A stretch of 64,000 nt of DNA, from the NCBI GenBank assembly GCA_029245245.1, contig JAQWPT010000011.1:186001-250000 (forward strand), written 5' to 3'. Shown here one piece after another: positions 1 through 64,000 of this stretch. The translations under genes were made by a program, and so were the position numbers. Origin of the DNA: Phycisphaerales bacterium (GTDB taxonomy: Bacteria > Planctomycetota > Phycisphaerae > Phycisphaerales > SM1A02). The stretch's first letter is position 1. Each line of letters opens with the position of its first letter. Below the pieces are notes generated by a model. It searched no databases. It had not been told where the DNA came from and saw only the letters and a list, made by a program, of their open reading frames with translations.

Positions 1-1
1 T

Positions 2-499
2 GTGAGCCGCTCGACAGGGGTCTGTGCCGCAACTGGCCAGCCCATCGAGCCTGGCGCGTCATGTGTCGCCGCCCTCTGTGATGACGAGGAGGCCATTCTC
101 CAGCGAGTCGACTTCTCCCTGGAGGCCTGGGAGTCCGGCGAACGCCCCGAGGGGCTCTTCAGTTTCTGGAAGACCCGGATGCCCGAGCATGGGGAGAAGA
201 AGAAGATCTTCGTGGATGACCAGGTCCTGCTGGACATCTTTGAGCGGATGGCGGAGGACGATCGGGAGGATCGGCAGGCATTCCGCTTCGTGCTGGGCCT
301 CATCCTCATCCGCAAGCGATTGTTTCGACATGATTCCCAGCGGAAGGAGGCCGATGGAGATCGAGTCGTCTGGCTGCTCCGTCCCAAGGGTTCGCCTCCC
401 GAGGCCCCGCTGGTCGAGATGCTCAATCCGGGGATCGGGGATGACGACATCCTCTCGCTGAGCGAGCAACTCGGCGATGTGCTCCAGGGAGATCTCTAG
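2..499 (+). CDS. Conserved hypothetical protein, planctomycete type (possibly partial at 5' end)
   Basis: The frame is open to the window edge. It can start at the GTG at base 2 or continue upstream, so the N terminus is uncertain. The 165-residue product has a CxxTG motif at residues 8-12, a second Cys at 26, an FWKTRM segment near 55-60 and a KKKIFVDD stretch near 67-73. This pattern resembles a hypothetical family that I recall as widespread in Planctomycetes, often next to a small lipoprotein gene, and such a gene follows here. The N-terminal cysteines could form a small metal site, but this is inference. It has no signal peptide or membrane segment and is probably cytoplasmic. Function unknown. 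Confidence 0.75.
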   Translation: MSRSTGVCAATGQPIEPGASCVAALCDDEEAILQRVDFSLEAWESGERPEGLFSFWKTRMPEHGEKKKIFVDDQVLLDIFERMAEDDREDRQAFRFVLGLILIRKRLFRHDSQRKEADGDRVVWLLRPKGSPPEAPLVEMLNPGIGDDDILSLSEQLGDVLQGDL

Positions 500-540
500 T
501 CGCTGTTCCGGGAACGAGGTCGTGCCTGCTCTGTGGGGCG

Positions 541-1389
541 ATGCTGATCGCCGCCGCGTTGACCGGTTGCGCTCCCAAGGCCGCCACCGTGGCGATGCCG
601 GAGGGAACACCCCCGGACTGGCCCACGATCCAGGCCCGCTGGAATGCTCGTGCCAACTCCATCAAGGCCCTGCATGGGCACGGGATCTTCGAGACGAGAT
701 GGACGGACAAGCAGGATCATGCACACGTCGACCAGGGAGACCTGGACCTGTGGTACCTGCATCCAGACCAGTTGGCTACGCGAATTTCCAAGTTTGGAGA
801 CACCTACGCGGTCACCGGCATGAACCGGGAGCTCAACTGGGTGTATCTGGAAGGGGGCTCGAGTGTTTTCTACTACGGCGACCTCGACACGCACAACGTT
901 CTCAGCATCTACTCCATCCCGGTGGACCCATGGTTGTACCGCGGCATTCTCGGGCTGGCGCCATTGATGACGCAGCAGCCTCCCACCATCTCGTGGGATG
1001 GGGATGCCGGCGCCTGGCTCATCGTGCTGCACGGCCTGAAGGTGCACCAGCCTTCCCGGCTGTGGCTCCGTCCCGGGGCGATGTACCCGGATCGCATGGA
1101 ATACACCGGTACTGTCCCTGATCGCCGCATCATGATCCAGCATGACCATCGTCGTACCCGCGTCATCGAACTGCCGGGCGAGCCCGTCGGCAACTGGCCG
1201 ACGTTCTCCAACGCGATGGCGATCGAGTTGTATTCGGGTGCAGACCTGGAGAGCAGGAGCCTGGTGGTCTTTGATCGCCTGTCGTGCGATGTCGAAGACG
1301 AACCGGTGGATCGCGTATTCGACATGGAAGTCATGATCGAGGGACTTGCTCCGGATCGAATCGAGTTCCTGGGGGGAGAGGCTCCATGA
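541..1389 (+). CDS. LolA-like outer-membrane lipoprotein
   Basis: The 282-residue product begins with a very short signal peptide ending in a lipobox, LTGC, with the lipidated Cys at position 10. The rest is rich in beta-strand-like segments (for example DLDLWYLHPDQLATRISKFG), as in LolA/LolB-type lipoprotein carriers and the planctomycete lipoproteins related to them. The frame is open upstream as far as base 499, but no better start is visible, so ATG 541 is used. It follows the conserved hypothetical after 41 nt and overlaps the next gene in an ATGA at 1386-1389, so the two are translationally coupled. A role in handling envelope lipids or lipoproteins is inferred from the fold pattern only. 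Confidence 0.65.
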   Translation: MLIAAALTGCAPKAATVAMPEGTPPDWPTIQARWNARANSIKALHGHGIFETRWTDKQDHAHVDQGDLDLWYLHPDQLATRISKFGDTYAVTGMNRELNWVYLEGGSSVFYYGDLDTHNVLSIYSIPVDPWLYRGILGLAPLMTQQPPTISWDGDAGAWLIVLHGLKVHQPSRLWLRPGAMYPDRMEYTGTVPDRRIMIQHDHRRTRVIELPGEPVGNWPTFSNAMAIELYSGADLESRSLVVFDRLSCDVEDEPVDRVFDMEVMIEGLAPDRIEFLGGEAP

Positions 1390-2861
1390 TCAGGTGGTTT
1401 CGTTGGCTGGCAGCCACCATGGTGCTGGCCTCCATGCCGGTGCAGGCGGAGGTTTCCACGTCGAACATCCTGCCCGCGGCAGGAGCCGGCGAGCACATCT
1501 GGTTCCTGCTCCCCAGCGAAAATCCGATCGGTCAGTGGGACCTGTGCCATGTCGGTCGTCGTCCCGGTTCCGTTTCGTACCGGGCGGTACGACGACTTGC
1601 CCAGCGGCCCGTCGCCATGGCTGCCTGGGGGAACACTCTCTGGCTGGTGATGGCGTCGAACCACGCCCGTGAGGACACCTGGGACGTCTACCAGTTGCGG
1701 GCCAAGTACCAGGCCGCGCTGGATATGGATCTCATGGAACCCCAGGATGGGTTGGGCCCGCTCCCCCCATTGGCGGGGCTCGATGTCATCGATGCCATGG
1801 CGGGAACATCCATTGGTCCGGTGGTCATCGGTACCAGCAATGGGGAACGGGCCGGCATGCAGTTGACATCCGGGCAGTGGGGCGAGGTAGAACTTCCCGC
1901 AGGCCTGCCTGCCGCCGATGCGTCCAGGGCCCACGTGACCGGGTGCTGCGGTCCCGGTGGCCTTGCACTGGTCATCGACGATGCCGGTTCCATCATGTCC
2001 TGGACACGGGGCGTGGATGGTACGTGGCTCGAGGCGGCGCCCCCCATCACGGGGCGGGCTCTGGATCTGGTCAGCGTGGATGGGCATCCATTGTTGGCGT
2101 TGTCGTCCACGGAGGGGGCCATCGAACTCGCCTACATCCAGGGACAGTTCACATCGCTGGCCGAATTTTCCGAGCCCGAGGGAGAATGGGCCGTGGTTGG
2201 ACTCACTGGCAACGCCCTGGTCCTGGTGGCCCGGGGGGGTGAAGTACTGGCGGACCAGGTGGATGCCCTGACCGGGATTCTGGAACCGATCGAACTTGTT
2301 CAGCCCAAGGGACTGATTGCATCCAGCATCTGGTCCATTGCCGTCGCGGTGGGCCTGGCGAGCATGGTGATCATGATCATCGTGCTTGCCCGTGGCGGTG
2401 ATCTCGCCACGGGGACACTGCCGCAGGGGTGCGCCCCCATGCAGCCAATGGTCCGTCTTGCGGCCCTGTGCATCGATCTTGTCCCGGGACTTCTGGTCTT
2501 CTTCCTGGCGACCGAAGGAACCCTGCGGGAGCTGGTACGGGTTCCGATGATGAGCATGAACGCCGATGACATCGTGCCCTATGCGTGGCTGGTCCTGGTG
2601 ACGGTGTGCTGGTGCGGTATCTGGGAACTTGCCAGTGGGACCTCCATGGGCAAGGGGATCTGTGGTGGCAGAGTTCGTTCCACGACCGGAAACGAACTGA
2701 AGGCCAGGCAGGTGCTGGTTCGCAATTTCGTCAAGGCCCTGATCCTGCTGGTGCCCCCGCTGGCCATCCTGACCCTGTTGCACCCGAATCAGCAGGGTCT
2801 GGGGGATCTGATGGCCAGAACCGTGGTTGTTCGCCCATTGGCCCCGCCACCGGCAAGTTGA
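1386..2861 (+). CDS. Exported RDD-family membrane protein
   Basis: Starting at ATG 1386, which overlaps the upstream stop (ATGA), the 491-residue protein opens with a signal peptide (MIRWFRWLAATMVLASMPVQA). About 280 periplasmic residues follow, with a repeated strand-rich pattern that could be a degenerate beta-propeller. A transmembrane helix lies near residues 312-334, and a C-terminal RDD domain runs from about 352 to 487, beginning MVRLAALCIDLVPGLLVFFL and ending GLGDLMARTVVV. RDD domains are small membrane bundles, some linked to transport. The large periplasmic front fused to RDD is the unusual part. The transported substrate, if any, is unknown. Confidence 0.7.
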   Translation: MIRWFRWLAATMVLASMPVQAEVSTSNILPAAGAGEHIWFLLPSENPIGQWDLCHVGRRPGSVSYRAVRRLAQRPVAMAAWGNTLWLVMASNHAREDTWDVYQLRAKYQAALDMDLMEPQDGLGPLPPLAGLDVIDAMAGTSIGPVVIGTSNGERAGMQLTSGQWGEVELPAGLPAADASRAHVTGCCGPGGLALVIDDAGSIMSWTRGVDGTWLEAAPPITGRALDLVSVDGHPLLALSSTEGAIELAYIQGQFTSLAEFSEPEGEWAVVGLTGNALVLVARGGEVLADQVDALTGILEPIELVQPKGLIASSIWSIAVAVGLASMVIMIIVLARGGDLATGTLPQGCAPMQPMVRLAALCIDLVPGLLVFFLATEGTLRELVRVPMMSMNADDIVPYAWLVLVTVCWCGIWELASGTSMGKGICGGRVRSTTGNELKARQVLVRNFVKALILLVPPLAILTLLHPNQQGLGDLMARTVVVRPLAPPPAS

Positions 2862-2913
2862 GTCTGCTCCTTCTGCTCATGCGGTGAAATCCCGCCTGCC
2901 GATACAAAGAAAG

Positions 2914-2938
2914 CCGGTGCATGGAGGCACCGGTTCTA
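2914..2938 (+). terminator. Hairpin after RDD gene, possible intrinsic terminator
   Basis: A perfect 7-bp stem (CCGGTGC 2914-2920, GCACCGG 2927-2933) with a 6-nt loop is preceded by an A-rich stretch and followed by TTCTAT. The T tract is weak. It lies 53 nt after the RDD stop codon. Confidence 0.5.
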
Positions 2939-2944
2939 TCTCAT

Positions 2945-2964
2945 GGAGTCGGTACGCCGACTCC
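2945..2964 (+). promoter_or_regulatory. Second hairpin with UACG tetraloop in the leader of the TPR gene
   Basis: GGAGTCGG and CCGACTCC form a perfect 8-bp stem around TACG, starting 11 nt after the preceding hairpin and ending just before the probable Shine-Dalgarno sequence at 2967-2973. UNCG-type loops are unusually stable in RNA. Confidence 0.5.
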
Positions 2965-2978
2965 CAGTGAGGACACGC

Positions 2979-5519
2979 ATGGCCAATGATGGGCCTGAGA
3001 ACACGGACGTTCTTCGAACGGGGGACGAGCACGACGAGGCACTCGTGACCTACGAGCAGCCGGGGGCACCCGGTTCAGCTCGCGGTGGTGGCGATGGCGC
3101 ATCCTGGCGGCGGCGATGGCCCCAGCTCCTGCTGGCTGTCGGCGGACTCCTGACCATTGCTGCGATGTGGTCCTGGGCGAGCCGGGCGAATACGCCCGAT
3201 GCAGGGCAGCGGCTCCAGATGGCATCAGCGGCCATGCGAGGGGGTGATCTGCACCTCATGCAGGAGCACCTGGAAGCCTTCGCGGGGACGTGGCTCCTGT
3301 CGGCCACCCCGATGCAGCAGGCGAGTTACTACACCATGGCCGGAGACTGGATCAGTCTCTGGCAGTCCGCCAACGGCATTGATGAACCTGACAATGCCCA
3401 GCGGATCGTTCGAAATTACGAACAGGCCGAAGCCCTTGGAGGGTGGATGGATGATGTCCACCTCGAGCGATGGGCCATGGCCACTCTCGGTGCGGGGACG
3501 CCCATGGCGACCCGGGGCTTCCTTGACCGGTTGGTCAGTCTGGATCCCGAGCAGGCGCCTCTGGCGGCCACGCGGCATCACCGGATCCACAGGGCCTGGA
3601 TCAGGTCGATCATGCAGGATCCACAGCAGCATGATCTTGATGTTCTGGCGGCATTGAGAACGTTTCGTGATGTGCAAGTGACCACGATGGCAGACCGGAT
3701 CTGGGCCGTGGCCCGGATGGCCGAGTATCGCCTGGATGCCGGCCGGGCCGAAGAGGCGATCCAAATGCTGCACGTCGATCTTCGGCGGCTCGAGCATGCC
3801 CAGAGGGAACTCCAGGTGGAGTTCGTGGATCGGAGCGAACTGCTGGTGCTGCTTGGGCGTGGCTACCGTGACCTCGGCCAGTGGGCGCAGGCCACCAGTG
3901 TGGTCGAGCAGGCCATCGAAACCTGCCGCCCGACGGACCCGATTCGAGGTGAAGCCTTGGTCCTGCTCGGTCAGATGCGATCGGCCACCGGTGATCTCGA
4001 GGGTGCATTCACCTGCCACGACCAGGCCCTGGAAGAGCTCCCGGCGTCCCGATCAAACCTCCCTGCGCTGGTTGGTCGCGGTGAAATTCGCAGCCTCCTT
4101 GGCGATCACGTCGCGGCCCTGGCTGATCTCGGCGAAGCCGGGCGACTGCTCAAGTCCGGGAGAACCCACCCGGATGTCGACATGGCGATGCTGACGACCG
4201 TGTACATGGATCGATACGAGGCCGTCCTTCTGCAGGGCTGGCTGGATCATGCATTGGCCTACGCCACGGCGGCGAGGTCGCTTCACGCGCCGGGTGACTG
4301 CCCGGGTGAGGTGTCTCATGCCGTGGCCATTGCGGCCGGACAGCGAGCTCGCAACCTGGGTGCCCGCCTTCCTGCGGCGCTGAATGGGTCACTCCAGCCC
4401 ATGGATGCCGAGACCCGGGCACTGCAGCGAAAGGTAAGGGGCCTGCACGTGAAGGCTGCGGAGGCTCATCGGGCTGCCGCCCGCTGGTGGCATGATCAGC
4501 CTGGCGAAGCGGCACGCTGGCGTTCCTCACTGGTGGAGGCCGGCCTGCACGATGATGCGGCGGGTCGTACGAATGAAGCGATCGAGGCCTTCACTGAAGC
4601 CCTGGCGGCAACCCGTGAAGACGATTCTCGGCGTGGTGAACTCATGGAACGACTTGGTCGTTGCCTGCAGGCGGAGGCCCGCTTCGGCGAGGCTGCCACC
4701 TGGTACCAGACGGTGATCGATACGTGGCCCAGCAGTCCTGATGCGACCCGCTGTCATGTTCCACTTGCCCGTTGCCTGGAGGCCATGGGTGAGATTGATA
4801 CCGCCTGGTCGAACCTTCTTGAAGTGGTCGAAGGGCGGACGGTCCTGACTCCCGGGGCCGTCGATTGGATGGAGGCACTCCGCGAACTCGGGACACTGGG
4901 ATTCCGTTCCGCCCGGTACGCGGAGGCCATCCCACATCTGGATTCCTTCCTGGCACGCACGGTCGATCCGGACCAGCGGACGGACACGCTGCTGCTTCTT
5001 GCAGGATGCACGCGTGGCGCCGCACGGGACCTGACACGCCGGCTCGTCGAGGATGCCACCTTGCCGCCATCGATGCGAGAGGTGGTGAATGCCCGTCGGC
5101 GAGCGTTGCTTCAGCGGGCCCGGGATGCCTACACGCAGATCGTGGATGCCAGCGATGCATCAACCATGGGTCGCCCTCGGGACACGGAGACGGTACGGAC
5201 GGCACTGATCGGCTGCGGTGATGCCCTGTACGACCTGGAGCAGTACGTGGAAGCCATCGGCATCTACGAGCGTGCGGCACGGGATTACGCCGACCATACC
5301 GCCTCCATGCATGCACTCGTGCAGATTGCAGGAGCCTGGGTGGAACTGGGTGATCAGGACCGGGCTGCCGCAGCCCACGCGCGGGCTCTGCAGCGACTGG
5401 AGTCGATGCCTGATGACGCGTTGAGTCGAATCGACTCGCTCATGGATCGCGAGATCTGGGAACGATGGATGCGAATCATGCCCGTCGGGGCACAGGTGGC
5501 CACCGCGAACGATGGATGA
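2979..5519 (+). CDS. Membrane-anchored TPR-repeat protein
   Basis: ATG 2979 is preferred over the upstream in-frame ATG 2943. It has a Shine-Dalgarno sequence (GTGAGGA, 2967-2973) at good spacing, and the upstream codons fall inside a hairpin. The 846-residue product has an acidic N-terminal tail, a basic stretch, one membrane helix near residues 48-66 (QLLLAVGGLLTIAAMW), and then more than 700 residues of alpha-helical repeats of TPR type such as GEALVLLGQMRSATGDLEGA and EAATWYQTVIDTWPSSPDAT. A single-span topology would leave the TPR array outside the cytoplasm. TPR arrays are protein-interaction scaffolds, and the partner is not evident. It lies 36 nt before the flgN-like gene, so it may be co-transcribed with the flagellar cluster, but no flagellar family is recognisable. 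Confidence 0.75.
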   Translation: MANDGPENTDVLRTGDEHDEALVTYEQPGAPGSARGGGDGASWRRRWPQLLLAVGGLLTIAAMWSWASRANTPDAGQRLQMASAAMRGGDLHLMQEHLEAFAGTWLLSATPMQQASYYTMAGDWISLWQSANGIDEPDNAQRIVRNYEQAEALGGWMDDVHLERWAMATLGAGTPMATRGFLDRLVSLDPEQAPLAATRHHRIHRAWIRSIMQDPQQHDLDVLAALRTFRDVQVTTMADRIWAVARMAEYRLDAGRAEEAIQMLHVDLRRLEHAQRELQVEFVDRSELLVLLGRGYRDLGQWAQATSVVEQAIETCRPTDPIRGEALVLLGQMRSATGDLEGAFTCHDQALEELPASRSNLPALVGRGEIRSLLGDHVAALADLGEAGRLLKSGRTHPDVDMAMLTTVYMDRYEAVLLQGWLDHALAYATAARSLHAPGDCPGEVSHAVAIAAGQRARNLGARLPAALNGSLQPMDAETRALQRKVRGLHVKAAEAHRAAARWWHDQPGEAARWRSSLVEAGLHDDAAGRTNEAIEAFTEALAATREDDSRRGELMERLGRCLQAEARFGEAATWYQTVIDTWPSSPDATRCHVPLARCLEAMGEIDTAWSNLLEVVEGRTVLTPGAVDWMEALRELGTLGFRSARYAEAIPHLDSFLARTVDPDQRTDTLLLLAGCTRGAARDLTRRLVEDATLPPSMREVVNARRRALLQRARDAYTQIVDASDASTMGRPRDTETVRTALIGCGDALYDLEQYVEAIGIYERAARDYADHTASMHALVQIAGAWVELGDQDRAAAAHARALQRLESMPDDALSRIDSLMDREIWERWMRIMPVGAQVATANDG

Positions 5520-5555
5520 ACCACGGCGACAGGATGTCGCCAGAACGAGGTCAGG

Positions 5556-6029
5556 ATGACCGACACGCCGCTCGACAAACTGGACTGGATCGATGGACTG
5601 ATCCAATTGATGGAATCCCAGGACGGGATCGTCCGGGCCCTCGATGCCATCGCTCCGGAGCAGGCCTCCTGCATTGCAGCCGGGCAGGTCGACACGCTGC
5701 TGGTGGTACTGGCTCGAAGGCAGGAACTGGTTGAATCCCTGCTGTCGACCCAGGCAAGCCTCACCACGATGACGCGGAATCTCGAGGAACGACTTGCCGG
5801 TGTTTCAGCCGGCAAGCGGGACCGGGTGCACGAACTGATGGACAGCGTGGATCGAACCATGCAGTCCGTACTCGCTCGCGATGAGGAGGATCGGGCTCAG
5901 CTGCAGGAGCAGCGTGATGCCGTCCGCGGCGGGCTCAGTGAACTGGATGCTGGCCGTCGGGCTCGACACGGATACCAGGCGACCCCGCAGGCGGGGGAAA
6001 CGCATCGGTTCGCCGATGCTCGAGGATGA
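5556..6029 (+). CDS. FlgN-like flagellar chaperone
   Basis: The 157-residue protein is almost wholly helical and heptad-rich (LDKLDWIDGLIQLMESQDGI, RRQELVESLLSTQASLTTM), of the size and character of FlgN. FlgN binds the hook-filament junction proteins FlgK and FlgL in the cytoplasm and delivers them to the flagellar export gate. Sequence conservation in FlgN is low, so the assignment leans on length, helical make-up and position at the head of a flagellar gene cluster. Its stop is followed directly by the histidine kinase start (TGA 6027-6029, ATG 6031), so the two are translationally coupled. The last 20 residues are hydrophilic and probably disordered. Confidence 0.65.
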   Translation: MTDTPLDKLDWIDGLIQLMESQDGIVRALDAIAPEQASCIAAGQVDTLLVVLARRQELVESLLSTQASLTTMTRNLEERLAGVSAGKRDRVHELMDSVDRTMQSVLARDEEDRAQLQEQRDAVRGGLSELDAGRRARHGYQATPQAGETHRFADARG

Positions 6030-6030
6030 C

Positions 6031-6939
6031 ATGACGCAGGCACCCAACAGCACGCAACAGGGATCCACCGAGCTGACCGCTGCGGAGCTCGGGGATCTCA
6101 TGCAGTCGGTGATGGAAACGGCCGAACGCCTGCAGAGTACGCACGGCGTGCTGCAGGACCAGGTGCAGCGGCTGGAGCGTGAACTGGCCGAGGCCAATGC
6201 CCAGTTGCACCGTTCCCGTGAACTGGCATCGTTGGGAGAAATGGCGGCTGGGATCGCCCACGAAATCAGAAATCCACTGGCATCGATCCAGCTCTACGCG
6301 GAAGTGCTGGCGGAGGATCTGGCATCGCGGCCGGAGCAGGCCGAAGTGTGTCAGAAGATCGATCGCTCGGTTCGTCGCATGGATGTCATCGTTCGAGATG
6401 TACTGCAGTTCGCTCGTGAATCGACTGTTCGCTTCGAGGACATGCCGGCATCGGCTCTGATCGAGCGGGTCGTCGGTTCCTGTGGTGATTCGGCGTCGAG
6501 CGTACAGGTTTCGATCGGGATGGATCCGGCCGTTCGGGTCGACCCGTCGTTGATGCTCCAGGCTCTCGGAAACATCGTTCGCAACGGACTTGAGTCGATG
6601 GAGCACGAGACCGATGGGGGGCGATTGGAGATCGGTATCGAACAACAGCGACTGCGGTGTCCGGATGGACAGGTTCGCTCATGCACGATCTTCCGGGTGG
6701 AGGATCGTGGTTGTGGCATCCCGGAACCTGATCAGGAACGCCTGTTCAACCCCTTCTTCACCACGCGGGCCTCGGGAACCGGGCTCGGGCTGGCAATCGC
6801 GCACCGCGTCGTGGATGCGCATGGTGGGCACATTCATGTATCGAATCGATCCGGAGGAGGCACACGGTTCGACGTATGCGTTCCGGCACCGGTTGGTCAC
6901 GAGAACATCGCCTCAAGCGATGGAGGAACATGCACATGA
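6031..6939 (+). CDS. FlrB/FleS-type flagellar sensor histidine kinase
   Basis: The 302-residue soluble kinase has no membrane segment. It begins with a coiled-coil stretch, then an H-box GIAHEIRNPLAS (phospho-acceptor His77), an N-box (GNIVRNGLESM), a G1 box (VEDRGCGIP), an F-box (PFFTTR) and a G2 box (GTGLGLAIAHRVVDAHGG). This is the NtrB/FlrB/FleS layout. In other flagellated bacteria such kinases phosphorylate a sigma-54 activator to switch on hook-basal-body genes. ATG 6031 is chosen because GAGGA at 6022-6026 precedes it; an upstream ATG at 6016 lacks a site. Its stop overlaps the response regulator start in ATGA (6936-6939). Confidence 0.88.
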   Translation: MTQAPNSTQQGSTELTAAELGDLMQSVMETAERLQSTHGVLQDQVQRLERELAEANAQLHRSRELASLGEMAAGIAHEIRNPLASIQLYAEVLAEDLASRPEQAEVCQKIDRSVRRMDVIVRDVLQFARESTVRFEDMPASALIERVVGSCGDSASSVQVSIGMDPAVRVDPSLMLQALGNIVRNGLESMEHETDGGRLEIGIEQQRLRCPDGQVRSCTIFRVEDRGCGIPEPDQERLFNPFFTTRASGTGLGLAIAHRVVDAHGGHIHVSNRSGGGTRFDVCVPAPVGHENIASSDGGTCT

Positions 6940-8348
6940 CACGGGTACTGGTCGTCGATGACAAGGAAATGATGCGTGACAGCGTGGCGACCATGCTGTC
7001 TCGAAAGGGGCACGGTGTCGTGGTTGCCAACGGTGGTGCTGCGGCCCTGGAGAAACTTGCATCCAGCCCCTGTGATGCAGTGATCACCGACCTGCAGATG
7101 CCGGAAATGACCGGCGTGGAACTTCTGAAGGCCATCCGTGAGATTGACGAGCAGATTCCCGTCATCCTGATGACGGCCTACGGAACGGTCGAGACCGCGG
7201 TCGAGGCCATGAAGCTCGGTGCCTACGACTACATCACCAAGCCCTTCAGTGGCGACGAACTGATCAACACCATCGAGCGGGCGCTGGAACGTGGGCGGCT
7301 CGTCAAGGAGAACCAGATTCTCAAGGTGCGTGGTACGCCGGCGGGATCCAGTGCGTGCGGTCGAGAGCACGAGATGGTGGGCGGCAGCGAATCACTGGTG
7401 GGACTGCGGCTTCGGCTGCGGCAGATCGCCGAGAGCAACTCCACCGTCCTCGTGACCGGTGAATCCGGAACGGGCAAGGAAGTGGCCAGTCGCTGGATCC
7501 ATGAGCACAGTCCACGAGTCGAAGGTCCGTTCCTTGCCATCAACTGCGCGGCCCTGTCGCCAAGCCTGTTGGAATCGGAATTGTTCGGTCACGAAAAGGG
7601 CGCGTTCACCGGCGCCGACAAGATGCGGAAGGGTCGGTTCGAACTTGCCGATGGAGGGACCCTGCTGCTGGACGAGATCAGCGAGATTGCCCCCGAAATC
7701 CAGGCCAAGCTGCTCCGGGTGCTCCAGGAACGATCGTTTGAACGCGTCGGATCATCCACCAGTCGCTCCGTGGATGTCCGGATCATCGCCACGTCCAACA
7801 GGGACCTGCAGGCCGAGGTGGAGTCGGGGACATTTCGGCAGGATCTCTTCTTTCGACTCAACGTGCTGCCGCTGCACATGCCGCCGCTGCGTGAACATGC
7901 CGAGGACATCCCTGAACTGGTGACCCACTTCCTTCGGACCCTCTCGGCTCGCGAGGGGCGCGAGCCATGCCGGGTCCAGCCGGACGCAATGGACCTCATG
8001 ATGCAGTACCGGTGGCCGGGAAACGTACGGGAACTCGAGAACATCTGTGAGCGGGCCCACGTGCTTTCAACGAACTCCCAGGTGACGGCGGAGCTGGTTT
8101 CCAGCTGGTTGACCTGCGTAGTCGAGCCGGAAGTGGTGGTCTCGGACATGGATGAACAGGACATTGAACTTGTCTGCGACGGTGTTCGCCAACTCGAGGA
8201 CATCGAGCGGGCGGTGATCGTCGCCACCCTGACCCATCACGATGGGCACCGCCAGCGAAGTGCCTCGGCACTGGGAATCGGGGTCCGGACTCTCGGACTG
8301 AAACTCAAGAAATGGAAGGACTCGAACCTCGTGCCGACCACGATCTGA
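6936..8348 (+). CDS. FlrC/FleR-type sigma-54-dependent response regulator
   Basis: The 470-residue protein has three parts. The receiver domain (about 1-120) has the acidic pair at VVDDKE, phospho-acceptor Asp52 in DAVITDLQMPE and Lys in ITKPF. The AAA+ sigma-54 activation domain (about 145-380) has Walker A GESGTGKE, the sigma-54-contacting GAFTGA loop, Walker B GGTLLLDEI and an RWPGNVRELEN segment. A C-terminal Fis-type helix-turn-helix sits near residues 420-465 (SASALGIGVRTLGLKLKKWK). This is the class that drives hook and basal-body genes. ATG 6936 has a Shine-Dalgarno TGGAGGA at 6921-6927. Sigma-54 promoter candidates before flgB and flgE make those operons its likely targets. Confidence 0.9.
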   Translation: MTRVLVVDDKEMMRDSVATMLSRKGHGVVVANGGAAALEKLASSPCDAVITDLQMPEMTGVELLKAIREIDEQIPVILMTAYGTVETAVEAMKLGAYDYITKPFSGDELINTIERALERGRLVKENQILKVRGTPAGSSACGREHEMVGGSESLVGLRLRLRQIAESNSTVLVTGESGTGKEVASRWIHEHSPRVEGPFLAINCAALSPSLLESELFGHEKGAFTGADKMRKGRFELADGGTLLLDEISEIAPEIQAKLLRVLQERSFERVGSSTSRSVDVRIIATSNRDLQAEVESGTFRQDLFFRLNVLPLHMPPLREHAEDIPELVTHFLRTLSAREGREPCRVQPDAMDLMMQYRWPGNVRELENICERAHVLSTNSQVTAELVSSWLTCVVEPEVVVSDMDEQDIELVCDGVRQLEDIERAVIVATLTHHDGHRQRSASALGIGVRTLGLKLKKWKDSNLVPTTI

Positions 8349-8420
8349 TCTCGATGCGCAGTATCTGCGCCTGCCCAGCCGAAATCCGGCGCGGAAATCG
8401 AGGCATGGCATCATCAGGAT

Positions 8421-8436
8421 CGGTGCGAGATTTGCA
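8421..8436 (+). promoter_or_regulatory. Candidate sigma-54 (-24/-12) promoter for flgB
   Basis: CGGTGCGAGATTTGCA matches the sigma-54 consensus TGGCACG-N4-TTGCA at 9 of 12 fixed positions, with GG (8422-8423) and GC (8434-8435) at the correct N10 spacing. Transcription would begin near 8446, leaving a leader of about 22 nt before flgB ATG 8469. Confidence 0.6.
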
Positions 8437-8468
8437 GACAGTGCGATGACCCACCCCGGAGACCCGAA

Positions 8469-8894
8469 ATGATCGAAGGAGTCACCAATGGACTTGACCT
8501 TCCAGTTCTGGAACGTGTGATCCAATTCGCGGCACGCCGGCAGGACATCATTGTCAACAACATCGCCAACATCTCGACTCCGGATTTCCGGCCCGTAGAC
8601 GTGTCCACGAGTGATTTTCAGGCCCAACTGGGAGATGCCATCGATCAGCGGCGTGGAAGCGGTGGGGGCGATCTCCCGATGCAGAGCACCCGGGAAGTGC
8701 AGGTCACCGAAGGTGGCCTGCAGTTGAATCCGGGACCCTCGGGAGACAACTTGCTGTTCCATGACGGAAATGACCGCGATCTGGAACGAATCATGCAGGA
8801 CCTCGTACAGAACTTTCTTGTATTCCGGACGACCTCCGAACTGCTCCAGAACCGGTTCGACATTCTGAATACGGCCATCAGAGGACGCATCTGA
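8469..8894 (+). CDS. flgB: Flagellar basal-body rod protein FlgB
   Basis: The 141-residue protein has the FlgB pattern: an N-terminal helix with RQDIIVNNIANISTPDFRPVDV, the rod/hook-family NNIAN-T motif (residues about 28-42), and a C-terminal helix ending LVQNFLVFRTTSELLQNRFD. FlgB is the proximal rod protein at the base of the flagellar drive shaft in the periplasm and is exported by the flagellar type III system without a cleaved signal. It leads flgC after 2 nt. A sigma-54 promoter candidate lies 33 nt upstream, so the rod genes seem to start their own transcript just after the regulator gene. Confidence 0.93.
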   Translation: MIEGVTNGLDLPVLERVIQFAARRQDIIVNNIANISTPDFRPVDVSTSDFQAQLGDAIDQRRGSGGGDLPMQSTREVQVTEGGLQLNPGPSGDNLLFHDGNDRDLERIMQDLVQNFLVFRTTSELLQNRFDILNTAIRGRI

Positions 8895-8896
8895 TC

Positions 8897-9301
8897 ATGT
8901 TTGAAGCACTTGATATCTCGGTTTCAGGCCTCGTCAGCCAGCGAGATCGCATGACGGCGATCTCAGGCAACCTGGCCAACTTTCAGACGATTCTCAACGA
9001 GGCGGGTGAATACGCACCGTACCAGCGTCGAATCCCCATCTTCGCTCAGGGAGATCCCTCAACGGGCTCACCCCTTGGCGTGCACCTGGCTGAAATCGCC
9101 ATGGATGAGGGAGAGTTCATGCAGCGTTATGAGCCGGACAATCCATTTGCCGATGCCGCTGGGTACGTGGGCTATCCCAACATCTCCGTGACCACCGAGA
9201 TGATGAACGCGATGGAGGCGGCCAGGGCCTATGAGGCAAACATTACGGCCTCGGAGGCCACGAAGTCGATGTACAGTATTGCGCTGGAACTGCTCGGCTG
9301 A
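8897..9301 (+). CDS. flgC: Flagellar basal-body rod protein FlgC
   Basis: The 134-residue product shows the FlgC layout. The N terminus (MFEALDISVSGLVSQRDRMT, then ISGNLANFQT) corresponds to the AISGSNIAN-type rod motif, and the C-terminal helix (EMMNAMEAARAYEANITASE) is typical of FlgC. FlgC stacks on FlgB in the proximal rod. The gene follows flgB after 2 nt and precedes fliE by 34 nt, the usual flgB-flgC-fliE order. The NFQT segment replaces the more usual NxNT, which is within family variation. Confidence 0.92.
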   Translation: MFEALDISVSGLVSQRDRMTAISGNLANFQTILNEAGEYAPYQRRIPIFAQGDPSTGSPLGVHLAEIAMDEGEFMQRYEPDNPFADAAGYVGYPNISVTTEMMNAMEAARAYEANITASEATKSMYSIALELLG

Positions 9302-9335
9302 GCCGGGTCCCCCCTGCATGAGGTGATGTGACGCC

Positions 9336-9647
9336 ATGCCCGATCCACTTGGACTGATTGGAGATCCAAACGCCCTGCACGGGGCCAAGGGGCTCCCTGC
9401 GTCCGCCGGTCCCAACCGGCCGGGTGATCCCGCTTTCGGCAACCTCCTCAAGGAGGAGATCGGTCGGGTCAACGTCCTCCAGCAGGACGCGCAGGTGGCG
9501 GCGGAGGACTTCGCCGCCGGACGACGTGACGATATCGAGGGCGTGCTCATTGCGGCACGCAAGGCTGATACTGCTTTCCGGATGCTGCTCCAGGTCCGTA
9601 ACAAGGTTCTGGATGCCTACGAGGAGGTCAAGCAGCTCCGCGTGTAA
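9336..9647 (+). CDS. fliE: Flagellar hook-basal body complex protein FliE
   Basis: The 103-residue protein ends with the FliE C-terminal helix pattern: KADTAFRMLLQVRNKVLDAY, followed by EEVKQLRV. An upstream helix has the VNVLQQDAQVAAEDFAAGR region. FliE links the MS ring (FliF) to the proximal rod and is the first rod component exported. The proline- and glycine-rich first 35 residues are probably disordered. It sits between flgC and fliF as in most flagellar clusters. Confidence 0.9.
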   Translation: MPDPLGLIGDPNALHGAKGLPASAGPNRPGDPAFGNLLKEEIGRVNVLQQDAQVAAEDFAAGRRDDIEGVLIAARKADTAFRMLLQVRNKVLDAYEEVKQLRV

Positions 9648-9740
9648 TGAAACCGGCTTGATCCTTCCCGAGACCAGGATGGTCGAGAGGGGGGGATACT
9701 GACAAGCCTTGAATCGACCCCAGGCATGGAGGCCAGGCGG

Positions 9741-11381
9741 ATGAATTCGATTCGAACGATGCTCCATGGATCATGGGAGCACATTCGAGAACTGTCAGCC
9801 AACACCAAGCTGTTCATCGGCTCGGTTGTTGTCATTCTCGCCATGGTGCTGTTCCTGGTCTCGCTGTACGCGGGCCAGTCGAGCATGGCGCCGCTGCCGG
9901 TCAGTCTGAACACGGAAAGCCGGGCCCGCACCATCAGTTACCTGGCCCAGTCAGGCATCGAATACAAGGAAGATCGCGGGGCAATCCTGGTTCCGGTCGC
10001 GGACCGTGACCGGGTGGTCAGCGGGATGAGCGAGCAGGCAATCATCACGCCCGATCAGATTGATTTCGATTCCATGGTCAAGGATGAAAGCCTGTTCCTC
10101 ACCAAGGGGCAGTACCGCACCCGGACCCGCGTGGCGACGCAGAACGTGCTGGCCCGGATGATCGGCCAGATGGCGAATGTCCGGTCCGCAACCGTCGTCA
10201 TCAGTGGTGGCGACGAAACGGTCGGCATCGGTCGGGCATTCATACCTCGCACGGCATCGGTCACGGTGCTGACGGCTGCCGATGGACTGGCTCAGCCGTC
10301 GGTCGACTCGATCGCACGCATGGTGGCGGGAGCCACCCACGGCGTGAAGACGGAATCCGTAGCGGTCATCGATGCACGGACCGGCCGATCGTTCTCCGCA
10401 CGCGGAGACGATTCGATGGCGCTGACCCGGAACATGGACATCAAGTTGGCTGCAGAGAAGCACTCCAAGTCCACGCTTGCCGAGGCACTCGGGTACATCT
10501 CGGGAGTCCGCATCTCCGTCAACGCAGTCGTCGATACCCGTGAGACGGTTCGTGAAGTCAGAACCTTCGATGATCCGAAGCATGGTGTCACCAGCGAAGC
10601 GTTCGAAGAGTCGGTGCAGTCCCAGGCCGCTGGCGGCATGGAGCCGGGCATGCGTGCCAACACCGGCTTCCGGGTGGCCACGGGGTCACGAAGTCCCGGC
10701 CGGGTCAACAAGGAGACACGCGAAGAAACGAGCCAGGTTCCGGCGTTTGGCAGTGCCACGGACCGGATTCTCGATGCCGGTGGGTACGCACTGAAGATCA
10801 ACGCCAGCGTCGGCGTACCACGCAGTTATTTCCAGGGGCTGTACGCCTCAGAGTACGAAGGCCAGTCACTGGATCCGATCGTCTTCGATGAACTGGTGGA
10901 ATCCACCTTGGTGGAGATCAGCGAACAGATCCGGCCACTGGTGGATACGACGGCGGTTGACGGAGGACAGGCGGGGGACATCACGGTCAGCATGTTCACG
11001 GTTGTTCCCGAGATCCGCTCCACGAGCATCGGGGAGGAAGCGGGCTGGGCGACGCAGTTGGCCGACGGAGACATGGTCGGGACCATCGGTCTCGGTTCAC
11101 TTGTCGTGCTGTGCCTGGGCCTCATGTTCCTGATGCTGCGACGATCCTCACCACGGCCACTGCACGATCCAGCCCTTGATGCGGAAGTCGAGATCCCGCG
11201 GGGGATCGATGTCGAACTCATCGACGAGGTGGAGGATTCGCAGGTGGTCCTGGAAGGGATCGAGGTCGGAGATGAAATGGTTCGTCGATCGGTGATGCTC
11301 GAACAGATCAAGGAGTCCGTTCAGTCCAGCCCGGAAGAGGTCGCTCACGTCCTCCGCCGCTGGGTACGGACAGAGGGGTAG
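9741..11381 (+). CDS. fliF: Flagellar MS-ring protein FliF
   Basis: ATG 9741 (MNSIRTMLHGSWEHIREL) is preferred over the in-frame ATG 9726. The 546-residue protein has an N-terminal transmembrane helix near residues 25-46 (FIGSVVVILAMVLFLVSLYA) and a large periplasmic ring-building region with YscJ/FliF motifs (PLPVSLNTESRARTISYLAQ). A second helix lies near 453-473, and the C-terminal cytoplasmic tail binds FliG. Length is typical of the family. It forms the membrane ring on which the export gate and rotor assemble, and it is followed by fliG after 8 nt. A TM-proximal Met/Leu-rich stretch (LCLGLMFLMLRR) precedes the acidic tail. Confidence 0.93.
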   Translation: MNSIRTMLHGSWEHIRELSANTKLFIGSVVVILAMVLFLVSLYAGQSSMAPLPVSLNTESRARTISYLAQSGIEYKEDRGAILVPVADRDRVVSGMSEQAIITPDQIDFDSMVKDESLFLTKGQYRTRTRVATQNVLARMIGQMANVRSATVVISGGDETVGIGRAFIPRTASVTVLTAADGLAQPSVDSIARMVAGATHGVKTESVAVIDARTGRSFSARGDDSMALTRNMDIKLAAEKHSKSTLAEALGYISGVRISVNAVVDTRETVREVRTFDDPKHGVTSEAFEESVQSQAAGGMEPGMRANTGFRVATGSRSPGRVNKETREETSQVPAFGSATDRILDAGGYALKINASVGVPRSYFQGLYASEYEGQSLDPIVFDELVESTLVEISEQIRPLVDTTAVDGGQAGDITVSMFTVVPEIRSTSIGEEAGWATQLADGDMVGTIGLGSLVVLCLGLMFLMLRRSSPRPLHDPALDAEVEIPRGIDVELIDEVEDSQVVLEGIEVGDEMVRRSVMLEQIKESVQSSPEEVAHVLRRWVRTEG

Positions 11382-11389
11382 AAACCTGC

Positions 11390-12430
11390 ATGTCATTTCG
11401 AATCGGCCAGAAACTGCCCGAGAAACTCGAGGACATCGATGGTGTCGTCAAGTCCGCCATCCTGCTCCTGAGCCTGGATGAGACATCCGCATCGAACCTG
11501 CTTCGCTGCCTCCCGCATGACGTTGTCCAGGAAGTGACAGCGGCACTGGCCACCCTCGAAGAAGTTCCCAATGAACTCATCGAGGGGGTGATCGAAGAGT
11601 TCTACAACCTGCAACTCGCCAACCGGTACGTACGGGAAGGCGGGCTCGAATACGCCAAGCGGTTGCTGCGGGAATCACTCGACCCGGAACGGGCGGCCCA
11701 CATCATCGGGCAAATTGAAACCCAGGTGCAGCGTACTCCGTTCAGTTTCCTCCAGCGTGTGGAGGCGGAGACGCTCCTCACGTTCATCCAGGACGAGCAC
11801 CCCCAGACCATCGCCTTGATCGTCAGTCACCTGGGGCATTCGAGGGCATCGGAGATCCTCGTGGGCCTGCCGGAGGACAAGCAGGTCGAGGTGGTCCGAC
11901 GGGTCGCGAACATGGACCAGACCAACCCGGACATCGTTCAGGAGGTCGAGGCCGGTCTCGAGGATCGGTTGTCGAACATGCTGGCAAGTTCTTCGGAACG
12001 CGTTGGTGGAATCGAGACGGTGGCCGAAGTATTGAACCTCTGCGATCGAACTACCGAGAAGAAGATCATGGACGACATGGAGCACGACGATCCCAGTCTC
12101 GTTGAGGAGATTCGTCGACTCATGTTCGTCTTCGAGGACATCATTCATGTCGACAACAAGGGCATCCAGAGCGTCCTGCGTGAGATCGACAACAGCGAAC
12201 TCGCACTGTCCCTGAAGACGGCTTCGGACGAACTGAAGGACATCGTCTTCTCGAACATGTCCACCCGTGCCTCCGACCTGATCATCGAGGACATGGAATA
12301 CATGGGTCCGGTTCGACTCACGGACGTGGAGTCGGCCCAGCAGCGCATCGTCGATGTCGTGCGCCGGCTCGAGGATGCCGGGGAACTGGTCATCACGAGT
12401 CGAGGCGGCGAATCGGAACTCGTCGTATGA
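11390..12430 (+). CDS. fliG: Flagellar motor switch protein FliG
   Basis: The 346-residue protein has the three FliG domains. The N-terminal FliF-binding domain includes AILLLSLDETSASNLLRCLP. The middle domain has the hydrophobic-patch region EHPQTIALIVSHLGHSRASE (the EHPQ motif). The C-terminal domain includes LVEEIRRLMFVFEDIIHVDN and IQSVLREIDNSELALSLKTA, the charged helix region that meets the stator. FliG is the torque-generating rotor protein on the cytoplasmic face of the MS ring. It follows fliF after 8 nt, and fliH starts 7 nt after its stop. Confidence 0.95.
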   Translation: MSFRIGQKLPEKLEDIDGVVKSAILLLSLDETSASNLLRCLPHDVVQEVTAALATLEEVPNELIEGVIEEFYNLQLANRYVREGGLEYAKRLLRESLDPERAAHIIGQIETQVQRTPFSFLQRVEAETLLTFIQDEHPQTIALIVSHLGHSRASEILVGLPEDKQVEVVRRVANMDQTNPDIVQEVEAGLEDRLSNMLASSSERVGGIETVAEVLNLCDRTTEKKIMDDMEHDDPSLVEEIRRLMFVFEDIIHVDNKGIQSVLREIDNSELALSLKTASDELKDIVFSNMSTRASDLIIEDMEYMGPVRLTDVESAQQRIVDVVRRLEDAGELVITSRGGESELVV

Positions 12431-12437
12431 GCGTGGC

Positions 12438-13160
12438 ATGACGATCATCAAGCAGAACCAGGTCGACATGGGCGATCACAGGCTTGCCTCGATCGAGATC
12501 GAGGATTTCGATCGTCGAGCCGAGACGCTGATTTCCACGGCGCAGGAGGCGGCACAGCAAATCATCGAAGCCGCCCGAGCCGAGGCAGCTCGGCTCCTGG
12601 AGGAATCCCGGACGGCGGGATGGGAAGCAGGCCATGCTTCCGGTACCACCGAGGGTGAGGCCCAGGGGCGTGAGCAGGCGCAGCAGGAACACAGTGTGCA
12701 GGTCGAGGCGATCGTCACATCCTGGTCGGCCATGCTGGAACAGTGGCAGGCGGACCGCGCAGCGATGTTCCGCTCCGCCGAACAGGATGTACTTGCCATG
12801 GCCGTGCAACTGGCGGAGCAGATCGTGCACCGTACGACCCTGGCGGACCCCGGAGTTGTCCGTGACCAGTTGCAGTCGGCACTGGGCCTCGTGCGGCATG
12901 CCTCGGATGTGCAGATCGTCATCAATCCCCGGGACCAGCCGCTCGTCGAGGAACTGCTTGAGGAACTCGTGGCATCGTTCTCCAACTGCAACGACGTCTC
13001 GATCCAGGTGGATCCGACTCTTGCACCGGGTGGATGCCGGTTGGAACTTGAGGGTGGGTCCATCGACGCAACCCTCGAAACGCAGTTGCAACGCATGGCG
13101 AGCCTGTTGCTGATGAATGAATCCGACGACCAGGTGGTGTCTCATGACCCCCGTTCTTGA
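12438..13160 (+). CDS. fliH: Flagellar assembly protein FliH
   Basis: From ATG 12438 the product is 240 residues. It has a helical, Ala/Glu/Gln-rich central region (AQEAAQQIIEAARAEAARLL) and a C-terminal domain (residues about 130-235) of FliH/YscL type with VLAMAVQLAEQIVHRTTLAD and a VQIVINPRDQPLVEEL segment. FliH holds the export ATPase FliI in check and docks it to the C ring. The gene lies between fliG and fliI and overlaps fliI by 17 nt, which suggests coupled synthesis of the two partners. Confidence 0.88.
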   Translation: MTIIKQNQVDMGDHRLASIEIEDFDRRAETLISTAQEAAQQIIEAARAEAARLLEESRTAGWEAGHASGTTEGEAQGREQAQQEHSVQVEAIVTSWSAMLEQWQADRAAMFRSAEQDVLAMAVQLAEQIVHRTTLADPGVVRDQLQSALGLVRHASDVQIVINPRDQPLVEELLEELVASFSNCNDVSIQVDPTLAPGGCRLELEGGSIDATLETQLQRMASLLLMNESDDQVVSHDPRS

Positions 13161-14502
13161 ACAGCCCACCAGGCGGATCGACCCCCTGCAACTGCTGGGA
13201 ATCGAAGGGTCGGTCGTGTCGGTCCAAGGGCTTTCCCTTCGGGTCCGACACCTGCCGCTGCCGCTTGGTTCACTCGTCGAACTGGAACGACCCGGGTATG
13301 GCAGCGCCCAGGGTGAAGTGGTCGGCTTTGACGACTCCAACGCGATCGTGATGCTCTACGACCATGTTGAAGGGATCCAGCCCGGGTGCCGGGTACATGC
13401 CAGGCCGGATGCGGCGCAGGTTCAGGTCGGCCCAGGCATGCTTGGTCGCGTGGTTGACGCGTTGGGAAATCCGGTGGACGGGCGTGGTCCGATCAATGAT
13501 GTCGCCTGGCATTCCCTGTCCGGTGCAAATGTGCCTCCGATGGAGCGGGCCGTCATCGATACGCCACTGCCTACGGGTGTCCGTTGCATCGACAGTCTGC
13601 TGACAATCGGTCGCGGCCAGCGTATCGGCATCTTCTCACCACCCGGGGTCGGCAAGTCGACCCTTTTGTCCTCCATCACCAGGGCCACCTCCGCCGATGC
13701 GATCGTGATCGCACTCGTCGGCGAGCGGGGGCGTGAAGCAGCCGAGTTCGTCGATCGAACCCTCGGTGAAGCGGGACGAGAACGAACGGTCGTCGTGGTT
13801 TCGACTGGTGATGAATCCCCGCTGAGGCGGGTCCGTGCCACGCGGCTGGCCATGGCGGCAGCGGAGTCCCTGCGTGACGCGGGAGCCCACGTCCTGTTCT
13901 GCATGGATTCTCTGACCCGTCACGCCCATGCCCTGCGACAGGTTGGACTTGCATCCGGTGAACATCCTGCAACACGCGGCTACCCACCATCGGTGTTCGC
14001 CCAACTTCCACGCCTGATCGAGCGTGCCGGCGCCGTTCGTGGTGGTGGTTCCGTGACAGGGCTCTACACGGTGCTCGTGGAAGGGGATGATCTTGCGGAG
14101 CCCGTGACCGATGCGGCACTCGGCGTGCTCGATGGACACCTCATTCTCTCGAGCGCGATGGCTGCCCGTGGACACTACCCGGCGATCGACCCGCTCGCAT
14201 CAGTGTCCAGGCTTGCCGACCAGGTGAGTGACGACAACCATGCAGCCGCACGCCGTGAAGTGTTGAAGCTGCTGGCGGCATGGTCGGAGGTTGAAGACCT
14301 CGTGACCATTGGGGCCTACACCAGGGGGTCCAGTCTCCACAGTGACATCGCGATCGAGATGCAACCAGTGATCATGGAATTCCTCGCCCAGGTGCATGAC
14401 GCATCCGTTTCCTTCCCGGAGACCTGCCGCGGATTGGTGAACCTGGCGACGACGGCCTTGCAGATGCACCAGCAGTCGACTGCCGCAGGAGGCGCATCGT
14501 GA
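13144..14502 (+). CDS. fliI: Flagellum-specific export ATPase FliI
   Basis: ATG 13144 follows an AGGTGGTG ribosome site inside the end of fliH. The 452-residue protein has the FliI/F1-beta fold: a beta-barrel N-terminal domain, a P-loop PPGVGKST near residue 166, the family segment VGERGREAAEFVDRTLGEAG, Walker B LFCMDSLTRHAHALRQVGLA and the GGSVTGLYTVLVEGDDL region. It powers unfolding and release of export substrates at the flagellar type III gate. Its stop overlaps the fliJ start. Confidence 0.95.
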   Translation: MTPVLEQPTRRIDPLQLLGIEGSVVSVQGLSLRVRHLPLPLGSLVELERPGYGSAQGEVVGFDDSNAIVMLYDHVEGIQPGCRVHARPDAAQVQVGPGMLGRVVDALGNPVDGRGPINDVAWHSLSGANVPPMERAVIDTPLPTGVRCIDSLLTIGRGQRIGIFSPPGVGKSTLLSSITRATSADAIVIALVGERGREAAEFVDRTLGEAGRERTVVVVSTGDESPLRRVRATRLAMAAAESLRDAGAHVLFCMDSLTRHAHALRQVGLASGEHPATRGYPPSVFAQLPRLIERAGAVRGGGSVTGLYTVLVEGDDLAEPVTDAALGVLDGHLILSSAMAARGHYPAIDPLASVSRLADQVSDDNHAAARREVLKLLAAWSEVEDLVTIGAYTRGSSLHSDIAIEMQPVIMEFLAQVHDASVSFPETCRGLVNLATTALQMHQQSTAAGGAS

Positions 14503-14948
14503 TGTCCTTCGTATTCAACTACCAGGCTGTTCTCGAGGCTCGGGCCGCTGAGGAAGCGGCCAGCGAACAGGCCATCGGCCCTCTCGTGTCCCGGCGGAAC
14601 ACGCTGGAGTCCGAGTTGATCGAGCATCGGCAGTACCTGGAATCAAATCGACACCTGACTCGATCACAGCTGGTCGGGGACATCGACATCAACGTCCTGC
14701 GTTCCTATGCCGGGCAATCCGTCCAGGCGATGCGTCGCATCCGTTCGCTGCTGCTGGAGATGTCGGAACTCCACGGAGTCATGGAAACGGCGAAGGAAGA
14801 GTGGATGGAGTGTCGTCGGCGTCGTCGGAGCATCGAGTGCCTGCGTGATCGAGCGTTGGCGTCATGGAATCGCCAGCGAAAGCGAATGGAGATCCGTGAA
14901 CAGGATGACCTCGTGTCCACACGGGCATCACGGGAGTTGCAGGCATGA
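14502..14948 (+). CDS. fliJ: Flagellar export protein FliJ
   Basis: The 148-residue protein is a two-helix coiled coil with the FliJ N-terminal pattern FVFNYQAVLEARAAEEA. FliJ is the stalk inside the FliI hexamer and cycles chaperones. Two starts are possible, GTG 14499 or ATG 14502. AGGAGG at 14487-14492 suits either, and ATG 14502 overlaps the fliI stop by one base. Heavy Arg content in the second helix (ECRRRRRSIECLRDRALASW) is noticeable but fits the family. Confidence 0.8.
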   Translation: MSFVFNYQAVLEARAAEEAASEQAIGPLVSRRNTLESELIEHRQYLESNRHLTRSQLVGDIDINVLRSYAGQSVQAMRRIRSLLLEMSELHGVMETAKEEWMECRRRRRSIECLRDRALASWNRQRKRMEIREQDDLVSTRASRELQA

Positions 14949-15655
14949 AACGAACATGGAACATCGTCAGTTTTCTGGCCATCGTGAACCTGTTGACCAT
15001 TCTGCTGCTCATCGCCTGGATGTGGCAGACGGAACGGCTGACCGAAGAACGAATCAGCTCGCTTCGCACCTGGGTCATGTCGCCGCCGGGGGCCGATGTC
15101 CCGGCAGCGATGGATTCGTCGGTTGAAGAGGACATCGAATCCCAGGATGCGATGATCGGTCTCAGCAGCCAGCAGCGTCTGGAGTGGCTTGAGCACTGGC
15201 GCATGCAGAGTGAACAGCGATTGCAGAGTCTCGTGGACGAGGCCGAGCGCCGAAGCCTGGAGGTTCAATCACGCCTGACGGACCTGGAACTCCAGCGGCA
15301 GGAACTGGCGGCACGTGAGCAGGCCATCGACGACCTGGCGACCTCCCAGGCGGCCCTGCAGGCGGACGAGGCCTTTCAGCGGACGGTTCTGCTCTACCAG
15401 TCGGCGCGGCCATCGACGGCCAAGGCCTGGTTGCTGGCCTTGATCGATGAGGGGCGGCTCCCACGAGCTGTGGAATACCTTTCGGCGATGGATGCACGAT
15501 CCGCTTCCAAGGTGCTTCAGGCCTTCAATACCGGAAACGAGATCAAGTTGGCAAAGCAGTTGCTGGAGTCCATGAGCGGGGCGCATCCGATCGCCACCGC
15601 CGAAGGACTGCCCAGCGATGCTCATGCCCACATCCAGCCCGGTTCCACCCCATGA
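14945..15655 (+). CDS. MotE/YlxF-like flagellar membrane protein
   Basis: The 236-residue protein starts in the last codons of fliJ (ATGA, 14945-14948). A single membrane helix lies near residues 8-27 (VSFLAIVNLLTILLLIAWMW), a coiled coil near 80-135, and a C-terminal helical domain (RPSTAKAWLLALIDEGRLPR; ARSASKVLQAFN) resembles the MgtE-N-like domain of MotE/YlxF. MotE-type proteins sit between fliJ and fliK in many clusters and help place the stator protein MotB. The context and architecture match. No motA or motB lies in the window. Identity at family level is inferred from these features. Confidence 0.65.
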   Translation: MKRTWNIVSFLAIVNLLTILLLIAWMWQTERLTEERISSLRTWVMSPPGADVPAAMDSSVEEDIESQDAMIGLSSQQRLEWLEHWRMQSEQRLQSLVDEAERRSLEVQSRLTDLELQRQELAAREQAIDDLATSQAALQADEAFQRTVLLYQSARPSTAKAWLLALIDEGRLPRAVEYLSAMDARSASKVLQAFNTGNEIKLAKQLLESMSGAHPIATAEGLPSDAHAHIQPGSTP

Positions 15656-16838
15656 GGGAGCCCCTGTTTCCTCACTGGAAACGGGGGTCAATGGCGTTCA
15701 AGACCCTCTGGATGGGGTTGATTCATTCCCCCCCGTGCTTGAGGGAATACACCCAGGCGTAACCCCGCCCAGGGTTGATCCCGTCGCGCACAACAATGCA
15801 GATGCTGCGCAAATCCTGCCCGAGGCACACGGTTCGGAGGCGGAGGCGGCTCCTCCAATCCGTCCTTGGCCGATCATGGATCCAGATTCGACATCCCGAA
15901 CCGATGCAACTGCCGGCACGGTGCATGAGCCCCAAGTGGCTGCTCCGCCGACCAAACTGCTGCAGGCGGCTTCGCCCGGCATGCCGGTTGAAGCCACCTT
16001 CAGGCCGCAGGTGCCAGTCAATGGCCAGAGGCTTGAGGTGGAATCGCCATCCACACCGAACACACCGAGCGGGCCGAAGGGGCCGAACGGGTCGACACCA
16101 GTCCCGGTCCCTTCAACCGTTTCCGTTGAGCGGAGCACCACGACCGTCGAACCAGGTTCCACGTCCACCAGGCACGGAGCAACACTGCCTGCGGGTGGAG
16201 AACTCCAGCGTGTCGAACTGGCCGTGCATGCGTCGCAGCAATCCGGGAATGACGCCCGTGTCCTGCTGGCTCCACCAACTGCGCCGACACTGGGTGGGGA
16301 GCAGGTGAGCCATGGTGCCGCACGTGGCGAGCACGCATCTGCTCCATCGGCGCCCAGGGCGGCTCCTCCGCCCCTCGGACGTGCTGCCAATCTCATGTCA
16401 TCGATGATGACCCTGGCCAACGGGTCCGGTGGCGTGGCCCGGTTGCGTCTCGATCCACCCCTGCTGGGAGAAGTCATCGTGCAGTTGACGGTGCATGCGA
16501 CCGGAGTGGACTGTTCACTTCAAGCCGCCCGATCCATCGGTGCGGAGGCACTGGTGAAGGAGTTGAGTTCACTGCGGACGGGGCTTGAAGCACGCGGACT
16601 GATCGTGGATCGCATGGTCGTGCATGGACCGCAGGGCATGCATGAATCGCCCTTGGAGCAGGAAGAGCCGGTGGATGCACGCCGGCAGGATGAAGATGAG
16701 CGGAACCAACAACATCGACATGGCCGCCGGAACCACCCGGTGGCAGAGCACGAAGACGAATCATGGCTATTTCAGGACATGCTGGCACTTGAACCAGGTC
16801 CTGACCATTCGACGACCGAAGGAGAACAGGTTTCATGA
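15618..16838 (+). CDS. fliK: Flagellar hook-length control protein FliK
   Basis: The 406-residue protein has a long, Pro/Ser/Thr/Gly-rich unstructured N-terminal part and a C-terminal Flg_hook (hook-length control) domain near residues 255-345, with GSGGVARLRLDPPLLGEVIV and LSSLRTGLEARGLIVDRMVV. This is the FliK ruler layout: the secreted disordered region measures hook length and the C domain switches export specificity. The start is uncertain (ATG 15618 or 15624, both inside the upstream gene). A hairpin follows at 15661-15686. The tail has a His/Arg-rich segment (QQHRHGRRNHP). Confidence 0.85.
   Translation: MLMPTSSPVPPHEGAPVSSLETGVNGVQDPLDGVDSFPPVLEGIHPGVTPPRVDPVAHNNADAAQILPEAHGSEAEAAPPIRPWPIMDPDSTSRTDATAGTVHEPQVAAPPTKLLQAASPGMPVEATFRPQVPVNGQRLEVESPSTPNTPSGPKGPNGSTPVPVPSTVSVERSTTTVEPGSTSTRHGATLPAGGELQRVELAVHASQQSGNDARVLLAPPTAPTLGGEQVSHGAARGEHASAPSAPRAAPPPLGRAANLMSSMMTLANGSGGVARLRLDPPLLGEVIVQLTVHATGVDCSLQAARSIGAEALVKELSSLRTGLEARGLIVDRMVVHGPQGMHESPLEQEEPVDARRQDEDERNQQHRHGRRNHPVAEHEDESWLFQDMLALEPGPDHSTTEGEQVS
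15661..15686 (+). promoter_or_regulatory. Hairpin inside the 5' end of fliK, just after the motE-like stop
   Basis: CCCC-T-GTTTCC (15661-15671) pairs with GGAAAC-GGGG (15677-15686): a 10-bp stem with one bulged T and a 5-nt loop, starting 6 nt after the upstream stop codon. It lies in the fliK coding frame and is not followed by a T tract. Confidence 0.45.
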
Positions 16839-17428
16839 GCAGCATCAATGGTTTCACACCGATCGGACCGGGAGCCCCTTCTTCGGAGGCCTCGGGATTC
16901 AACCAGATGAGTTCAGAGGATTTCATCCGGGTCATCTTCACCGAGTTGGCAAACCAGGATCCGTTGTCACCCAACGACTCCGCGGCATTGCTCGACCAGC
17001 TCAATTCGATCCGGTCGATCGAGTCCGACCTGGAGATGATGGACAAACTCGAGTCTCTCGTCTTCGAGAACCAGTTGTCCTCGGCCAGTTCAATGATCGG
17101 CAAGTTCGTCGGTGGCCTGACGCCCGAGGGATTGCGTGTCGGTGGCCATGTGCTGTCCGTAGTTCGGCAGGGCGGTGAAGTCGCCTTGGAACTGGATACG
17201 GGGTGGTTCCTTCCGCTTGATGGCGTCGAAACCATCATCGATCCGGATCTCATCGGTGACATGACCGGTGAGACGGATTCGACGGACGAGACCGGTGACG
17301 GTGATGAAATCGAGGACGGTGAGGAAGGCGAAGGTGGCGAAGAAGGTGAAGGAGGCGAGGAAGGTGAGGGCGGCGAGGAAGGCGATGGAGGCGATGGAGG
17401 CGAGGAAGGTGATGGTGACGAAGGCTGA
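16835..17428 (+). CDS. flgD: Flagellar hook assembly (capping) protein FlgD with acidic tail
   Basis: The 197-residue protein carries the FlgD core: an N-terminal conserved part with EDFIRVIFTELANQDPLSPN (the FLxLLxxQLxxQDPLxP motif of the family), then SSASSMIGKFVGG and a short beta segment to about residue 145. FlgD caps the growing hook. The usual larger C-terminal Ig-like domain is absent. Instead the last ~45 residues are a Glu/Gly/Asp repeat (EGEGGEEGEGGEEGEGGEEG). It overlaps the fliK end in ATGA (16835-16838), and flgE follows after a promoter region of about 185 bp. Confidence 0.88.
   Translation: MSSINGFTPIGPGAPSSEASGFNQMSSEDFIRVIFTELANQDPLSPNDSAALLDQLNSIRSIESDLEMMDKLESLVFENQLSSASSMIGKFVGGLTPEGLRVGGHVLSVVRQGGEVALELDTGWFLPLDGVETIIDPDLIGDMTGETDSTDETGDGDEIEDGEEGEGGEEGEGGEEGEGGEEGDGGDGGEEGDGDEG
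17302..17425 (+). repeat. GAAGGYGAAGGxGGC-type repeat encoding the FlgD acidic tail
   Basis: Degenerate tandem repeats of 12-18 bases (GGCGAGGAAGGTGAGGGCGG and variants) encode a run of Glu and Gly with a few Asp. Pure-purine runs of this type are prone to slippage, so length variation between strains is likely. Confidence 0.8.
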
Positions 17429-17515
17429 TGCCATCCAGTGGCGGGGTCGGGCGCAAATCCTGCTGCCGAGTTCCGCCCAATGCCCCTCCTGGACGCCCTG
17501 ATGTACCAGTGAGGG

Positions 17516-17528
17516 GGGGTGACACCCC
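17516..17528. promoter_or_regulatory. Inverted repeat abutting the flgE -24 element
   Basis: GGGGTG-A-CACCCC is a perfect 6-bp inverted repeat with a single central base. Its last C is the first base of the sigma-54 element, so a protein bound here could affect holoenzyme binding. Confidence 0.4.
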
Positions 17529-17543
17529 GGCACGTCGATTGCA
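17528..17543 (+). promoter_or_regulatory. Sigma-54 (-24/-12) promoter for flgE
   Basis: CGGCACGTCGATTGCA matches the consensus TGGCACG-N4-TTGCA at 11 of 12 fixed positions, with GG at 17529-17530 and GC at 17541-17542. Transcription would begin near 17553, about 60 nt before ATG 17615. Confidence 0.75.
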
Positions 17544-17614
17544 GCCCTTGAAGTGGCGCGGTGCAGACCGCACGAACCCGGCACATGGCCGGAAACCCAA
17601 ATGGAGCATTTCCC

Positions 17615-19396
17615 ATGGCATCAACACCAGCCCTCTACACCGGCCTTTCCGGCCTGCTGAGCAACCAGAACCGACTGAATGTCATCGGCAACAACATTGC
17701 CAATGTCAATACGACGGCCTTCAAGTCGACCCGAATGCTGTTTGAGTCCATGTTCAGCCGGACCCAGTCGCTGGGCTCCGGCCCGAGTGGCCGCAGCGGT
17801 GGCATCAATCCCCGCCAGGTCGGCAACGGAAGCACGGTAGCCGGGACGCAGCGGAACTTTTCCAACGGGGCGCTGACTGCCACCGGAATGGCCACCGACA
17901 TGGCAATCGAGGGCGAGGGGTTCTTCATCACCCAACTCAATGGCGAGCGGCTCTTCACCCGTGACGGTTCGTTTCTCACGAACGAGAACAACCAGTTGGT
18001 GACCTCCAGCGGCGCCTACGTGATGGGATACGGGGTCGACGACAACTACCAGATCGAATTTGGTGAACTGGAACCGATCGTGATTCCACTCGGGCAGATG
18101 ACTGTTGCGGAAGCAACCGAGAACATCTACTTTGCGGGCAACCTCAATGCGTCCGGTGAACTGCCCGTCAGTGGTTCCATTCACGGCACGGCTCCGTTCT
18201 ATTCCGAACCGACCGGGAACCAGGCCATGACCGGCCTCGAGGATCTCACGCAGGTGGGAACCAACCTGTACATGAATGATGGTGACGGCGGCTACGAACT
18301 TGCGATCGAGGGCGGCGCCATGGCGACGATCGAAATCGACAACATCGAGAAGGGCGGGCAGGATCTCGGGTCGTTCAGTTTCACCTTCTGCACCGCCGAG
18401 GAAGCTGCTGCCAACGATATCGAGCACTTTGGTTCGACGATGGCTGACTTCGCCAGCGCACTGGACCAGTTTCTGGGTCTGGACAATACCGACGTTTCCG
18501 GTCAGAACCTCGGGGGCAGCGTTCTTCTGAACAACAACGGGGGCATGATCATCTTCGGAAACGAAGGTACCGCTCAGGGGCTGAATATCTCCACCTCCGA
18601 CATCTCCGTGTCCTACATGGGGGAGCCGGTGGAAACGCCTCCGACAAATCCATTCGTCATCACGGAATCGACCGAGGCGACCGGTGAATCGGTTCGCACC
18701 AGTTTCGTCGCCTACGATTCACTTGGAACCGCGGTGAACATCGATGTCACCATGGTTCTGCAGGAGACGATCGACGGGCAGGGATCGGTCTGGGAGTTCA
18801 TCGCGGAATCATCGGATAACCATTCGCTGGATCGCATAGTGGGACTCGGCACGCTGCAGTTCGACAACGAGGGGAACCTCGTGTCGGCATCGAATACGAC
18901 CATCAACATCACCCGGACAAACGGGGCGGTCAATCCCATGTCGCTGTCGCTGGACTTCAACTATGGGGCAGAAGGCATCACCGCCTACGCGGATACCGTC
19001 AGTACGCTTTCCGTGGCAGGCCAGGATGGATCCGGCATCGGGCACCTGGTTTCGTTCTCGGTCGGTCAGGACGGCCTGATCACCGGAGCCTTCACCAATG
19101 GAATGACCCGGACACTCGGACAGGTCGCCCTGGCGAAGTTCAACAACCCAGGTGGTCTGGAGGATGTCGGCAGCGGGTACTACCGCGTCGGAGCCAACTC
19201 GGGTGAGCCGATGTACACGACGGCGACGAGCCTTGGGGCTGGACGAATCATCGGTGGAGCACTGGAACTTTCGAATGTCGATCTCTCACAGGAGTTCATC
19301 GACATGATCCTCGCATCCACCGGCTACACGGCGTCCAGCCGCGTGATTTCGACGACGGATGAGTTGATGGATCAGTTGCTGCTGCTGGGACGCTGA
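17615..19396 (+). CDS. flgE: Flagellar hook protein FlgE
   Basis: ATG 17615 has GGAG at 17603-17606. The 593-residue protein has the hook-family N terminus (LYTGLSGLLSNQNRLNVIGN then NIANVNTTAFKSTRMLF), a LeVxGEGFF-like segment (MAIEGEGFFITQLNGERLFT), a long variable middle and the C-terminal helix pattern (VDLSQEFIDMILASTGYTAS then SRVISTTDELMDQLL). FlgE polymerises into the flexible hook outside the cell. It is longer than the ~400-residue enterobacterial form because of an expanded surface domain. The own sigma-54 promoter fits hook genes in many bacteria. It ends 10 nt from the convergent aminotransferase gene. Confidence 0.94.
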   Translation: MASTPALYTGLSGLLSNQNRLNVIGNNIANVNTTAFKSTRMLFESMFSRTQSLGSGPSGRSGGINPRQVGNGSTVAGTQRNFSNGALTATGMATDMAIEGEGFFITQLNGERLFTRDGSFLTNENNQLVTSSGAYVMGYGVDDNYQIEFGELEPIVIPLGQMTVAEATENIYFAGNLNASGELPVSGSIHGTAPFYSEPTGNQAMTGLEDLTQVGTNLYMNDGDGGYELAIEGGAMATIEIDNIEKGGQDLGSFSFTFCTAEEAAANDIEHFGSTMADFASALDQFLGLDNTDVSGQNLGGSVLLNNNGGMIIFGNEGTAQGLNISTSDISVSYMGEPVETPPTNPFVITESTEATGESVRTSFVAYDSLGTAVNIDVTMVLQETIDGQGSVWEFIAESSDNHSLDRIVGLGTLQFDNEGNLVSASNTTINITRTNGAVNPMSLSLDFNYGAEGITAYADTVSTLSVAGQDGSGIGHLVSFSVGQDGLITGAFTNGMTRTLGQVALAKFNNPGGLEDVGSGYYRVGANSGEPMYTTATSLGAGRIIGGALELSNVDLSQEFIDMILASTGYTASSRVISTTDELMDQLLLLGR

Positions 19397-19406
19397 TCCC
19401 GATGGA

Positions 19407-20579
19407 TCAGTCGTCGTGGCGGAACCGGCTGCGCGTCATCATCAGGTCCAGGGTCTGGCAGACGAGCCGGATCTCGATCTCGGTCAGGCCGACGAACATC
19501 GGCAGGGCGATGGTGCGCTGGCTGACGGATTCGGCGACGGGGAAGTCTCCCTGCTGCAGGCCGTACTTGCGCTGGTAGTGGGGAAAGAGATGGATCGCCG
19601 GGAAGTAGTTCGCTGCGCCGATGTCATGGCGGCGGAGCCCCTCGATGATCTCGTCGCGATCCTCTGTCGTGTACGGCGCGCTGAGCCGGACCACGTAGAC
19701 GAACCAGCTCATGGTGACATCGGATTCGATGGTGGGCACGATGAGGTCCGAGACGTTGGAGAGTTCGCGGGTGTAGGTGTCGGCGACCAGCGATCGTTGT
19801 GCCATGATCTGGTCCAGCCGTGACAGCTGGGAGACGCCCAGGGCGGCATGCAGTTCACTCATCCGGTAGTTCCAGCCGAGTCGGTCGACGTCCAGCCTGG
19901 TTCCGGTTGATCCGGCAGCGGTTCGGCTGGACATGTTGCGACCGTGATTCCGCATCGAACGGCATGCATCGGCCAGCGTGGTGTCGTCGGTGACGATCAT
20001 GCCACCCTCGCCGGTGGTGATCTGCTTGTTGGGGTAGAAGGCGAAGACCGCGGCGCGACCGAAGGTTCCGATGGCATCGTTGCCGATTTGGCCACCGAGC
20101 CCCTCGCAGGCATCCTCGATGAGTGGAATCTCATGCTTTGCGGACAGGGCGGCCAGTTCCCGCATGCCGGTGGGGTTGCCGAAGACCTCCACGCCGATGA
20201 TCGCCTTCGTCCGTTCCGTGATCCTGGCCTCGACATCCTTGGCCCGGACGTTGAGCGTGGTGGGATCGCAATCGACGAAGATCGGCGTCGCCCCGGCGTG
20301 TTCGACGCAGTTTGCGGAGGCCACGAAGCTGAACGCGGGGGTGATGACCTCGTCTCCGGGTCCAATGTTCAGTGCCTCGAGGATCAGGTGGAGGCCAGCG
20401 GTCCCCGAACTGACCGCCACGGCATCGCTTCGCCCGACCCGCTGGGCCATCATGTCCTCGAAGGTGTCCATCGCCGGGCCGAGACTGAGTCGACCGCTTC
20501 GCAGGACATCGACAACGGCACGGACATCCTCTGGGCTGATGTCGGGGCGGCTCAGTGGAATGACCTGGCTGTTGCTCAC
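19407..20579 (-). CDS. DegT/DnrJ/EryC1/StrS-family PLP aminotransferase
   Basis: The 390-residue enzyme has the family features. RPDISPEDVRAV opens the protein, SSGTAGLHL (residues 58-66) forms the phosphate-binding loop, and Asp156 in LIEDACEGLGG holds the PLP nitrogen. Lys185 in FYPNKQITTGEGG makes the Schiff base. Such enzymes transaminate keto-sugar nucleotides for glycans, antibiotics or surface polysaccharides. With no sugar-nucleotide genes next to it, the substrate cannot be named. It is the last gene of a - strand run after dnaA and the HEAT-like gene, 30 nt downstream of the latter. Confidence 0.88.
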   Translation of the reverse strand: MSNSQVIPLSRPDISPEDVRAVVDVLRSGRLSLGPAMDTFEDMMAQRVGRSDAVAVSSGTAGLHLILEALNIGPGDEVITPAFSFVASANCVEHAGATPIFVDCDPTTLNVRAKDVEARITERTKAIIGVEVFGNPTGMRELAALSAKHEIPLIEDACEGLGGQIGNDAIGTFGRAAVFAFYPNKQITTGEGGMIVTDDTTLADACRSMRNHGRNMSSRTAAGSTGTRLDVDRLGWNYRMSELHAALGVSQLSRLDQIMAQRSLVADTYTRELSNVSDLIVPTIESDVTMSWFVYVVRLSAPYTTEDRDEIIEGLRRHDIGAANYFPAIHLFPHYQRKYGLQQGDFPVAESVSQRTIALPMFVGLTEIEIRLVCQTLDLMMTRSRFRHDD

Positions 20580-20609
20580 GCTTGTTCCTGGTCGAGGGGT
20601 CGGTCCCGA

Positions 20610-22121
20610 TCAGTCCGCCGGGGCAAGGCGGACCAAGGCGGACTGAAGACCGTCGGTGTGCTTGAGGTAGAGCCATGCCGCCTGGATCTGGAGCGTATCG
20701 GTCAGCTGTCCGCCTCCGGCGGAGATCCGACCAAGTTGCTGGAGATCCGTAGGTGACAACTGTTCGCCGTTGCGCGCCAGCAGCAGCAGGGCAAGGGAAT
20801 CGGGGCGAGATGATCCGATGCGGCGCAGGGAAGCGATCGTCGTGGGAAGTTCCGGGTGCTGGGATTGCAGTGAGCCCATGAGCAGCGTCTGCTGGAGCAT
20901 GCTGTCGTCCTCGGCATCGCGAAGTCGCTGCAGCGCCTCCTCGGGCGCGATGTCGAGCAGGGTCGCCATGGCGCTGATGGCCTGCGATCGTTGGGTGACT
21001 TCAAGCGATCTGCGCCGAGTGGTTTCAGGCAGGTCGATGAAGTACTCGTAGATCTCGATGGCCTCGGCGGGTTCGAAGTTCCGGGCACTGCGCATGGCCC
21101 AGTCGATGACCCGGGGGTGGCCGGTGTCGATCAGTTCCTTGACGTGGACCGTGATCGGCTGACCGTTCGCCCTGGCTTCCGCGGTATCGAGGATGCGATT
21201 GATCAGGGGATCGTCACCGGCTCGGAGTCGGGCCCGGGCGTCTGCATCCGGGGCCAGTTCGGCCTCCAGAAACTGGAGGGCGCCCATGATCCGCATCCGG
21301 TAGGTCGGTGAGGAGCCAACCATTCGATTCCAGTGTGGGCGTCCAAGTTCCGGGTTCAGGCTCATCAGGGTAAATGTGCCCCAGTAGGCGAGATCATCAT
21401 TGTCGAAGTCGGTATCGAGCAACTCGTTGAGCCACGGCGTTGCCGAGGTGATTTTGTAGATCCTGATGACCTCGATGAGGCGCTGCAGCACGCCAAGGCG
21501 TTCCGAGGGTGATGCCCCGGCCAGCCGTGCGGAGATGTTGCTCAGTGGGGCGAGTTCGCCGTCACGTGCCAGCAGCAGCGAGGCGACGCTTGCAATCACA
21601 AGGTCGTTGTCGTTGGCCAGGGATTCGAGCATTTCCTGGTCGACTTCCAGTTTCAGGCTCTGGAGTTCGGCCATCAGCAGAAGTCGGTTGCCGGATTCCA
21701 GGTGATCCCATTCCAGGATCTTCTGCATGCCTTCCTGGTCGATCAGTTTCATGTCGATGGCGTTTGCGATGATCTGCTCGCGTGCCTGTGGATCCACCTG
21801 GGTGACCAGCCATGGATCAAGTTGGGCTCCGTCCTCGATCTCGGCGAGTCCGAGCAGCGCATGGACCTGCACGAGCCAGTCTTCGTGCTGAAGAAGCTTG
21901 TAGAAGAGGTCCTTCATCGCGGGGTCGCGCAGCAGCCGAAGCGAAGAGAGGCGGGCGAGGTGGGTCCCATCCGGCTGACTTTCGACGGATTGCATCAGGT
22001 GGCGAGTTGCCGTTTCGGTGAAATCATCCGCGGTTGCGTGCAGCGTCAGCACACCGGTCATGGCGAAGCATGCAGCAACAACTCCCTTGAACCGGGTGGG
22101 GACGTGGTGGTGACCGGGCAT
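20610..22121 (-). CDS. Secreted HEAT-like helical repeat protein
   Basis: The 503-residue protein begins with a basic stretch and a signal peptide (VVAACFAMTGVLTLHATA). Helical pairs follow in a HEAT/armadillo-like pattern, for example LARLSSLRLLRDPAMKDLFY, HALLGLAEIEDGAQL and VIASVASLLLARDGELAPLS. No catalytic motif is seen. It lies 46 nt downstream of dnaA and 30 nt before the DegT gene on the same strand, so the three may share a transcript. Function is unknown; a scaffold role in the periplasm is inferred. Confidence 0.6.
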   Translation of the reverse strand: MPGHHHVPTRFKGVVAACFAMTGVLTLHATADDFTETATRHLMQSVESQPDGTHLARLSSLRLLRDPAMKDLFYKLLQHEDWLVQVHALLGLAEIEDGAQLDPWLVTQVDPQAREQIIANAIDMKLIDQEGMQKILEWDHLESGNRLLLMAELQSLKLEVDQEMLESLANDNDLVIASVASLLLARDGELAPLSNISARLAGASPSERLGVLQRLIEVIRIYKITSATPWLNELLDTDFDNDDLAYWGTFTLMSLNPELGRPHWNRMVGSSPTYRMRIMGALQFLEAELAPDADARARLRAGDDPLINRILDTAEARANGQPITVHVKELIDTGHPRVIDWAMRSARNFEPAEAIEIYEYFIDLPETTRRRSLEVTQRSQAISAMATLLDIAPEEALQRLRDAEDDSMLQQTLLMGSLQSQHPELPTTIASLRRIGSSRPDSLALLLLARNGEQLSPTDLQQLGRISAGGGQLTDTLQIQAAWLYLKHTDGLQSALVRLAPAD

Positions 22122-22167
22122 GGGGCAAGTGTACCAGACGCCACGACGGCCGCCGGTGGGGGAGATC

Positions 22168-23649
22168 TCAGCTTCGCAGTTCCTTGCGGATCTCGCCGAG
22201 CAGTTGCACGAGGTCGATGGGCGCTTCCTGGCGGTCGAGCACGATCCGGGGTTCCTCTTCCAGGGTGCGTGTCAACCGGTTTGCTGCGGCATGCACCGAG
22301 GAGTGGTTGTTTCGTCCCAGGGCCCGGCCGATTTCCGGGTAACTGCGGGTCGTCATTTCTCGAGCGAGGTAGGCGACCAGGGACCGGCCAAGGCTGATCC
22401 GGCGATGCCGTGCCGTGCCAGTGAGGTCGTCACGGGTCACCCCGAGTCGCTGGCAGACGACATCCATGATCATGGCCAGGGTGACATGGACGGTCCGGTC
22501 AAGAGCTCGATGTTCCAGTAGACGGTGGATCGTAGCGCTGCCGATCATTCGTCGGCCGAACTCGTCGATACCGGGGATCAGCATCTGGCTGGCATCGGCG
22601 GCGTGGACCTGGGCGGGATCGAGCATCTGCATCGCCTCCAGCCGGGTCAGGATCCCCAGAAGTTCACGGACGGAGCCGGGGCAGTTGGTCGCCAGCAGTC
22701 TGGCTGCGGATTCCGAGAGATGCAGTGAACGCCGCACTGCGAGTTGTTGGACCAGTGCCAGGCGAGTCGTCGGGTCCGGTTCGTCGATCTCGACCACCAT
22801 GCCACAGAGGAATCGGCTGACGAGGCCCTTGCTGAAGCGGGCGATGTCGTGCGGGTGCTCATCGGACGCCAGGGCGAGTCGAGCCCCCGTCAGTTCGATG
22901 GCATCAAGCGTGTGGAGGAATTCGACCTGTGTCTTCTTCTTGTTCGACAGGAAATGCACATCGTCGATGGCCAGCAGTTGCAGTCCCCGGTGGGCCTTGC
23001 GGAATCGATCCATCGATCCCTCCTGGATGGCCGTGATGTACTCGTTCGTGAACTGCTCTCCGGTGACGTATCGGATCCGGGAGCGGTCGCCCATTCGTTC
23101 GCCGGCACGCCGGCAGAGGCCCTGGAGCAGGTGTGTCTTTCCAAGCCCGCAGCCACCGTGGATGAACAGGGGGGAGACGGAGGATCGTTCGCCCTCTTCG
23201 GCCAGTCGGCAGGTCGCAGACCAGGCGAGTCGATTGCTTTCACCGACGACGAACCCGTCCAGACTTGCCAGGCCGGGCCCACGGGATGCGGACTGCATCC
23301 CGGGTGGGGTCGGCCGCCGCCCCCGATCTCGATCGGGGGCGGGCGGCCGCGTGCTCCGTGCGCCCCGGTCGCCCTCCCGTGGCTGTTCGTGCCGGCCTGC
23401 AGCCGGTGGTCTCTTCGTGTTGACAGTGACGTGGACATCAGCAGCCGTACCGAGCGTTTCCTGGGCAACCGAGCGAAGTGTTCGGTTGAATCGGTGATTG
23501 ATCCAGTCCGCGACGAACTGCGTTCGTGCCTGGATCTCCACTCGTGCACCATCGACGGAAATGTCTGTCTGCCCGAACCACATCGCGTAGCGATGCTCGC
23601 CGATGTGTTCGCTGAGGCGACGGGTAATGGTGTCGGAAGTCTGGGGCAC
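22168..23649 (-). CDS. dnaA: Chromosomal replication initiator DnaA
   Basis: The 493-residue reading starts at GTG 23649 (VPQTSDTITRRLSEHIG). This is chosen because DnaA domain I begins there, although the open frame extends to 23847. Domain I (about 1-75) is followed by a Pro/Arg-rich linker with a polar low-complexity stretch (DRGARSTRPPAPDRDRGRRP). AAA+ domain III has Walker A GGCGLGKTHLL (near 166) and Walker B LAIDDVHFLSNKKK (near 230). Domain IV ends in YPEIGRALGRNNHSSVHAAA. The canonical box-recognition motif GGRDHTTVLHA is replaced by GRNNHSSVHAA. No dnaN or gyrB lies nearby. A 517-bp non-coding region precedes the gene. Confidence 0.9.
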   Translation of the reverse strand: MPQTSDTITRRLSEHIGEHRYAMWFGQTDISVDGARVEIQARTQFVADWINHRFNRTLRSVAQETLGTAADVHVTVNTKRPPAAGRHEQPREGDRGARSTRPPAPDRDRGRRPTPPGMQSASRGPGLASLDGFVVGESNRLAWSATCRLAEEGERSSVSPLFIHGGCGLGKTHLLQGLCRRAGERMGDRSRIRYVTGEQFTNEYITAIQEGSMDRFRKAHRGLQLLAIDDVHFLSNKKKTQVEFLHTLDAIELTGARLALASDEHPHDIARFSKGLVSRFLCGMVVEIDEPDPTTRLALVQQLAVRRSLHLSESAARLLATNCPGSVRELLGILTRLEAMQMLDPAQVHAADASQMLIPGIDEFGRRMIGSATIHRLLEHRALDRTVHVTLAMIMDVVCQRLGVTRDDLTGTARHRRISLGRSLVAYLAREMTTRSYPEIGRALGRNNHSSVHAAANRLTRTLEEEPRIVLDRQEAPIDLVQLLGEIRKELRS

Positions 23650-23762
23650 GGGTACCTGTGAGATCAGGAGACGCCACGGTAAATCATGCGGTCGTTGTCC
23701 TGGTCGAGACCGAGTGGTGCCGGTTCGCCAGTGGGAGTGACCCCGCCGCATCACGTCTTCAA

Positions 23763-23782
23763 GGAAACACGAATGTGTTTCC
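23763..23782. repeat. Perfect inverted repeat upstream of dnaA
   Basis: GGAAACAC and GTGTTTCC flank GAAT: 8-bp arms and a 4-nt loop, 114 nt upstream of the dnaA start. It may be an operator or an RNA hairpin. Confidence 0.5.
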
Positions 23783-24095
23783 CGCCTCAACACATGGTCG
23801 AAGCCCATCCTGGTGGAATCTGCGGCCGGTTGAACAACAGCGTGCATTCATTGCTCGCCGCGGGTTCATGTCCATCGTCGTGTGTGACGTGTTGCAGGTG
23901 AGCCGCATCGATGCGTGCATCGGTTCGACGCTGCGTGCCTCTACGCGAGCCTGGACATGGCCGTAGATCAGCCGTCCATGGCCTCACGAAGGGTGGAACA
24001 ATACGTCTTTGGGAACCGGCCGACAACCCCCTTCCGGGGAATCACCAGGGCGCCGGAGGGTGTACGCCCAGTGTTTGCAAGGTGATTGCAGGCGG

Positions 24096-24143
24096 AAATA
24101 AATTTCATCCACCGCCAAGGGGGACCATGTCGACAGGCGGTGG
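24096..24143 (-). terminator. Possible terminator of the GNAT gene
   Basis: On the - strand, CCACCGCC and GGCGGTGG form a perfect 8-bp stem with a 19-nt loop, followed by ATGAAATTTATTT. The stem begins 23 nt after the GNAT stop. The loop is long and the T tract is interrupted. Confidence 0.4.
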
Positions 24144-24166
24144 ACAACTCGCTCGATGGCGGCAGA

Positions 24167-25084
24167 TCAGGACTTGCCAAGAGCGTGGATCATGGCCAGG
24201 CGATGGGTGGATCCACGGAATCCGCATTGTTCATAGAGCCGAATCGCGGGGCGGTTCAGGGTGTCGACGGCCAGGGTCATTCTGGCCCAGGAGCCACTGG
24301 CCACTTCGGCGAAGAGTGTTTCCAGGAGGAATCGGCCCAGCCCACGGCCCCGGATGGATGGAGCGAGTCCAAGGTAGACCAGTTCGACCGTGTCACGGGA
24401 GGACCCGGGATTGACCAGGATTGCCCCGGAGAACTCGCCGTCGACCCGGAGGAGTTTCCAGAGGGCGGGGTCATGGTTCCCGGTGGCTCGATGTCCGGCG
24501 ATGATGTCCTCGGTCCGCCTCAGGCCGCAGAGGCCGGGGCAGTCCAGCGTCGCTTCGTACGAGGCTTCCAGTACGCCGGTCAGGGCCGGTTCCAGTTCGG
24601 GTGACCAGTCCACCAGTTCGGTGCCTTCGGGGGCCGGAGGCGGGACATGGCGGCGTGCAAGGGATCGTTCCATATAGAGCAGGCTGGCCAGTTCCCGGAA
24701 GCCTCCCTCGATGTGGGTTCGGCGAGCCAGGGCATCCTCACAGGACATCAGGGCCTGGGCCAGATCCAGCGATTGGGCCTGGAGTTGTTCCAGTACATGT
24801 CGAAGCAGGGCCGCTCGCTCGGGGATCTGCTGACTGTTGACCACCGGGCTCAGGAAGACCATGACGGTCCGGCCTGGGGAGGGGACGCACAATGCACTGC
24901 AGCGGACCTGTCCTTGTTCGTTCCGGCAGGCCCAGAGCCAGTCAAGCCCGATCCGGTTCTCGGTGGCGAATCGCTCGAACCGAGCCGCCTGGAGGCGGCC
25001 CGAGCCCGTTGGCAGCAGGCAGCGGATGGCTTCCTGGCGGTCCTGCTGGTCGATCAAGACGGGTTGGTGGAGTCCGATTGTCAA
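24167..25084 (-). CDS. GNAT-family N-acetyltransferase
   Basis: The 305-residue protein has a C-terminal GNAT domain with motif A VYLGLAPSIRGRGLGRFLL (acetyl-CoA pyrophosphate-binding R/QxxGxG/A pattern, near residues 235-253) and motif B LAVDTLNRPAIRLYEQCGF. The N-terminal half looks like a degenerate second GNAT fold, as in double-GNAT enzymes such as mycothiol synthase. The acceptor substrate cannot be told. It lies upstream of dnaA on the same strand but 517 bp away, so it is probably a separate unit. It is divergent from the secreted-protein gene at 25161. Confidence 0.8.
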   Translation of the reverse strand: MTIGLHQPVLIDQQDRQEAIRCLLPTGSGRLQAARFERFATENRIGLDWLWACRNEQGQVRCSALCVPSPGRTVMVFLSPVVNSQQIPERAALLRHVLEQLQAQSLDLAQALMSCEDALARRTHIEGGFRELASLLYMERSLARRHVPPPAPEGTELVDWSPELEPALTGVLEASYEATLDCPGLCGLRRTEDIIAGHRATGNHDPALWKLLRVDGEFSGAILVNPGSSRDTVELVYLGLAPSIRGRGLGRFLLETLFAEVASGSWARMTLAVDTLNRPAIRLYEQCGFRGSTHRLAMIHALGKS

Positions 25085-25122
25085 TGCGAGACCCTTCTGG
25101 TGGCGGTGTGGGCTGCTGGCTG

Positions 25123-25128
25123 TAGAAT
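25123..25128 (+). promoter_or_regulatory. -10-like TAGAAT before the secreted protein gene
   Basis: TAGAAT lies 32 nt upstream of ATG 25161. No good -35 hexamer is seen at 16-18 nt. The same hexamer precedes rpmA and atpC. Confidence 0.4.
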
Positions 25129-25160
25129 ACCTCGTTCAGGTCCCAGCAGGAGAAGGAATC

Positions 25161-25793
25161 ATGGTGATCCGGAAGGCGATTCAAACCACGCTTCTTGCGG
25201 CGTTGTTTCTGGCGTTGTGCCCGGTGCAGCCGGAGGCCGCAGCGTACCCCAAGCCCAAGGCGATCCCGGATCGCCCGGAGTTGACCTTCGAGCCTGGCGC
25301 GTTGCGGATCATCCAGAGCCCCGACGATGGTCAGTGGTACTGGTACATGACCTACGAGATTTCCAACTACACCGGCGAGGATCGCATCTGGGCCCCGACC
25401 TTCACGCTCTTTACCGATCGTGGCGAGGTTGTCGAGTCTGGTCGCGGGGTCAAGCGGGCCCAGGTCAACGAGATCATGGAATACCTTGGTGACGACATGC
25501 TGGAGGCCCAGCACGAGATCATCGGGGACCTCTATCAGGGTGAGGGCAACGTTCGCTCCGGCCTGGTGGTCTGGCCGGCCCAGCGGACCGATGTCAACGA
25601 GTTGGTCCTTTTCGTCAGCGGAATCAGCGGCGAATCCACGGTCGTGAAGCACCCCGTCAGTGGCGAGGAAACCATCCTCCAGAAGACCCTGATGCGGGAA
25701 TACCTCGTTTCAGGCAACGCGACAGGACTTGGAGACGACCCCGTCGAGCTCCATTCGGACATGGATCGAAGCCCACGCTGGATCTACCGCTGA
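25161..25793 (+). CDS. Secreted protein of unknown function
   Basis: ATG 25161 has AGAAGGA at 25151-25157. The 210-residue product has a clear signal peptide ([20 protein letters not shown], cleavage near residue 28). A single beta-rich domain follows, with strands such as [19 protein letters not shown] and [20 protein letters not shown], suggesting an Ig-like or beta-sandwich fold. It contains no Cys in the mature part. The pattern resembles a planctomycete hypothetical family of periplasmic proteins. It precedes rpmA by 58 nt, with a separate promoter element between. Confidence 0.7.
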
Positions 25794-25801
25794 GAAACCT
25801 C

Positions 25802-25807
25802 TAGAAT
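25802..25807 (+). promoter_or_regulatory. -10-like TAGAAT before rpmA
   Basis: TAGAAT (in CTCTAGAATGG) ends 44 nt before ATG 25852, just after the upstream stop. No clear -35 is seen. Confidence 0.45.
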
Positions 25808-25851
25808 GGTCCGCTTCGCCCCATTCGGGGCTGAAGGTCAGGAGTGCACTG

Positions 25852-26133
25852 ATGGCACATAAAAAGGGACAGGGTTCCTCCAAGAATGGACGCGATTCCA
25901 ACCCGCAATTCCGCGGGGTCAAGCTCTATGGCGGCCAGTTCGCCAAGGCGGGGGCCATCATCGTTCGCCAGTGCGGTACGCACTTCAAGCCCGGCTACCT
26001 TGTCGGTCGTGGCAAGGACGACACGCTCTACGCGTTGGAGGCCGGAACGGTCACCTTCCGTGGTCGACACATTGATATCCACCCGGACAATCCCGAGACG
26101 CCGCGGTTCACCGCCGTGACCAGGGCAGGGTGA
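25852..26133 (+). CDS. rpmA: 50S ribosomal protein L27
   Basis: The 93-residue protein has the L27 N terminus ([20 protein letters not shown]) and the [20 protein letters not shown] core. L27 lies at the peptidyl-transferase centre, where its N terminus reaches toward the P-site tRNA. There is no Firmicutes-type cleavable N-terminal extension. AGGAG at 25840-25844 sets the start. Obg follows 70 nt downstream, as usual, but the expected rplU (L21) partner upstream is missing and a secreted-protein gene takes its place. Confidence 0.95.
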
Positions 26134-26154
26134 TCCACAACCGAATCTCCATGT

Positions 26155-26182
26155 ACACGGGACGCTTCCATGCGTCCCGTGT
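26155..26182 (+). terminator. Strong hairpin between rpmA and obgE
   Basis: ACACGGGACGC and GCGTCCCGTGT form a perfect 11-bp stem with loop TTCCAT, followed by TGTATT. It begins 21 nt after rpmA and ends 21 nt before obgE. It is an attenuator or processing hairpin rather than a classic terminator, as the T tract is poor. Confidence 0.55.
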
Positions 26183-26203
26183 TGTATTCCAAGGTTGACA
26201 TGC

Positions 26204-27238
26204 ATGCTGATTGATCGAGCCACCATCTTTGTTCGTTCGGGAAAGGGTGGCGCCGGGTGCCTCAGTTTTCGCCGGGAGAAGTACATCCCCAAGGGCGGGC
26301 CCGATGGCGGTGATGGCGGACGTGGTGGTGACGTCATCCTCGAGGCCGATCCGAGTCAGGACACGCTGTTGCAATTGACGCCGCGTCCGCACTATCGGGC
26401 CGAAAGTGGTCAGGGTGGCATGGGCAAGAGCCGCATCGGTCGAGACGGGGCGTCCTGCATCATCAAGGTGCCTCTTGGAACTCTGGTGCATGATCGGGAG
26501 ACGGGTGAACTCGTAGCAGACATCAATGAAGTCGGGCAGCGTATCGTGGTTGCCACGGGGGGAGCCGGTGGCCGCGGAAACGAGTCCTACAAGAGTTCCA
26601 CCAACCAGACGCCGCGAGAGTGGACGCCGGGGGGTGACTGGGTGGAGCGGACGCTCCGGCTGGAACTGAAGTTGATCGCCGACATCGGGCTCGTGGGCCT
26701 TCCCAACGCCGGAAAGTCCACGTTGCTTCGTTCGCTCTCGAGGGCCAAGCCCAAGGTTGCCGACTATCCGTTCACGACACTGTCGCCCCACCTGGGAATC
26801 GCCGAACTCTCGCGGCATCGTCGCCTCGTGCTGGCCGACATTCCCGGCTTGATCGAGGGCGCAGCCGGTGGGGCGGGGCTTGGACATGACTTTCTGCGGC
26901 ATATCGAGCGGACCAACCGGATCGTGCACGTGCTCGACGTGATGCCGTTCGATGGTTCCGATCCGGAAACGAACTACCACACCATTCGTGGTGAACTCGC
27001 CGAGTACAGCGATGTGCTCGGAGCCAAGCCCGAGATGCTCATCTTCAACAAGATCGACCTGGTACCGGAAGCGGATCGCGACACCTACTGCCAGGATCTG
27101 TCGAATCGGCTTGGACTCGATCATGTTCCGCTGCTGGTCAGTGGCATTTCCGGTGAGGGGACCGAGGCCATGCTCGAGCGACTCTGGTCGGACATCCATG
27201 CCGCTCCTCGCGCCGTCTGGCCCACCGAGGGTTCCTGA
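26204..27238 (+). CDS. obgE: Obg-family GTPase (ObgE/CgtA)
   Basis: ATG 26204 is used because MLIDRATIFVRSGKGGAGCL matches the Obg start. The 344-residue protein has the glycine-rich Obg domain (GPDGGDGGRGGDVIL; residues 1-160). The GTPase domain follows, with G1 GLPNAGKST (near 167-175), switch I with PFTTLSPHLG, G3 DIPGLIEGA and G4 NKID, plus a SGISGEG G5. Obg proteins bind the 50S subunit and act in ribosome assembly and stress signalling. The protein ends near residue 344, so the extra C-terminal OCT domain of some Obg proteins is absent. rpmA is directly upstream. Confidence 0.94.
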   Translation: MLIDRATIFVRSGKGGAGCLSFRREKYIPKGGPDGGDGGRGGDVILEADPSQDTLLQLTPRPHYRAESGQGGMGKSRIGRDGASCIIKVPLGTLVHDRETGELVADINEVGQRIVVATGGAGGRGNESYKSSTNQTPREWTPGGDWVERTLRLELKLIADIGLVGLPNAGKSTLLRSLSRAKPKVADYPFTTLSPHLGIAELSRHRRLVLADIPGLIEGAAGGAGLGHDFLRHIERTNRIVHVLDVMPFDGSDPETNYHTIRGELAEYSDVLGAKPEMLIFNKIDLVPEADRDTYCQDLSNRLGLDHVPLLVSGISGEGTEAMLERLWSDIHAAPRAVWPTEGS

Positions 27239-27301
27239 GCACGTTTTTTCCTGCCCAAGGCAATAGCCATCAGGCATGTGCCGTTGTGCTCCTGCAACGC
27301 A

Positions 27302-27361
27302 GCCGGGCGCGCACCCGGCCGCCTGATTTCCGGTAAATCCGGATTCGCGGCGAATGCCGCG
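27302..27361 (+). ncRNA. Row of three short hairpins in the gap after obgE
   Basis: The 230-nt gap between obgE and the next gene holds three hairpins in 60 nt: GCCGGG-N6-CCCGGC (27302-27319), TCCGG-TAAAT-CCGGA (27329-27343) and CGCGGC-GAAT-GCCGCG (27346-27361). A T6 run lies at 27245-27250. This may be a structured leader, terminator region or small RNA; none is established. Confidence 0.3.
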
Positions 27362-27468
27362 ACACGAAGGTTCTCTCTCATGGACATGCGGGTTGTCACT
27401 CCCCACCGGGAGCGGTTGTCCCGTGCATGGAGATTCATGCAGGGGACTCAATCCTGAAAGGACATGAC

Positions 27469-28230
27469 ATGAAACGCACGCGACACACACATCACACTTC
27501 TCTTCTTTACGGCATTCTGGGAGCGGCACTGGTCGGAGGTCTCGTGGGCACTGCCGCCTTGGCGGAAGGACAGGCCGCTTCCAGTGAGACGACGTCCGAG
27601 TACCAGCTCGCTTCGTTCGAGTTCGAAGGGGGCACGATCAGCGAGTACATCAAGGCCATCAACGAGACCATCGAGAATGCGAACATCGTCGTCGATGAAC
27701 AGGTGCTCCAGTTCCAGGTTCCTCCCATGCAGCTCACATCGATCGATGTCGATTCACTGCTCTGGCTGCTTGAGAATACGACGGGTGACTGGAACAACGA
27801 GGCCTATGCCTGTGATGTCAGCAGGCACGATTCCGGCGGTGCCATCCTGTACCGGTTGTCGGGGCATCCCCAGCGCGGGAAGGTCGCCAGGGGCCGCAGC
27901 ACCCAGGTACAGCTCCCAACTCCGGCATCCATGACCACGATCACTTCCGTGGCGCATACGATCGAACTCGGCATGCCATCGGAAGACATCATCTCCGCCA
28001 TGGAACTGGCCCTGGAAGTCAAGGGGCATCCCATGGGCGAGACGACGATCACCTACCACGCGCCCACTCGGCTGGTGATCCTCAACGGCCCGTCCCCCTC
28101 CATCAGCACCTGTACGGAGGTACTCGATCAGGTGCAGGTCAGCGCCCAGTCCATGACATTCAAATCCGATCTGGACGGTGACCCCGAGGCGTCCGTGGAT
28201 CGAACGAAGCTCGTCTCCACAAGTGATTGA
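27469..28230 (+). CDS. Exported secretin-N-terminus-like protein
   Basis: ATG 27469 has GAAAGGA at 27456-27462. The 253-residue protein has a signal peptide (LLYGILGAALVGGLVGTAAL). A segment like the STN domain of secretins and TonB receptors follows (FEFEGGTISEYIKAINETIE and VDSLLWLLENTTGDWN). After it comes a region resembling the N1 (NolW-like) domain (SVAHTIELGMPSEDIISAME, LVILNGPSPSISTCTEVLDQ). The channel-forming secretin barrel is missing, so it is a stand-alone periplasmic piece and not a secretin. It might be a partner or regulator of a secretion or pilus secretin elsewhere. Family naming is inference. Confidence 0.5.
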   Translation: MKRTRHTHHTSLLYGILGAALVGGLVGTAALAEGQAASSETTSEYQLASFEFEGGTISEYIKAINETIENANIVVDEQVLQFQVPPMQLTSIDVDSLLWLLENTTGDWNNEAYACDVSRHDSGGAILYRLSGHPQRGKVARGRSTQVQLPTPASMTTITSVAHTIELGMPSEDIISAMELALEVKGHPMGETTITYHAPTRLVILNGPSPSISTCTEVLDQVQVSAQSMTFKSDLDGDPEASVDRTKLVSTSD

Positions 28231-28257
28231 CACTTGAATACGACAGGGAACATGGCG

Positions 28258-28285
28258 CACGGGCGGACCTTCGGGTCCGCTCGTG
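28258..28285. terminator. Bidirectional hairpin with UUCG loop between convergent genes
   Basis: CACGGGCGGACC and GGTCCGCTCGTG pair along 12 bp (one G-U) around TTCG, between the convergent secretin-like (+) and thioredoxin-like (-) genes. C(UUCG)G loops are very stable. It probably terminates both genes, although the T tracts are weak. Confidence 0.65.
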
Positions 28286-28289
28286 TCAT

Positions 28290-28859
28290 TCAGTCACCGT
28301 GTCGTTCCCGAAGGCGTGGGCTCAGTCGCAGCAGCAGTTCCACCCGCTCGAACTCGTCGAGCATCTCGTCCAGGACGCGGCGGACGGGGTGCACGGGCGG
28401 TGGGGCAAGGACGGGGGACGCGTCGCCCAGGGCCTTGCGGGCCATGGCGCGGTACCGGCTCAGGGACCGGTCACCGATGCGACTGCAGGGGTGGAAGTCC
28501 TCGGCCATGAACCAGGTCACGGGTACCCGGTAGCCCTCGTTGATCCGGTTGGCCACGATCACTTCGGCAAAGTCATCGCTGCGGGGGATGAAGCGAAGTT
28601 CGACGCGGTCGCCGGCGGCCTCGGCCACGCGATGCAGCGAGGCGCCCTGCAGGGCGCAGTCTCCGCACCACGTGCCGGTGAGGCAGAGGACCTTCATCGA
28701 TCGCTGGAACCCGTCGACCAGTTGCTGCTGGCGTTCATCAAGAGCCAGTTGCCCGAATCGTTCATGCCACTGGGGCTGGTGCATCGGCTCGCCGGAGGCC
28801 ACGAACTCGTCGTAGGTGAGGCCCTGTTCGAAGAGGGGTGCCAGGATGTCTGCATTCAT
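28290..28859 (-). CDS. Thioredoxin-like protein, second of a tandem pair
   Basis: ATG 28859 (MNADILAPLFEQGLTYDEF) is preferred; the open frame runs upstream over the end of the neighbour. The 189-residue protein has a thioredoxin fold with the active-site motif TWCGDC (Cys65, Cys68) and RVPVTWFMAEDF containing the cis-Pro strand. It shares long blocks with the upstream gene, including GDRSLSRYRAMARKALG and LDEFERVELLLRLSPRLR, and both end in RHGD, so the two arose by duplication. No signal peptide; cytoplasmic. It probably acts as a thiol-disulfide reductase or chaperone-like thioredoxin. It is the last gene of the mutS run, 10 nt after its paralog. Confidence 0.8.
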   Translation of the reverse strand: MNADILAPLFEQGLTYDEFVASGEPMHQPQWHERFGQLALDERQQQLVDGFQRSMKVLCLTGTWCGDCALQGASLHRVAEAAGDRVELRFIPRSDDFAEVIVANRINEGYRVPVTWFMAEDFHPCSRIGDRSLSRYRAMARKALGDASPVLAPPPVHPVRRVLDEMLDEFERVELLLRLSPRLRERHGD

Positions 28860-28869
28860 GAGCACCGGG

Positions 28870-29445
28870 TCAATCTCCGTGTCGGGCGCGAAGCCGTCCG
28901 CTGAGGCGAAGCAGCAGGTGCACGCGTTCAAATTCGTCGAGCCAATCCGTTACGAGCGCATCCAGCAGGGTCTCGTCGGTGGGCGCTCCGGGTACCGGGC
29001 AGGTGCCGCCGAGTTTCTTCTCGGCCATGTGCCGGTAGTAGGCCAGGGTGCGATCGCCAAGCAGCGAGACGGGTTCGAAGTCCTCGGCCATGAAGAGGGT
29101 CACGGGAACGCGGGCTCCGTCGTTGATCCGGACATGCTCCAGCAGCTCCGGCATGGCGTCGCGATCGATGAACCGCAGATCGATGCAGGAACTGGCTTCC
29201 GCGATTCGATGCAGGACGGGACCTTGCCGCACGCAGTCACCACACCAGATGCCCGAGATCACCAGGACCGGCATGTGCCGGGTGAAGCTTGAGACGAGGC
29301 GAGCCTGCTGCTGGTCGAGGCGGACTCGCGGCTCCAGGTCCCGCCAGCGACTGGCCTGTTCCGCATCGGTTTCCAGGTATTGCTCGTAGGGCAGGGCCGC
29401 ATCATGAGCGGCCTTGAGATCTGGTGCTCGAAGTCCAAGGGGCAT
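28870..29445 (-). CDS. Thioredoxin-like protein, first of a tandem pair
   Basis: The 191-residue protein has the same layout as its downstream copy: an N-terminal helical extension, IWCGDC (Cys68, Cys71), ARVPVTLFMAEDFEPVS and a C-terminal helix LDEFERVHLLLRLSGRLRAR. The CGDC active site (Gly-Asp between the Cys pair) differs from the usual CGPC and would shift the redox potential. The gene starts 3 nt after the mutS stop, so it is almost surely co-transcribed with mutS. Whether it has any link to DNA repair is unknown. Confidence 0.82.
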   Translation of the reverse strand: MPLGLRAPDLKAAHDAALPYEQYLETDAEQASRWRDLEPRVRLDQQQARLVSSFTRHMPVLVISGIWCGDCVRQGPVLHRIAEASSCIDLRFIDRDAMPELLEHVRINDGARVPVTLFMAEDFEPVSLLGDRTLAYYRHMAEKKLGGTCPVPGAPTDETLLDALVTDWLDEFERVHLLLRLSGRLRARHGD

Positions 29446-29448
29446 GGT

Positions 29449-32130
29449 TCAGTGCTCGCGTGCCTGCTGGGCAAGTTGGCGAAGGGCATCAAACGCATCC
29501 AGCGGCGTCATTGCATCCAGGTCCAATGCGCGGAGTTGTTCCAGGGCGGGATGCGGCACAGCCGGTTCCGTGAACAGTCCGAACTGTCCGGTCTCCACTG
29601 GTGGCGGTGGTGGTGGGGTGTCCATGGATGTCTGCACTGTGAGGGTGTCCAGGAGCGTCCGAGCCCGGTCGATCACGGTTGTGGGTACGCCGGCAAGTTG
29701 GGCTACGTGCAGTCCGTAGCTTCGATCGGTGCTTCCAGGCTCGATGTGATGCAGGAAGACGATGCGATCCTTCCACTCACGAACCGCGACATGAAGATTC
29801 CCGATGGAGTCCTGCTGGTCAGCGAGGGCAGTCAACTCGTGGTAGTGAGTGGCGAAGAGCGTACGGCTGCCTCGGGCCGCGAGCCCCTCGGTGATGGCCC
29901 ATGCCAGCGACAGGCCGTCAAGGGTGCTCGTGCCCCGGCCGATCTCATCGAGGATCACGAGGCTGCGCTCGGTGGCATGGTGAAGGATGTTCGCGGTCTC
30001 CATCATTTCGATCATGAAGGTGGATCGACCGGTGTGCAGTTCATCGGAAGCGCCGATGCGTGTGAAGATGCGATCGACGCAGCCGATGCGGGCCCGCGTG
30101 GCGGGCAGGAAGCAGCCGACGTGGGCCAGCAGCGTCAGCAGGGCAACCTGCCGGATGTAGGTGCTCTTGCCGGCCATGTTCGGGCCGGTGATCAGCGACA
30201 GCGTCTGGGTGTCGCCGTCCACTGCGAGCCTGGTGTCGTTGGGTACGAACTCGCTGCCGATCAGGGCATCGAGTACGGGGTGCCGGCCGGCTTCGATTTC
30301 AAGTGTTCGATCGTCGAGCATGTCCGGTCGGATGCTGCCGGTTCTGACGGCGAACTCGGCAAAGCAGCCCAGGACGTCCAGTTCCGCGATGGCCTCTGCA
30401 AAGAGGGTGATTGCTTCCGCCACGACTTCTGTGTCACGGCAGAGAACGTCGAAGAGGGCTCGCTCGCGATCGATTGCTCGTCGCTGGGCGCTGGTGACCT
30501 TGTCCTCGTAGTCCTTGAGTTCCTCGGTGATGTAGCGTTCGGCATTCTTGAGGGTCTGCTTTCGATTGAAGTGCATCGGCACCCGTGCCGTGTGTGTGTG
30601 CGTCACCTCGATGTAGTAGCCGAAGACCTTGTTGTAGCCGACCTTCAGGGAGGGGATGCCCGTTTCCTCCGACAGCTGCTGCTGGTAGACCGAGAGCCAG
30701 CTGCTGCCGTCGCGCTGAAGCAGGCGGGCTTCGTCGAGCTCCTCGTCCACGCCATCACGGAAGAAGCCGCCTTCTCGAAGATGGGCGGGAGGATCGTCGT
30801 TGCATTCACTTCGGATGCGGGCACCAAGCGGTCCCAGTTGGCGATTCGCGGCGTCGAAGCGATCGTGCAGGTGTGAGAGCACCGGGATGCCCGCGGTCAG
30901 TTCCACCAGTTCCGGCAGCGAGGACAGAGATCGCCCCAGGGCCCAGAAGTCGCGCGGAGTGACGCGACGCATGGCGACCCGTCCACTGATGCGGGCGATG
31001 TCCTGGACCAGGTCGAAGGTTTCACGAAGTCGACGGCGTCGCGGTTCATCTTCGACCAGCGACTGCACGACGTCATGCCGCTCCATGATGGCAAGGCGGT
31101 CTGTCAGTGGGTGGCAGAGCCAGTGCCGCAGTGCTCGTCGACCCATTGGTGTCCGGCAGGACTGCATGGTGGCCAGCAGGGAGCCTTCGGTCGCACCGGA
31201 TCGCATGGTCTGTTCGATCTCGAGACTTCGCAGTGTGGCCGCGTCGATGGCCATGATGTGATCACTTGATTCACGGCGAGGTGGCTGGATGTGCCCAAGT
31301 CCCGTCGCGGTGCCGTGCACGGCCTGGGTTTCGCCGAGAAATCCGAGCAGGGCGCCAGCGGCTCCAAGGTCGGGATCGGTGTCTTCAAGTCCGAAACCTT
31401 CAAGGGAGTGCACGGCCCAGTGTTCCCGCAGCAGTCTCGCTCCCTCCGATGCGTCGAAGGTCCATCCCGGTCGGGGTGTCCTGGCGCACTGGAGGGTCGC
31501 CTCCACCTGCTGCAGCAGGGGCTCGAGTTCCAGGTCGTCATCACGATGCAGCAGTTCCGATGGATGGAGGCGGACAAGTTCATCGACCGCATGTTCGATG
31601 GGAACACTGCGAAGTCGGAATCCACCGGTGGACAGTTCCGCCACGGCGATGTCGATGATGGTGTGTCCCGCGTGCTCCCGGGCCACGATGGCGGCGATCT
31701 CGTTGGCGACGGCGTCGTCAAGAAGGCTGTCGTCAACGAGGGTGCCGGGGGTGATGACGCGTGTGACGGCTCGATCCACGACGCCCTTAGCGTCCTTGGG
31801 ATCCTGGACCTGTTCACACACGGCGACTCGGAATCCCTGCTCGATCAGTCGGCGCAGGTAGTTCTCGGCCGCGTGGTAGGGGATTCCGGCCATCGGGATC
31901 CCGGAAGTTCGTTCCGTAAGCGTGATGCCTAGAGCGGCGTGGGCGACGCGGGCGTCCTCGTCGAACATCTCGTAGAAGTCGCCCATCCGGAAGAACAGGA
32001 TGCAATCGGGGTGCGACGCCTTGAATGCGGCGTGCTGCCGCATGGCCGGCGTCTGCCGGGGATCACGTTGGGTTCGGGTGGCCTTCGCCTTCTTCCCTGA
32101 TGGCGATGCTGCGGCGCTGGTTGGACGCAT
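29449..32130 (-). CDS. mutS: DNA mismatch repair protein MutS
   Basis: The 893-residue protein is a full MutS. It has a Lys/Ala/Ser-rich N-terminal tail, then the mismatch-recognition motif GDFYEMF with Phe52 and Glu54, which stack on and contact the mispaired base. Connector, lever and clamp regions follow. The ATPase has Walker A TGPNMAGKST, where family members usually have GPNMGGKST, and Walker B LVILDEIGRGTSTLDGLSLA. It recognises mismatches and small loops on newly copied DNA. No mutL is adjacent; two thioredoxin-like genes follow directly. Confidence 0.96.
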   Translation of the reverse strand: MRPTSAAASPSGKKAKATRTQRDPRQTPAMRQHAAFKASHPDCILFFRMGDFYEMFDEDARVAHAALGITLTERTSGIPMAGIPYHAAENYLRRLIEQGFRVAVCEQVQDPKDAKGVVDRAVTRVITPGTLVDDSLLDDAVANEIAAIVAREHAGHTIIDIAVAELSTGGFRLRSVPIEHAVDELVRLHPSELLHRDDDLELEPLLQQVEATLQCARTPRPGWTFDASEGARLLREHWAVHSLEGFGLEDTDPDLGAAGALLGFLGETQAVHGTATGLGHIQPPRRESSDHIMAIDAATLRSLEIEQTMRSGATEGSLLATMQSCRTPMGRRALRHWLCHPLTDRLAIMERHDVVQSLVEDEPRRRRLRETFDLVQDIARISGRVAMRRVTPRDFWALGRSLSSLPELVELTAGIPVLSHLHDRFDAANRQLGPLGARIRSECNDDPPAHLREGGFFRDGVDEELDEARLLQRDGSSWLSVYQQQLSEETGIPSLKVGYNKVFGYYIEVTHTHTARVPMHFNRKQTLKNAERYITEELKDYEDKVTSAQRRAIDRERALFDVLCRDTEVVAEAITLFAEAIAELDVLGCFAEFAVRTGSIRPDMLDDRTLEIEAGRHPVLDALIGSEFVPNDTRLAVDGDTQTLSLITGPNMAGKSTYIRQVALLTLLAHVGCFLPATRARIGCVDRIFTRIGASDELHTGRSTFMIEMMETANILHHATERSLVILDEIGRGTSTLDGLSLAWAITEGLAARGSRTLFATHYHELTALADQQDSIGNLHVAVREWKDRIVFLHHIEPGSTDRSYGLHVAQLAGVPTTVIDRARTLLDTLTVQTSMDTPPPPPPVETGQFGLFTEPAVPHPALEQLRALDLDAMTPLDAFDALRQLAQQAREH

Positions 32131-32148
32131 GGAGCGATTGTAGCGTTC

Positions 32149-33690
32149 TCAGTGCTCGTCGCCTGAACCAATGATCTTGTTGAGCATGGCGGTGGCATCA
32201 CTCTGGCCGGGATGTGCTGCGAGGAGCTGTTGAAGCAGATTCCGTGCCAGGTCCACATTGCCCTGTCGATGCAGGGCCTCGGCTCGGAGCAGCTGGGTGG
32301 GGAGGGGTTGATCGGGGGAGGAGCCGAGGTAGGAGAGGGCCCGGATCGCTTCGGCGGGGCGATCCTGGTCGAGCATCAGTCGGCAGAGCAGCAGTCGATC
32401 GGGTTTGGGTGTCAGCCCGAGCGAGACAAGGTGCTGCAGATGGGAAATGCCCACTTCGGTTCGGCCCACCTTGATGGCGGCGCGGGCCCAGATTCGTCGA
32501 AGCATCGGATTCAGATGCTCCGGGCGGTGGTCATCGAGCGTGTCGTTCACCGCTTCCTGGTCGTTGCTTTCCAGCGAAATCAGGTCTGCCAGGTCGGCTT
32601 CCGCGGTACCAGCATGGTGTTCATGCAGGAATGCCAGGCACTCGTGAAAGAGTTCGTCTTCGCCGTTGATGTACGCGACGTTGGCGAGTCGGAACCAGTC
32701 CATGGGATTGCCTTGGAGGTCGACGAGTTGCTTCGCCCGTTCCATTTGAAGGGAGCCCTTGATTCCATTGATTCGCATGTGGCAGACCCATGCCGTGGTC
32801 AGGGCCGTGATTGCGTGGCGGCGAAGCGTGTCATTGCCGGACTCGACCTGCTGGATCACGAGTCGGAGCAGGTCTTCCTCGGTGGATTCCATGGTCATTG
32901 AAGGCCAGTTCGATGCCGTCGTCTCATCGACATTCTGGAAGATCGATCGGCCAGGCAGGTCACTGGTGAGCGGCAGCGACAGCAGGTCCAGGATTGTCGG
33001 GACGATGTCGATGCAACGAAGGGACTTTGATGTCTCACTCGCTGCACCGGCCCGGATCAGCAGCAGTTTCGCCCGGTGCCGGGGCTGGAGGTAGACCAGC
33101 AGGTGGTCATCGGGCCCCGTGGGTCGTGCTGCTTCCAGCAGTGCTTCCAGGTCGTGCTGGATCTGGTCGGAGTCAGTTGTCTTCGTGTTGCTTCCACTGG
33201 CCGGGTTCGGTCGGAAGTCGGCGAAACTCACCAGCAGGTCGGCTTCGAGACCCTGCCGTATCGCGTCGATGATCGACTCGATGTCATCTGGTTCATTCGG
33301 CCTGGGAGGTCCCAGCCGGAACCGGTCATCCCCATCGCCGGCTTTCAGCAGTGGGCAGTTCACCACGACGGCTGATCGACCCGCGGCAGTAGCGGTGTCC
33401 CAGATCCATGGGATGGCGCCGCCATCGCTCCGGCGGATTGCGAGTGATCCGGATTCCGGATCGTATGCATTGGGGGTATAGATGTGGTGTCGCGATGGAA
33501 GCTGGCCGGTTCCGATCGTTGCCAGCAGTGGCCAGTGCGGCAGGTTGAACACCATGTTGACCGGCAGTGACGTCGAGGCCGTGTCAGAAGGACTCAACCG
33601 GTCAAGGTCCAGTGACTGCATGATCTCGCCGGTGGTGGTCACGACGATGATTCGGACTCGCGGTCCATGTTGAGTTGGGTTGGTACTCAT
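32149..33690 (-). CDS. Alkaline-phosphatase-superfamily remnant fused to TPR-like repeats
   Basis: The 513-residue protein has a front half with the skeleton of type I phosphodiesterase/phosphatase proteins: LPHWPLLATIGTGQLPSRHH, then SGSLAIRRSDGGAIPWIWDT, then a distal segment CIDIVPTILDLLSLPLTSDL followed by PGRSIF. The N-terminal metal-binding Asp strand and the nucleophile region of active members (GxDxxD then T/S in a PTxT context) are not visible. The C-terminal half (about 290-505) is helical repeats such as LPTQLLRAEALHRQGNVDLA. It is probably a catalytically dead scaffold. It lies 18 nt upstream of mutS on the same strand. Function unknown. Confidence 0.6.
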   Translation of the reverse strand: MSTNPTQHGPRVRIIVVTTTGEIMQSLDLDRLSPSDTASTSLPVNMVFNLPHWPLLATIGTGQLPSRHHIYTPNAYDPESGSLAIRRSDGGAIPWIWDTATAAGRSAVVVNCPLLKAGDGDDRFRLGPPRPNEPDDIESIIDAIRQGLEADLLVSFADFRPNPASGSNTKTTDSDQIQHDLEALLEAARPTGPDDHLLVYLQPRHRAKLLLIRAGAASETSKSLRCIDIVPTILDLLSLPLTSDLPGRSIFQNVDETTASNWPSMTMESTEEDLLRLVIQQVESGNDTLRRHAITALTTAWVCHMRINGIKGSLQMERAKQLVDLQGNPMDWFRLANVAYINGEDELFHECLAFLHEHHAGTAEADLADLISLESNDQEAVNDTLDDHRPEHLNPMLRRIWARAAIKVGRTEVGISHLQHLVSLGLTPKPDRLLLCRLMLDQDRPAEAIRALSYLGSSPDQPLPTQLLRAEALHRQGNVDLARNLLQQLLAAHPGQSDATAMLNKIIGSGDEH

Positions 33691-33803
33691 TGGTGGGTGC
33701 TTCCGGGTGCCGGCCGGTCATCGTCTTCGAGGTCGCATTCATGGTATCGGCTTGGGTCGAGGTGGGGCATCGAAGGTGCATGGATGGTGTGCTTGATCGC
33801 AGA

Positions 33804-33809
33804 TATACT
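33804..33809 (+). promoter_or_regulatory. -10-like TATACT before tRNA-Ala
   Basis: TATACT, 36 nt upstream of the tRNA gene, is a near-consensus -10. No clear -35 at 16-18 nt. Confidence 0.4.
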
Positions 33810-33845
33810 CTTGCGTTCCGATCCGCGTTCAGGGGTTCGGTTCCA

Positions 33846-33918
33846 GGGGCAGTAGCTCAATTGGGAGAGCGCCTCGGTCGCATCGAGGAGGTTGTGGGTT
33901 CGAGTCCCATCTGCTCCA
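33846..33918 (+). tRNA. tRNA-Ala (anticodon CGC)
   Basis: A 73-nt cloverleaf: acceptor GGGGCAG/CTGCTCC, D arm GCTC/GAGC, anticodon stem CCTCG/CGAGG with loop GTCGCAT (anticodon CGC, reading GCG), T arm GTGGG/CCCAT with TTCGAGT, discriminator A. The third acceptor pair is G-U, the identity mark of alanine tRNAs, which supports the call. The CCA end is not encoded (ATT follows), so a CCA-adding enzyme is needed. Confidence 0.96.
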
Positions 33919-33939
33919 TTGGCCACCGGGAACCGTGAT

Positions 33940-34788
33940 TCAACACAATCGAGTGCTCGACACCTCGTGCTGGGGCACTGGGTGCTCGATGCCGTGTTCG
34001 CATCGCATCGGTGTGCTGGTCCGGAATCGACGTGCGGCATCGGTCTCCGTCCAGTCGGCCTGCTTGAGCGTCGGATGCCACTGGTGGAAGACCAGGGCGG
34101 TGGAGTGGGCCAGGACTGGCCGGGACTTGGCGGCATGCAGCCTCCGGGTGAAATCATCGTCTTCGAATCCCCAGTCCATGTAGGCCTCGTCGAACCCGTT
34201 GACCTCGATGATGCGACGCAGTCGGACGCCGAGGTTGCCGGTGACGGCCTTGGGCTTGTGGGCCTTGGCCAGTCCGATGCGTCGCAGCAGGAGTTGCCGA
34301 CGAGCTCGTCGCTGGCGGGCTTGAAGCTGCTCGAGTTGAGCAGCAGTCGCCGCAAGGTCCAGGGCATGTTCCTGGAGCTGCTTCGTGGTCGTTTCATCCA
34401 GTGGAATGAAGTATCCGATGACCAGTTCGCCTTGCAGGGCGCAGGCAGCATGGGTCTCGACCAGGTCGACGGCCGGGAGGCAGTCACCGTCGAGAAAGAG
34501 CACGTGGTCCTCAGGGTCTGGATCGATCTCCAGCAGGGTTCGGATGCCGTTGTTGCGGGTCTGTGCTCGCCGCGACTGCTCGTGCCGGGCCCGGCACGCG
34601 TGCAGCAGCGGGAGGCCGGTTTCATCGTGGACCCGCTGGACGACATCGAGAATGGCGGGGTCATCGGTGTCGCCACTGACGGTGACCGACGCCGCCGGAA
34701 TCGTCTGGCGGGACAGCCCCAGGAGGGTTCGGCGCAGGTGCCGGTCCGTGTGGGTCGGAATCACGACATGCACGGGGGGAGTGTTCAC
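33940..34788 (-). CDS. GT2-family glycosyltransferase
   Basis: The GTG start at 34788 overlaps the stop of the upstream deacetylase (GTGA, 34785-34788). The 282-residue protein has the GT-A pattern: VHVVIPTHTDRHLRRTL at the N terminus, the metal/sugar-nucleotide DxD in VLFLDGDCLPA, and NLGVRLRRIIEVNGFDEAYM then DWGFEDDDF, the acceptor-binding ED region of GT2/galactosyltransferase-like enzymes. An Arg/Gln-rich helix (QARQRRARRQLLLRR) lies between. It lacks membrane segments. It probably transfers a sugar in envelope polysaccharide synthesis together with the coupled deacetylase. Confidence 0.85.
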   Translation of the reverse strand: MNTPPVHVVIPTHTDRHLRRTLLGLSRQTIPAASVTVSGDTDDPAILDVVQRVHDETGLPLLHACRARHEQSRRAQTRNNGIRTLLEIDPDPEDHVLFLDGDCLPAVDLVETHAACALQGELVIGYFIPLDETTTKQLQEHALDLAATAAQLEQLQARQRRARRQLLLRRIGLAKAHKPKAVTGNLGVRLRRIIEVNGFDEAYMDWGFEDDDFTRRLHAAKSRPVLAHSTALVFHQWHPTLKQADWTETDAARRFRTSTPMRCEHGIEHPVPQHEVSSTRLC

Positions 34789-35564
34789 AGTCGAGTCCGC
34801 CCCCAGAGTCGCTTGATGTGGAACCGCAGGCCACGGTCCACGCCCTGCACATTGACCCGCTTCATCTCGTAGGGATCCCTTGGACAGGCGCGTTCGATCC
34901 GCGATCCGATGCGCACCGCGTACTCGAGGCCGAGTTCGCGGAAGAGTTCCTTCATGCTCGTACGCATCGGCTCTGTACGTGGAAATCCACCGTAGGGATA
35001 GGCCAGTACCTTGCGGTAGGGGATGTCGCGAGCATCCAGTTCCGCCATGCACCGTGCCAGGTCGACACGCATGTCCTCCAGAGAGAGGTCGTGGTAGTTG
35101 TCATGGTTGAAGGAATGCAGTGCAAACTCGGTTCCGTCGGCCGCGACCCGCCTGACGTCGTCCCAGTTCATCAGTGGTTCGCCGCCGCCGTCCCAGGTGT
35201 TCTCGCCCCCGATGCAGCCCACTGGGAGGAAGACGGTCCCATCGAACCCGTGTTCCCGCATGGCCATCGCCGCGTAGTCCTCGAAGTCCGCGTAGGCGTC
35301 GTCGAAGGTCAGGAGGATCGGCCGGGCAGGGAGGGTTCCTGAGCCTCGATGGAACTCCTGGAGGCGGGCAAAGGAGATGGATTCGTAGCCACGGTCCGCC
35401 AGCACCGCCATCTGGCTGTTGAAGACATCAAGGGGCACGGTCAGGTCGTCAGCGGGGGCGGGTCGGACCTTGTGGTACATGAGGATGGGCAGCCGGCCCC
35501 GGCTCCGGGGCAGGGCCATGGCCATGGCTGAGGCTGTGAGCAGGATGATCAGAAGTGAAAGCAC
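34785..35564 (-). CDS. Polysaccharide deacetylase (carbohydrate esterase 4)
   Basis: GTG 35564 is chosen because it gives an N-terminal signal/anchor helix (MVLSLLIILLTASAMAMALP). ATGs at 35525 and 35519 would remove it. The 259-residue protein has the CE4 features: LPILMYHKV, motif 1 LLTFDDAYADF with the catalytic Asp-Asp, motif 2 HSFNHDNY with the metal His pair, and a later AYPYGGFPRTEP. It removes N-acetyl groups from a poly-N-acetylhexosamine, as PgaB-like or chitooligosaccharide deacetylases do. Its stop overlaps the glycosyltransferase start. The gene is only 21 nt from the divergent ZIP transporter start. Confidence 0.85.
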   Translation of the reverse strand: MLSLLIILLTASAMAMALPRSRGRLPILMYHKVRPAPADDLTVPLDVFNSQMAVLADRGYESISFARLQEFHRGSGTLPARPILLTFDDAYADFEDYAAMAMREHGFDGTVFLPVGCIGGENTWDGGGEPLMNWDDVRRVAADGTEFALHSFNHDNYHDLSLEDMRVDLARCMAELDARDIPYRKVLAYPYGGFPRTEPMRTSMKELFRELGLEYAVRIGSRIERACPRDPYEMKRVNVQGVDRGLRFHIKRLWGRTRL

Positions 35565-35585
35565 GACTGCGGATATCCTACCGGG

Positions 35586-36506
35586 ATGACGACTGCACTC
35601 ATTCTCTCCCTGGTCGCGTTCTTCGTGATCTCGCTGCTGGGGGGCCTGCTTCCGCTCTGGATTCGCTTCACCCACCGTGGCATGCAGGTGGCGCTCAGTT
35701 TCGTATGCGGGATCATGCTCTCGATCACCATCTTCCACCTGCTGCCCGACGCCCTGGCAATCGGCATCGAGGAGGGGGCCCACCTGCATGACGAGGTTCC
35801 GATCCTGGGAGCCTGGGTGCTCGGTGGCTTTCTGGCCATGTTCCTCCTGGAGCGTTTCATCTGTTTTCATCACCACAGCGCACCCGGTGAGGACGAGTGC
35901 TGCTCGCATTCCCACGTGTCGTCGTGGGTCGGCGCCTTGGTGGGGTTGAGCATTCACGGAGTGCTGGCCGGGCTGGCCTTCGGAGCCGCGGTCTCGGGTC
36001 TGGAGCAGGGACTCGGTGTCGCGGGAGCGGGCCTGCTGGTGGCCATCGTGTTCCACAAGCCGTTTGACTCCCTGACGCTTGGGACCCTGCTGGCGGCAGA
36101 CGGACGATCGAGGTCGTTTCGAAACTGGATGAACATCGCCTACGCTCTGGTCACCCCGGCCGGTGCCGTCATCGGGTGGGCCGGGATCAGTGGTGAGCCG
36201 CCCGTGCAGTCAGCAGCCATCGCCTTCGCCGCCGGGATGATCCTGTGCATCGCGTTGTGCGATCTGCTTCCCGAACTCCAGTTCCACCGGCATGATCGCA
36301 TCGCAATGACGCTGGCACTGCTGCTTGGCCTGGGGTTGGGCTGGGGGTCCACCAGGCTCGTAGAGCATGATCATGGGCCGAATGAGCCACATGACCACGA
36401 TCATGACCACGATCATGACCATGACCACGCCTGGATATTGCTGCCGGCGTCGGAGACCGTGGCGCGTGATATCATGGGCGAATTCCAACTGGATCACCAG
36501 GCATGA
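35586..36506 (+). CDS. ZIP-family divalent metal transporter with His/Asp tail
   Basis: The 306-residue protein has about eight hydrophobic helices in the ZIP pattern. Helix IV and V signatures LVGLSIHGVLAGLAFGAAVS and GLLVAIVFHKPFDSLTLG carry the metal-site His. A His/Cys-rich cytoplasmic or loop segment (HHHSAPGEDECCSHSH) lies between helices III and IV. Near the C terminus is a run of six HD repeats (HDHDHDHDHDHDH). ZIP proteins import Zn, Fe or Mn. A TATCCT box sits 7 nt before the ATG, so the mRNA could be leaderless. The stop overlaps the ileS start in ATGA (36503-36506). Confidence 0.85.
   Translation: MTTALILSLVAFFVISLLGGLLPLWIRFTHRGMQVALSFVCGIMLSITIFHLLPDALAIGIEEGAHLHDEVPILGAWVLGGFLAMFLLERFICFHHHSAPGEDECCSHSHVSSWVGALVGLSIHGVLAGLAFGAAVSGLEQGLGVAGAGLLVAIVFHKPFDSLTLGTLLAADGRSRSFRNWMNIAYALVTPAGAVIGWAGISGEPPVQSAAIAFAAGMILCIALCDLLPELQFHRHDRIAMTLALLLGLGLGWGSTRLVEHDHGPNEPHDHDHDHDHDHDHAWILLPASETVARDIMGEFQLDHQA
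36388..36429 (+). repeat. Tandem CATGACCACGAT repeat in the ZIP gene
   Basis: Three to four copies of a 12-base unit (CATGACCACGAT with 6-base sub-units) encode the His-Asp tail. Copy number may vary between strains. Confidence 0.7.
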
Positions 36507-39319
36507 CTGACACCACCAAGCCCAATTTCAAGAAGACGCTCAATCTTCCCAAGACCGATTTTCCCATGCGGGCGAACCTGCGCCAGAACGAGCAGGCCAG
36601 TCGCAAGCGATGGGCCGGTGCGGATCTCTACGCCTCTCTGGTCGAGGCTCGAAGTGGCAGCGACCCCTTCGTCTTTCACGACGGGCCACCGTATGCCAAC
36701 GGATCCATCCACAACGGGCACATGATGAACAAGGTGCTCAAGGACTTCGTGGTCCGGATCCAGAACCTGGAATCACGTTCCTGCCCCTACGTGCCGGGAT
36801 GGGATTGCCATGGCCTCCCCATCGAGCACATGGTGATGACCGAACTCCAGCAGAAGGGCAAGCTTCAGAAACTCAACGATCTCGAGCCCGGGCCGCGAAG
36901 CATGGCCATCCGCAAGGCATGCCGTACCTACGCCGAGAAGCAGCAGAAGCAGCAGTCGGAACAGATGCAGCGACTGCTCACGCTTGCCGACTATGACGAT
37001 CCGTATCTCACGATGAATCCCGGTTACGAGCAGGCGGTGCTCGAGGTGTTTGCGGATCTCGTCCAGAAGGAGATCGTCTTCCGGCAGCTCAAGCCGGTGC
37101 ACTGGTCGATCGAGAATGAGACCGCGCTGGCGGAAGCCGAACTGGAATACGAGGACCGCGAGGATCCCTCGGTCTACGTGGACTTCCCTCTCAATGATGC
37201 CGAGGCCGTTGGGGCGGCGTTCGGCGTGAACTGTGAATCCACGCCGTCGCTGCTGATCTGGACGACGACTCCCTGGACGCTCGTGGCCAACCGTGCCATC
37301 GCCGTGCACGAGCGAGGGCGATACGCCCTGGTCTCCACCGGCGGATCGTTGCGCATCATCGCATCGGAACTGGTTTCGAAGGTGGCGGAGATCGCCGGCC
37401 TCCAGGAAGCCGAGGTGCTTGGTGAATGCGACGGAGCAGCCCTGCTGAAACTCGAGTACCGGCACCCGTTCTGCGAGCGGACCAGCCCCGTTGTGGCTGC
37501 GGACTACGTCACGTTCGAGGATGGCACCGGCCTGGTGCACACGGCGCCCGGTCACGGAACCGACGACTACTTCACCGGCATTCGTGAGGGGCTGGAAGTC
37601 GATTGTCCCGTTCGCGGTGACGGCACCTACGACGACACGGTTCCGCAGTGGCTCCAGGGCCTTGATGTCTGGGCGGCCAATCCGGTCGTGGTCGATCACC
37701 TTCGTACCAGCGGCCACCTGCTGCATCATCAACTCTATACCCACAGTTATCCGCACGACTGGCGAGGTGGATCACCCGTGATCTTCCGGAGTACCGAGCA
37801 GTGGTTCATTTCCGTCAACGAGCCGGTTGCGGCCACCGGCGTTTCGCTGCGGGATGCCGCCATGAAGGCGACCGCCGAGGACATCCAGTTCATCCCCGAG
37901 TGGGGGCGCAACCGGATGCGGGGCATGCTCGAGTCACGGCCGGATTGGTGCATCTCGCGCCAGCGAGCCTGGGGCCTGCCCATTCCCGCCTTCGTAACTG
38001 GTGATGGAACGACGGTATTGACCGCCGCGTCCACCCGGGCCGTGGCCGAGGCGTTCGGGGAGCGGGGCAGTGATGCGTGGTTCACCGAGACGCCGGCCCA
38101 GTTGCTGGCGACCTGGGACATCGCCGCCGATCCGGATGCACCCGAGGGCCTGCAACTCGATGACCTTTCCACCACCAGCGACATCTTCGACGTGTGGTTT
38201 GAATCCGGGTCTTCCTGGAACGCCGTGATGCGGCGACGTGGGCTGGGGTACCCGATCGATCTCTACCTCGAGGGCTCCGATCAGCATCGTGGTTGGTTCC
38301 AGTTGTCGCTTCTGCCCGGACTGGCGTCCACCGGCTGCTCACCATTCAAGTCCGTGATCACCCATGGCTTCGTCAACGACCGCCAGGGGCGCAAGATGAG
38401 CAAGTCGCTGGGCAACACCCTCGACGTGGAGGAACTTCTCAACGAGAACGGGGCCGATGTCTGTCGTTGGTGGGTCAGCTCCCTGTCCTACGAGAACGAC
38501 GTGCGGGCCGATGACGAGATCTTCCAGCTGGCGGGCGAGAGTTACCGCAAGGTGCGAAATACGCTTCGGTTCCTGCTGGGCAACCTCGGCGATTTCGATG
38601 CCTCCACGACCGCAGACCACCTGGCCGACCTGGACCCGGCGTCCATCGATGCCTGGGCGCTGGCAGCGACCGCGGATCTGCAGGAACGAGTTCGCAGTGC
38701 CTGCCTCGCGTACGACTTCCGCCGCGCTCACCTGGCCCTCTTCGACTTCTGCAATGACACCCTGTCTGCCGTCTACTGCGTCGCCGTCAAGGATCGACTC
38801 TACTGCGACAGTCCCGATACGCCTCGCCGCCGTCGGACCCAGGCGGTGCTGCACTCGATTGCCTCGACCCTGTGTCGACTGTTGGCCCCATTTCTGCCGC
38901 ACACGGCCGACGAGTCGTGGCGCAGCCTCCATGGTGGGCAAGGGTGCGTGCACCTGGAATGTCACCAGGGGCTGGATGTCGTGGCCGATCCGCACTGGGA
39001 ATCGGTCATGGCTCTGCGTGATTCGGTACTCAAGTCGCTCGAAGAGGCCAAGGGCCGCGGCATCGAGAACTCGCTGGATGCGGGTGTCGTGCTGCCGGAT
39101 CCGGAGGGGTGGCTGGTCAACTTCGAGCCGGATCTTGCCGATCTCTTCGAGGTCTCACGGGTTCGGATCGACACCGCTGCAGACTCGATCACGATCGAGG
39201 ATCTTCGCAACCACCCGGCCTGTGAACGATCATGGCGTCGCGATGAGACAGTCGCCGAGCGGGACAACGGGTGCATGCTGTCGGATCGCGACTGGGCGGC
39301 TGTTCAAGGAGTGACGTGA
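36503..39319 (+). CDS. ileS: Isoleucyl-tRNA synthetase
   Basis: The 938-residue enzyme has the class I HIGH motif variant in ANGSIHNGHMMN and KMSKS in GRKMSKSLGNTLDVEEL. The CP1 editing domain shows LIWTTTPWTLVANRAIAV and GLVHTAPGHGTDDYF. The Trp-Cys-Ile-Ser region RPDWCISRQRAWGLPIPAF is normal. At the C terminus the zinc ribbon of E. coli-type IleS is changed: CERS (907-910) and CMLS (924-927) stand where CxxC pairs are expected. It overlaps the ZIP gene by 4 nt and is convergent with the receptor kinase gene with no gap. Confidence 0.95.
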   Translation: MTDTTKPNFKKTLNLPKTDFPMRANLRQNEQASRKRWAGADLYASLVEARSGSDPFVFHDGPPYANGSIHNGHMMNKVLKDFVVRIQNLESRSCPYVPGWDCHGLPIEHMVMTELQQKGKLQKLNDLEPGPRSMAIRKACRTYAEKQQKQQSEQMQRLLTLADYDDPYLTMNPGYEQAVLEVFADLVQKEIVFRQLKPVHWSIENETALAEAELEYEDREDPSVYVDFPLNDAEAVGAAFGVNCESTPSLLIWTTTPWTLVANRAIAVHERGRYALVSTGGSLRIIASELVSKVAEIAGLQEAEVLGECDGAALLKLEYRHPFCERTSPVVAADYVTFEDGTGLVHTAPGHGTDDYFTGIREGLEVDCPVRGDGTYDDTVPQWLQGLDVWAANPVVVDHLRTSGHLLHHQLYTHSYPHDWRGGSPVIFRSTEQWFISVNEPVAATGVSLRDAAMKATAEDIQFIPEWGRNRMRGMLESRPDWCISRQRAWGLPIPAFVTGDGTTVLTAASTRAVAEAFGERGSDAWFTETPAQLLATWDIAADPDAPEGLQLDDLSTTSDIFDVWFESGSSWNAVMRRRGLGYPIDLYLEGSDQHRGWFQLSLLPGLASTGCSPFKSVITHGFVNDRQGRKMSKSLGNTLDVEELLNENGADVCRWWVSSLSYENDVRADDEIFQLAGESYRKVRNTLRFLLGNLGDFDASTTADHLADLDPASIDAWALAATADLQERVRSACLAYDFRRAHLALFDFCNDTLSAVYCVAVKDRLYCDSPDTPRRRRTQAVLHSIASTLCRLLAPFLPHTADESWRSLHGGQGCVHLECHQGLDVVADPHWESVMALRDSVLKSLEEAKGRGIENSLDAGVVLPDPEGWLVNFEPDLADLFEVSRVRIDTAADSITIEDLRNHPACERSWRRDETVAERDNGCMLSDRDWAAVQGVT

Positions 39320-42300
39320 TCAGTTGCCGGCGCTGGAGAGTTTCTTCGCCAGCAGTTGTGCGGTCCTGTGATTGCCCATCGCCCGGTAGATCTGGATCAG
39401 GTCGGACAGGACGTGCTGGGTCTTGGTGTCCTCGATCCCGTACTTGTCCCGCAGCTGCCGGTACAGCGCCATCTGTCGATCCTTCGCCTCCTCGTACCGT
39501 TCCTCCTCGAACAGGGGCCAGGGACTCGACTGCAGCATGATCTCGATCAGGGCAGCGTGGCGAAGCGACTCGTCGATTGCGGGGTCATTGCGAATCGATT
39601 CGATCGACTTCTCGAGATCTCCCTCGGCAAGGAGCCCGCTGGCGATGGCCTGGGCCATGGTGCTGCGTTGCTGGGCTTCCTGTCGTCGTGTTTCGCGTTG
39701 ACCGGGTGACTGGGAACTCCAGACGTAGAGGTGGGGTCCGGAACTCATGACGAGCGAGGTCCCATCCTCCCCGAAGAGCACCTGGTTCTCATTCAGATCA
39801 AGGACGTCTCCTTCATGGCTGTGGGGCTTGAGCAGGGCGGGGTTCATCAGGGTCAGGATCTGCTCGCGGGTGGTGACGTCGAAGAGGCTGAGGGTCCCGT
39901 CCTTCCAGGTCACGGCCAGTCGGTTTCCGTCGGGGGTGAAGCACAATCCGTGCACCGGCAGGCCGTAGCCCTCGGTCAGGAGGGGCATCGCCACATCCGC
40001 GATGTGTGCTCCCCGGGGGGTGAACTCGGACTCAAGTTCGCTTGTATCCAGGGCGCGGACATTGACCTGCCCGGTCCCGTTTCCACTGGCCAGGAACTTG
40101 CCGTTGGGAGACAGGGCGAACGCGGAGGCGAATTTGTCCTTGAGTCGCTGCTTGATCTCCCCGGTCTTGGGGTGCCATTCGTAGAGACTGCCGTCGACGG
40201 AAAGAGCCAGCACGGAATCGCCCTCGGCTGTGAATCGGAGTTCACTGAATGCGCGGACATCAAAGGATTCGAGTTCCACGGACTGGACGATGGTGCGATC
40301 TGCATCCAGATCCAGGAGCAGAAGCTGGTTGCCATGGCCGAAGGCGATGGTGCGTCCGTCGTGACTGAAACGAAGTGGCTGGCCCAGGTACGAGGCCGCG
40401 GTCTGGATGACCGTGCCGCCCTCGACATCGAGATCCAGGGGCCAACCTGTCTGCAGGTCATGGACGGCCAGGGGGGCGGCGCGGTCGCCGAGGCTCAGGG
40501 CCACGTATCGCCCGTCGGGGCTGATCTCCATGTCCCGGAGGTTCGCCGGCAGGGGGAAACTGATCAACTTGCGATCCAGATCCAGGCTCCAGATCTCGAG
40601 CATCGTTCCGCTTGCAGCGAGCAGCAGCCTTCCATCTTCCTTGAGTTCCACGTGGTCCACTTGTTTCTTCGAGGTGTAGGTGGCCGGGATTTCATTGCTC
40701 TTCTGCTCAAGATCCCACTTGCGGATCGTCCGGTCATCTCCCAGCGAGTAGGGCGAGCCGTCATCTGAAACGGCGATATCGGAAATGGAACCGAGATGAC
40801 CGTGCCGCGTGCCGGCGAGTTCGCCGCCGGGCAGCCGGATCAGCCGGATGGTGCCGGTGCTGTCGCCGGTGATCAGCATGTCGTGGCCGGGGATACTCGT
40901 GATGTCAGTGATCCCGGCGTGCTGCACGGCGACCCAGGGGTCGATTGCATGTCCGGTTTCGACGTCGATCAGTCGGAGGGAATCACCACCGCGCTCACTG
41001 CAGTACAACCACTTTCCATTGCTGGTGAAGCCGAATTGTTCGATCAAAATCTGCTGCACGTCAGGGTGTCCCACTTGCAGCACTTCCCCGGTCGCAAGCC
41101 TCACCAGTGAGATGCCCAGGAGCTGTGTTTTGATTGCGACGTGGTTGCCATCCGAAGCGTACGCAATGGAATCATCTATGTACTGGATCGTGCCCCGGGG
41201 AGCCTCCAGGACCCGGTGGGGTGCATCGGGCGCTTCAAGCGACTGGATGCAGAGGGTGTTGGTAAGGAGTTCCCTTTGCAGCAGGATCGCCGGATTCCTG
41301 CTGTCGATCGTGTCGTCCTCCACATCCTCGGTGAACGTCCAGGCCAGATGTGTGCTGCTCGGGTTGAAGCAGGCCGCTCGGACATCACCATCCTTGGAGA
41401 TGATGGGCTCCATGGACGCATCCTGCAGATCCCAGACCCTGAGTCCGACACCGCGTGCACGGGTGGTTTCACTCTCGTTGTCATTGTGGGTGGCGAAACA
41501 CGCCAGGTACCTGTTGTCCGGTGAGATCGTGAGATACTGCACGCTGCCGGCATGATTCGAACCATCAGGCAAGACGAACGACGCTACGTATTCCCGGGTG
41601 GTTCCGGTTTCACGATCATGGATCTCGATGTTGTAGGACCAAGGTCGGAACAGGTACCGTCCGTTGTTCGAGATGGAGTTCCAGTTTCCATCGATGCTGG
41701 TCGAGTGCAGGCTCTGGTCGGCCTGGGCATGCAGCATGCCCCATTCCCAGTGGCGATACTTGTCCGGAGAACTGGCCAGGAGACGAGCTGCTTCGCCGGG
41801 GTGCTGGTGTCCGAGGGCGTTCTGGGCCCGGATCAGCGATGCGATGTAGGCCTGCTGCTCCAGTTGTTCGTTGGCGGTGAGAAGAGATTGGCTGGCCTGT
41901 TCCGCCTGAGTCCTGGCCACCTCAGCTTCCTTCGCCCGCTGATCGGCAAGGGCCTTGGCATCGGAGGCCTCGTTCGCCTTCAGGTTTGCATCTTCCTTGG
42001 CAGTGCGTGCCGCTTCGACCTGCTCTTCAAGTTTCTTCTGCGCGTTTACCGCTTCTTCCTTGAGGTGGACGGCTTGAAGTTTGGCCGTGTCCGCCTCTTT
42101 CTTCTGCCTGGCCTGGGAGGCGGCGAACAGTGAAACAAGAACGACCGCCACCACGAGGACCACGAAGACTGAAACAGCCGCCACTGCGGCCGCTCGATTC
42201 TTCCTTGCCAGGACCTGCAACTGGTAGAGCACGCTGGGTGGGCGTGCGTTGATGGGATCACCACGAAGAAACCGCGAGATGTCCTCGGCAAGAGCCTGGG

Positions 42301-43333
42301 CGGATTGATAGCGACGATCGCGTTCCTTCTCCAGGGCGGTGAGAACGATCGTCTCCACGTCACCACGGAGGTGCCGATTGATGGTGCTGGGATTGTGGGG
42401 TGCATCCTCCTTGATGGCTCGGGCGGCCTCGTGGATCGCCTTGTTGCCGAACTGGTAGGGGAGCGAGTCCGTGAGCAGTTCAAAGAGGATGACGCCCAGC
42501 GTGTAGACGTCGCTGCGCGTGTCCAGGTCACCCGGATCCGCGTCGCACTGCTCCGGGCTCATGTACTGAACCGTACCGATGAGCTGTCCGACGCTCGTCT
42601 GGAGCGTGGTGACGGCCATGTCCGAGTCGGTGGAGCGGGCAACGCCGAAGTCGATGACCTTGGGATGTCCGGTCGAATCAACCAGGATGTTGCCCGGCTT
42701 CAGGTCCCGGTGGATGATGCCCTTCTGGTGACCGTGATGGACGGCATCGCAGACCTTGATGAAGAGTTCGAGTCTTTCATGGAGGGACAGGCGATGGTCC
42801 TTGGCGTACTCGGTGAGCGTCTTTGCGTTCGGGATGTATTCCATCGCGAACCAGGGCACGTTGCCATGATCGGATTCCCAGGTGCCGGCTTCATAGATCT
42901 GGGCGATGCCCTGGTGTCGGAGTCGACCAAGGACCTGCGACTCGTATTCGAATCGCCGCAGGGCAGAGCGTGAGGACATGCCGGCCTTGAGTACCTTGAT
43001 CGCGACACGCCGGCGCGGGGAATCCTGAGCCGCCTCGTACACCGTGCCCATGCCGCCGGAGCCGATGAGGCGTCGAATCGTATAGGTCGAGATGCGCTTT
43101 GGGTGGGAATCGGTCAGGGGTTCTGATTCACCGTGAGTCGTGTCGATCAGGGTTTTTTCGCTGGCAAACATGTCCCCTGAGATCTTGCCCATCGACTCCA
43201 TCTGCTGCAGTACATCGTCCCGGAGGATCGAATCATCACCACAGGCCTCCGAGAGAAATGCGGCACGCTGGTTCTCGGGCAGTGCGAGAGCCTCCTGGGC
43301 GAGGGACTGGATGCGTGGATCGGGCTCGTTCAT
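39320..43333 (-). CDS. Receptor-type Ser/Thr protein kinase with WD40-like C-terminal sensor
   Basis: ATG 43333 begins MNEPDPRIQSLAQEALALPE; upstream residues overlap the neighbour's terminator. The 1337-residue protein has an N-terminal helical region and a Hanks kinase domain (about 90-370) with GSGGMGTVYEA, VAIKVLK, HRDLKPGNIL, DFGVARS and MSPEQCD. A membrane helix follows near 395-415 (VAAVSVFVVLVVAVVLVSLF), then a Lys/Glu/Ala-rich coiled coil. About 750 residues of WD40-like beta-propeller follow, for example ISPDNRYLACFATH and LSPNGKFLASGNGTG. Such kinases are abundant in Planctomycetes. The propeller would lie outside the membrane as a ligand sensor. Confidence 0.9.
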   Translation of the reverse strand: MNEPDPRIQSLAQEALALPENQRAAFLSEACGDDSILRDDVLQQMESMGKISGDMFASEKTLIDTTHGESEPLTDSHPKRISTYTIRRLIGSGGMGTVYEAAQDSPRRRVAIKVLKAGMSSRSALRRFEYESQVLGRLRHQGIAQIYEAGTWESDHGNVPWFAMEYIPNAKTLTEYAKDHRLSLHERLELFIKVCDAVHHGHQKGIIHRDLKPGNILVDSTGHPKVIDFGVARSTDSDMAVTTLQTSVGQLIGTVQYMSPEQCDADPGDLDTRSDVYTLGVILFELLTDSLPYQFGNKAIHEAARAIKEDAPHNPSTINRHLRGDVETIVLTALEKERDRRYQSAQALAEDISRFLRGDPINARPPSVLYQLQVLARKNRAAAVAAVSVFVVLVVAVVLVSLFAASQARQKKEADTAKLQAVHLKEEAVNAQKKLEEQVEAARTAKEDANLKANEASDAKALADQRAKEAEVARTQAEQASQSLLTANEQLEQQAYIASLIRAQNALGHQHPGEAARLLASSPDKYRHWEWGMLHAQADQSLHSTSIDGNWNSISNNGRYLFRPWSYNIEIHDRETGTTREYVASFVLPDGSNHAGSVQYLTISPDNRYLACFATHNDNESETTRARGVGLRVWDLQDASMEPIISKDGDVRAACFNPSSTHLAWTFTEDVEDDTIDSRNPAILLQRELLTNTLCIQSLEAPDAPHRVLEAPRGTIQYIDDSIAYASDGNHVAIKTQLLGISLVRLATGEVLQVGHPDVQQILIEQFGFTSNGKWLYCSERGGDSLRLIDVETGHAIDPWVAVQHAGITDITSIPGHDMLITGDSTGTIRLIRLPGGELAGTRHGHLGSISDIAVSDDGSPYSLGDDRTIRKWDLEQKSNEIPATYTSKKQVDHVELKEDGRLLLAASGTMLEIWSLDLDRKLISFPLPANLRDMEISPDGRYVALSLGDRAAPLAVHDLQTGWPLDLDVEGGTVIQTAASYLGQPLRFSHDGRTIAFGHGNQLLLLDLDADRTIVQSVELESFDVRAFSELRFTAEGDSVLALSVDGSLYEWHPKTGEIKQRLKDKFASAFALSPNGKFLASGNGTGQVNVRALDTSELESEFTPRGAHIADVAMPLLTEGYGLPVHGLCFTPDGNRLAVTWKDGTLSLFDVTTREQILTLMNPALLKPHSHEGDVLDLNENQVLFGEDGTSLVMSSGPHLYVWSSQSPGQRETRRQEAQQRSTMAQAIASGLLAEGDLEKSIESIRNDPAIDESLRHAALIEIMLQSSPWPLFEEERYEEAKDRQMALYRQLRDKYGIEDTKTQHVLSDLIQIYRAMGNHRTAQLLAKKLSSAGN

Positions 43334-43373
43334 GGCGTACCGCAATGTACCCGGATCCACTGACGCAGGCTCG

Positions 43374-43414
43374 GAAAAAAAGAACGCGGCCCCCGGCAGA
43401 TGCCGGGGGCCGCG
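43374..43414 (-). terminator. Strong intrinsic terminator of the dockerin repeat gene
   Basis: On the - strand, a 13-bp GC-only stem (43385-43414) around a 4-nt loop is followed by GTTCTTTTTTTCC. It starts 27 nt after the stop of the repeat protein. It is the best terminator in the window. Confidence 0.9.
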
Positions 43415-43441
43415 GAACATTGCGTCAAGACGCGATGTGGA

Positions 43442-45838
43442 TCAGGACCATTCCTGGAGCACCAGGAGGAAGTCCAGGATATCCACGATGCCGTCCTCGT
43501 TGAGGTCAGCGTCGCCACCGGGCTGGCCCCAGTCCGCGATGACGCGGAGCAGGTCGAGCACGTTGACTTCACCATCGGCATTGATGTCACCGAAGATGCC
43601 GTCGATGATGATGATGACATCATCATTGTTGCTGACGGAACCGTTGATGATGATCTCGTTGGCGTACACCTTGTACCCGTTGGTCTCAAGGTGGCCGTTC
43701 ACGACCAGGACGTCGCAGTAGATGGCTTCGCCATCGGCCTGCGTCTTATTGTCGTTGTCGTGGTTGTCCACGAGGTTCGACGTGGAAACCGCATCGATGA
43801 TCAGGCTGCCCAGCGGGTAGTTGCCCGCGACACCCTGCTTGAGTCCATCGGTACCGTTTCCGAGATCAGCACTCATCACCTCGATGTTCTGCACGCTGCC
43901 GGATCGACCGGTTGCGTTCAGTTCGGCCAGGCTCATGTCGTAGTTGGCCGCATCATTGATGGCGATGTCGATGTTGCCACCGATTCGAACTGCCCAGAAC
44001 TCGTGGGGCATGACCAGGCTGGTGCCTGCACCGGCGGTGAAGCTGCCGTGGATGTTCAGTCCATCGCCGGGCTGAGCCTCATCACCACCACGTCCACCCT
44101 GATCAATATCGCCGTGGATCGTGCCGTTGTTGGTGAGGTTCCCCACCAGGTAGTACACGCCGCGGAAGATGTCGATGGTGGCACCGGTTTCGTTGCTGAG
44201 GTCACCGATCTGCATCAGGTCGTTGATGACGTTCATCAGTCCGAAGTTCTGGACGTCACCCAGGATCGTTCCCTGGGCATTGAACAGGATTGCAGGTTCA
44301 TTTTGTGTATGCGGACATTCGATCATCGCGCCTTCGAACATCATGGTTGCCGCATTCAAGATCATGAAGTGTGATGCAGTCAGCATGGCATCTTGACGAA
44401 GGATGACGCCGGTGGTGTCAGTGCCATTGAAGCACTCGGTTTCAATGGTGGCTCCACTTCGAACAGTGAGCGTATCGAAGAATTCAAGATTGCCGTCCGC
44501 AGTGATTCGAGAGGTGCCGCCTGAACCGGAGAAGACTTTGTTCTGGAAGAAGGCGGATACATCGCTGTCAATTGTGGCGCAATATGAAAGAAAGACTTCG
44601 GCATTCGTGTTGATTCCACCGAAACCGGGCACACTGAAGTTGACGCAGGTTTCATTGAAATTCAGTGCGGTTTCATTGTTGACCGCATCAGTCAGTCCTG
44701 TGATCCGGTCGCCGCTATGGGCGGCGCCGATGGCATCGGCGAACGTCTCATAGGTGTCGCCGGTTTCGAGGTTCGTGTAGTTGGGCGGAACCTCGCAGTC
44801 GTCGATGATGCCGTCACCGTCGGAGTCGAGTTCGCACTCGTCCGGGGTGCCGTCTGCGTCGCAGTCCTCGGACGTGGCATCAGCGATGTCACAGTTGTCC
44901 GGGACACCGTTGCCGTTGCAGTCGTTGGCCTGGCATTCATCAGGGGTGCCGTTGCTGTCGCAGTCGCTGGACGTGCCGGCGGCGATATCGCATTCGTCGG
45001 GAATGCTGTTGCCGTTGCAGTCGTTGGACGTGCCATCAGCGATGTCGTCGCTGTCATCGATGCCGTTCTCGTTGCAGTCGTAGGTCTGGCATTCGTCGGG
45101 GATGCCGTTCTCATCGGTGTCCTGGCTGGTGCCGTTGGCGATGTCGCAGCTGTCGTCGATGCTGTTTCCGTTGCAGTCTTCGAACTGGAGGCCAGGAAGG
45201 CTCAAGTCAATACTGGTACTCAGGTTGATGGTTGCTCCGGTGGAATCCTTGCCCTGGAGCAGCCCCTCCACGTGGACGGAGGTGTCGTGGCCAAGGATGG
45301 TCAAGCGTGCGATACGCACCGCGTACTCGTCGCCGCAGCCAAAGCTGTACAGGTCGGAGTCGCCCTGGGCGTCGTCGGGAGTCACGAACCAGGCGCCGTT
45401 GTCGTTGACGATGGCTCCGCCGGCCTCGAAGTTGGAGAAGTCGATCCCCTGGATCGCCAGTGCATTGTCGGTGCTGTCAAGCAGTCCGATGGTGACGAAA
45501 CTGTCATAGGGAAGGCTTGCAAACACGCCGAACAGAGCAGAGTTGATGTTCATGGATGAGTTGCCGCCGACCGCGTTCTGCCAGAACTGGCCATCCGGAG
45601 TGGTCGAGACCATCTTCTGGGTGGTGGCATCGCCCGCGACGGCGTCAAGCCGGTCACCGGCTTCCATGATCGCGAAGACGTCAATGGTGTAGTGACTGCC
45701 TGCAGGAGCGTTGTCGCCGGTGATGTGATCAACACCAATCACCTGAGCATTCAGGCCGAGCAAATCTGCCTGGCTGCTCCCTGCTACGAAAAGGGTGGTT
45801 GCCGCTGCTACGGTCCACCAGCCGGAGTGACGTGACAT
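43442..45838 (-). CDS. Secreted DCNGNGxPDxCDIA-repeat protein with C-terminal dockerin-like module
   Basis: From ATG 45838 (GGGAGG Shine-Dalgarno upstream) the 798-residue protein has a signal peptide (TVAAATTLFVAGSSQA) and an N-terminal beta domain with two Cys. Then come at least five Ca-binding-type repeats such as DCNGNSIPDECDIAAGTSSD, similar to thrombospondin type-3 repeats. A long beta-helix-like stretch follows (TADGNLEFFDTLTVRSGATI). The C-terminal pair of EF-hand-like loops, GDINADGEVNVLDLLRVIAD and DADLNEDGIVDILDFLLVLQ, is a dockerin-like module. The architecture is typical of secreted Phycisphaerae proteins. A role in surface attachment or sorting is inferred. Confidence 0.8.
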   Translation of the reverse strand: MSRHSGWWTVAAATTLFVAGSSQADLLGLNAQVIGVDHITGDNAPAGSHYTIDVFAIMEAGDRLDAVAGDATTQKMVSTTPDGQFWQNAVGGNSSMNINSALFGVFASLPYDSFVTIGLLDSTDNALAIQGIDFSNFEAGGAIVNDNGAWFVTPDDAQGDSDLYSFGCGDEYAVRIARLTILGHDTSVHVEGLLQGKDSTGATINLSTSIDLSLPGLQFEDCNGNSIDDSCDIANGTSQDTDENGIPDECQTYDCNENGIDDSDDIADGTSNDCNGNSIPDECDIAAGTSSDCDSNGTPDECQANDCNGNGVPDNCDIADATSEDCDADGTPDECELDSDGDGIIDDCEVPPNYTNLETGDTYETFADAIGAAHSGDRITGLTDAVNNETALNFNETCVNFSVPGFGGINTNAEVFLSYCATIDSDVSAFFQNKVFSGSGGTSRITADGNLEFFDTLTVRSGATIETECFNGTDTTGVILRQDAMLTASHFMILNAATMMFEGAMIECPHTQNEPAILFNAQGTILGDVQNFGLMNVINDLMQIGDLSNETGATIDIFRGVYYLVGNLTNNGTIHGDIDQGGRGGDEAQPGDGLNIHGSFTAGAGTSLVMPHEFWAVRIGGNIDIAINDAANYDMSLAELNATGRSGSVQNIEVMSADLGNGTDGLKQGVAGNYPLGSLIIDAVSTSNLVDNHDNDNKTQADGEAIYCDVLVVNGHLETNGYKVYANEIIINGSVSNNDDVIIIIDGIFGDINADGEVNVLDLLRVIADWGQPGGDADLNEDGIVDILDFLLVLQEWS
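44785..45185 (-). repeat. Coding repeats for the DCNGNG Ca-binding motifs
   Basis: Five to six copies of a unit of roughly 60-70 bases encode DCNxNGxPDxCDIAxGTSxD, with strongly conserved DNA stretches (for example GTTGCCGTTGCAGTCGTTGG on the + strand). Divergence between copies shows they are not recent duplicates. Confidence 0.75.
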
Positions 45839-45926
45839 GTGAGTTTCTCCCTCCCCCCGGATCTGGTTCCAAGTCATTTCCTCAACCCGACTTCGGGCCA
45901 GGAGCCAAATCTCTTCTCGCCCAGCA

Positions 45927-45932
45927 ATCTAG
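45927..45932 (-). promoter_or_regulatory. -10-like TAGATT upstream of the repeat protein
   Basis: TAGATT on the - strand, 89 nt before the start codon. Farther upstream, TTTAC-AC-GTAAA (45981-45992) is an inverted repeat that could be an operator. No strong -35. Confidence 0.35.
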
Positions 45933-46029
45933 CAGTCAGGTGATCCCACTTGGGGCGATAAGTGCACGGTTTCGTGCTGATTTACACGTAAAATCGCCTC
46001 AAGGCCCTGTGGCTGCCTGTGAGGCGGAA

Positions 46030-46058
46030 TTGGTCTCTCGGGCGGGCTTCGCTAGCAT
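46030..46058 (+). promoter_or_regulatory. Sigma-70-type promoter for the tRNA-binding protein gene
   Basis: TTGGTC (46030-46035) and TAGCAT (46053-46058) are separated by exactly 17 bp, 32 nt before ATG 46091. Confidence 0.6.
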
Positions 46059-46090
46059 GGCCGCCTGCCCCAACCCAGGAGAACCATGGA

Positions 46091-46453
46091 ATGCCAGAAA
46101 TGCAGCCCTCGATCGATTTCGAGACCTTTACCCGCATGGACCTCCGGGTTGCCACCATCACGAAGGCCGAGCACCATCCCGATGCGGATCGCCTCTTGAA
46201 ACTGCAGTTGGATGATGGCACCGAGACAGGGCGGCAGGTCTGCGCCGGTATCCGCAAGTGGTACGACGACCCGTCGTCGCTGGAAGGCTCGCAGGTTGTG
46301 ATCGTGGCCAATCTCGAACCACGCGTGATTCGTGGTGAACGCAGCGAGGGCATGGTGCTTGCGGGGACCGCGGCCGATGCCGAGGGCAACGTCGAGGATC
46401 TCAGCGTTCTGCGCATTGATCATCCGCTGCCGCCGGGTTCGCGGGTCAGTTGA
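46091..46453 (+). CDS. tRNA-binding (Trbp111/CsaA-type) domain protein
   Basis: The 120-residue stand-alone protein has the OB-fold tRNA-binding domain. It opens IDFETFTRMDLRVATITKAE, then HPDADRLLKLQLDDG, ICAGI-like VCAGIRKWY, VVIVANLEPRVIRGERSEGM and VLAGTA. This matches the C-terminal domain of MetRS and the free forms Trbp111 and CsaA. Such proteins bind tRNA structure or act as a chaperone. ATG 46091 has AGGAGA at 46077-46082. It lies alone on the + strand, convergent with the SurA-like gene. Whether it pairs with a MetRS lacking this domain cannot be seen here. Confidence 0.9.
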   Translation: MPEMQPSIDFETFTRMDLRVATITKAEHHPDADRLLKLQLDDGTETGRQVCAGIRKWYDDPSSLEGSQVVIVANLEPRVIRGERSEGMVLAGTAADAEGNVEDLSVLRIDHPLPPGSRVS

Positions 46454-46466
46454 TTACTGCTCTTGA

Positions 46467-48359
46467 TCAGGAACCGGACGTGGCATCATCCGCAGCGGGG
46501 GTCGTGCCCGCGGAGGCGCCATCGTCGAGTGCGTCGTCTTCATCCGAAGGATTGCTGGGCGGGATGTAGCGGTTGCGTTCCATCAGTGATTCGAGCGTGA
46601 ACGCCTCTGTCATCGGATTCTCGCCACCGGTTTCGTCCATCTCGATGATCGTTCCCAGGAGTCCGCTTGAAGCCATCTGGTTGAACTCGTCGAGGGTGAT
46701 GGGAGTCCGCTTGTTCAACTGGACCACCACGAGGGCAAGGTTGTCATCCGAGGGGTAGACGTCGATACGCTGTTCGGAATCCAGGTCGGACAGGGAGCCG
46801 TCCTGCTGGAGCCTGGAGGCATCCTTGAGCACCGCGGTGACCACGGTTTCGTCTTCGCCGAGGCCTGGAATCACCGGGGGCGACTTCGGCATCGAGTTCT
46901 GATTCTGCAGGAAGAACTGTACGAAGCGTGGGTCGTACTGCCGCAGCGAGGCGGCCTGCACCCTTGCATCGCGTTCTTCGGCGAACTGGTTGATTCCATC
47001 GGCTCTCGCCCTTGTTCGTACGGCGTCCACGTCGGCCAGGAGTTCCTGGTAGTGGGCGAGACGGTTCAGGTCGGTAACGAGTTGGCCTCGAACTTCATCG
47101 ACCGAGGCGGGAGCCCGGGCGGCATCGGTATCGGTGATCCGGAAGAGGTAGAGGTTGTCCTGCCGATCCTGGAGGACCGGGCCAGCCACGTTCTGCTGGA
47201 TGGGATACAGGCCAGAGCCGTCGAACTCCTTCGTCTCCGTGATCAACTCGGCGATCGCGATGGGGCGTTGTCCGTACTTGTCGGTGTTGGCGAGGCCGAT
47301 TCCAGGGAGGGATCTGAGATCCTGGACTTCAACAAGTTCGTCACTGCGAGACACCACCGGTATCTCGATGCCGTACTCGGCTTGAAGTTGCTGCCCGAGG
47401 TCATCAAATGCGATCTGGCGATCGCTCCAGTCCTCGGGAAGGACGATGAACCCGCCGGACTCGGTGAACCCCCGACGAGGATTGCGGACTCGGTCGGCAA
47501 TGACCCGCTTGATCTCGTTGCGACGTTTCTCGGTCAGTTCATCGAGCAGTTGGGTTCTGACGATCTCGGGAATCTCCGCCTCGGCATCCACGGGCGGGAT
47601 GTTGGCATCGGACTCGTTCCTTCGCCAGTACTTGCGAAGCGCGATGTCGTTGATCGCCTCGGTACCCTCGATGGAATCACGAATGGTCGCCTTGGGAATC
47701 GTCATCCACTCGATGGTGGTTCGCTCCGGCAATCGGTATCCGAAGCCATGTTCGCCTTCACCCGGTTCCACGTCGCCCCATGCGTCGAGGTGAGCCTGGA
47801 GCTCTTCTTCGGTGGGGGAGATCGCCTGCTCGGGCGAGTCGGCCTTCAGGGAGACGAGTTGGACATCGGCTGCATCAAAGAGCCGGCGACCTTCCAGCCG
47901 CATGCGGCGGTCGGACATCGGGCTGCTGGCGGCAATGTGGCCAAGGTAGTTGGCGATGCCGGCCCAGTTCGCGTAGGTCGTCTGGACGGTATACGGCGGG
48001 ATGCCGGTGCTTCGACTGATGTCGATGGCCGTCTGCATGGGGATGGGGCTGGTGGCCTGACCACCGATCATCCCGGCCTTCGTTGCTTCGTGGACCAGCA
48101 GGTACCACTGCTCCCAGTTGTCGACGAGCCCGATGAAGGGCAGTTGCATGCCCATGCGGTCCACCAGTTGGGCCTGGTTCTGGATGTCGATCAGCTCGGA
48201 GCGGGTGATGGATTTTCCATCGATGCTTCCTACCACGGCTTGACCGGAGCCCATGTTGGAAAGCAGGGAGGGAATTTCGGGCATCAGGAAGATGACCATC
48301 AGGCCACTTCCGAAGACCGCGAGCAGCCATTTGTTGTACTTGCGGAAGAACTTGTTCAT
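46467..48359 (-). CDS. SurA/PpiD-like membrane-anchored protein
   Basis: ATG 48359 gives MNKFFRKYNKWLLAVFGSGL, with one N-terminal membrane helix (residues about 11-31). A SurA/PpiD-type N-domain motif follows, VVGSIDGKSITRSELIDIQN. The rest of the 630 residues is helical and charged, with SurA-like pieces (TIEWMTIPKATIRDSIE, VDEVRGQLVTDLNRLAHYQE) but no clear parvulin active-site block. The C terminus is acidic and disordered (DEDDALDDGASAGTTPAADD). Most likely a periplasmic folding factor. It follows rpsD by 34 nt on the same strand, an unusual partner. Confidence 0.65.
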   Translation of the reverse strand: MNKFFRKYNKWLLAVFGSGLMVIFLMPEIPSLLSNMGSGQAVVGSIDGKSITRSELIDIQNQAQLVDRMGMQLPFIGLVDNWEQWYLLVHEATKAGMIGGQATSPIPMQTAIDISRSTGIPPYTVQTTYANWAGIANYLGHIAASSPMSDRRMRLEGRRLFDAADVQLVSLKADSPEQAISPTEEELQAHLDAWGDVEPGEGEHGFGYRLPERTTIEWMTIPKATIRDSIEGTEAINDIALRKYWRRNESDANIPPVDAEAEIPEIVRTQLLDELTEKRRNEIKRVIADRVRNPRRGFTESGGFIVLPEDWSDRQIAFDDLGQQLQAEYGIEIPVVSRSDELVEVQDLRSLPGIGLANTDKYGQRPIAIAELITETKEFDGSGLYPIQQNVAGPVLQDRQDNLYLFRITDTDAARAPASVDEVRGQLVTDLNRLAHYQELLADVDAVRTRARADGINQFAEERDARVQAASLRQYDPRFVQFFLQNQNSMPKSPPVIPGLGEDETVVTAVLKDASRLQQDGSLSDLDSEQRIDVYPSDDNLALVVVQLNKRTPITLDEFNQMASSGLLGTIIEMDETGGENPMTEAFTLESLMERNRYIPPSNPSDEDDALDDGASAGTTPAADDATSGS

Positions 48360-48393
48360 GGAGGCGCCGTTCCGGATCGCACCAAGGGTGGAA

Positions 48394-48993
48394 TCAGCGA
48401 TAGAACTCGACAATCAGGTTCGTGTTCACGTCGAAGGGGATCTGGTCCGGCACCGGGGTGGCGATGATCCGGGCCGACAACTCGGCGGGATTCAGTTCCA
48501 GCCAGCCGGGCACGATGTGTCCGGCCAGTGATTCCATGTTCTCCCGGACGACCTTCTGGATGCCCTCTTTGACAGTGATCACGTCACCGATGTTCAAGGG
48601 GATGCTCGGCTTGTCCGCCTTGCGACCATTTACGAGCACGTGTCCGTGGGTCACCAACTGGCGGGCCGCCCAGATCGTTCGCACCAGACCGCTGCGGCGG
48701 ATGGCGTTGTCGAGGCGTGACTCGAGCAGCTGGAGCAGCAGTTCACCCGTATTGCCCTTGCGGCGATTCGCCTCGTCGACGTACCGACGGAACTGCTTTT
48801 CCATGATGTTGTAGTGATAACGGACCTTCTGCTTCTCGGTGAGGCGGACGCCGTAGTCCTTGGGACGGCGGCCACGGTACCCATGCATGCCAGGAGCATT
48901 GAGCTGGCGGCGGGCCGTGTGCTTGGGGATGTCGGCAATCGGAACACCGACTCGACGGGACAGTTTTACCTTTGGACCGAGATAGCGAGCCAC
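48394..48993 (-). CDS. rpsD: 30S ribosomal protein S4
   Basis: GTG 48993 (VARYLGPKVKLSRRVGVPIA) has an AGGAG site 8 nt upstream and gives 199 residues, the normal length. It has the S4 KQKVRYHYNIMEKQFRRYVD region and the S4 RNA-binding domain LESRLDNAIRRSGLVRTIWA, then ARQLVTHGHVLVNG. The N terminus lacks the zinc-binding Cys of the C+ form. S4 starts 30S assembly and in many bacteria represses its own mRNA. It is not in an S13-S11-rpoA operon here. A large symmetric hairpin sits just upstream. Confidence 0.95.
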   Translation of the reverse strand: MARYLGPKVKLSRRVGVPIADIPKHTARRQLNAPGMHGYRGRRPKDYGVRLTEKQKVRYHYNIMEKQFRRYVDEANRRKGNTGELLLQLLESRLDNAIRRSGLVRTIWAARQLVTHGHVLVNGRKADKPSIPLNIGDVITVKEGIQKVVRENMESLAGHIVPGWLELNPAELSARIIATPVPDQIPFDVNTNLIVEFYR

Positions 48994-49015
48994 TGAATCA
49001 CTCCTGGAAATTGTG

Positions 49016-49047
49016 GGCCCACCGTTCCCGCGCGGGAGGGGTGGGCC
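49016..49047 (-). promoter_or_regulatory. Long palindromic hairpin in the rpsD leader
   Basis: GGCCCACC (49016-49023) and GGTGGGCC (49040-49047) are perfect arms. Inside them TCCCGCGCGGGA is a second palindrome. It ends 22 nt before the rpsD GTG and 11 nt before its AGGAG. It could be an rpsD translational control element or the purF terminator, as it lies 60 nt after purF; it lacks a T tract. Confidence 0.5.
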
Positions 49048-49107
49048 AAGCGGGGTATTGAAGCCGTTTTTGGGCCTCAAGTCAAGGCCTTGCCCACCCA
49101 GGAGGGG

Positions 49108-51021
49108 CTAGTAGGCCCGTTCGTCCAGACCCTCACGCCAGTTCAGATAGGCTCGATTCAGCACTTGGTAGCCCCCTGGAGTGGGGTAACGGCCCGTGAA
49201 ATACCAGTCCCCGGTGTGGGCCGGCATGGCGGATTGGAGCCCCTGGATGTCCTGATAGACCACATTGAGGTCACCATCCCAGGGGGCATCGGTGGGTCGG
49301 ACCAGCTCCGCAACCTTGTTGCCGATCTGCTCGAGGGTGAAGGGCTCGTAGATGCGGCTGACGTGGTTGACCATGTCCGCCGGGGGGAGGTCCTGCTGAG
49401 CTCGACAATCGTGCTCGACGGATTCCAGCACATCGGACTTGCCGTGATCCTCAAGCAGGGCCACGGCGGCCTGGAAGGCGATGAATCGATCGAGTTTGCT
49501 CATGTCGATGCCGTAGCAGTCGGGGTACATGATCGGCGGAGCGGATGAAGCGATGAGGATTGCTCGCGGGTTGAGCCGGCTCAGGATCGTGATGATCGAT
49601 TCCCGCAACGTCGTCCCCCGGACGATCGAGTCGTCGAGCACCACGAGCGTGTCCTCGGGGAGTACCACCTGGCGGGTGATGTCGTAGATGTGCGTGACCA
49701 GATCTCTTCGTGCGGCGTCATGGGTGATGAACGTGCGAAGCCGCTGGTCCTTGTGGGCGACCTTCTCGGCGCGGATTCGAACCGAGCAGGCCCGCTGGAA
49801 TACGGCGTGGTCCGGGTTGCCCTGCTCGATGGTGTCCCAGAACGCCTTGGATCGATGATCCTTGACGAGGCGTTCCATCTCCTCGACGAGTCCGAAGAAT
49901 GCCGTTTCAGCGGTGTTGGGAACATAGCTGATGACCGCGTTCTCGACGTCGTTGTCGATGGCCTTGAGGATTGGTTCGGCCAGGTTTCGCCCGAGTTGTT
50001 TTCGTTCGCAGTAGATGTCCGGGTCGCTGCCGCGGCTGAAGTAGACGCGCTCGAACGTGCATTGGCGTTCTTCGACCTGCTCGGTGAAGGGGGCGTGGAT
50101 GATCCGCCCGTCCCGCTTCATCACCAGAACATGGCCGGGCTCGATGCTCTGGATGTCGTCCACCTCGGCGTTGAAGGTGCTCATCAGAGGCGGCCGCTCG
50201 GATGCAGCGGCGATCACATCGTCGTCCTCGTACCAGAAGAGCGGCCGAATACCGGCGGGATCCCTGCAGACGAAGGCGTCCCCGTTGCCGAGCAGACCGG
50301 CGAAGGCGTAGCCGCCATCCCAGTGCTCCGATGCCCTGCGAAGCACGCGGACGATGTCGAGGTCCACCGAGATCGCTTCTGCCAGTTCCCGCCCCTCCAG
50401 GCGAAGGAAGGATTCGGGTCCCATGGTGGAGCGAAGGTGCCGATGTTCCAGGTCGAGGAAGTAACCGATGCGTTCGAGGATGACTTGCGTATCCGAATCA
50501 CCTACAGGGTTCAGGCCGTACTCCAGCAACTGTTCGAACAGTTCCTTGGAGTTGGTCATGTTGAAGTTGCCGGCCATGGACAGATTCCGGCTCGCGGTGT
50601 TGTCCTTGCGCACCAGGGGGTGACAGTTCTGCACGGAGTTCTTCGAGTGTGTTCCGTATCGAAGGTGGCCGATGTAGGCGTTGCCCAGCAGGTTGCATCG
50701 CCGCTTCGCATCGTCTCCGCTCATCTTTCCCTTGCTGCGGTACAGCGGAGAGAGATCCCGTGTGACGGCGTCGAAGATGCGTTCGATCGCGTTGTGTCGC
50801 GTTGATCGCACCCGCCGCAGATACGGTTCGCCCGGGGGCATGTCGAACTTGACCAGCGCGATGCCGGCGCCGTCCTGCCCCCGGTTGTGCTGCTTCTCCA
50901 TCAGCAGGTGCAGTCGACGCAGTGCCCACGCGGCATCTCCATGACGTTCCTGGAGTTCATCCAGGGACTTCTTGGGGCGGACTAGCGCCAGGCCGCATTC
51001 GTGGCCGATGGGATCGCTCAT
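49108..51021 (-). CDS. purF: Amidophosphoribosyltransferase (PurF)
   Basis: ATG 51021 gives MSDPIGHECGLALVRPKKSL; Cys9 would become the N-terminal nucleophile after removal of a short propeptide. The 637-residue enzyme has the Ntn glutaminase domain (NRGQDGAGIALV, GNAYIGHLRYGTHSKNS, SMAGNFNMTN) and a PRTase domain with the PRPP loop LVVLDDSIVRGTTLRE. It makes phosphoribosylamine, the first step of purine synthesis. It is longer than E. coli PurF (about 505), resembling the long form of Bacteroidetes. The persulfide dioxygenase gene lies 53 nt upstream. Confidence 0.92.
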   Translation of the reverse strand: MSDPIGHECGLALVRPKKSLDELQERHGDAAWALRRLHLLMEKQHNRGQDGAGIALVKFDMPPGEPYLRRVRSTRHNAIERIFDAVTRDLSPLYRSKGKMSGDDAKRRCNLLGNAYIGHLRYGTHSKNSVQNCHPLVRKDNTASRNLSMAGNFNMTNSKELFEQLLEYGLNPVGDSDTQVILERIGYFLDLEHRHLRSTMGPESFLRLEGRELAEAISVDLDIVRVLRRASEHWDGGYAFAGLLGNGDAFVCRDPAGIRPLFWYEDDDVIAAASERPPLMSTFNAEVDDIQSIEPGHVLVMKRDGRIIHAPFTEQVEERQCTFERVYFSRGSDPDIYCERKQLGRNLAEPILKAIDNDVENAVISYVPNTAETAFFGLVEEMERLVKDHRSKAFWDTIEQGNPDHAVFQRACSVRIRAEKVAHKDQRLRTFITHDAARRDLVTHIYDITRQVVLPEDTLVVLDDSIVRGTTLRESIITILSRLNPRAILIASSAPPIMYPDCYGIDMSKLDRFIAFQAAVALLEDHGKSDVLESVEHDCRAQQDLPPADMVNHVSRIYEPFTLEQIGNKVAELVRPTDAPWDGDLNVVYQDIQGLQSAMPAHTGDWYFTGRYPTPGGYQVLNRAYLNWREGLDERAY

Positions 51022-51074
51022 CTGGCTGGACAGGGTACCTGTCCTTGGCTTGATGAGGAACCCCGGAGTTCGTC

Positions 51075-52493
51075 TCAGGTGGTACTGGCGGTCTCGGTCG
51101 TGGTGGAACACCCCGCTCGATTCCAAGCTGCCATCCCGCCGAGTTGATCGATCACGACCTCCACCCCCGCTTTCTCAAGGAGGCTTGCAGCGATGGTGGA
51201 GCGGTATCCGCCGCCACAGACTGTCACGATGGGGCCCCGGTTTCTGAACTGGTCGATCTGGCCCGGCAGATCAGGCAGTGGGACGTGCTCGGCTCCGGGA
51301 ATGTGCCCGGAGTTCCACTCGGCATCGGTTCGGACATCGAGGACACAGAGCGATTCTCCGGTGGCAAGCCGTTCCTGGAGCTCCGAGGAGGGGATGACGT
51401 CGTTCCGGCTGGTTTCCAGGTCGGAGTCGATCCAGGCCTGGACGCCACCAGTGATGTGTCCGGCAACGTTGTCCAGGCCGACACGAACCAGCCCACGAAC
51501 GGCCGTTTCCGCATCCCGTGTGGATTCCGCGGCCAGCAGCAGCGGAGTGTTCGGGGGAAGCATCCACGCCGCCCAGGTGGAGAAGTTCTTGCCGAGGCCG
51601 ATGCAGATCGAGCCGGGAACATGGCAGCGTCCGAAGTCCGTCTGCGATCGCAGGTCCACCAGGAGGTGGCCATCATTGACCATGTCCCGGGCATCAGCCG
51701 GCGTGATGGCCGGGCCGGATGAGATCGGACCGAGCGTTGCCGGTCCGCGACTGTTGAGTTCCTTCATCCGCGTGTAGTAGGCGGGGCGCGGCGGCAGGTT
51801 GCCGAGCATCTTCCTGATGAAGGCGTCCTCGTTCAGCGAAGTGTCGAGCATCGGGTTGGCGATACGCTCGTAGCCCAACGTTGACATCGGGCGACCGCTC
51901 ATGCCTGCTCCGCACATCGATCCCGCGCCGTGGCCGGGGTGGATCTCCATGGAATCGGGAAGGGCGGAAAGCGACTGCACGCTGGCGTAGAGCTTGCGGG
52001 TCAGTCCCTCGGTTTCCTTCGGTCCGAGCAGGTCGGGTCGTCCCAGTGATCCAACGAAGAGGAAGTCGCCGCTGAGCATGGCCATCGGGGTCTCCGGGCT
52101 CCGATGGAGGTCGTAGACCAGCCAACTCATGTGCTCGGGGGTGTGGCCGGGGGTATGGCATCCAACGAGTCGAACGCCGCCGATGTCGATGGTGTCACCG
52201 TCGCGCATCCGCTGATGGGCAAAGGCGACTTCGAACTGCTCGCCCTCGTCGTAGGCGGAGAGGCACAGGGTGGCTCCCGTTCGTTCCGCCAGTTCCCGGG
52301 CCCCGGAGGCGAAGTCCGCGTGAATGTGGGTCTCGAGGATGTGGGAGATCACGACGCCCCTGGATTGCGCGAAGTCGATGTACACGTCGATGTCACGCAT
52401 CGGATCGATGACGGCGATCTGCTTCGCGCCCTGGCATCCGACGATGTACGCGTACTGGGAGAGACCTGGTTCCGAGATTCGTTCAAACAGCAT
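51075..52493 (-). CDS. CstB-like persulfide dioxygenase-rhodanese fusion
   Basis: The 472-residue protein has an N-terminal metallo-beta-lactamase domain of ETHE1 type. THIHADFASG and CHTPGHTPEHMSW carry the iron ligands, with SGDFLFVGSLGRPDL following. Two rhodanese domains come next. The first (LLVDLRSQTDFGRCHVPGSI) lacks the active-site Cys loop. The second has it (VTVCGGGYRST). This MBL-pseudorhodanese-rhodanese order is that of CstB, which oxidises persulfides to thiosulfate and detoxifies sulfide. It is upstream of purF; no link in function is clear. Confidence 0.85.
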   Translation of the reverse strand: MLFERISEPGLSQYAYIVGCQGAKQIAVIDPMRDIDVYIDFAQSRGVVISHILETHIHADFASGARELAERTGATLCLSAYDEGEQFEVAFAHQRMRDGDTIDIGGVRLVGCHTPGHTPEHMSWLVYDLHRSPETPMAMLSGDFLFVGSLGRPDLLGPKETEGLTRKLYASVQSLSALPDSMEIHPGHGAGSMCGAGMSGRPMSTLGYERIANPMLDTSLNEDAFIRKMLGNLPPRPAYYTRMKELNSRGPATLGPISSGPAITPADARDMVNDGHLLVDLRSQTDFGRCHVPGSICIGLGKNFSTWAAWMLPPNTPLLLAAESTRDAETAVRGLVRVGLDNVAGHITGGVQAWIDSDLETSRNDVIPSSELQERLATGESLCVLDVRTDAEWNSGHIPGAEHVPLPDLPGQIDQFRNRGPIVTVCGGGYRSTIAASLLEKAGVEVVIDQLGGMAAWNRAGCSTTTETASTT

Positions 52494-52586
52494 GGGATCG
52501 GTTCCTGTGTAGTGCCTTCACCTCACAGCGTACTCGGACGAGGGTGCCGGGGCGTCAAAATCCACTGTTCTTGATACGGTGTGGAC

Positions 52587-52891
52587 ATGGAAGCACGCGA
52601 CGATGCACCCGGGCCGGACGTGAAAGCGGCGATGGCCCGCTGGCCGATGCTGCACGAGTTTGCCCGTCAGTCCCACGAGCTGGCCGGTCCAGGGGCGGTG
52701 CTCATGGAGCGTTCCGCCCTGCGTTCGGCGAAGGCGGACGAGGAGATTCCGATGAATTACATCGCAGCGGAGGATGTGCCCTCTGGCGATGATTTCAGGC
52801 CGCTGATGCTCCGGATCGATCCCGAGCGGCAACTGATGCTCATTCTCGGTGGCGACGGGATCGAGGAGACGGTGCTGGTCCTCGAGCGGGA

Positions 52892-52898
<7 letters not shown>
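52587..52898 (+). CDS. Small hypothetical protein
   Basis: ATG 52587 ([20 protein letters not shown]) gives 103 residues; an in-frame GTG at 52581 is possible. It is acidic, with no membrane segment and no known motif, and ends in a strand-rich part ([20 protein letters not shown]). A TACGGT box ends 6 nt before the ATG and no Shine-Dalgarno is seen, so the mRNA may be leaderless. Its end overlaps the convergent ahcY end by 7 nt. Good codon pattern and a gap between two other genes make it credible, but no family is recognised. Confidence 0.55.
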
Positions 52899-54397
<1,499 letters not shown>

Positions 54398-54429
54398 GAA
54401 GGCGTTCTCCGGTGGGTAGGGGGAGGGAC

Positions 54430-54447
54430 TATCCGTATATTCGGATA
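54430..54447 (-). promoter_or_regulatory. AT-rich palindrome at the ahcY transcript start
   Basis: TATCCG-N6-CGGATA is a perfect 6-bp inverted repeat overlapping the predicted start site near 54446. It stands out in GC-rich DNA. Either an operator for a repressor or a 5' mRNA hairpin. Confidence 0.5.
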
Positions 54448-54452
54448 TAAGG

Positions 54453-54481
54453 ATAATACAACTTGATTTTGCTGGGGTCAA
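54453..54481 (-). promoter_or_regulatory. Sigma-70 promoter for ahcY
   Basis: On the - strand TTGACC (54481-54476), a 17-bp spacer and TATTAT (54458-54453). This is the best housekeeping promoter in the window, about 50 nt upstream of the GTG start. Confidence 0.8.
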
Positions 54482-54589
54482 ATCACATCTTGCGGAAAGA
54501 AGGCTGGAAACAGCACCTCATGAATGGTTTGGGGTCATCCTACCCTTGTCGCGGTGTGCGTGGATGCCACCGCCGAGGATCTTCAGCAG

Positions 54590-55390
54590 ATGACAGCATT
54601 GCCTGATCATGGAGCGTGCCAGCCGGACCCGGGGCAGACCGATGCGCTGGGCTATTCCCGAACCAACTGGTCGATGATCATGGACGCCACGTCCGAGAGC
54701 ACCACGGTGTCGGCCACCGCGCTGGATCGTGTCATTCAGCGGTACTGGCCAGCCGTATTCGGGTTCATTCGCAGCAGTGGCAAGTCCGCCGAGGAAGCTT
54801 CGGACCTGACCCAGGGCTTTCTCTGTGACGTGTTGTTGGGTCGCAACCTTCTGCAGACGGCAACTCCCGAGCGGGGTCGGTTCCGATCCCTGCTGCTGAA
54901 ATCAGTTTCGAATTATGTCCGGGAGCAGCACCGGCGCGACACGCGAAAGAAGCGTGCGCCTCGTACTGCCGATGGCAAGGACTTGTTGTCACCATTCTCC
55001 CTTGATGAGGGGGAGGGGGCATGGTCGGCCATCAGTCGTGATCAGGATCCTGAAGCAGCATTTCATGCCCAGTGGGCCGCCTCGCTGGTCAGGCAGGTTC
55101 TCGAAAAAGTAAGGATTGACTGCATGAATCGTGGCCAACAGGCGTATTGGGAAGTGTTCGCACGTCGAATCGTGCGTCCCAAACTCCATGGTGAGCCGCC
55201 CGAGTCGTACGAGCAACTCGTGGAGGCATGGGGCATCAAGGATGCCGCCCAGGCGGCGAACATGATGGTGACGGTCAAGCGACGATTTGCCCGTGCCCTG
55301 GTCAATGAGGCGGATTTGACCGTGACGGATTCGATGATCACGCGTACGGAACTCGAGGATCTCCTGCAACTGTTGGTGCACGACCCATGA
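54590..55390 (+). CDS. ECF-type RNA polymerase sigma factor
   Basis: ATG 54590 has GAGGA at 54575-54579; longer starts are possible. The 266-residue protein has sigma region 2 with EEASDLTQGFLCDVLLG and ERGRFRSLLLKSVSNYVREQ, then a basic linker RRDTRKKRAPR. Region 4 is like SYEQLVEAWGIKDAAQAANM followed by MVTVKRRFARALV. This DLTQ/RGRFR type is common in Planctomycetes and often sits beside a Ser/Thr kinase; here none is adjacent. It overlaps the next gene by 4 nt (ATGA, 55387-55390), so the downstream protein may be its partner or regulator. Confidence 0.8.
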   Translation: MTALPDHGACQPDPGQTDALGYSRTNWSMIMDATSESTTVSATALDRVIQRYWPAVFGFIRSSGKSAEEASDLTQGFLCDVLLGRNLLQTATPERGRFRSLLLKSVSNYVREQHRRDTRKKRAPRTADGKDLLSPFSLDEGEGAWSAISRDQDPEAAFHAQWAASLVRQVLEKVRIDCMNRGQQAYWEVFARRIVRPKLHGEPPESYEQLVEAWGIKDAAQAANMMVTVKRRFARALVNEADLTVTDSMITRTELEDLLQLLVHDP

Positions 55391-55809
55391 TTCCCAGATC
55401 ACGAAGTGAACTTGGTACGGCGTTGGGGTGGGCGGTTGAAACCGAAGCCGATCCATCCATGGCCACTGCCGACTGGCTGGTTCAGGATGCGGCACCGGAT
55501 TCCAATGGACTCTTCGTGCTGGTCAACGACCCGAAGGTCCCCCTCGAGACGCTCAAGCAGCTCAAGGAGGCTTTCAAGGCGTGGCGAGTCATGGGGGAGA
55601 ACGCCCGTGATCGACGCATGGCTGCCTGCTGCTACGCCCTGGTGATCGCCGCGGGGCTGGTCCATCACGGCACACGCATCAGTACCCAGTCCGACGCCGC
55701 GCTCCTCCGGAGTTTCCAGGCCATCCGGCTCGACAAGAGTTGCATCGAGCGAGTCCGGATGCTCATCGACGAGGCGATCCGCCGACTGGAAGCCCCGGCC
55801 TTGGACTGA
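55387..55809 (+). CDS. Unknown helical protein coupled to the sigma factor
   Basis: The 140-residue protein is mainly helical (LETLKQLKEAFKAWRVMGEN, IERVRMLIDEAIRRLEAP), with a Cys pair in MAACCYALVIAAGL. No signal peptide; the hydrophobic CCYALVIAAG stretch is too short for a clear membrane helix. It starts inside the sigma factor stop (ATGA). By position it could be an anti-sigma or sigma-modulating protein, but its sequence does not match zinc anti-sigma factors. I recognise no family. Confidence 0.65.
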   Translation: MIPRSRSELGTALGWAVETEADPSMATADWLVQDAAPDSNGLFVLVNDPKVPLETLKQLKEAFKAWRVMGENARDRRMAACCYALVIAAGLVHHGTRISTQSDAALLRSFQAIRLDKSCIERVRMLIDEAIRRLEAPALD

Positions 55810-55841
55810 TCGGTCGATGTACCATGGCTGGTTCGACACGC

Positions 55842-55847
55842 TAGAAT
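55842..55847 (+). promoter_or_regulatory. -10-like TAGAAT before atpC
   Basis: TAGAAT (in GCTAGAATGCG), 63 nt before GTG 55911; third instance of this hexamer before a gene start in the window. No clear -35. Confidence 0.4.
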
Positions 55848-55910
55848 GCGTCTTCCATTCGTGGTCCGGTTGGACCGTCCTACAACACATCTTCTTCAGG
55901 CAGGTCTTCC

Positions 55911-56330
55911 GTGAGCAAGTCATTCCAGTGCACGATCATCACTCCCGAGGCCTCCGTCTTCGATGACGAGGTCACCTATGCGAGGTTCCCCGCCTGGGAC
56001 GGCCAGTACGGAATGATGTCGGGACTGTCCCCGATGCTTTCCAGTCTCGCCCCTGGCGGTCTTCGACTGGACCAGGCGTCCGGGAGCACCTGGTTTCTCG
56101 TCGAGGGTGGTTTCGCCCACGTCGTCGGCGATCGGCTGACGATTCTCGCCGAAGCCGTCACCCCGGCCGCGGAACTGGATGTGGAAGCAGCTGAAGCATC
56201 GTTCGCATCGCTGCGAAGCAGCGGGCCATCCGACGAGGTGGACATGGACGAGTTGAACCGCCAGCGCCAGATTGCCCGCGAGCGTGTCCACCTGGCACGC
56301 CGAGAGGCCGGGTACACCACCGGGGTGTGA
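55911..56330 (+). CDS. atpC: F1-ATPase epsilon subunit (AtpC)
   Basis: GTG 55911 (MSKSFQCTIITPEASVFDDE). The 139-residue protein has the epsilon beta-sandwich (ARFPAWDGQYGMMSGLSPML, WFLVEGGFAHVVGDRLTILA) and a C-terminal two-helix hairpin (DELNRQRQIARERVHLARRE). Epsilon couples F1 to the rotor and inhibits wasteful ATP hydrolysis. It is normally at the end of an atp operon after atpD; here it stands alone, with a sigma factor pair upstream and scpB downstream, so the other atp genes are elsewhere. Confidence 0.88.
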   Translation: MSKSFQCTIITPEASVFDDEVTYARFPAWDGQYGMMSGLSPMLSSLAPGGLRLDQASGSTWFLVEGGFAHVVGDRLTILAEAVTPAAELDVEAAEASFASLRSSGPSDEVDMDELNRQRQIARERVHLARREAGYTTGV

Positions 56331-56378
56331 TCTTCGCGGCGTGGAGACGCCGATACTTGAAGACGGAGGATCCGTCCT

Positions 56379-57068
56379 ATGTCCGACACGAGTGCAACCA
56401 CGACCACGAATGCAGGAGTCGAGGCCTGCGAACTCTCGACGCCCCAGCGCATCGAAGCTGTTCTCATGACCGTCGATCGCCCACTGGGAGATCGGGCCCT
56501 GGCCGAGGCCGCCGGCGTCAAGTCGGTGGAAGACGGCATCTCGCAGTTGAATGAATCCTACGAGTCGACGGGCCGAACCTTCCGCATCGTCCGCATCGCC
56601 AGCGGCTGGCAGGTGATGACCATGCCGGAGTCCGCCCCGATCCTGGCCCGCCTTCACGCTCAACGCCAACAGTCCCGCCTTTCGCCGGCGGCGATGGAAA
56701 CGCTTTCGATCATCGCCTATCGCCAGCCCGTGATGCGGGCGGAGATCGAGGCGATCCGCGGAGTGGCCTGCGGGGAAGTCCTGCGTGGCCTGCTCGAGCG
56801 TCGCTTCATCCGCATCGCGGGACGAGCTGAGGAACTCGGTCGTCCAATGCTCTACGGGACCACGAAGGATTTCCTTCGGGTCTTCGGTCTCTCGGGCATC
56901 GATGACCTGCCCGAGGTGGAAGGCCTCAGAAGGACATCGTCCAATCGCACGACTCGCGCCGCCGATGCCGATGAGTCGACCGCCGACGACGCGGACGACG
57001 CCATTGACGCGGGGGCCGACGACGAACCGGATCACGATCCGGCGACACCCGCCCCCGAAGGGACCTGA
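56379..57068 (+). CDS. scpB: Segregation and condensation protein ScpB
   Basis: The 229-residue protein has two winged-helix domains with the ScpB motifs STPQRIEAVLMTVDRPLGDR, SRLSPAAMETLSIIAYRQPV (the hallmark LSxAALETLAIIAYRQPV-type segment), and FIRIAGRAEELGRPMLYGTT. ScpB dimers bind ScpA and SMC to form bacterial condensin. The last ~45 residues are an acidic Asp/Ala tail. scpA is not adjacent. A DUF58 gene follows after 20 nt. Confidence 0.92.
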   Translation: MSDTSATTTTNAGVEACELSTPQRIEAVLMTVDRPLGDRALAEAAGVKSVEDGISQLNESYESTGRTFRIVRIASGWQVMTMPESAPILARLHAQRQQSRLSPAAMETLSIIAYRQPVMRAEIEAIRGVACGEVLRGLLERRFIRIAGRAEELGRPMLYGTTKDFLRVFGLSGIDDLPEVEGLRRTSSNRTTRAADADESTADDADDAIDAGADDEPDHDPATPAPEGT

Positions 57069-57088
57069 TCCCGCTGCGAGGTGGCGCC

Positions 57089-58261
57089 ATGGCTCGACAA
57101 CTTCTCCCGGTCAATGCGCCCGTCACGTTTCTGCTGCTCGTCTTTCTCCTGGCTCCCGCGGCGCTGCTGCAAGGCAACAACATCCTTTTCTGGATGCTCG
57201 CCATCCTGGCCGCGTCCGTCCTGCTGTCGATCCTCGGGACCCGCTGGATGGTTCGTGGCCTGTCCATTCGTCGGCAGTTGCCGGTGCATGGAACGGTTGG
57301 TGAACCCGTGGTGGTGGGATACGCGGTCACACGTCGCCGCCGCAGCCTGCCGTGCTTCGGCCTCTTCATCGACGAGGAGCCCATGGACGGTCAGTCCGAT
57401 GGATTCGATGCGGATCATGTCCGCGGCTGGGTTCTGCACGTGGGGTCGGGCGAAACCGTGCACGGCCAGGCGATCATGGTGCCCACCGAGCGTGGTCGCC
57501 TGGAGTTCGACCGGCTCTGGGTTCGCACGACCTTTCCCTTCGGGATGATCCGCCGGCAGCGCCGCTTCAGTCAGCCCCAGCACCTGCTCGTGTACCCACG
57601 TGTGCATGCGTTGCGTGATCGCGTTCTCGAAGCATTGTCTCCACAGGGGCCCGATGGACTTCGTACGCTGGACCGGAAGGGGCAGGGCGACGACTACTTC
57701 GGCATCCGCCAGTTGCGAACCGGTGACAGCATCCGGGACATCGCCTGGAAACTCTCGGCGCACCGCAACGAATTGCTGGGGATCGAGCGATCGAGCCCGT
57801 CTCCTCCGCGGATCCGGATCGTGCTCGACCTGTCGACGCCCACCGATGCCCTGCAGGTGGATCCCGGCGAGTCGGTTACCGCACGGGAGCTCGAGGAACA
57901 GGCCATCAGCCTGGCGGCCTCGCTCGTGAAGGCCGCCACCGCGCGGGAACTCGAGGTCGCCATGACGATCCTCGGTGTCCAGCGTCCATCGCTTCCGTTC
58001 CGCGGCAGCGCATGGCACGTGCACCGGATCATGACGATGCTGGCGAGCATCGACCTGGATGATTCCCGGGCCACGGGCCACGGTGGTGCGATCTCCGACT
58101 TCGAGCACGCGGGACTGATCGTGATCCGCCCCGATCGAGTTCGGCCGCTGACCTCACGACGTGATGCCTGGTACCTCACCGCCCGCCAGATGGCCGAGCT
58201 CGTTCGTGACCCGGTCGAGGTCGTGTCCGCAACGCGCCGGCACCGGGAGGACGCCGCATGA
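57089..58261 (+). CDS. DUF58-family membrane protein
   Basis: The 390-residue protein has two N-terminal membrane helices (VTFLLLVFLLAPAALLQG; FWMLAILAASVLLSILGT), then an Ig-like region and the DUF58 core DDYFGIRQLRTGDSIRDIAW followed by KLSAHRNELLGIE. DUF58 proteins usually work with a MoxR ATPase and a transglutaminase-like membrane protein, a set of unknown exact role that may assemble or activate envelope enzymes. The transglutaminase partner follows with an ATGA overlap (58258-58261), but no MoxR gene is in this window. Confidence 0.88.
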   Translation: MARQLLPVNAPVTFLLLVFLLAPAALLQGNNILFWMLAILAASVLLSILGTRWMVRGLSIRRQLPVHGTVGEPVVVGYAVTRRRRSLPCFGLFIDEEPMDGQSDGFDADHVRGWVLHVGSGETVHGQAIMVPTERGRLEFDRLWVRTTFPFGMIRRQRRFSQPQHLLVYPRVHALRDRVLEALSPQGPDGLRTLDRKGQGDDYFGIRQLRTGDSIRDIAWKLSAHRNELLGIERSSPSPPRIRIVLDLSTPTDALQVDPGESVTARELEEQAISLAASLVKAATARELEVAMTILGVQRPSLPFRGSAWHVHRIMTMLASIDLDDSRATGHGGAISDFEHAGLIVIRPDRVRPLTSRRDAWYLTARQMAELVRDPVEVVSATRRHREDAA

Positions 58262-60501
58262 ACATCGAACGCATGTACATGCGGCTGTCCTTCGTGCTCG
58301 TCTTCACGGCCATCGTCGCCCACTGCATTGCGCAGCAGGGCCTGCTGCTGGTGCTCATCACAGGCACGTGCGCAGCGGCGAGCCGGTCGATCTGTGAAGG
58401 ACCTCGGGGTCGTGTGCTTCCAAGGCCGTGGTCCCTGCTGCTGACCGCCATCGCCTTGACGTGGTCCGTCGTGGGCATGCTCGGAGAGCCGAGCCAGTCC
58501 ATTGCCTGGATCGGAACGTTCGTGGTCTGGCTGACACTCATCAAACTCTACGAGCGCCGGTCAATCGAGAACGAGGCGGAGCGGTTGATTCTCAGCCTGC
58601 TGTTGATGGTGCTGGCGGCCCTGGTGTCAGTCGACCTGCTGTTCGGTCTGCTCCTGGTGGCCTGGACCGGCCTGGCCATCACGGTGCTGCTGCTCTTCCA
58701 GCTCTACCACGGTCAGGAACTCGTTCGAATGCAGCGGGGGCAGGTGGCGGTGGACACCGACCCCACTGATGTCGTGCAGCGGCCGATCATGGGCCTGGGG
58801 ATGCGTCGCGATTTCCGGCGCGTGACCACGGGCATCCTGCTGCTGATCCTGAGCATCAGCGTCGTGTTGTTCGTGGTCGTGCCCCGGTCGATGACGACAT
58901 CCTTCTCGCACGGGCAGGGTCAGGCGGACACCGCGGTCTCCGGTCATACCGATCGAGTGGACCTCGGGGGCCTGTCCCGCATCTCCCTCTCCGAGGAGCA
59001 GGTGATGTCGGTGGGATTGCTGTCCTGGGATGGCGACTTCAGGCAGTTGGGTGAACCGCTTCGACTTCGCGGCTCGGTGCTTGACCGGTCCATGGGAAAC
59101 GGCGTCTGGGAACCCAGCGAGCAGCGGGCGGATTGGGAGTACGAGACCACTCCCGACACCTGGCAGTTGCTGGAACTGTCCAAGTCACGAACCCGGCCCG
59201 GCCCGGATGAAACGATCGTCCAGGTCTTCGATCTCAAGGAGCCGCTGTCCACGCTCTTCTCCATCTCCCGTGCCATTGACATTCGGACACCGATCAGCGT
59301 CGGCATCGATTTCAACAGCAACACGGACACCCTGACCGTCACCAGTGAGCGTGCTCCGCTGCACTACGAAATCCGCGCCCAACCAGGGCTTCCCGAGGGT
59401 GTCCGGGCCCGCCGCTCCTGGTACCGGTACCAGAACCCGGCGGTCCGCGAGGTGGCGCTTGGTGTGCTGCGTGAGGCGGACATTCCCCTTCGCCGCCCTC
59501 GCACTCCAGCGGAGGCCGCGGTCTGGAACCAGCGGGTGGCCAGGGCCTTCCAGGCCTACCTCACTTCGCGTGACTTCCGGTACACGCTCGAACTCGATCG
59601 GGGCCCTCGAGCCAATGCGGACAACGGACTCGATCCGGTGGAATCCTTCCTGCTGATCGAACGAGCCGGACACTGCGAGTACTTCGCCGCGGGGTTCGTC
59701 TCGCTCTGCCACGTGGTCGATCTCAATGCGAGAATCGTTACCGGGTTCGTGACGGACCGGTACGACACGTTGATTCAGCGCTACGTCGTGCTCAAGGCGG
59801 ATGCGCACGCCTGGGCCGAAGTCGAGACCACGCCCGGGATCTGGGCCACGTTCGACCCGACTCCCCCGGCCTGGACGCCGGTGGGCCGCAGCCAGGCGCC
59901 GACCTTCGCCCAGCGCATGAGCTGGATCTACGGTTGGTTCGAGCATGCCTGGCAGGCGAACGTACTGGGCTACGACGTGCAGAAGCAGGAGGGGATCGTC
60001 GACTCGGTGCAGCCTTGGTGGCGGACCCTGTCCCGATCGACCTTCAATGCCATCAGCGAGTTTCTCGTGACGGTGAACCTCGCCTTCGGCATCGGGCTCG
60101 GTGGCTACATCTGGATGGGTGTGGTGTTCGGAATCGCCATCCTGTCGATCGTGGCCTGGCGGCTCGGTCGTCGTCGACACCAGCGGGTACTCGCCGCGGT
60201 CTCCATGCAGCACGCCGACGTCCGGACCGATCGCCGCATGGCTCGTCGGTATGCGTTCTACGTCGACTCGCTTCGCCAACTCAAGGCGGCGGGGCTCGCG
60301 AAGCCGCGGTGGCAGTCGCCGGCCGACTATGCCCGCCAACTGGCGGTGACGCATCCGGAGGTCGCCGGGCCGCTCTCACGCATCGTGAACCACTTCTACG
60401 AACTTCGCTTCGGGGGGCTCGATCCCGCCGCCGGTCACCACCAGGACGTCACGCAGCAGGCGCTCCGCGAACTTGCGGCCGCACTCGAGCCCGGTAGATG
60501 A
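58258..60501 (+). CDS. TgpA-like membrane transglutaminase
   Basis: The 747-residue protein has five or so N-terminal membrane helices (for example LSFVLVFTAIVAHCIAQQGL; AERLILSLLLMVLAALVSVD). A large periplasmic part contains a transglutaminase core with Cys in AGHCEYFAAGF, His in DAHAWAEVETTP and Asp in TFDPTPP. A last membrane helix (YIWMGVVFGIAILSIVAW) and a C-terminal DUF4129-like tail follow. This is the TgpA architecture of Pseudomonas. It shares overlaps with DUF58 upstream and the methyltransferase downstream. Confidence 0.9.
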   Translation: MNIERMYMRLSFVLVFTAIVAHCIAQQGLLLVLITGTCAAASRSICEGPRGRVLPRPWSLLLTAIALTWSVVGMLGEPSQSIAWIGTFVVWLTLIKLYERRSIENEAERLILSLLLMVLAALVSVDLLFGLLLVAWTGLAITVLLLFQLYHGQELVRMQRGQVAVDTDPTDVVQRPIMGLGMRRDFRRVTTGILLLILSISVVLFVVVPRSMTTSFSHGQGQADTAVSGHTDRVDLGGLSRISLSEEQVMSVGLLSWDGDFRQLGEPLRLRGSVLDRSMGNGVWEPSEQRADWEYETTPDTWQLLELSKSRTRPGPDETIVQVFDLKEPLSTLFSISRAIDIRTPISVGIDFNSNTDTLTVTSERAPLHYEIRAQPGLPEGVRARRSWYRYQNPAVREVALGVLREADIPLRRPRTPAEAAVWNQRVARAFQAYLTSRDFRYTLELDRGPRANADNGLDPVESFLLIERAGHCEYFAAGFVSLCHVVDLNARIVTGFVTDRYDTLIQRYVVLKADAHAWAEVETTPGIWATFDPTPPAWTPVGRSQAPTFAQRMSWIYGWFEHAWQANVLGYDVQKQEGIVDSVQPWWRTLSRSTFNAISEFLVTVNLAFGIGLGGYIWMGVVFGIAILSIVAWRLGRRRHQRVLAAVSMQHADVRTDRRMARRYAFYVDSLRQLKAAGLAKPRWQSPADYARQLAVTHPEVAGPLSRIVNHFYELRFGGLDPAAGHHQDVTQQALRELAAALEPGR

Positions 60502-61202
60502 CGATCTGGCTTGGCGGGGACGAACCCCACGATCCCGAGATCGCCACCCGGCAGGACGACTGGCTTCGTCGGTGGGGCGGTCGCGCCTCGTCCCGGGTGC
60601 TTGATCTCGGGTGCGGGCACGGTCGGACCATGATGACACTGGCCGGTCTCGGCCACGACGTGCTCGGACTGGATTCGGATGCCGAGTGCCTCGGTGCCTG
60701 CCGCCGCCGCGCCGATGAACTCGGTGTGACGGTTCGGCTTCAGCACCTGGACTTCCTTTCGGATTGGATCGCCGACGAAGAACCGTTCGATCTGGTCTGC
60801 TGCCTGGGCAACACCTTCATGCTCGTGGACACCGATGATGCGGCGGTCGCACTGCTCGGTCGCTGCGCACGGCACCTGGCCCCCGGTGGCCTCGTCGTGC
60901 TGGACGATCTGCCGGGCCTGTTCCTGCCCGAGGTCGAATCGGGAAACTGGGAAACCGGGATCTCCGAGGACGGGGGCCTGCAACTGCTGTGGTCGGATCG
61001 AGACGATGTCTTCACGGTTCGCAGCGGTGATGATGTGGATCCCAACCAGTGGTCTCTGCGGCCCGACGACGTCCCGCTTCGACTGTGGCGAGCCCAGTCC
61101 CTGGCTGCGGTTGCCATGGGTGCCGGGTTATCGGCTCCGGAGACCGACGAGGTGGGGGCCGTGCTGGTCATGCGTTCTGGGAGGGCGGCTGGGGCCTCGT
61201 AA
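60498..61202 (+). CDS. Class I SAM-dependent methyltransferase
   Basis: The 234-residue protein has motif I VLDLGCGHGRT (near residues 34-44), motif II acidic residue in VLGLDSDAECL, motif IV FDLVCCLGNTFMLVDTDDA and LAPGGLVVLDDLPG. Its start overlaps the transglutaminase gene (ATGA, 60498-60501), so it is co-translated with it. The substrate is unknown. The LGNTF motif in the place of the usual catalytic residues points to a small molecule or protein rather than DNA. No signal for a transport role. Confidence 0.85.
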   Translation: MTIWLGGDEPHDPEIATRQDDWLRRWGGRASSRVLDLGCGHGRTMMTLAGLGHDVLGLDSDAECLGACRRRADELGVTVRLQHLDFLSDWIADEEPFDLVCCLGNTFMLVDTDDAAVALLGRCARHLAPGGLVVLDDLPGLFLPEVESGNWETGISEDGGLQLLWSDRDDVFTVRSGDDVDPNQWSLRPDDVPLRLWRAQSLAAVAMGAGLSAPETDEVGAVLVMRSGRAAGAS

Positions 61203-61313
61203 CCCGTCCTGCCCGATCGACTTCCGTGACCACAGGCTTCAGAACCCACGGGGAGGCGCCGATACCCACTGCAGGCCGCATCGTCCGTGCGGACCGTATT
61301 TGGGGAGTTGGAC

Positions 61314-62189
61314 GTGCCTGCACATCGATCACGCACTACGGGTTGGCGGCGCTGCCTTGAGCAGATCTGCCAGCGAAATGGATCCATCGAGATCGCCATC
61401 GAAGGCCCCGAGGGAGATGCTCCCGGCGGGGGTGACCTGCTGTTTCGATCGCGGGTTCTTCACGTCGGCGGAGACCAGCTCTGGCTGGAGCCACCGACCA
61501 CGCTCGGCGAGGCCATCGACATCGAGCCCGGCATGCGACTGGTGGGGATCATGGCCATCGGTCAGAACCGCTGGATGTTCCGAAGCGTCTGCGGCGGGTC
61601 GACCAGTCGTTCCTGCGAAGGACGCATGGTTCCGGTGCTGGTGCTCAGCATGCCCGTCCAGGTTGAGCGTTGCCAGCGGCGTCGCGACTACCGGATCAAC
61701 ACCAGTGAACTCGCGCTGCCCGACGTGACCGTCTGGCCGCTTTTGGATCCGGATTCAATCGTCCTGGCCGAACGGGTCAACGAGGCCGAGTTCCTTCGCG
61801 AACGTGACGCGATGGAGTCGGCGACGATGCGCCTGCCCGGCATCTCCGATGAGGAACTGCTCCCCGACGTCGGTCCGTCCTTCACCTCCCGCCTGGTCAA
61901 TCTTGGTGGCGGTGGCATCGGGTTGAACGTTTCGATGGACGATGCCGGCACCATCAATCGATCCCGGGCCTTCTGGGTTCGATTCGAGTTGCCGCCGCAT
62001 GTGCACACCCCGGTGTGCGCGACCGCCAGGCTGGTGCATTCGCACATCCAGTCCGACAAGCGTCTGTACGCGGGCATGACATTCGACTTTTCCCACAACC
62101 CGTCGCACAAGCGATTCGTGGTGCAGCAGATCGTGCGGGCCATCGCGGGCCAGCAGAAACTCCAGCTCGAGCGGCGCCGATCAGCCTGA
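61314..62189 (+). CDS. PilZ/YcgR-like protein, possible c-di-GMP binder
   Basis: GTG 61314 (VPAHRSRTTGWRRCLEQICQ) has GGGGAG just upstream; an in-frame GTG at 61287 is possible. The 291-residue protein has an N-terminal YcgR-like beta domain (LWLEPPTTLGEAIDIEPGMR) and a PilZ-like domain. The Arg-rich loop RCQRRRDYRI fits RxxxR, and NLGGGGIGL stands in place of [D/N]xSxxG. The domain runs on to GMTFDFSHNPSHKRFVVQQI. YcgR proteins slow the flagellar motor on c-di-GMP binding, which would fit a flagellated cell. The serine of the motif is a glycine, so c-di-GMP binding is uncertain. Confidence 0.6.
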   Translation: MPAHRSRTTGWRRCLEQICQRNGSIEIAIEGPEGDAPGGGDLLFRSRVLHVGGDQLWLEPPTTLGEAIDIEPGMRLVGIMAIGQNRWMFRSVCGGSTSRSCEGRMVPVLVLSMPVQVERCQRRRDYRINTSELALPDVTVWPLLDPDSIVLAERVNEAEFLRERDAMESATMRLPGISDEELLPDVGPSFTSRLVNLGGGGIGLNVSMDDAGTINRSRAFWVRFELPPHVHTPVCATARLVHSHIQSDKRLYAGMTFDFSHNPSHKRFVVQQIVRAIAGQQKLQLERRRSA

Positions 62190-63596
62190 GACGGCTTCCG
62201 CCAGTCCCAGCGCCGATTTGAAGACCGCCGCCTTGTGGCAGGTCTCCTCGTATTCCTCGCGTGGGCACGAGTCGGAGACGATGCCACCTCCGGTCCCGTA
62301 GACCACTTCTCCCTGGAATCGATCGAACCCGTCGTGGAACGTGCCCGTCAGCGCCATCGTCCGGATGCCGACGGACAGTCGTGCGCGATCGCGGGTGATC
62401 CAGCCCAGACCGCCGCAGTAGGGTCCTCGGGGTTCCGTCTCCAGTTCATCGATGATCTGCATCGCCCGGATTTTCGGGGCCCCGGTAATCGAACCCGGGG
62501 GGAAGGTCGCTCGCAGCAGGTCGGCCATCGTCGCAGTGTGGAGCAGGGTTCCGTGCACCTCGCCCACTCCGTGGTGGACGGTGGGGTGGGTCTCGATGCA
62601 ACGCGAGTGCCGCACCTGCACCGAGCCGAGTTCGCAGACGCGACCGAGGTCGTTGCGCATCAGGTCGACGATCATGTGCAGTTCAGCGGCATCCTTCGTG
62701 GAGGCCTCCAGTTCGGCGGGATCGCAGTCGGCCGGTCGGGTGCCCTTGATCGGCCGCGTGATGACGCGGCGGGTTCCGTCGTTCGGGTCGACCTGGAGAA
62801 ACAGTTCGGGGCTGAGACTGAGGATGGCCCGGTCGTGGGCATCGCCATCACCGGGGAGTTCCACGTACAGGCCGTAGGTCGGCCCCGATTCCAGCAGTGA
62901 TCGTGCCGCCATCGTGCGGGGGGAGACGTCGATCGAGGATCGAAGACGGCGCGCGAGATTGACCTGGAAGGCATCGCCCTGGTGGATCAGGTCACGGACT
63001 CGCCGGACGTGCTCGATGTGGGTGTCCTTGACGGGTTCGCTCACCGGTGGGGTGCAATGCTGGTTCGTGTCGGGGCACCGGTTGCCTGCTGGTGGCATCT
63101 CGGCACCACCGAAGGACCACCACTGGTTGTTGTCGTGATCGAGGGCCAGTCCCGATGGACACCACAGCAGGTCCAGCAGGGGCCAGTTCGAGTCGGGGCG
63201 TTTCACATCATGCCGGGCACCGGGTTCGATGACGGCACCGAGTTCGTAGGCGCAGGCCACCAGCCAGCCCCCGCTGAAGGGAAGCGTCTCGGGATGCATC
63301 GCATCCAATGGCGTTGCATCCAGCAGTTCCTGGAGCAGCGCAAGCGGATCTTCGACGGTCAAGGGTAGTGCGCACGGGGGCTCGGCTGGACCGGACCAGT
63401 GCACCTGGAGGGTGCCGGCGTCGATGCGAAGTCGGCCCGCCGGGCAGCAGAGCATCGACCATCGGGACCACTCGTTGCCTCGCCGGGCCGAGGAGAGCAT
63501 GGCCAGGGGCTGGCTGCATGGCCAGTCGGCGACCAGGTTCATGGCATCACGATCATCGCTGACACTGTGTGGAGGTTCATTCCCCATGAAGTCCAT
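62181..63596 (-). CDS. pabB: Aminodeoxychorismate synthase component I (PabB) / chorismate-binding enzyme
   Basis: The start is chosen at ATG 63596 (MDFMGNEPPHSVSDDRDAMN); 63605 and 63587 are possible. The 471-residue protein has the chorismate-binding core: ITRPIKGTRPADCDP (the PIKG Lys favours PabB over TrpE), LHMIVDLMRNDLGRVCE, ATFPPGSITGAPKIRAMQII and YCGGLGW. It aminates chorismate for folate or, with a lyase function, for anthranilate; PabB is favoured. It overlaps the PilZ gene end by 9 nt (convergent) and is divergent from ppdK. Confidence 0.82.
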   Translation of the reverse strand: MDFMGNEPPHSVSDDRDAMNLVADWPCSQPLAMLSSARRGNEWSRWSMLCCPAGRLRIDAGTLQVHWSGPAEPPCALPLTVEDPLALLQELLDATPLDAMHPETLPFSGGWLVACAYELGAVIEPGARHDVKRPDSNWPLLDLLWCPSGLALDHDNNQWWSFGGAEMPPAGNRCPDTNQHCTPPVSEPVKDTHIEHVRRVRDLIHQGDAFQVNLARRLRSSIDVSPRTMAARSLLESGPTYGLYVELPGDGDAHDRAILSLSPELFLQVDPNDGTRRVITRPIKGTRPADCDPAELEASTKDAAELHMIVDLMRNDLGRVCELGSVQVRHSRCIETHPTVHHGVGEVHGTLLHTATMADLLRATFPPGSITGAPKIRAMQIIDELETEPRGPYCGGLGWITRDRARLSVGIRTMALTGTFHDGFDRFQGEVVYGTGGGIVSDSCPREEYEETCHKAAVFKSALGLAEAVSG

Positions 63597-63639
63597 GATA
63601 GCCATGCCTCGATTGGGCCCGGAATGTGGCTTGGACCGA

Positions 63640-63645
63640 TACAAT
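63640..63645 (+). promoter_or_regulatory. -10-like TACAAT before ppdK
   Basis: TACAAT lies 42 nt before ATG 63688 in the 91-bp divergent gap with pabB. No -35 at standard spacing. Confidence 0.4.
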
Positions 63646-63687
63646 GCCCATTCACGAAACACACGACACAGACGGGAGCCACAGACG

Positions 63688-64000
63688 ATGGCGGTTACGA
63701 CACGTACGCGCACGAAGAAGAGCAGCAAGTCCACCGGGAAGTCCTCCAACAACCGCGGCTCCCGGATGATCTACGGCTTCGCGCCGGGTCGCACCGATGG
63801 TCGTGGCGACCAGAAGTCGCTGCTTGGCGGCAAGGGTGCCAACCTCGCCGACATGACGTCCATCGGCCTCCCCGTGCCGCCTGGCTTCACCATCACCACC
63901 GAGACCTGTGCGGCCTACTCCAAGGGCGGCAACAAGATGCCATCGGGACTGATGAAGGATGTCGCGACTCACGTCAAGCGCCTCGAGCAGTTCACGGGCA
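63688..64000 (+). CDS. ppdK: Pyruvate, phosphate dikinase (5' part, cut by window end)
   Basis: ATG 63688 has GGGAG at 63674-63678; the frame is open to the window edge (104 codons). It starts with a basic Thr/Lys/Ser tail of about 25 residues (TRTRTKKSSKSTGKSSNN) and then the PpdK N terminus: RMIYGFAPGRTDGRGDQKSL, LGGKGANLADMTSIGLPVPP, GFTITTETCAAY. The enzyme interconverts pyruvate, ATP and phosphate with PEP, AMP and pyrophosphate. The lysine-rich start is longer than in most family members. Confidence 0.92.
   Translation, partial: MAVTTRTRTKKSSKSTGKSSNNRGSRMIYGFAPGRTDGRGDQKSLLGGKGANLADMTSIGLPVPPGFTITTETCAAYSKGGNKMPSGLMKDVATHVKRLEQFTG

Follow-up and report, generated by a model that had tools for sequence, protein, structure and literature searches.

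The window analysed in this study is a stretch of 64,000 nucleotides from the genome of a Phycisphaerales bacterium (2.69 Mb in 38 contigs, 96% complete), and it carries a cluster of flagellar genes on the + strand. A histidine kinase frame at 5881–6939 (+), recognised through Pfam and presumed to encode the partner kinase, adjoins the gene of an NtrC-like response regulator at 6876–8348 (+), for which the profiles PF00072, PF00158 and PF02954 indicate a receiver, a sigma-54 AAA+ domain and a Fis-type helix-turn-helix (HTH); the start codons of both frames are uncertain. This regulator is the presumed activator of the system, and both the presence of a sigma-54 activator inside the flagellar cluster and the planctomycete host agree with the initial annotation of this DNA. 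The HisKA domain of the kinase is preceded by no Pfam domain, and with a hydropathy maximum of 1.02 a transmembrane segment is not evident. The regulator did not reach the cut-off of 750 bits for either of the named NCBIfam flagellar activators FlgR (315 bits) and FlbD (350 bits), and judged by its sequence it is a member of the FlgR/FlbD superfamily, but not of those equivalogs.

Behind a sigma-54-like flgB promoter follow flgB, flgC and fliE, and then fliF and fliG, in a tight run. Further downstream on the same strand lie an unnamed open reading frame at 14945–15655 (236 aa, with a hydrophobic N-terminal segment by eye and neither a Pfam nor an NCBIfam match), the hook-length control gene fliK at 15618–16838 (Pfam), flgD at 16835–17428, encoding the hook cap protein, whose tail is acidic and repetitive (Pfam), and the hook protein gene flgE at 17615–19396 (593 aa, ATG at 17615; Pfam and NCBIfam). 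FliA and flagellin genes are also present and are available for a later class. The absence of rpoN had been named beforehand as evidence against a sigma-54 promoter at flgE; the genome contains one rpoN match (E 3.6e-57), and RpoN is present in 60 of the 61 genomes searched, that of the window included.

The end of flgD at 17428 and the ATG of flgE at 17615 enclose a gap of 186 bp. It had been described as the only sizeable gap of the cluster, and no other gap from flgB through flgE is as large, but the activator gene and flgB are themselves separated by 120 bp (8349–8468). Within it, the element CGGCACGTCGATTGCA at 17528–17543 (+) differs only in its first base from TGGCACG-N4-TTGCW, which we take to be the sigma-54 consensus, and the reported near-consensus match before flgE at 11 of 12 fixed positions is thus confirmed. 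The GG at 17529–17530 and the GC at 17541–17542 are spaced by 10 bases. With a start expected 12 bp downstream of the GC, the predicted position is near 17554, in the same vicinity as the 17553 proposed earlier. Neither a terminator nor a sigma-70 promoter was found within 17300–17700.

The significance of the motif by itself has been assessed by counting its occurrences. Sites with at most one mismatch number 34 in the 2.69 Mb on both strands, which corresponds to a chance of about 0.001 per flgE gap on one strand. At up to two mismatches, the genome holds 398 matches as compared to 543 for the reversed pattern, and the window at up to three mismatches holds 91, with 99 expected. As there is no enrichment, the motif alone is uninformative, and the support for a flgE promoter comes from its position, its conservation and its pairing with an activator site. 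All the site scores given below were obtained with an untrained sigma-54 weight matrix.

Comparison of three members of the genus (G000, G001 and G002) revealed that the flgE gap has mostly diverged, with two islands kept: the −24/−12 element and GCGCAAATnnTGC, the latter 77 bp upstream of the element in the genome of the window. Conservation of 17516–17543 in relatives had been suggested as a check. The sigma-54 element is kept in all three genus members, including the GG/GC pair whose loss would have spoken against the promoter, but the palindrome next to it is not. The upstream island holds GCGCA-N5-TGC at 17451–17463, in which one half is perfect and the other half degenerate. When the interval 40–110 bp upstream of the flgE element was examined, GCGCA-N5-TGC was recorded in six of the nine loci with a strong site (0.016 expected), as compared to 1 of the 43 others in a matching interval, and in the six loci it lies 57–89 bp upstream of the element. 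Four of 56 loci were excluded from this test: L129 with scant upstream DNA, L133 as a fragment, and L053 and L041, two weaker positives which match the full palindrome with 4 and 2 mismatches at best, respectively. GCGCA-N5-TGC upstream of flgE is probably a site of the cluster's NtrC-like activator.

Sites scoring at least 10.9 at −140 to −30 were detected in 12 of 55 flgE loci, that of the window included; all of them lie at −54 to −106, and each has a shuffle p of at most 0.013. Broken down by origin, the positives are 10 of the 25 loci that belong to the window's own family (f1) and two of the seven named MAG loci, with none among the 23 loci of the families f2–f6; in the FlgE tree, the two MAG loci group with G023, a genome of f1. 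One f6 genome (G053) has a site at −209, beyond the scored interval. As far as the sequences indicate, the flgE element is not order-wide, and is found in a few lineages.

The distance between flgD and flgE is 342–761 bp in 39 of the 47 loci with FlgD found, and most of them have an open frame in between; by eye, the three copies that were translated resemble one another. The gaps of G000 and G001 (186 and 143 bp) are too short for an extra frame, and that of G002 is obscured by a contig end. TIGR02530, guessed as the identity of this frame, has no match in the genome of the window, but as the copy of a relative did not match it either, the negative is uninformative. The sites of G017, G032, G009 and G033 fall inside the flgD–flgE open frame, and that of G027 falls in it or at its end; three of these five were examined for an exact enhancer, and all are without one. 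Such in-frame positives could reflect coding sequence, and may be due to chance. The element and the enhancer occur together in three lineages, namely the genus of the window, G008 and the MED-G178/NAT18 group, which are apart in the FlgE tree and have site-less neighbours (G036 by the genus and G004 by G008). Given the open deep forks of the tree, the flgE promoter may have had a single origin with later losses.

The putative activator site came to light when the DNA separating the activator gene from flgB was compared across genomes, as the palindrome GCGCA-N5-TGCGC recurs there. In the window, it is represented by GCGCAGTATCTGCGC at 8356–8370. The sigma-54-like element that lies 65 bp further downstream, CGGTGCGAGATTTGCA at 8421–8436 (+), is a weaker one with 3 mismatches, but all three genus members keep its GG and its TTGCA. 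When the gap is taken together with the final 150 nt of the activator gene and one mismatch is allowed, 31 of 41 genomes have the palindrome, as compared to 1.2 expected from shuffled sequence; 29 of the 41 have it when only the gap is counted. The gaps that lack it mostly measure less than 60 bp, those of G009, G010 and G047 being exceptions. Its density in the activator–flgB gap is 6.5 per kb (26 exact matches), as compared to 0–0.65 per kb in the other 17 segments. Its recurrence between the activator gene and flgB suggests that GCGCA-N5-TGCGC is probably the enhancer of the NtrC-like activator. Sigma-54 sites scoring at least 11.5 on the + strand are present in 22 of the 41 gaps, with 0.19 expected, that of the window's genome being below 11.5. 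Elsewhere in this genome, the activator site is matched exactly at C5:95051, C30:264820 and C33:14045, and beside the first of these the best sigma-54 score is 4.4. A composite search for the enhancer and a −24/−12 element in the 61 genomes returned 17 matches as compared to 11 for the backward pattern, a small excess; 12 of the 17 are at flgB (nine) or flgF (three), as judged by position or open reading frames. A sigma-54-like motif internal to FlgB, TGGAACGGATCATGCA, was rejected as a protein motif, the codon resampling having given p values of 0.18 and 0.74.

The breadth of the flgB promoter in the phylum has been followed in a sample of 119 genomes. The activator was matched strongly in 54 of these, and of the 30 loci obtained, 24 belong to genomes outside the order. 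Each of the 41 cluster regions scanned has a homologue of the activator upstream of flgB, and so have 16 of the 24 outside-order loci, in which flgB was located by tblastn. A sigma-54 site scoring at least 12 is present in 6 of these 16 gaps (0.12 expected), and several more show GG-N10-GC with TTGC by eye. The GCGCA palindrome with 1 mismatch is present in only one of the 16 (L188), with variants such as GGCAG-N3-CTGCC in some others by eye. These counts suggest that the flgB promoter extends well beyond the order, and that the GCGCA form of the enhancer is mostly confined to members of the order.

A similar arrangement exists before flgF. In the three genus members, a sigma-54 site is located 225–235 bp upstream of flgF, and GGCA-N5-TGCGC is located 85–95 bp upstream of that site. 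Exact palindromes 78–87 bp upstream of a site before flgF are also found in G036, G027 and G020, which are picks of the composite search and hence not independent of it. The activator site is thus common to several flagellar promoters, those of flgB, flgE and flgF, at which the activator would be expected to bind.

Another sigma-54-like element, TGGCAAAGCAGTTGCT at 15549–15564 (+), lies inside the unnamed gene that precedes fliK. The pattern TGGCA-N6-TTGCT is found in this gene in most of the genomes scanned, where it encodes LAxxLL, and in the genus of the window it is located about 70 bp before fliK. Among 234 codon columns of 33 sequences, the two most deviant are the TTG (28/33) and the GCA (24/33) of this element, TTG making up 3–24% of the Leu codons in the compared genomes. 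Synonymous codon resampling with each genome's own usage gave a Fisher p of 7e-22 over 36 genomes for the segment 50–180 nt from the gene end, as compared to p values of 0.12–0.99 for 11 control segments; the former is overstated, since related genomes are not independent, a dependence which the control segments have as well. The best site in this segment scores at least 13 in 23 of the 36 genomes. Codon choice at the element shows selection on the DNA itself, and the element is presumed to be an intragenic sigma-54 promoter of fliK-flgD, which is its best reading. It is absent in some members of the order (G017, G027, G045 and others). Among 14 loci from outside the order, the gene was detected by tblastn in one, that copy having no site of at least 12.5, and two loci were too short; L220, L223 and L226 have sites of at least 12.5 in unassigned DNA downstream of fliI.

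An activator-site-like sequence, GCGCAAATCCTGCCC at 15807–15821, lies inside fliK with 1 mismatch and is a possible downstream enhancer; at 1 mismatch it was not found in two genomes of the same genus. From the unnamed gene to flgD, nine exact palindromes were recorded over 51 kb, whereas the remaining segments, the flgB gap excepted, have five in about 605 kb. This is a hint of enhancers inside fliK, but a faint one, since a single genus accounts for four of the nine and their distances past the gene end range from 55 to 1719 nt. Resampling gave a p of 0.47 for a FliK-internal motif in the segment 200–330 nt from the gene end. One codon column of FliK stands at a z of 5.8.

The stretch 17451–17543 is very probably a sigma-54-dependent promoter of flgE with its own enhancer, which forms part of a flagellar regulon with multiple promoters. 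The elements, their conservation and their pairing are seen in the sequence, and the phosphorylation, binding, start site, read-through and timing are proposed from them. The kinase of 5881–6939 would phosphorylate the regulator of 6876–8348, which would bind GCGCA-N5-TGC and drive open-complex formation by the RpoN polymerase at 17528–17543, so that transcription would run from about 17554 through flgE. This promoter would share a regulon with the promoters of the flgB and flgF operons, and probably also with the intragenic one before fliK, and would serve to top up the hook protein above the level supplied by read-through from upstream promoters. The lack of motif enrichment, the 43 of 55 flgE loci without a site, the five positives in or at the end of an open frame, the degenerate half of the flgE enhancer and the weakness of the window's own flgB element are points against this explanation. 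The first two of these would be expected if the flgE element were a chance near-consensus site and flgE were transcribed by read-through only. This is very unlikely, as the element forms a conserved island in the genus, and the pairing with the activator site, seen in six of nine strong-site loci as compared to one of 43 others, also argues against it. The palindrome GGGGTG-A-CACCCC at 17516–17528 does touch the −24 element, as initially reported, one base being common to both, and it had been proposed as an extra control point. An added operator or attenuator at this place is nevertheless the least probable of the readings considered here, since the repeat is not found at the aligned place in two relatives of the same genus, a 6-bp inverted repeat has a chance probability of 0.45 in such a gap and of 0.15 near the site, and the region 17300–17700 has no terminator-like site; GGGGT-N5-ACCCC beside the site of G008, a member of another genus, is likewise taken as chance, and so is the palindrome itself. 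For the element before fliK, a protein motif or an RNA hairpin (GCAA...TTGC) might be considered in place of a promoter, as it encodes a conserved LAxxLL stretch and several of its variants are able to pair GCAA with TTGC by eye. The preference for TTG and GCA at the key codons and the contrast with the control segments in the resampling speak against both, and the variants TGGCCTCTGATTTGCT and TGGCCGCGATTTTGCT by eye keep the GG and the GC but lose the pairing; a motif or hairpin of this kind is therefore unlikely, and the intragenic promoter is preferred.

The initial annotation had compared the locus with the hook-gene checkpoint of Campylobacter and Vibrio. The flgE sigma-54 promoter, rpoN and the cluster activator stand in favour of such a comparison, but fliF and fliG also lie behind the sigma-54-like promoter of flgB. 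In a Campylobacter-type scheme, the MS ring, rotor and export parts would be made first, and their completion would activate the kinase and thereby, through sigma-54, the rod and hook genes. A kinase with no evident membrane segment and an NtrC-like regulator in the cluster, sigma-54-like sites before flgE, fliK and flgF, and FliA and flagellin genes for a later class are all consistent with this scheme. Since fliF and fliG follow flgB, flgC and fliE, the parts to be sensed seem to depend on the same sigma-54 step, unless basal read-through supplies them, and a simple checkpoint of this type is doubtful, though it retains an appreciable chance of being correct. Such a checkpoint could be saved by basal read-through out of the activator operon. 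The HTH and the conserved candidate enhancers of the present system, which distinguish its regulator from H. pylori FlgR, also weigh against it. A nested sigma-54 circuit is put forward tentatively, at somewhat less than an even chance. In such a circuit, one activator would read GCA-N5-TGC. The flgB promoter, which other branches of the phylum also have, would make the MS ring and rotor as well, and the hook genes would receive extra promoters. One of these, at the level of the order, would be embedded in the gene before fliK and might be served by enhancers within fliK itself; the other, close to flgE, would occur in three or more separate lineages of a single family. The timing would be set by graded sites instead of a basal-body checkpoint, as the weaker halves of the flgE enhancer could delay hook synthesis.

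NtrC-type activators of flagellar sigma-54 genes are well represented among known systems, as FlrBC, FleSR, FlgSR and FlbD are described in PMC7064773 and PMC3930126. As outlined in PMC7064773, FlgSR of C. jejuni, FlrBC of V. cholerae and FleSR of P. aeruginosa combine a kinase, an NtrC-type regulator and RpoN-dependent rod and hook promoters, as appears to be the case here, and the flgBCDE and flgFGHIJ promoters of V. cholerae parallel those proposed for flgB and flgF. In C. jejuni, production of the MS ring–rotor–export complex precedes expression of the sigma-54 rod and hook genes (PMC7064773). In contrast to the polar flagellates as presented there, the activator-adjacent promoter of the present cluster heads a tight run that comprises the genes of the rod, the MS ring, the rotor and the export ATPase, and the hook genes have extra candidate promoters. 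In Caulobacter crescentus, FlbD likewise acts as an activator at short elements (ftr) of flagellar sigma-54 promoters (PMC3930126). FlbD is described as having no cognate kinase (PMC7064773), whereas a kinase gene adjoins the regulator here. FlgR of H. pylori also exerts two-component control over RpoN-dependent flagellar genes including flgE (PMC3930126), but according to the same source it lacks a DNA-binding domain and is enhancer-free, unlike the present regulator with its Fis-type HTH and conserved candidate enhancers. The intragenic sigma-54 promoters known from E. coli resemble the element before fliK in being located within a gene, in the sense orientation, and serving the gene downstream (PMC4591121). 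Three confirmed cases have leaders of 360–760 nt (PMC4591121) as compared to about 70 bp before fliK in the genus, and the present element differs from the E. coli cases further in its occurrence within a flagellar operon in most genomes of an order.

For the class Planctomycetia, sigma-54 control of motility genes has been predicted computationally in bulk (PMC12316311), where the single mention of Phycisphaerae is for a chaperone cluster. This was the only source found when phycisphaer-, flagell- and rpon were combined; among the titles listed by the literature search, which most subscription papers lay outside, none concerned sigma-54 flagellar control in Phycisphaerales, and PMC3162934 had no match for planctomycetes and flgE. 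The flgE promoter is well supported, and its activator site is a firmer control element than the palindrome initially put forward; it represents a known kind of control in a little-studied group, with a layout that seems to differ from the textbook cases. By linking one specific activator to its probable DNA site and to three or more target promoters in Phycisphaerales, the analysis offers a testable regulon. The codon-constrained intragenic element and the MS-ring genes behind the same promoter further raise the question of whether the basal-body checkpoint holds in all sigma-54 flagellar systems.

The sigma-54 site before the flgF-flgG genes and a GGCA-N5-TGCGC element upstream of it are kept across the genus, as evident from the flgF regions of three members, where the site reads CGGCACGGAACTTGCG or nearly so (L166, reverse complement, 2886-2901; L167, 2504; L168, 2362). 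An exact copy of the enhancer palindrome (GCGCA-N5-TGCGC), followed by a strong sigma-54 site, was also recorded in two further retrieved loci, the pair spanning 649-752 in L172 (site TGGCACGACGATTGCG) and 602-685, reverse complement, in L174 (site TGGCACGCGGGTTGCG); the genes behind these pairs are possible further members of the regulon. A sigma-54 site with one mismatch, TGGCACGGCATGTGCT, is located in the window's own genome at G000:C10:15966-15981 (L017), and a flagellin-family gene lies nearly 4 kb downstream on the same strand.

The distance from flgD to flgE is 342-761 bp in 39 of 47 loci (flgE loci L035-L079), and most of these loci display an open frame between the two genes. The three copies read resemble one another by eye (LLKRLxPxVRP...DGRxxLMDV), and an NCBIfam search of one copy gave no match; G000 and its same-genus relative G001 are without the frame. 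In the window, a long acidic Gly/Glu repeat (GEEGEGGEEGEG...; 17270-17425) forms the end of flgD, and dnaA (22168-23847) lies about 3 kb past flgE on the opposite strand.

The unnamed gene upstream of fliK (14945-15655), which carries the intragenic sigma-54-like element, encodes a segment at the N-terminus that looks hydrophobic by eye and has no match in Pfam or NCBIfam. Another sigma-54-like motif, TGGAACGAATCATGCA, recurs within the flgB coding sequence (e.g. window 8782-8797), and was rejected as a sigma-54 site since the protein sequence accounts for it; its recurrence is a warning for motif scans.
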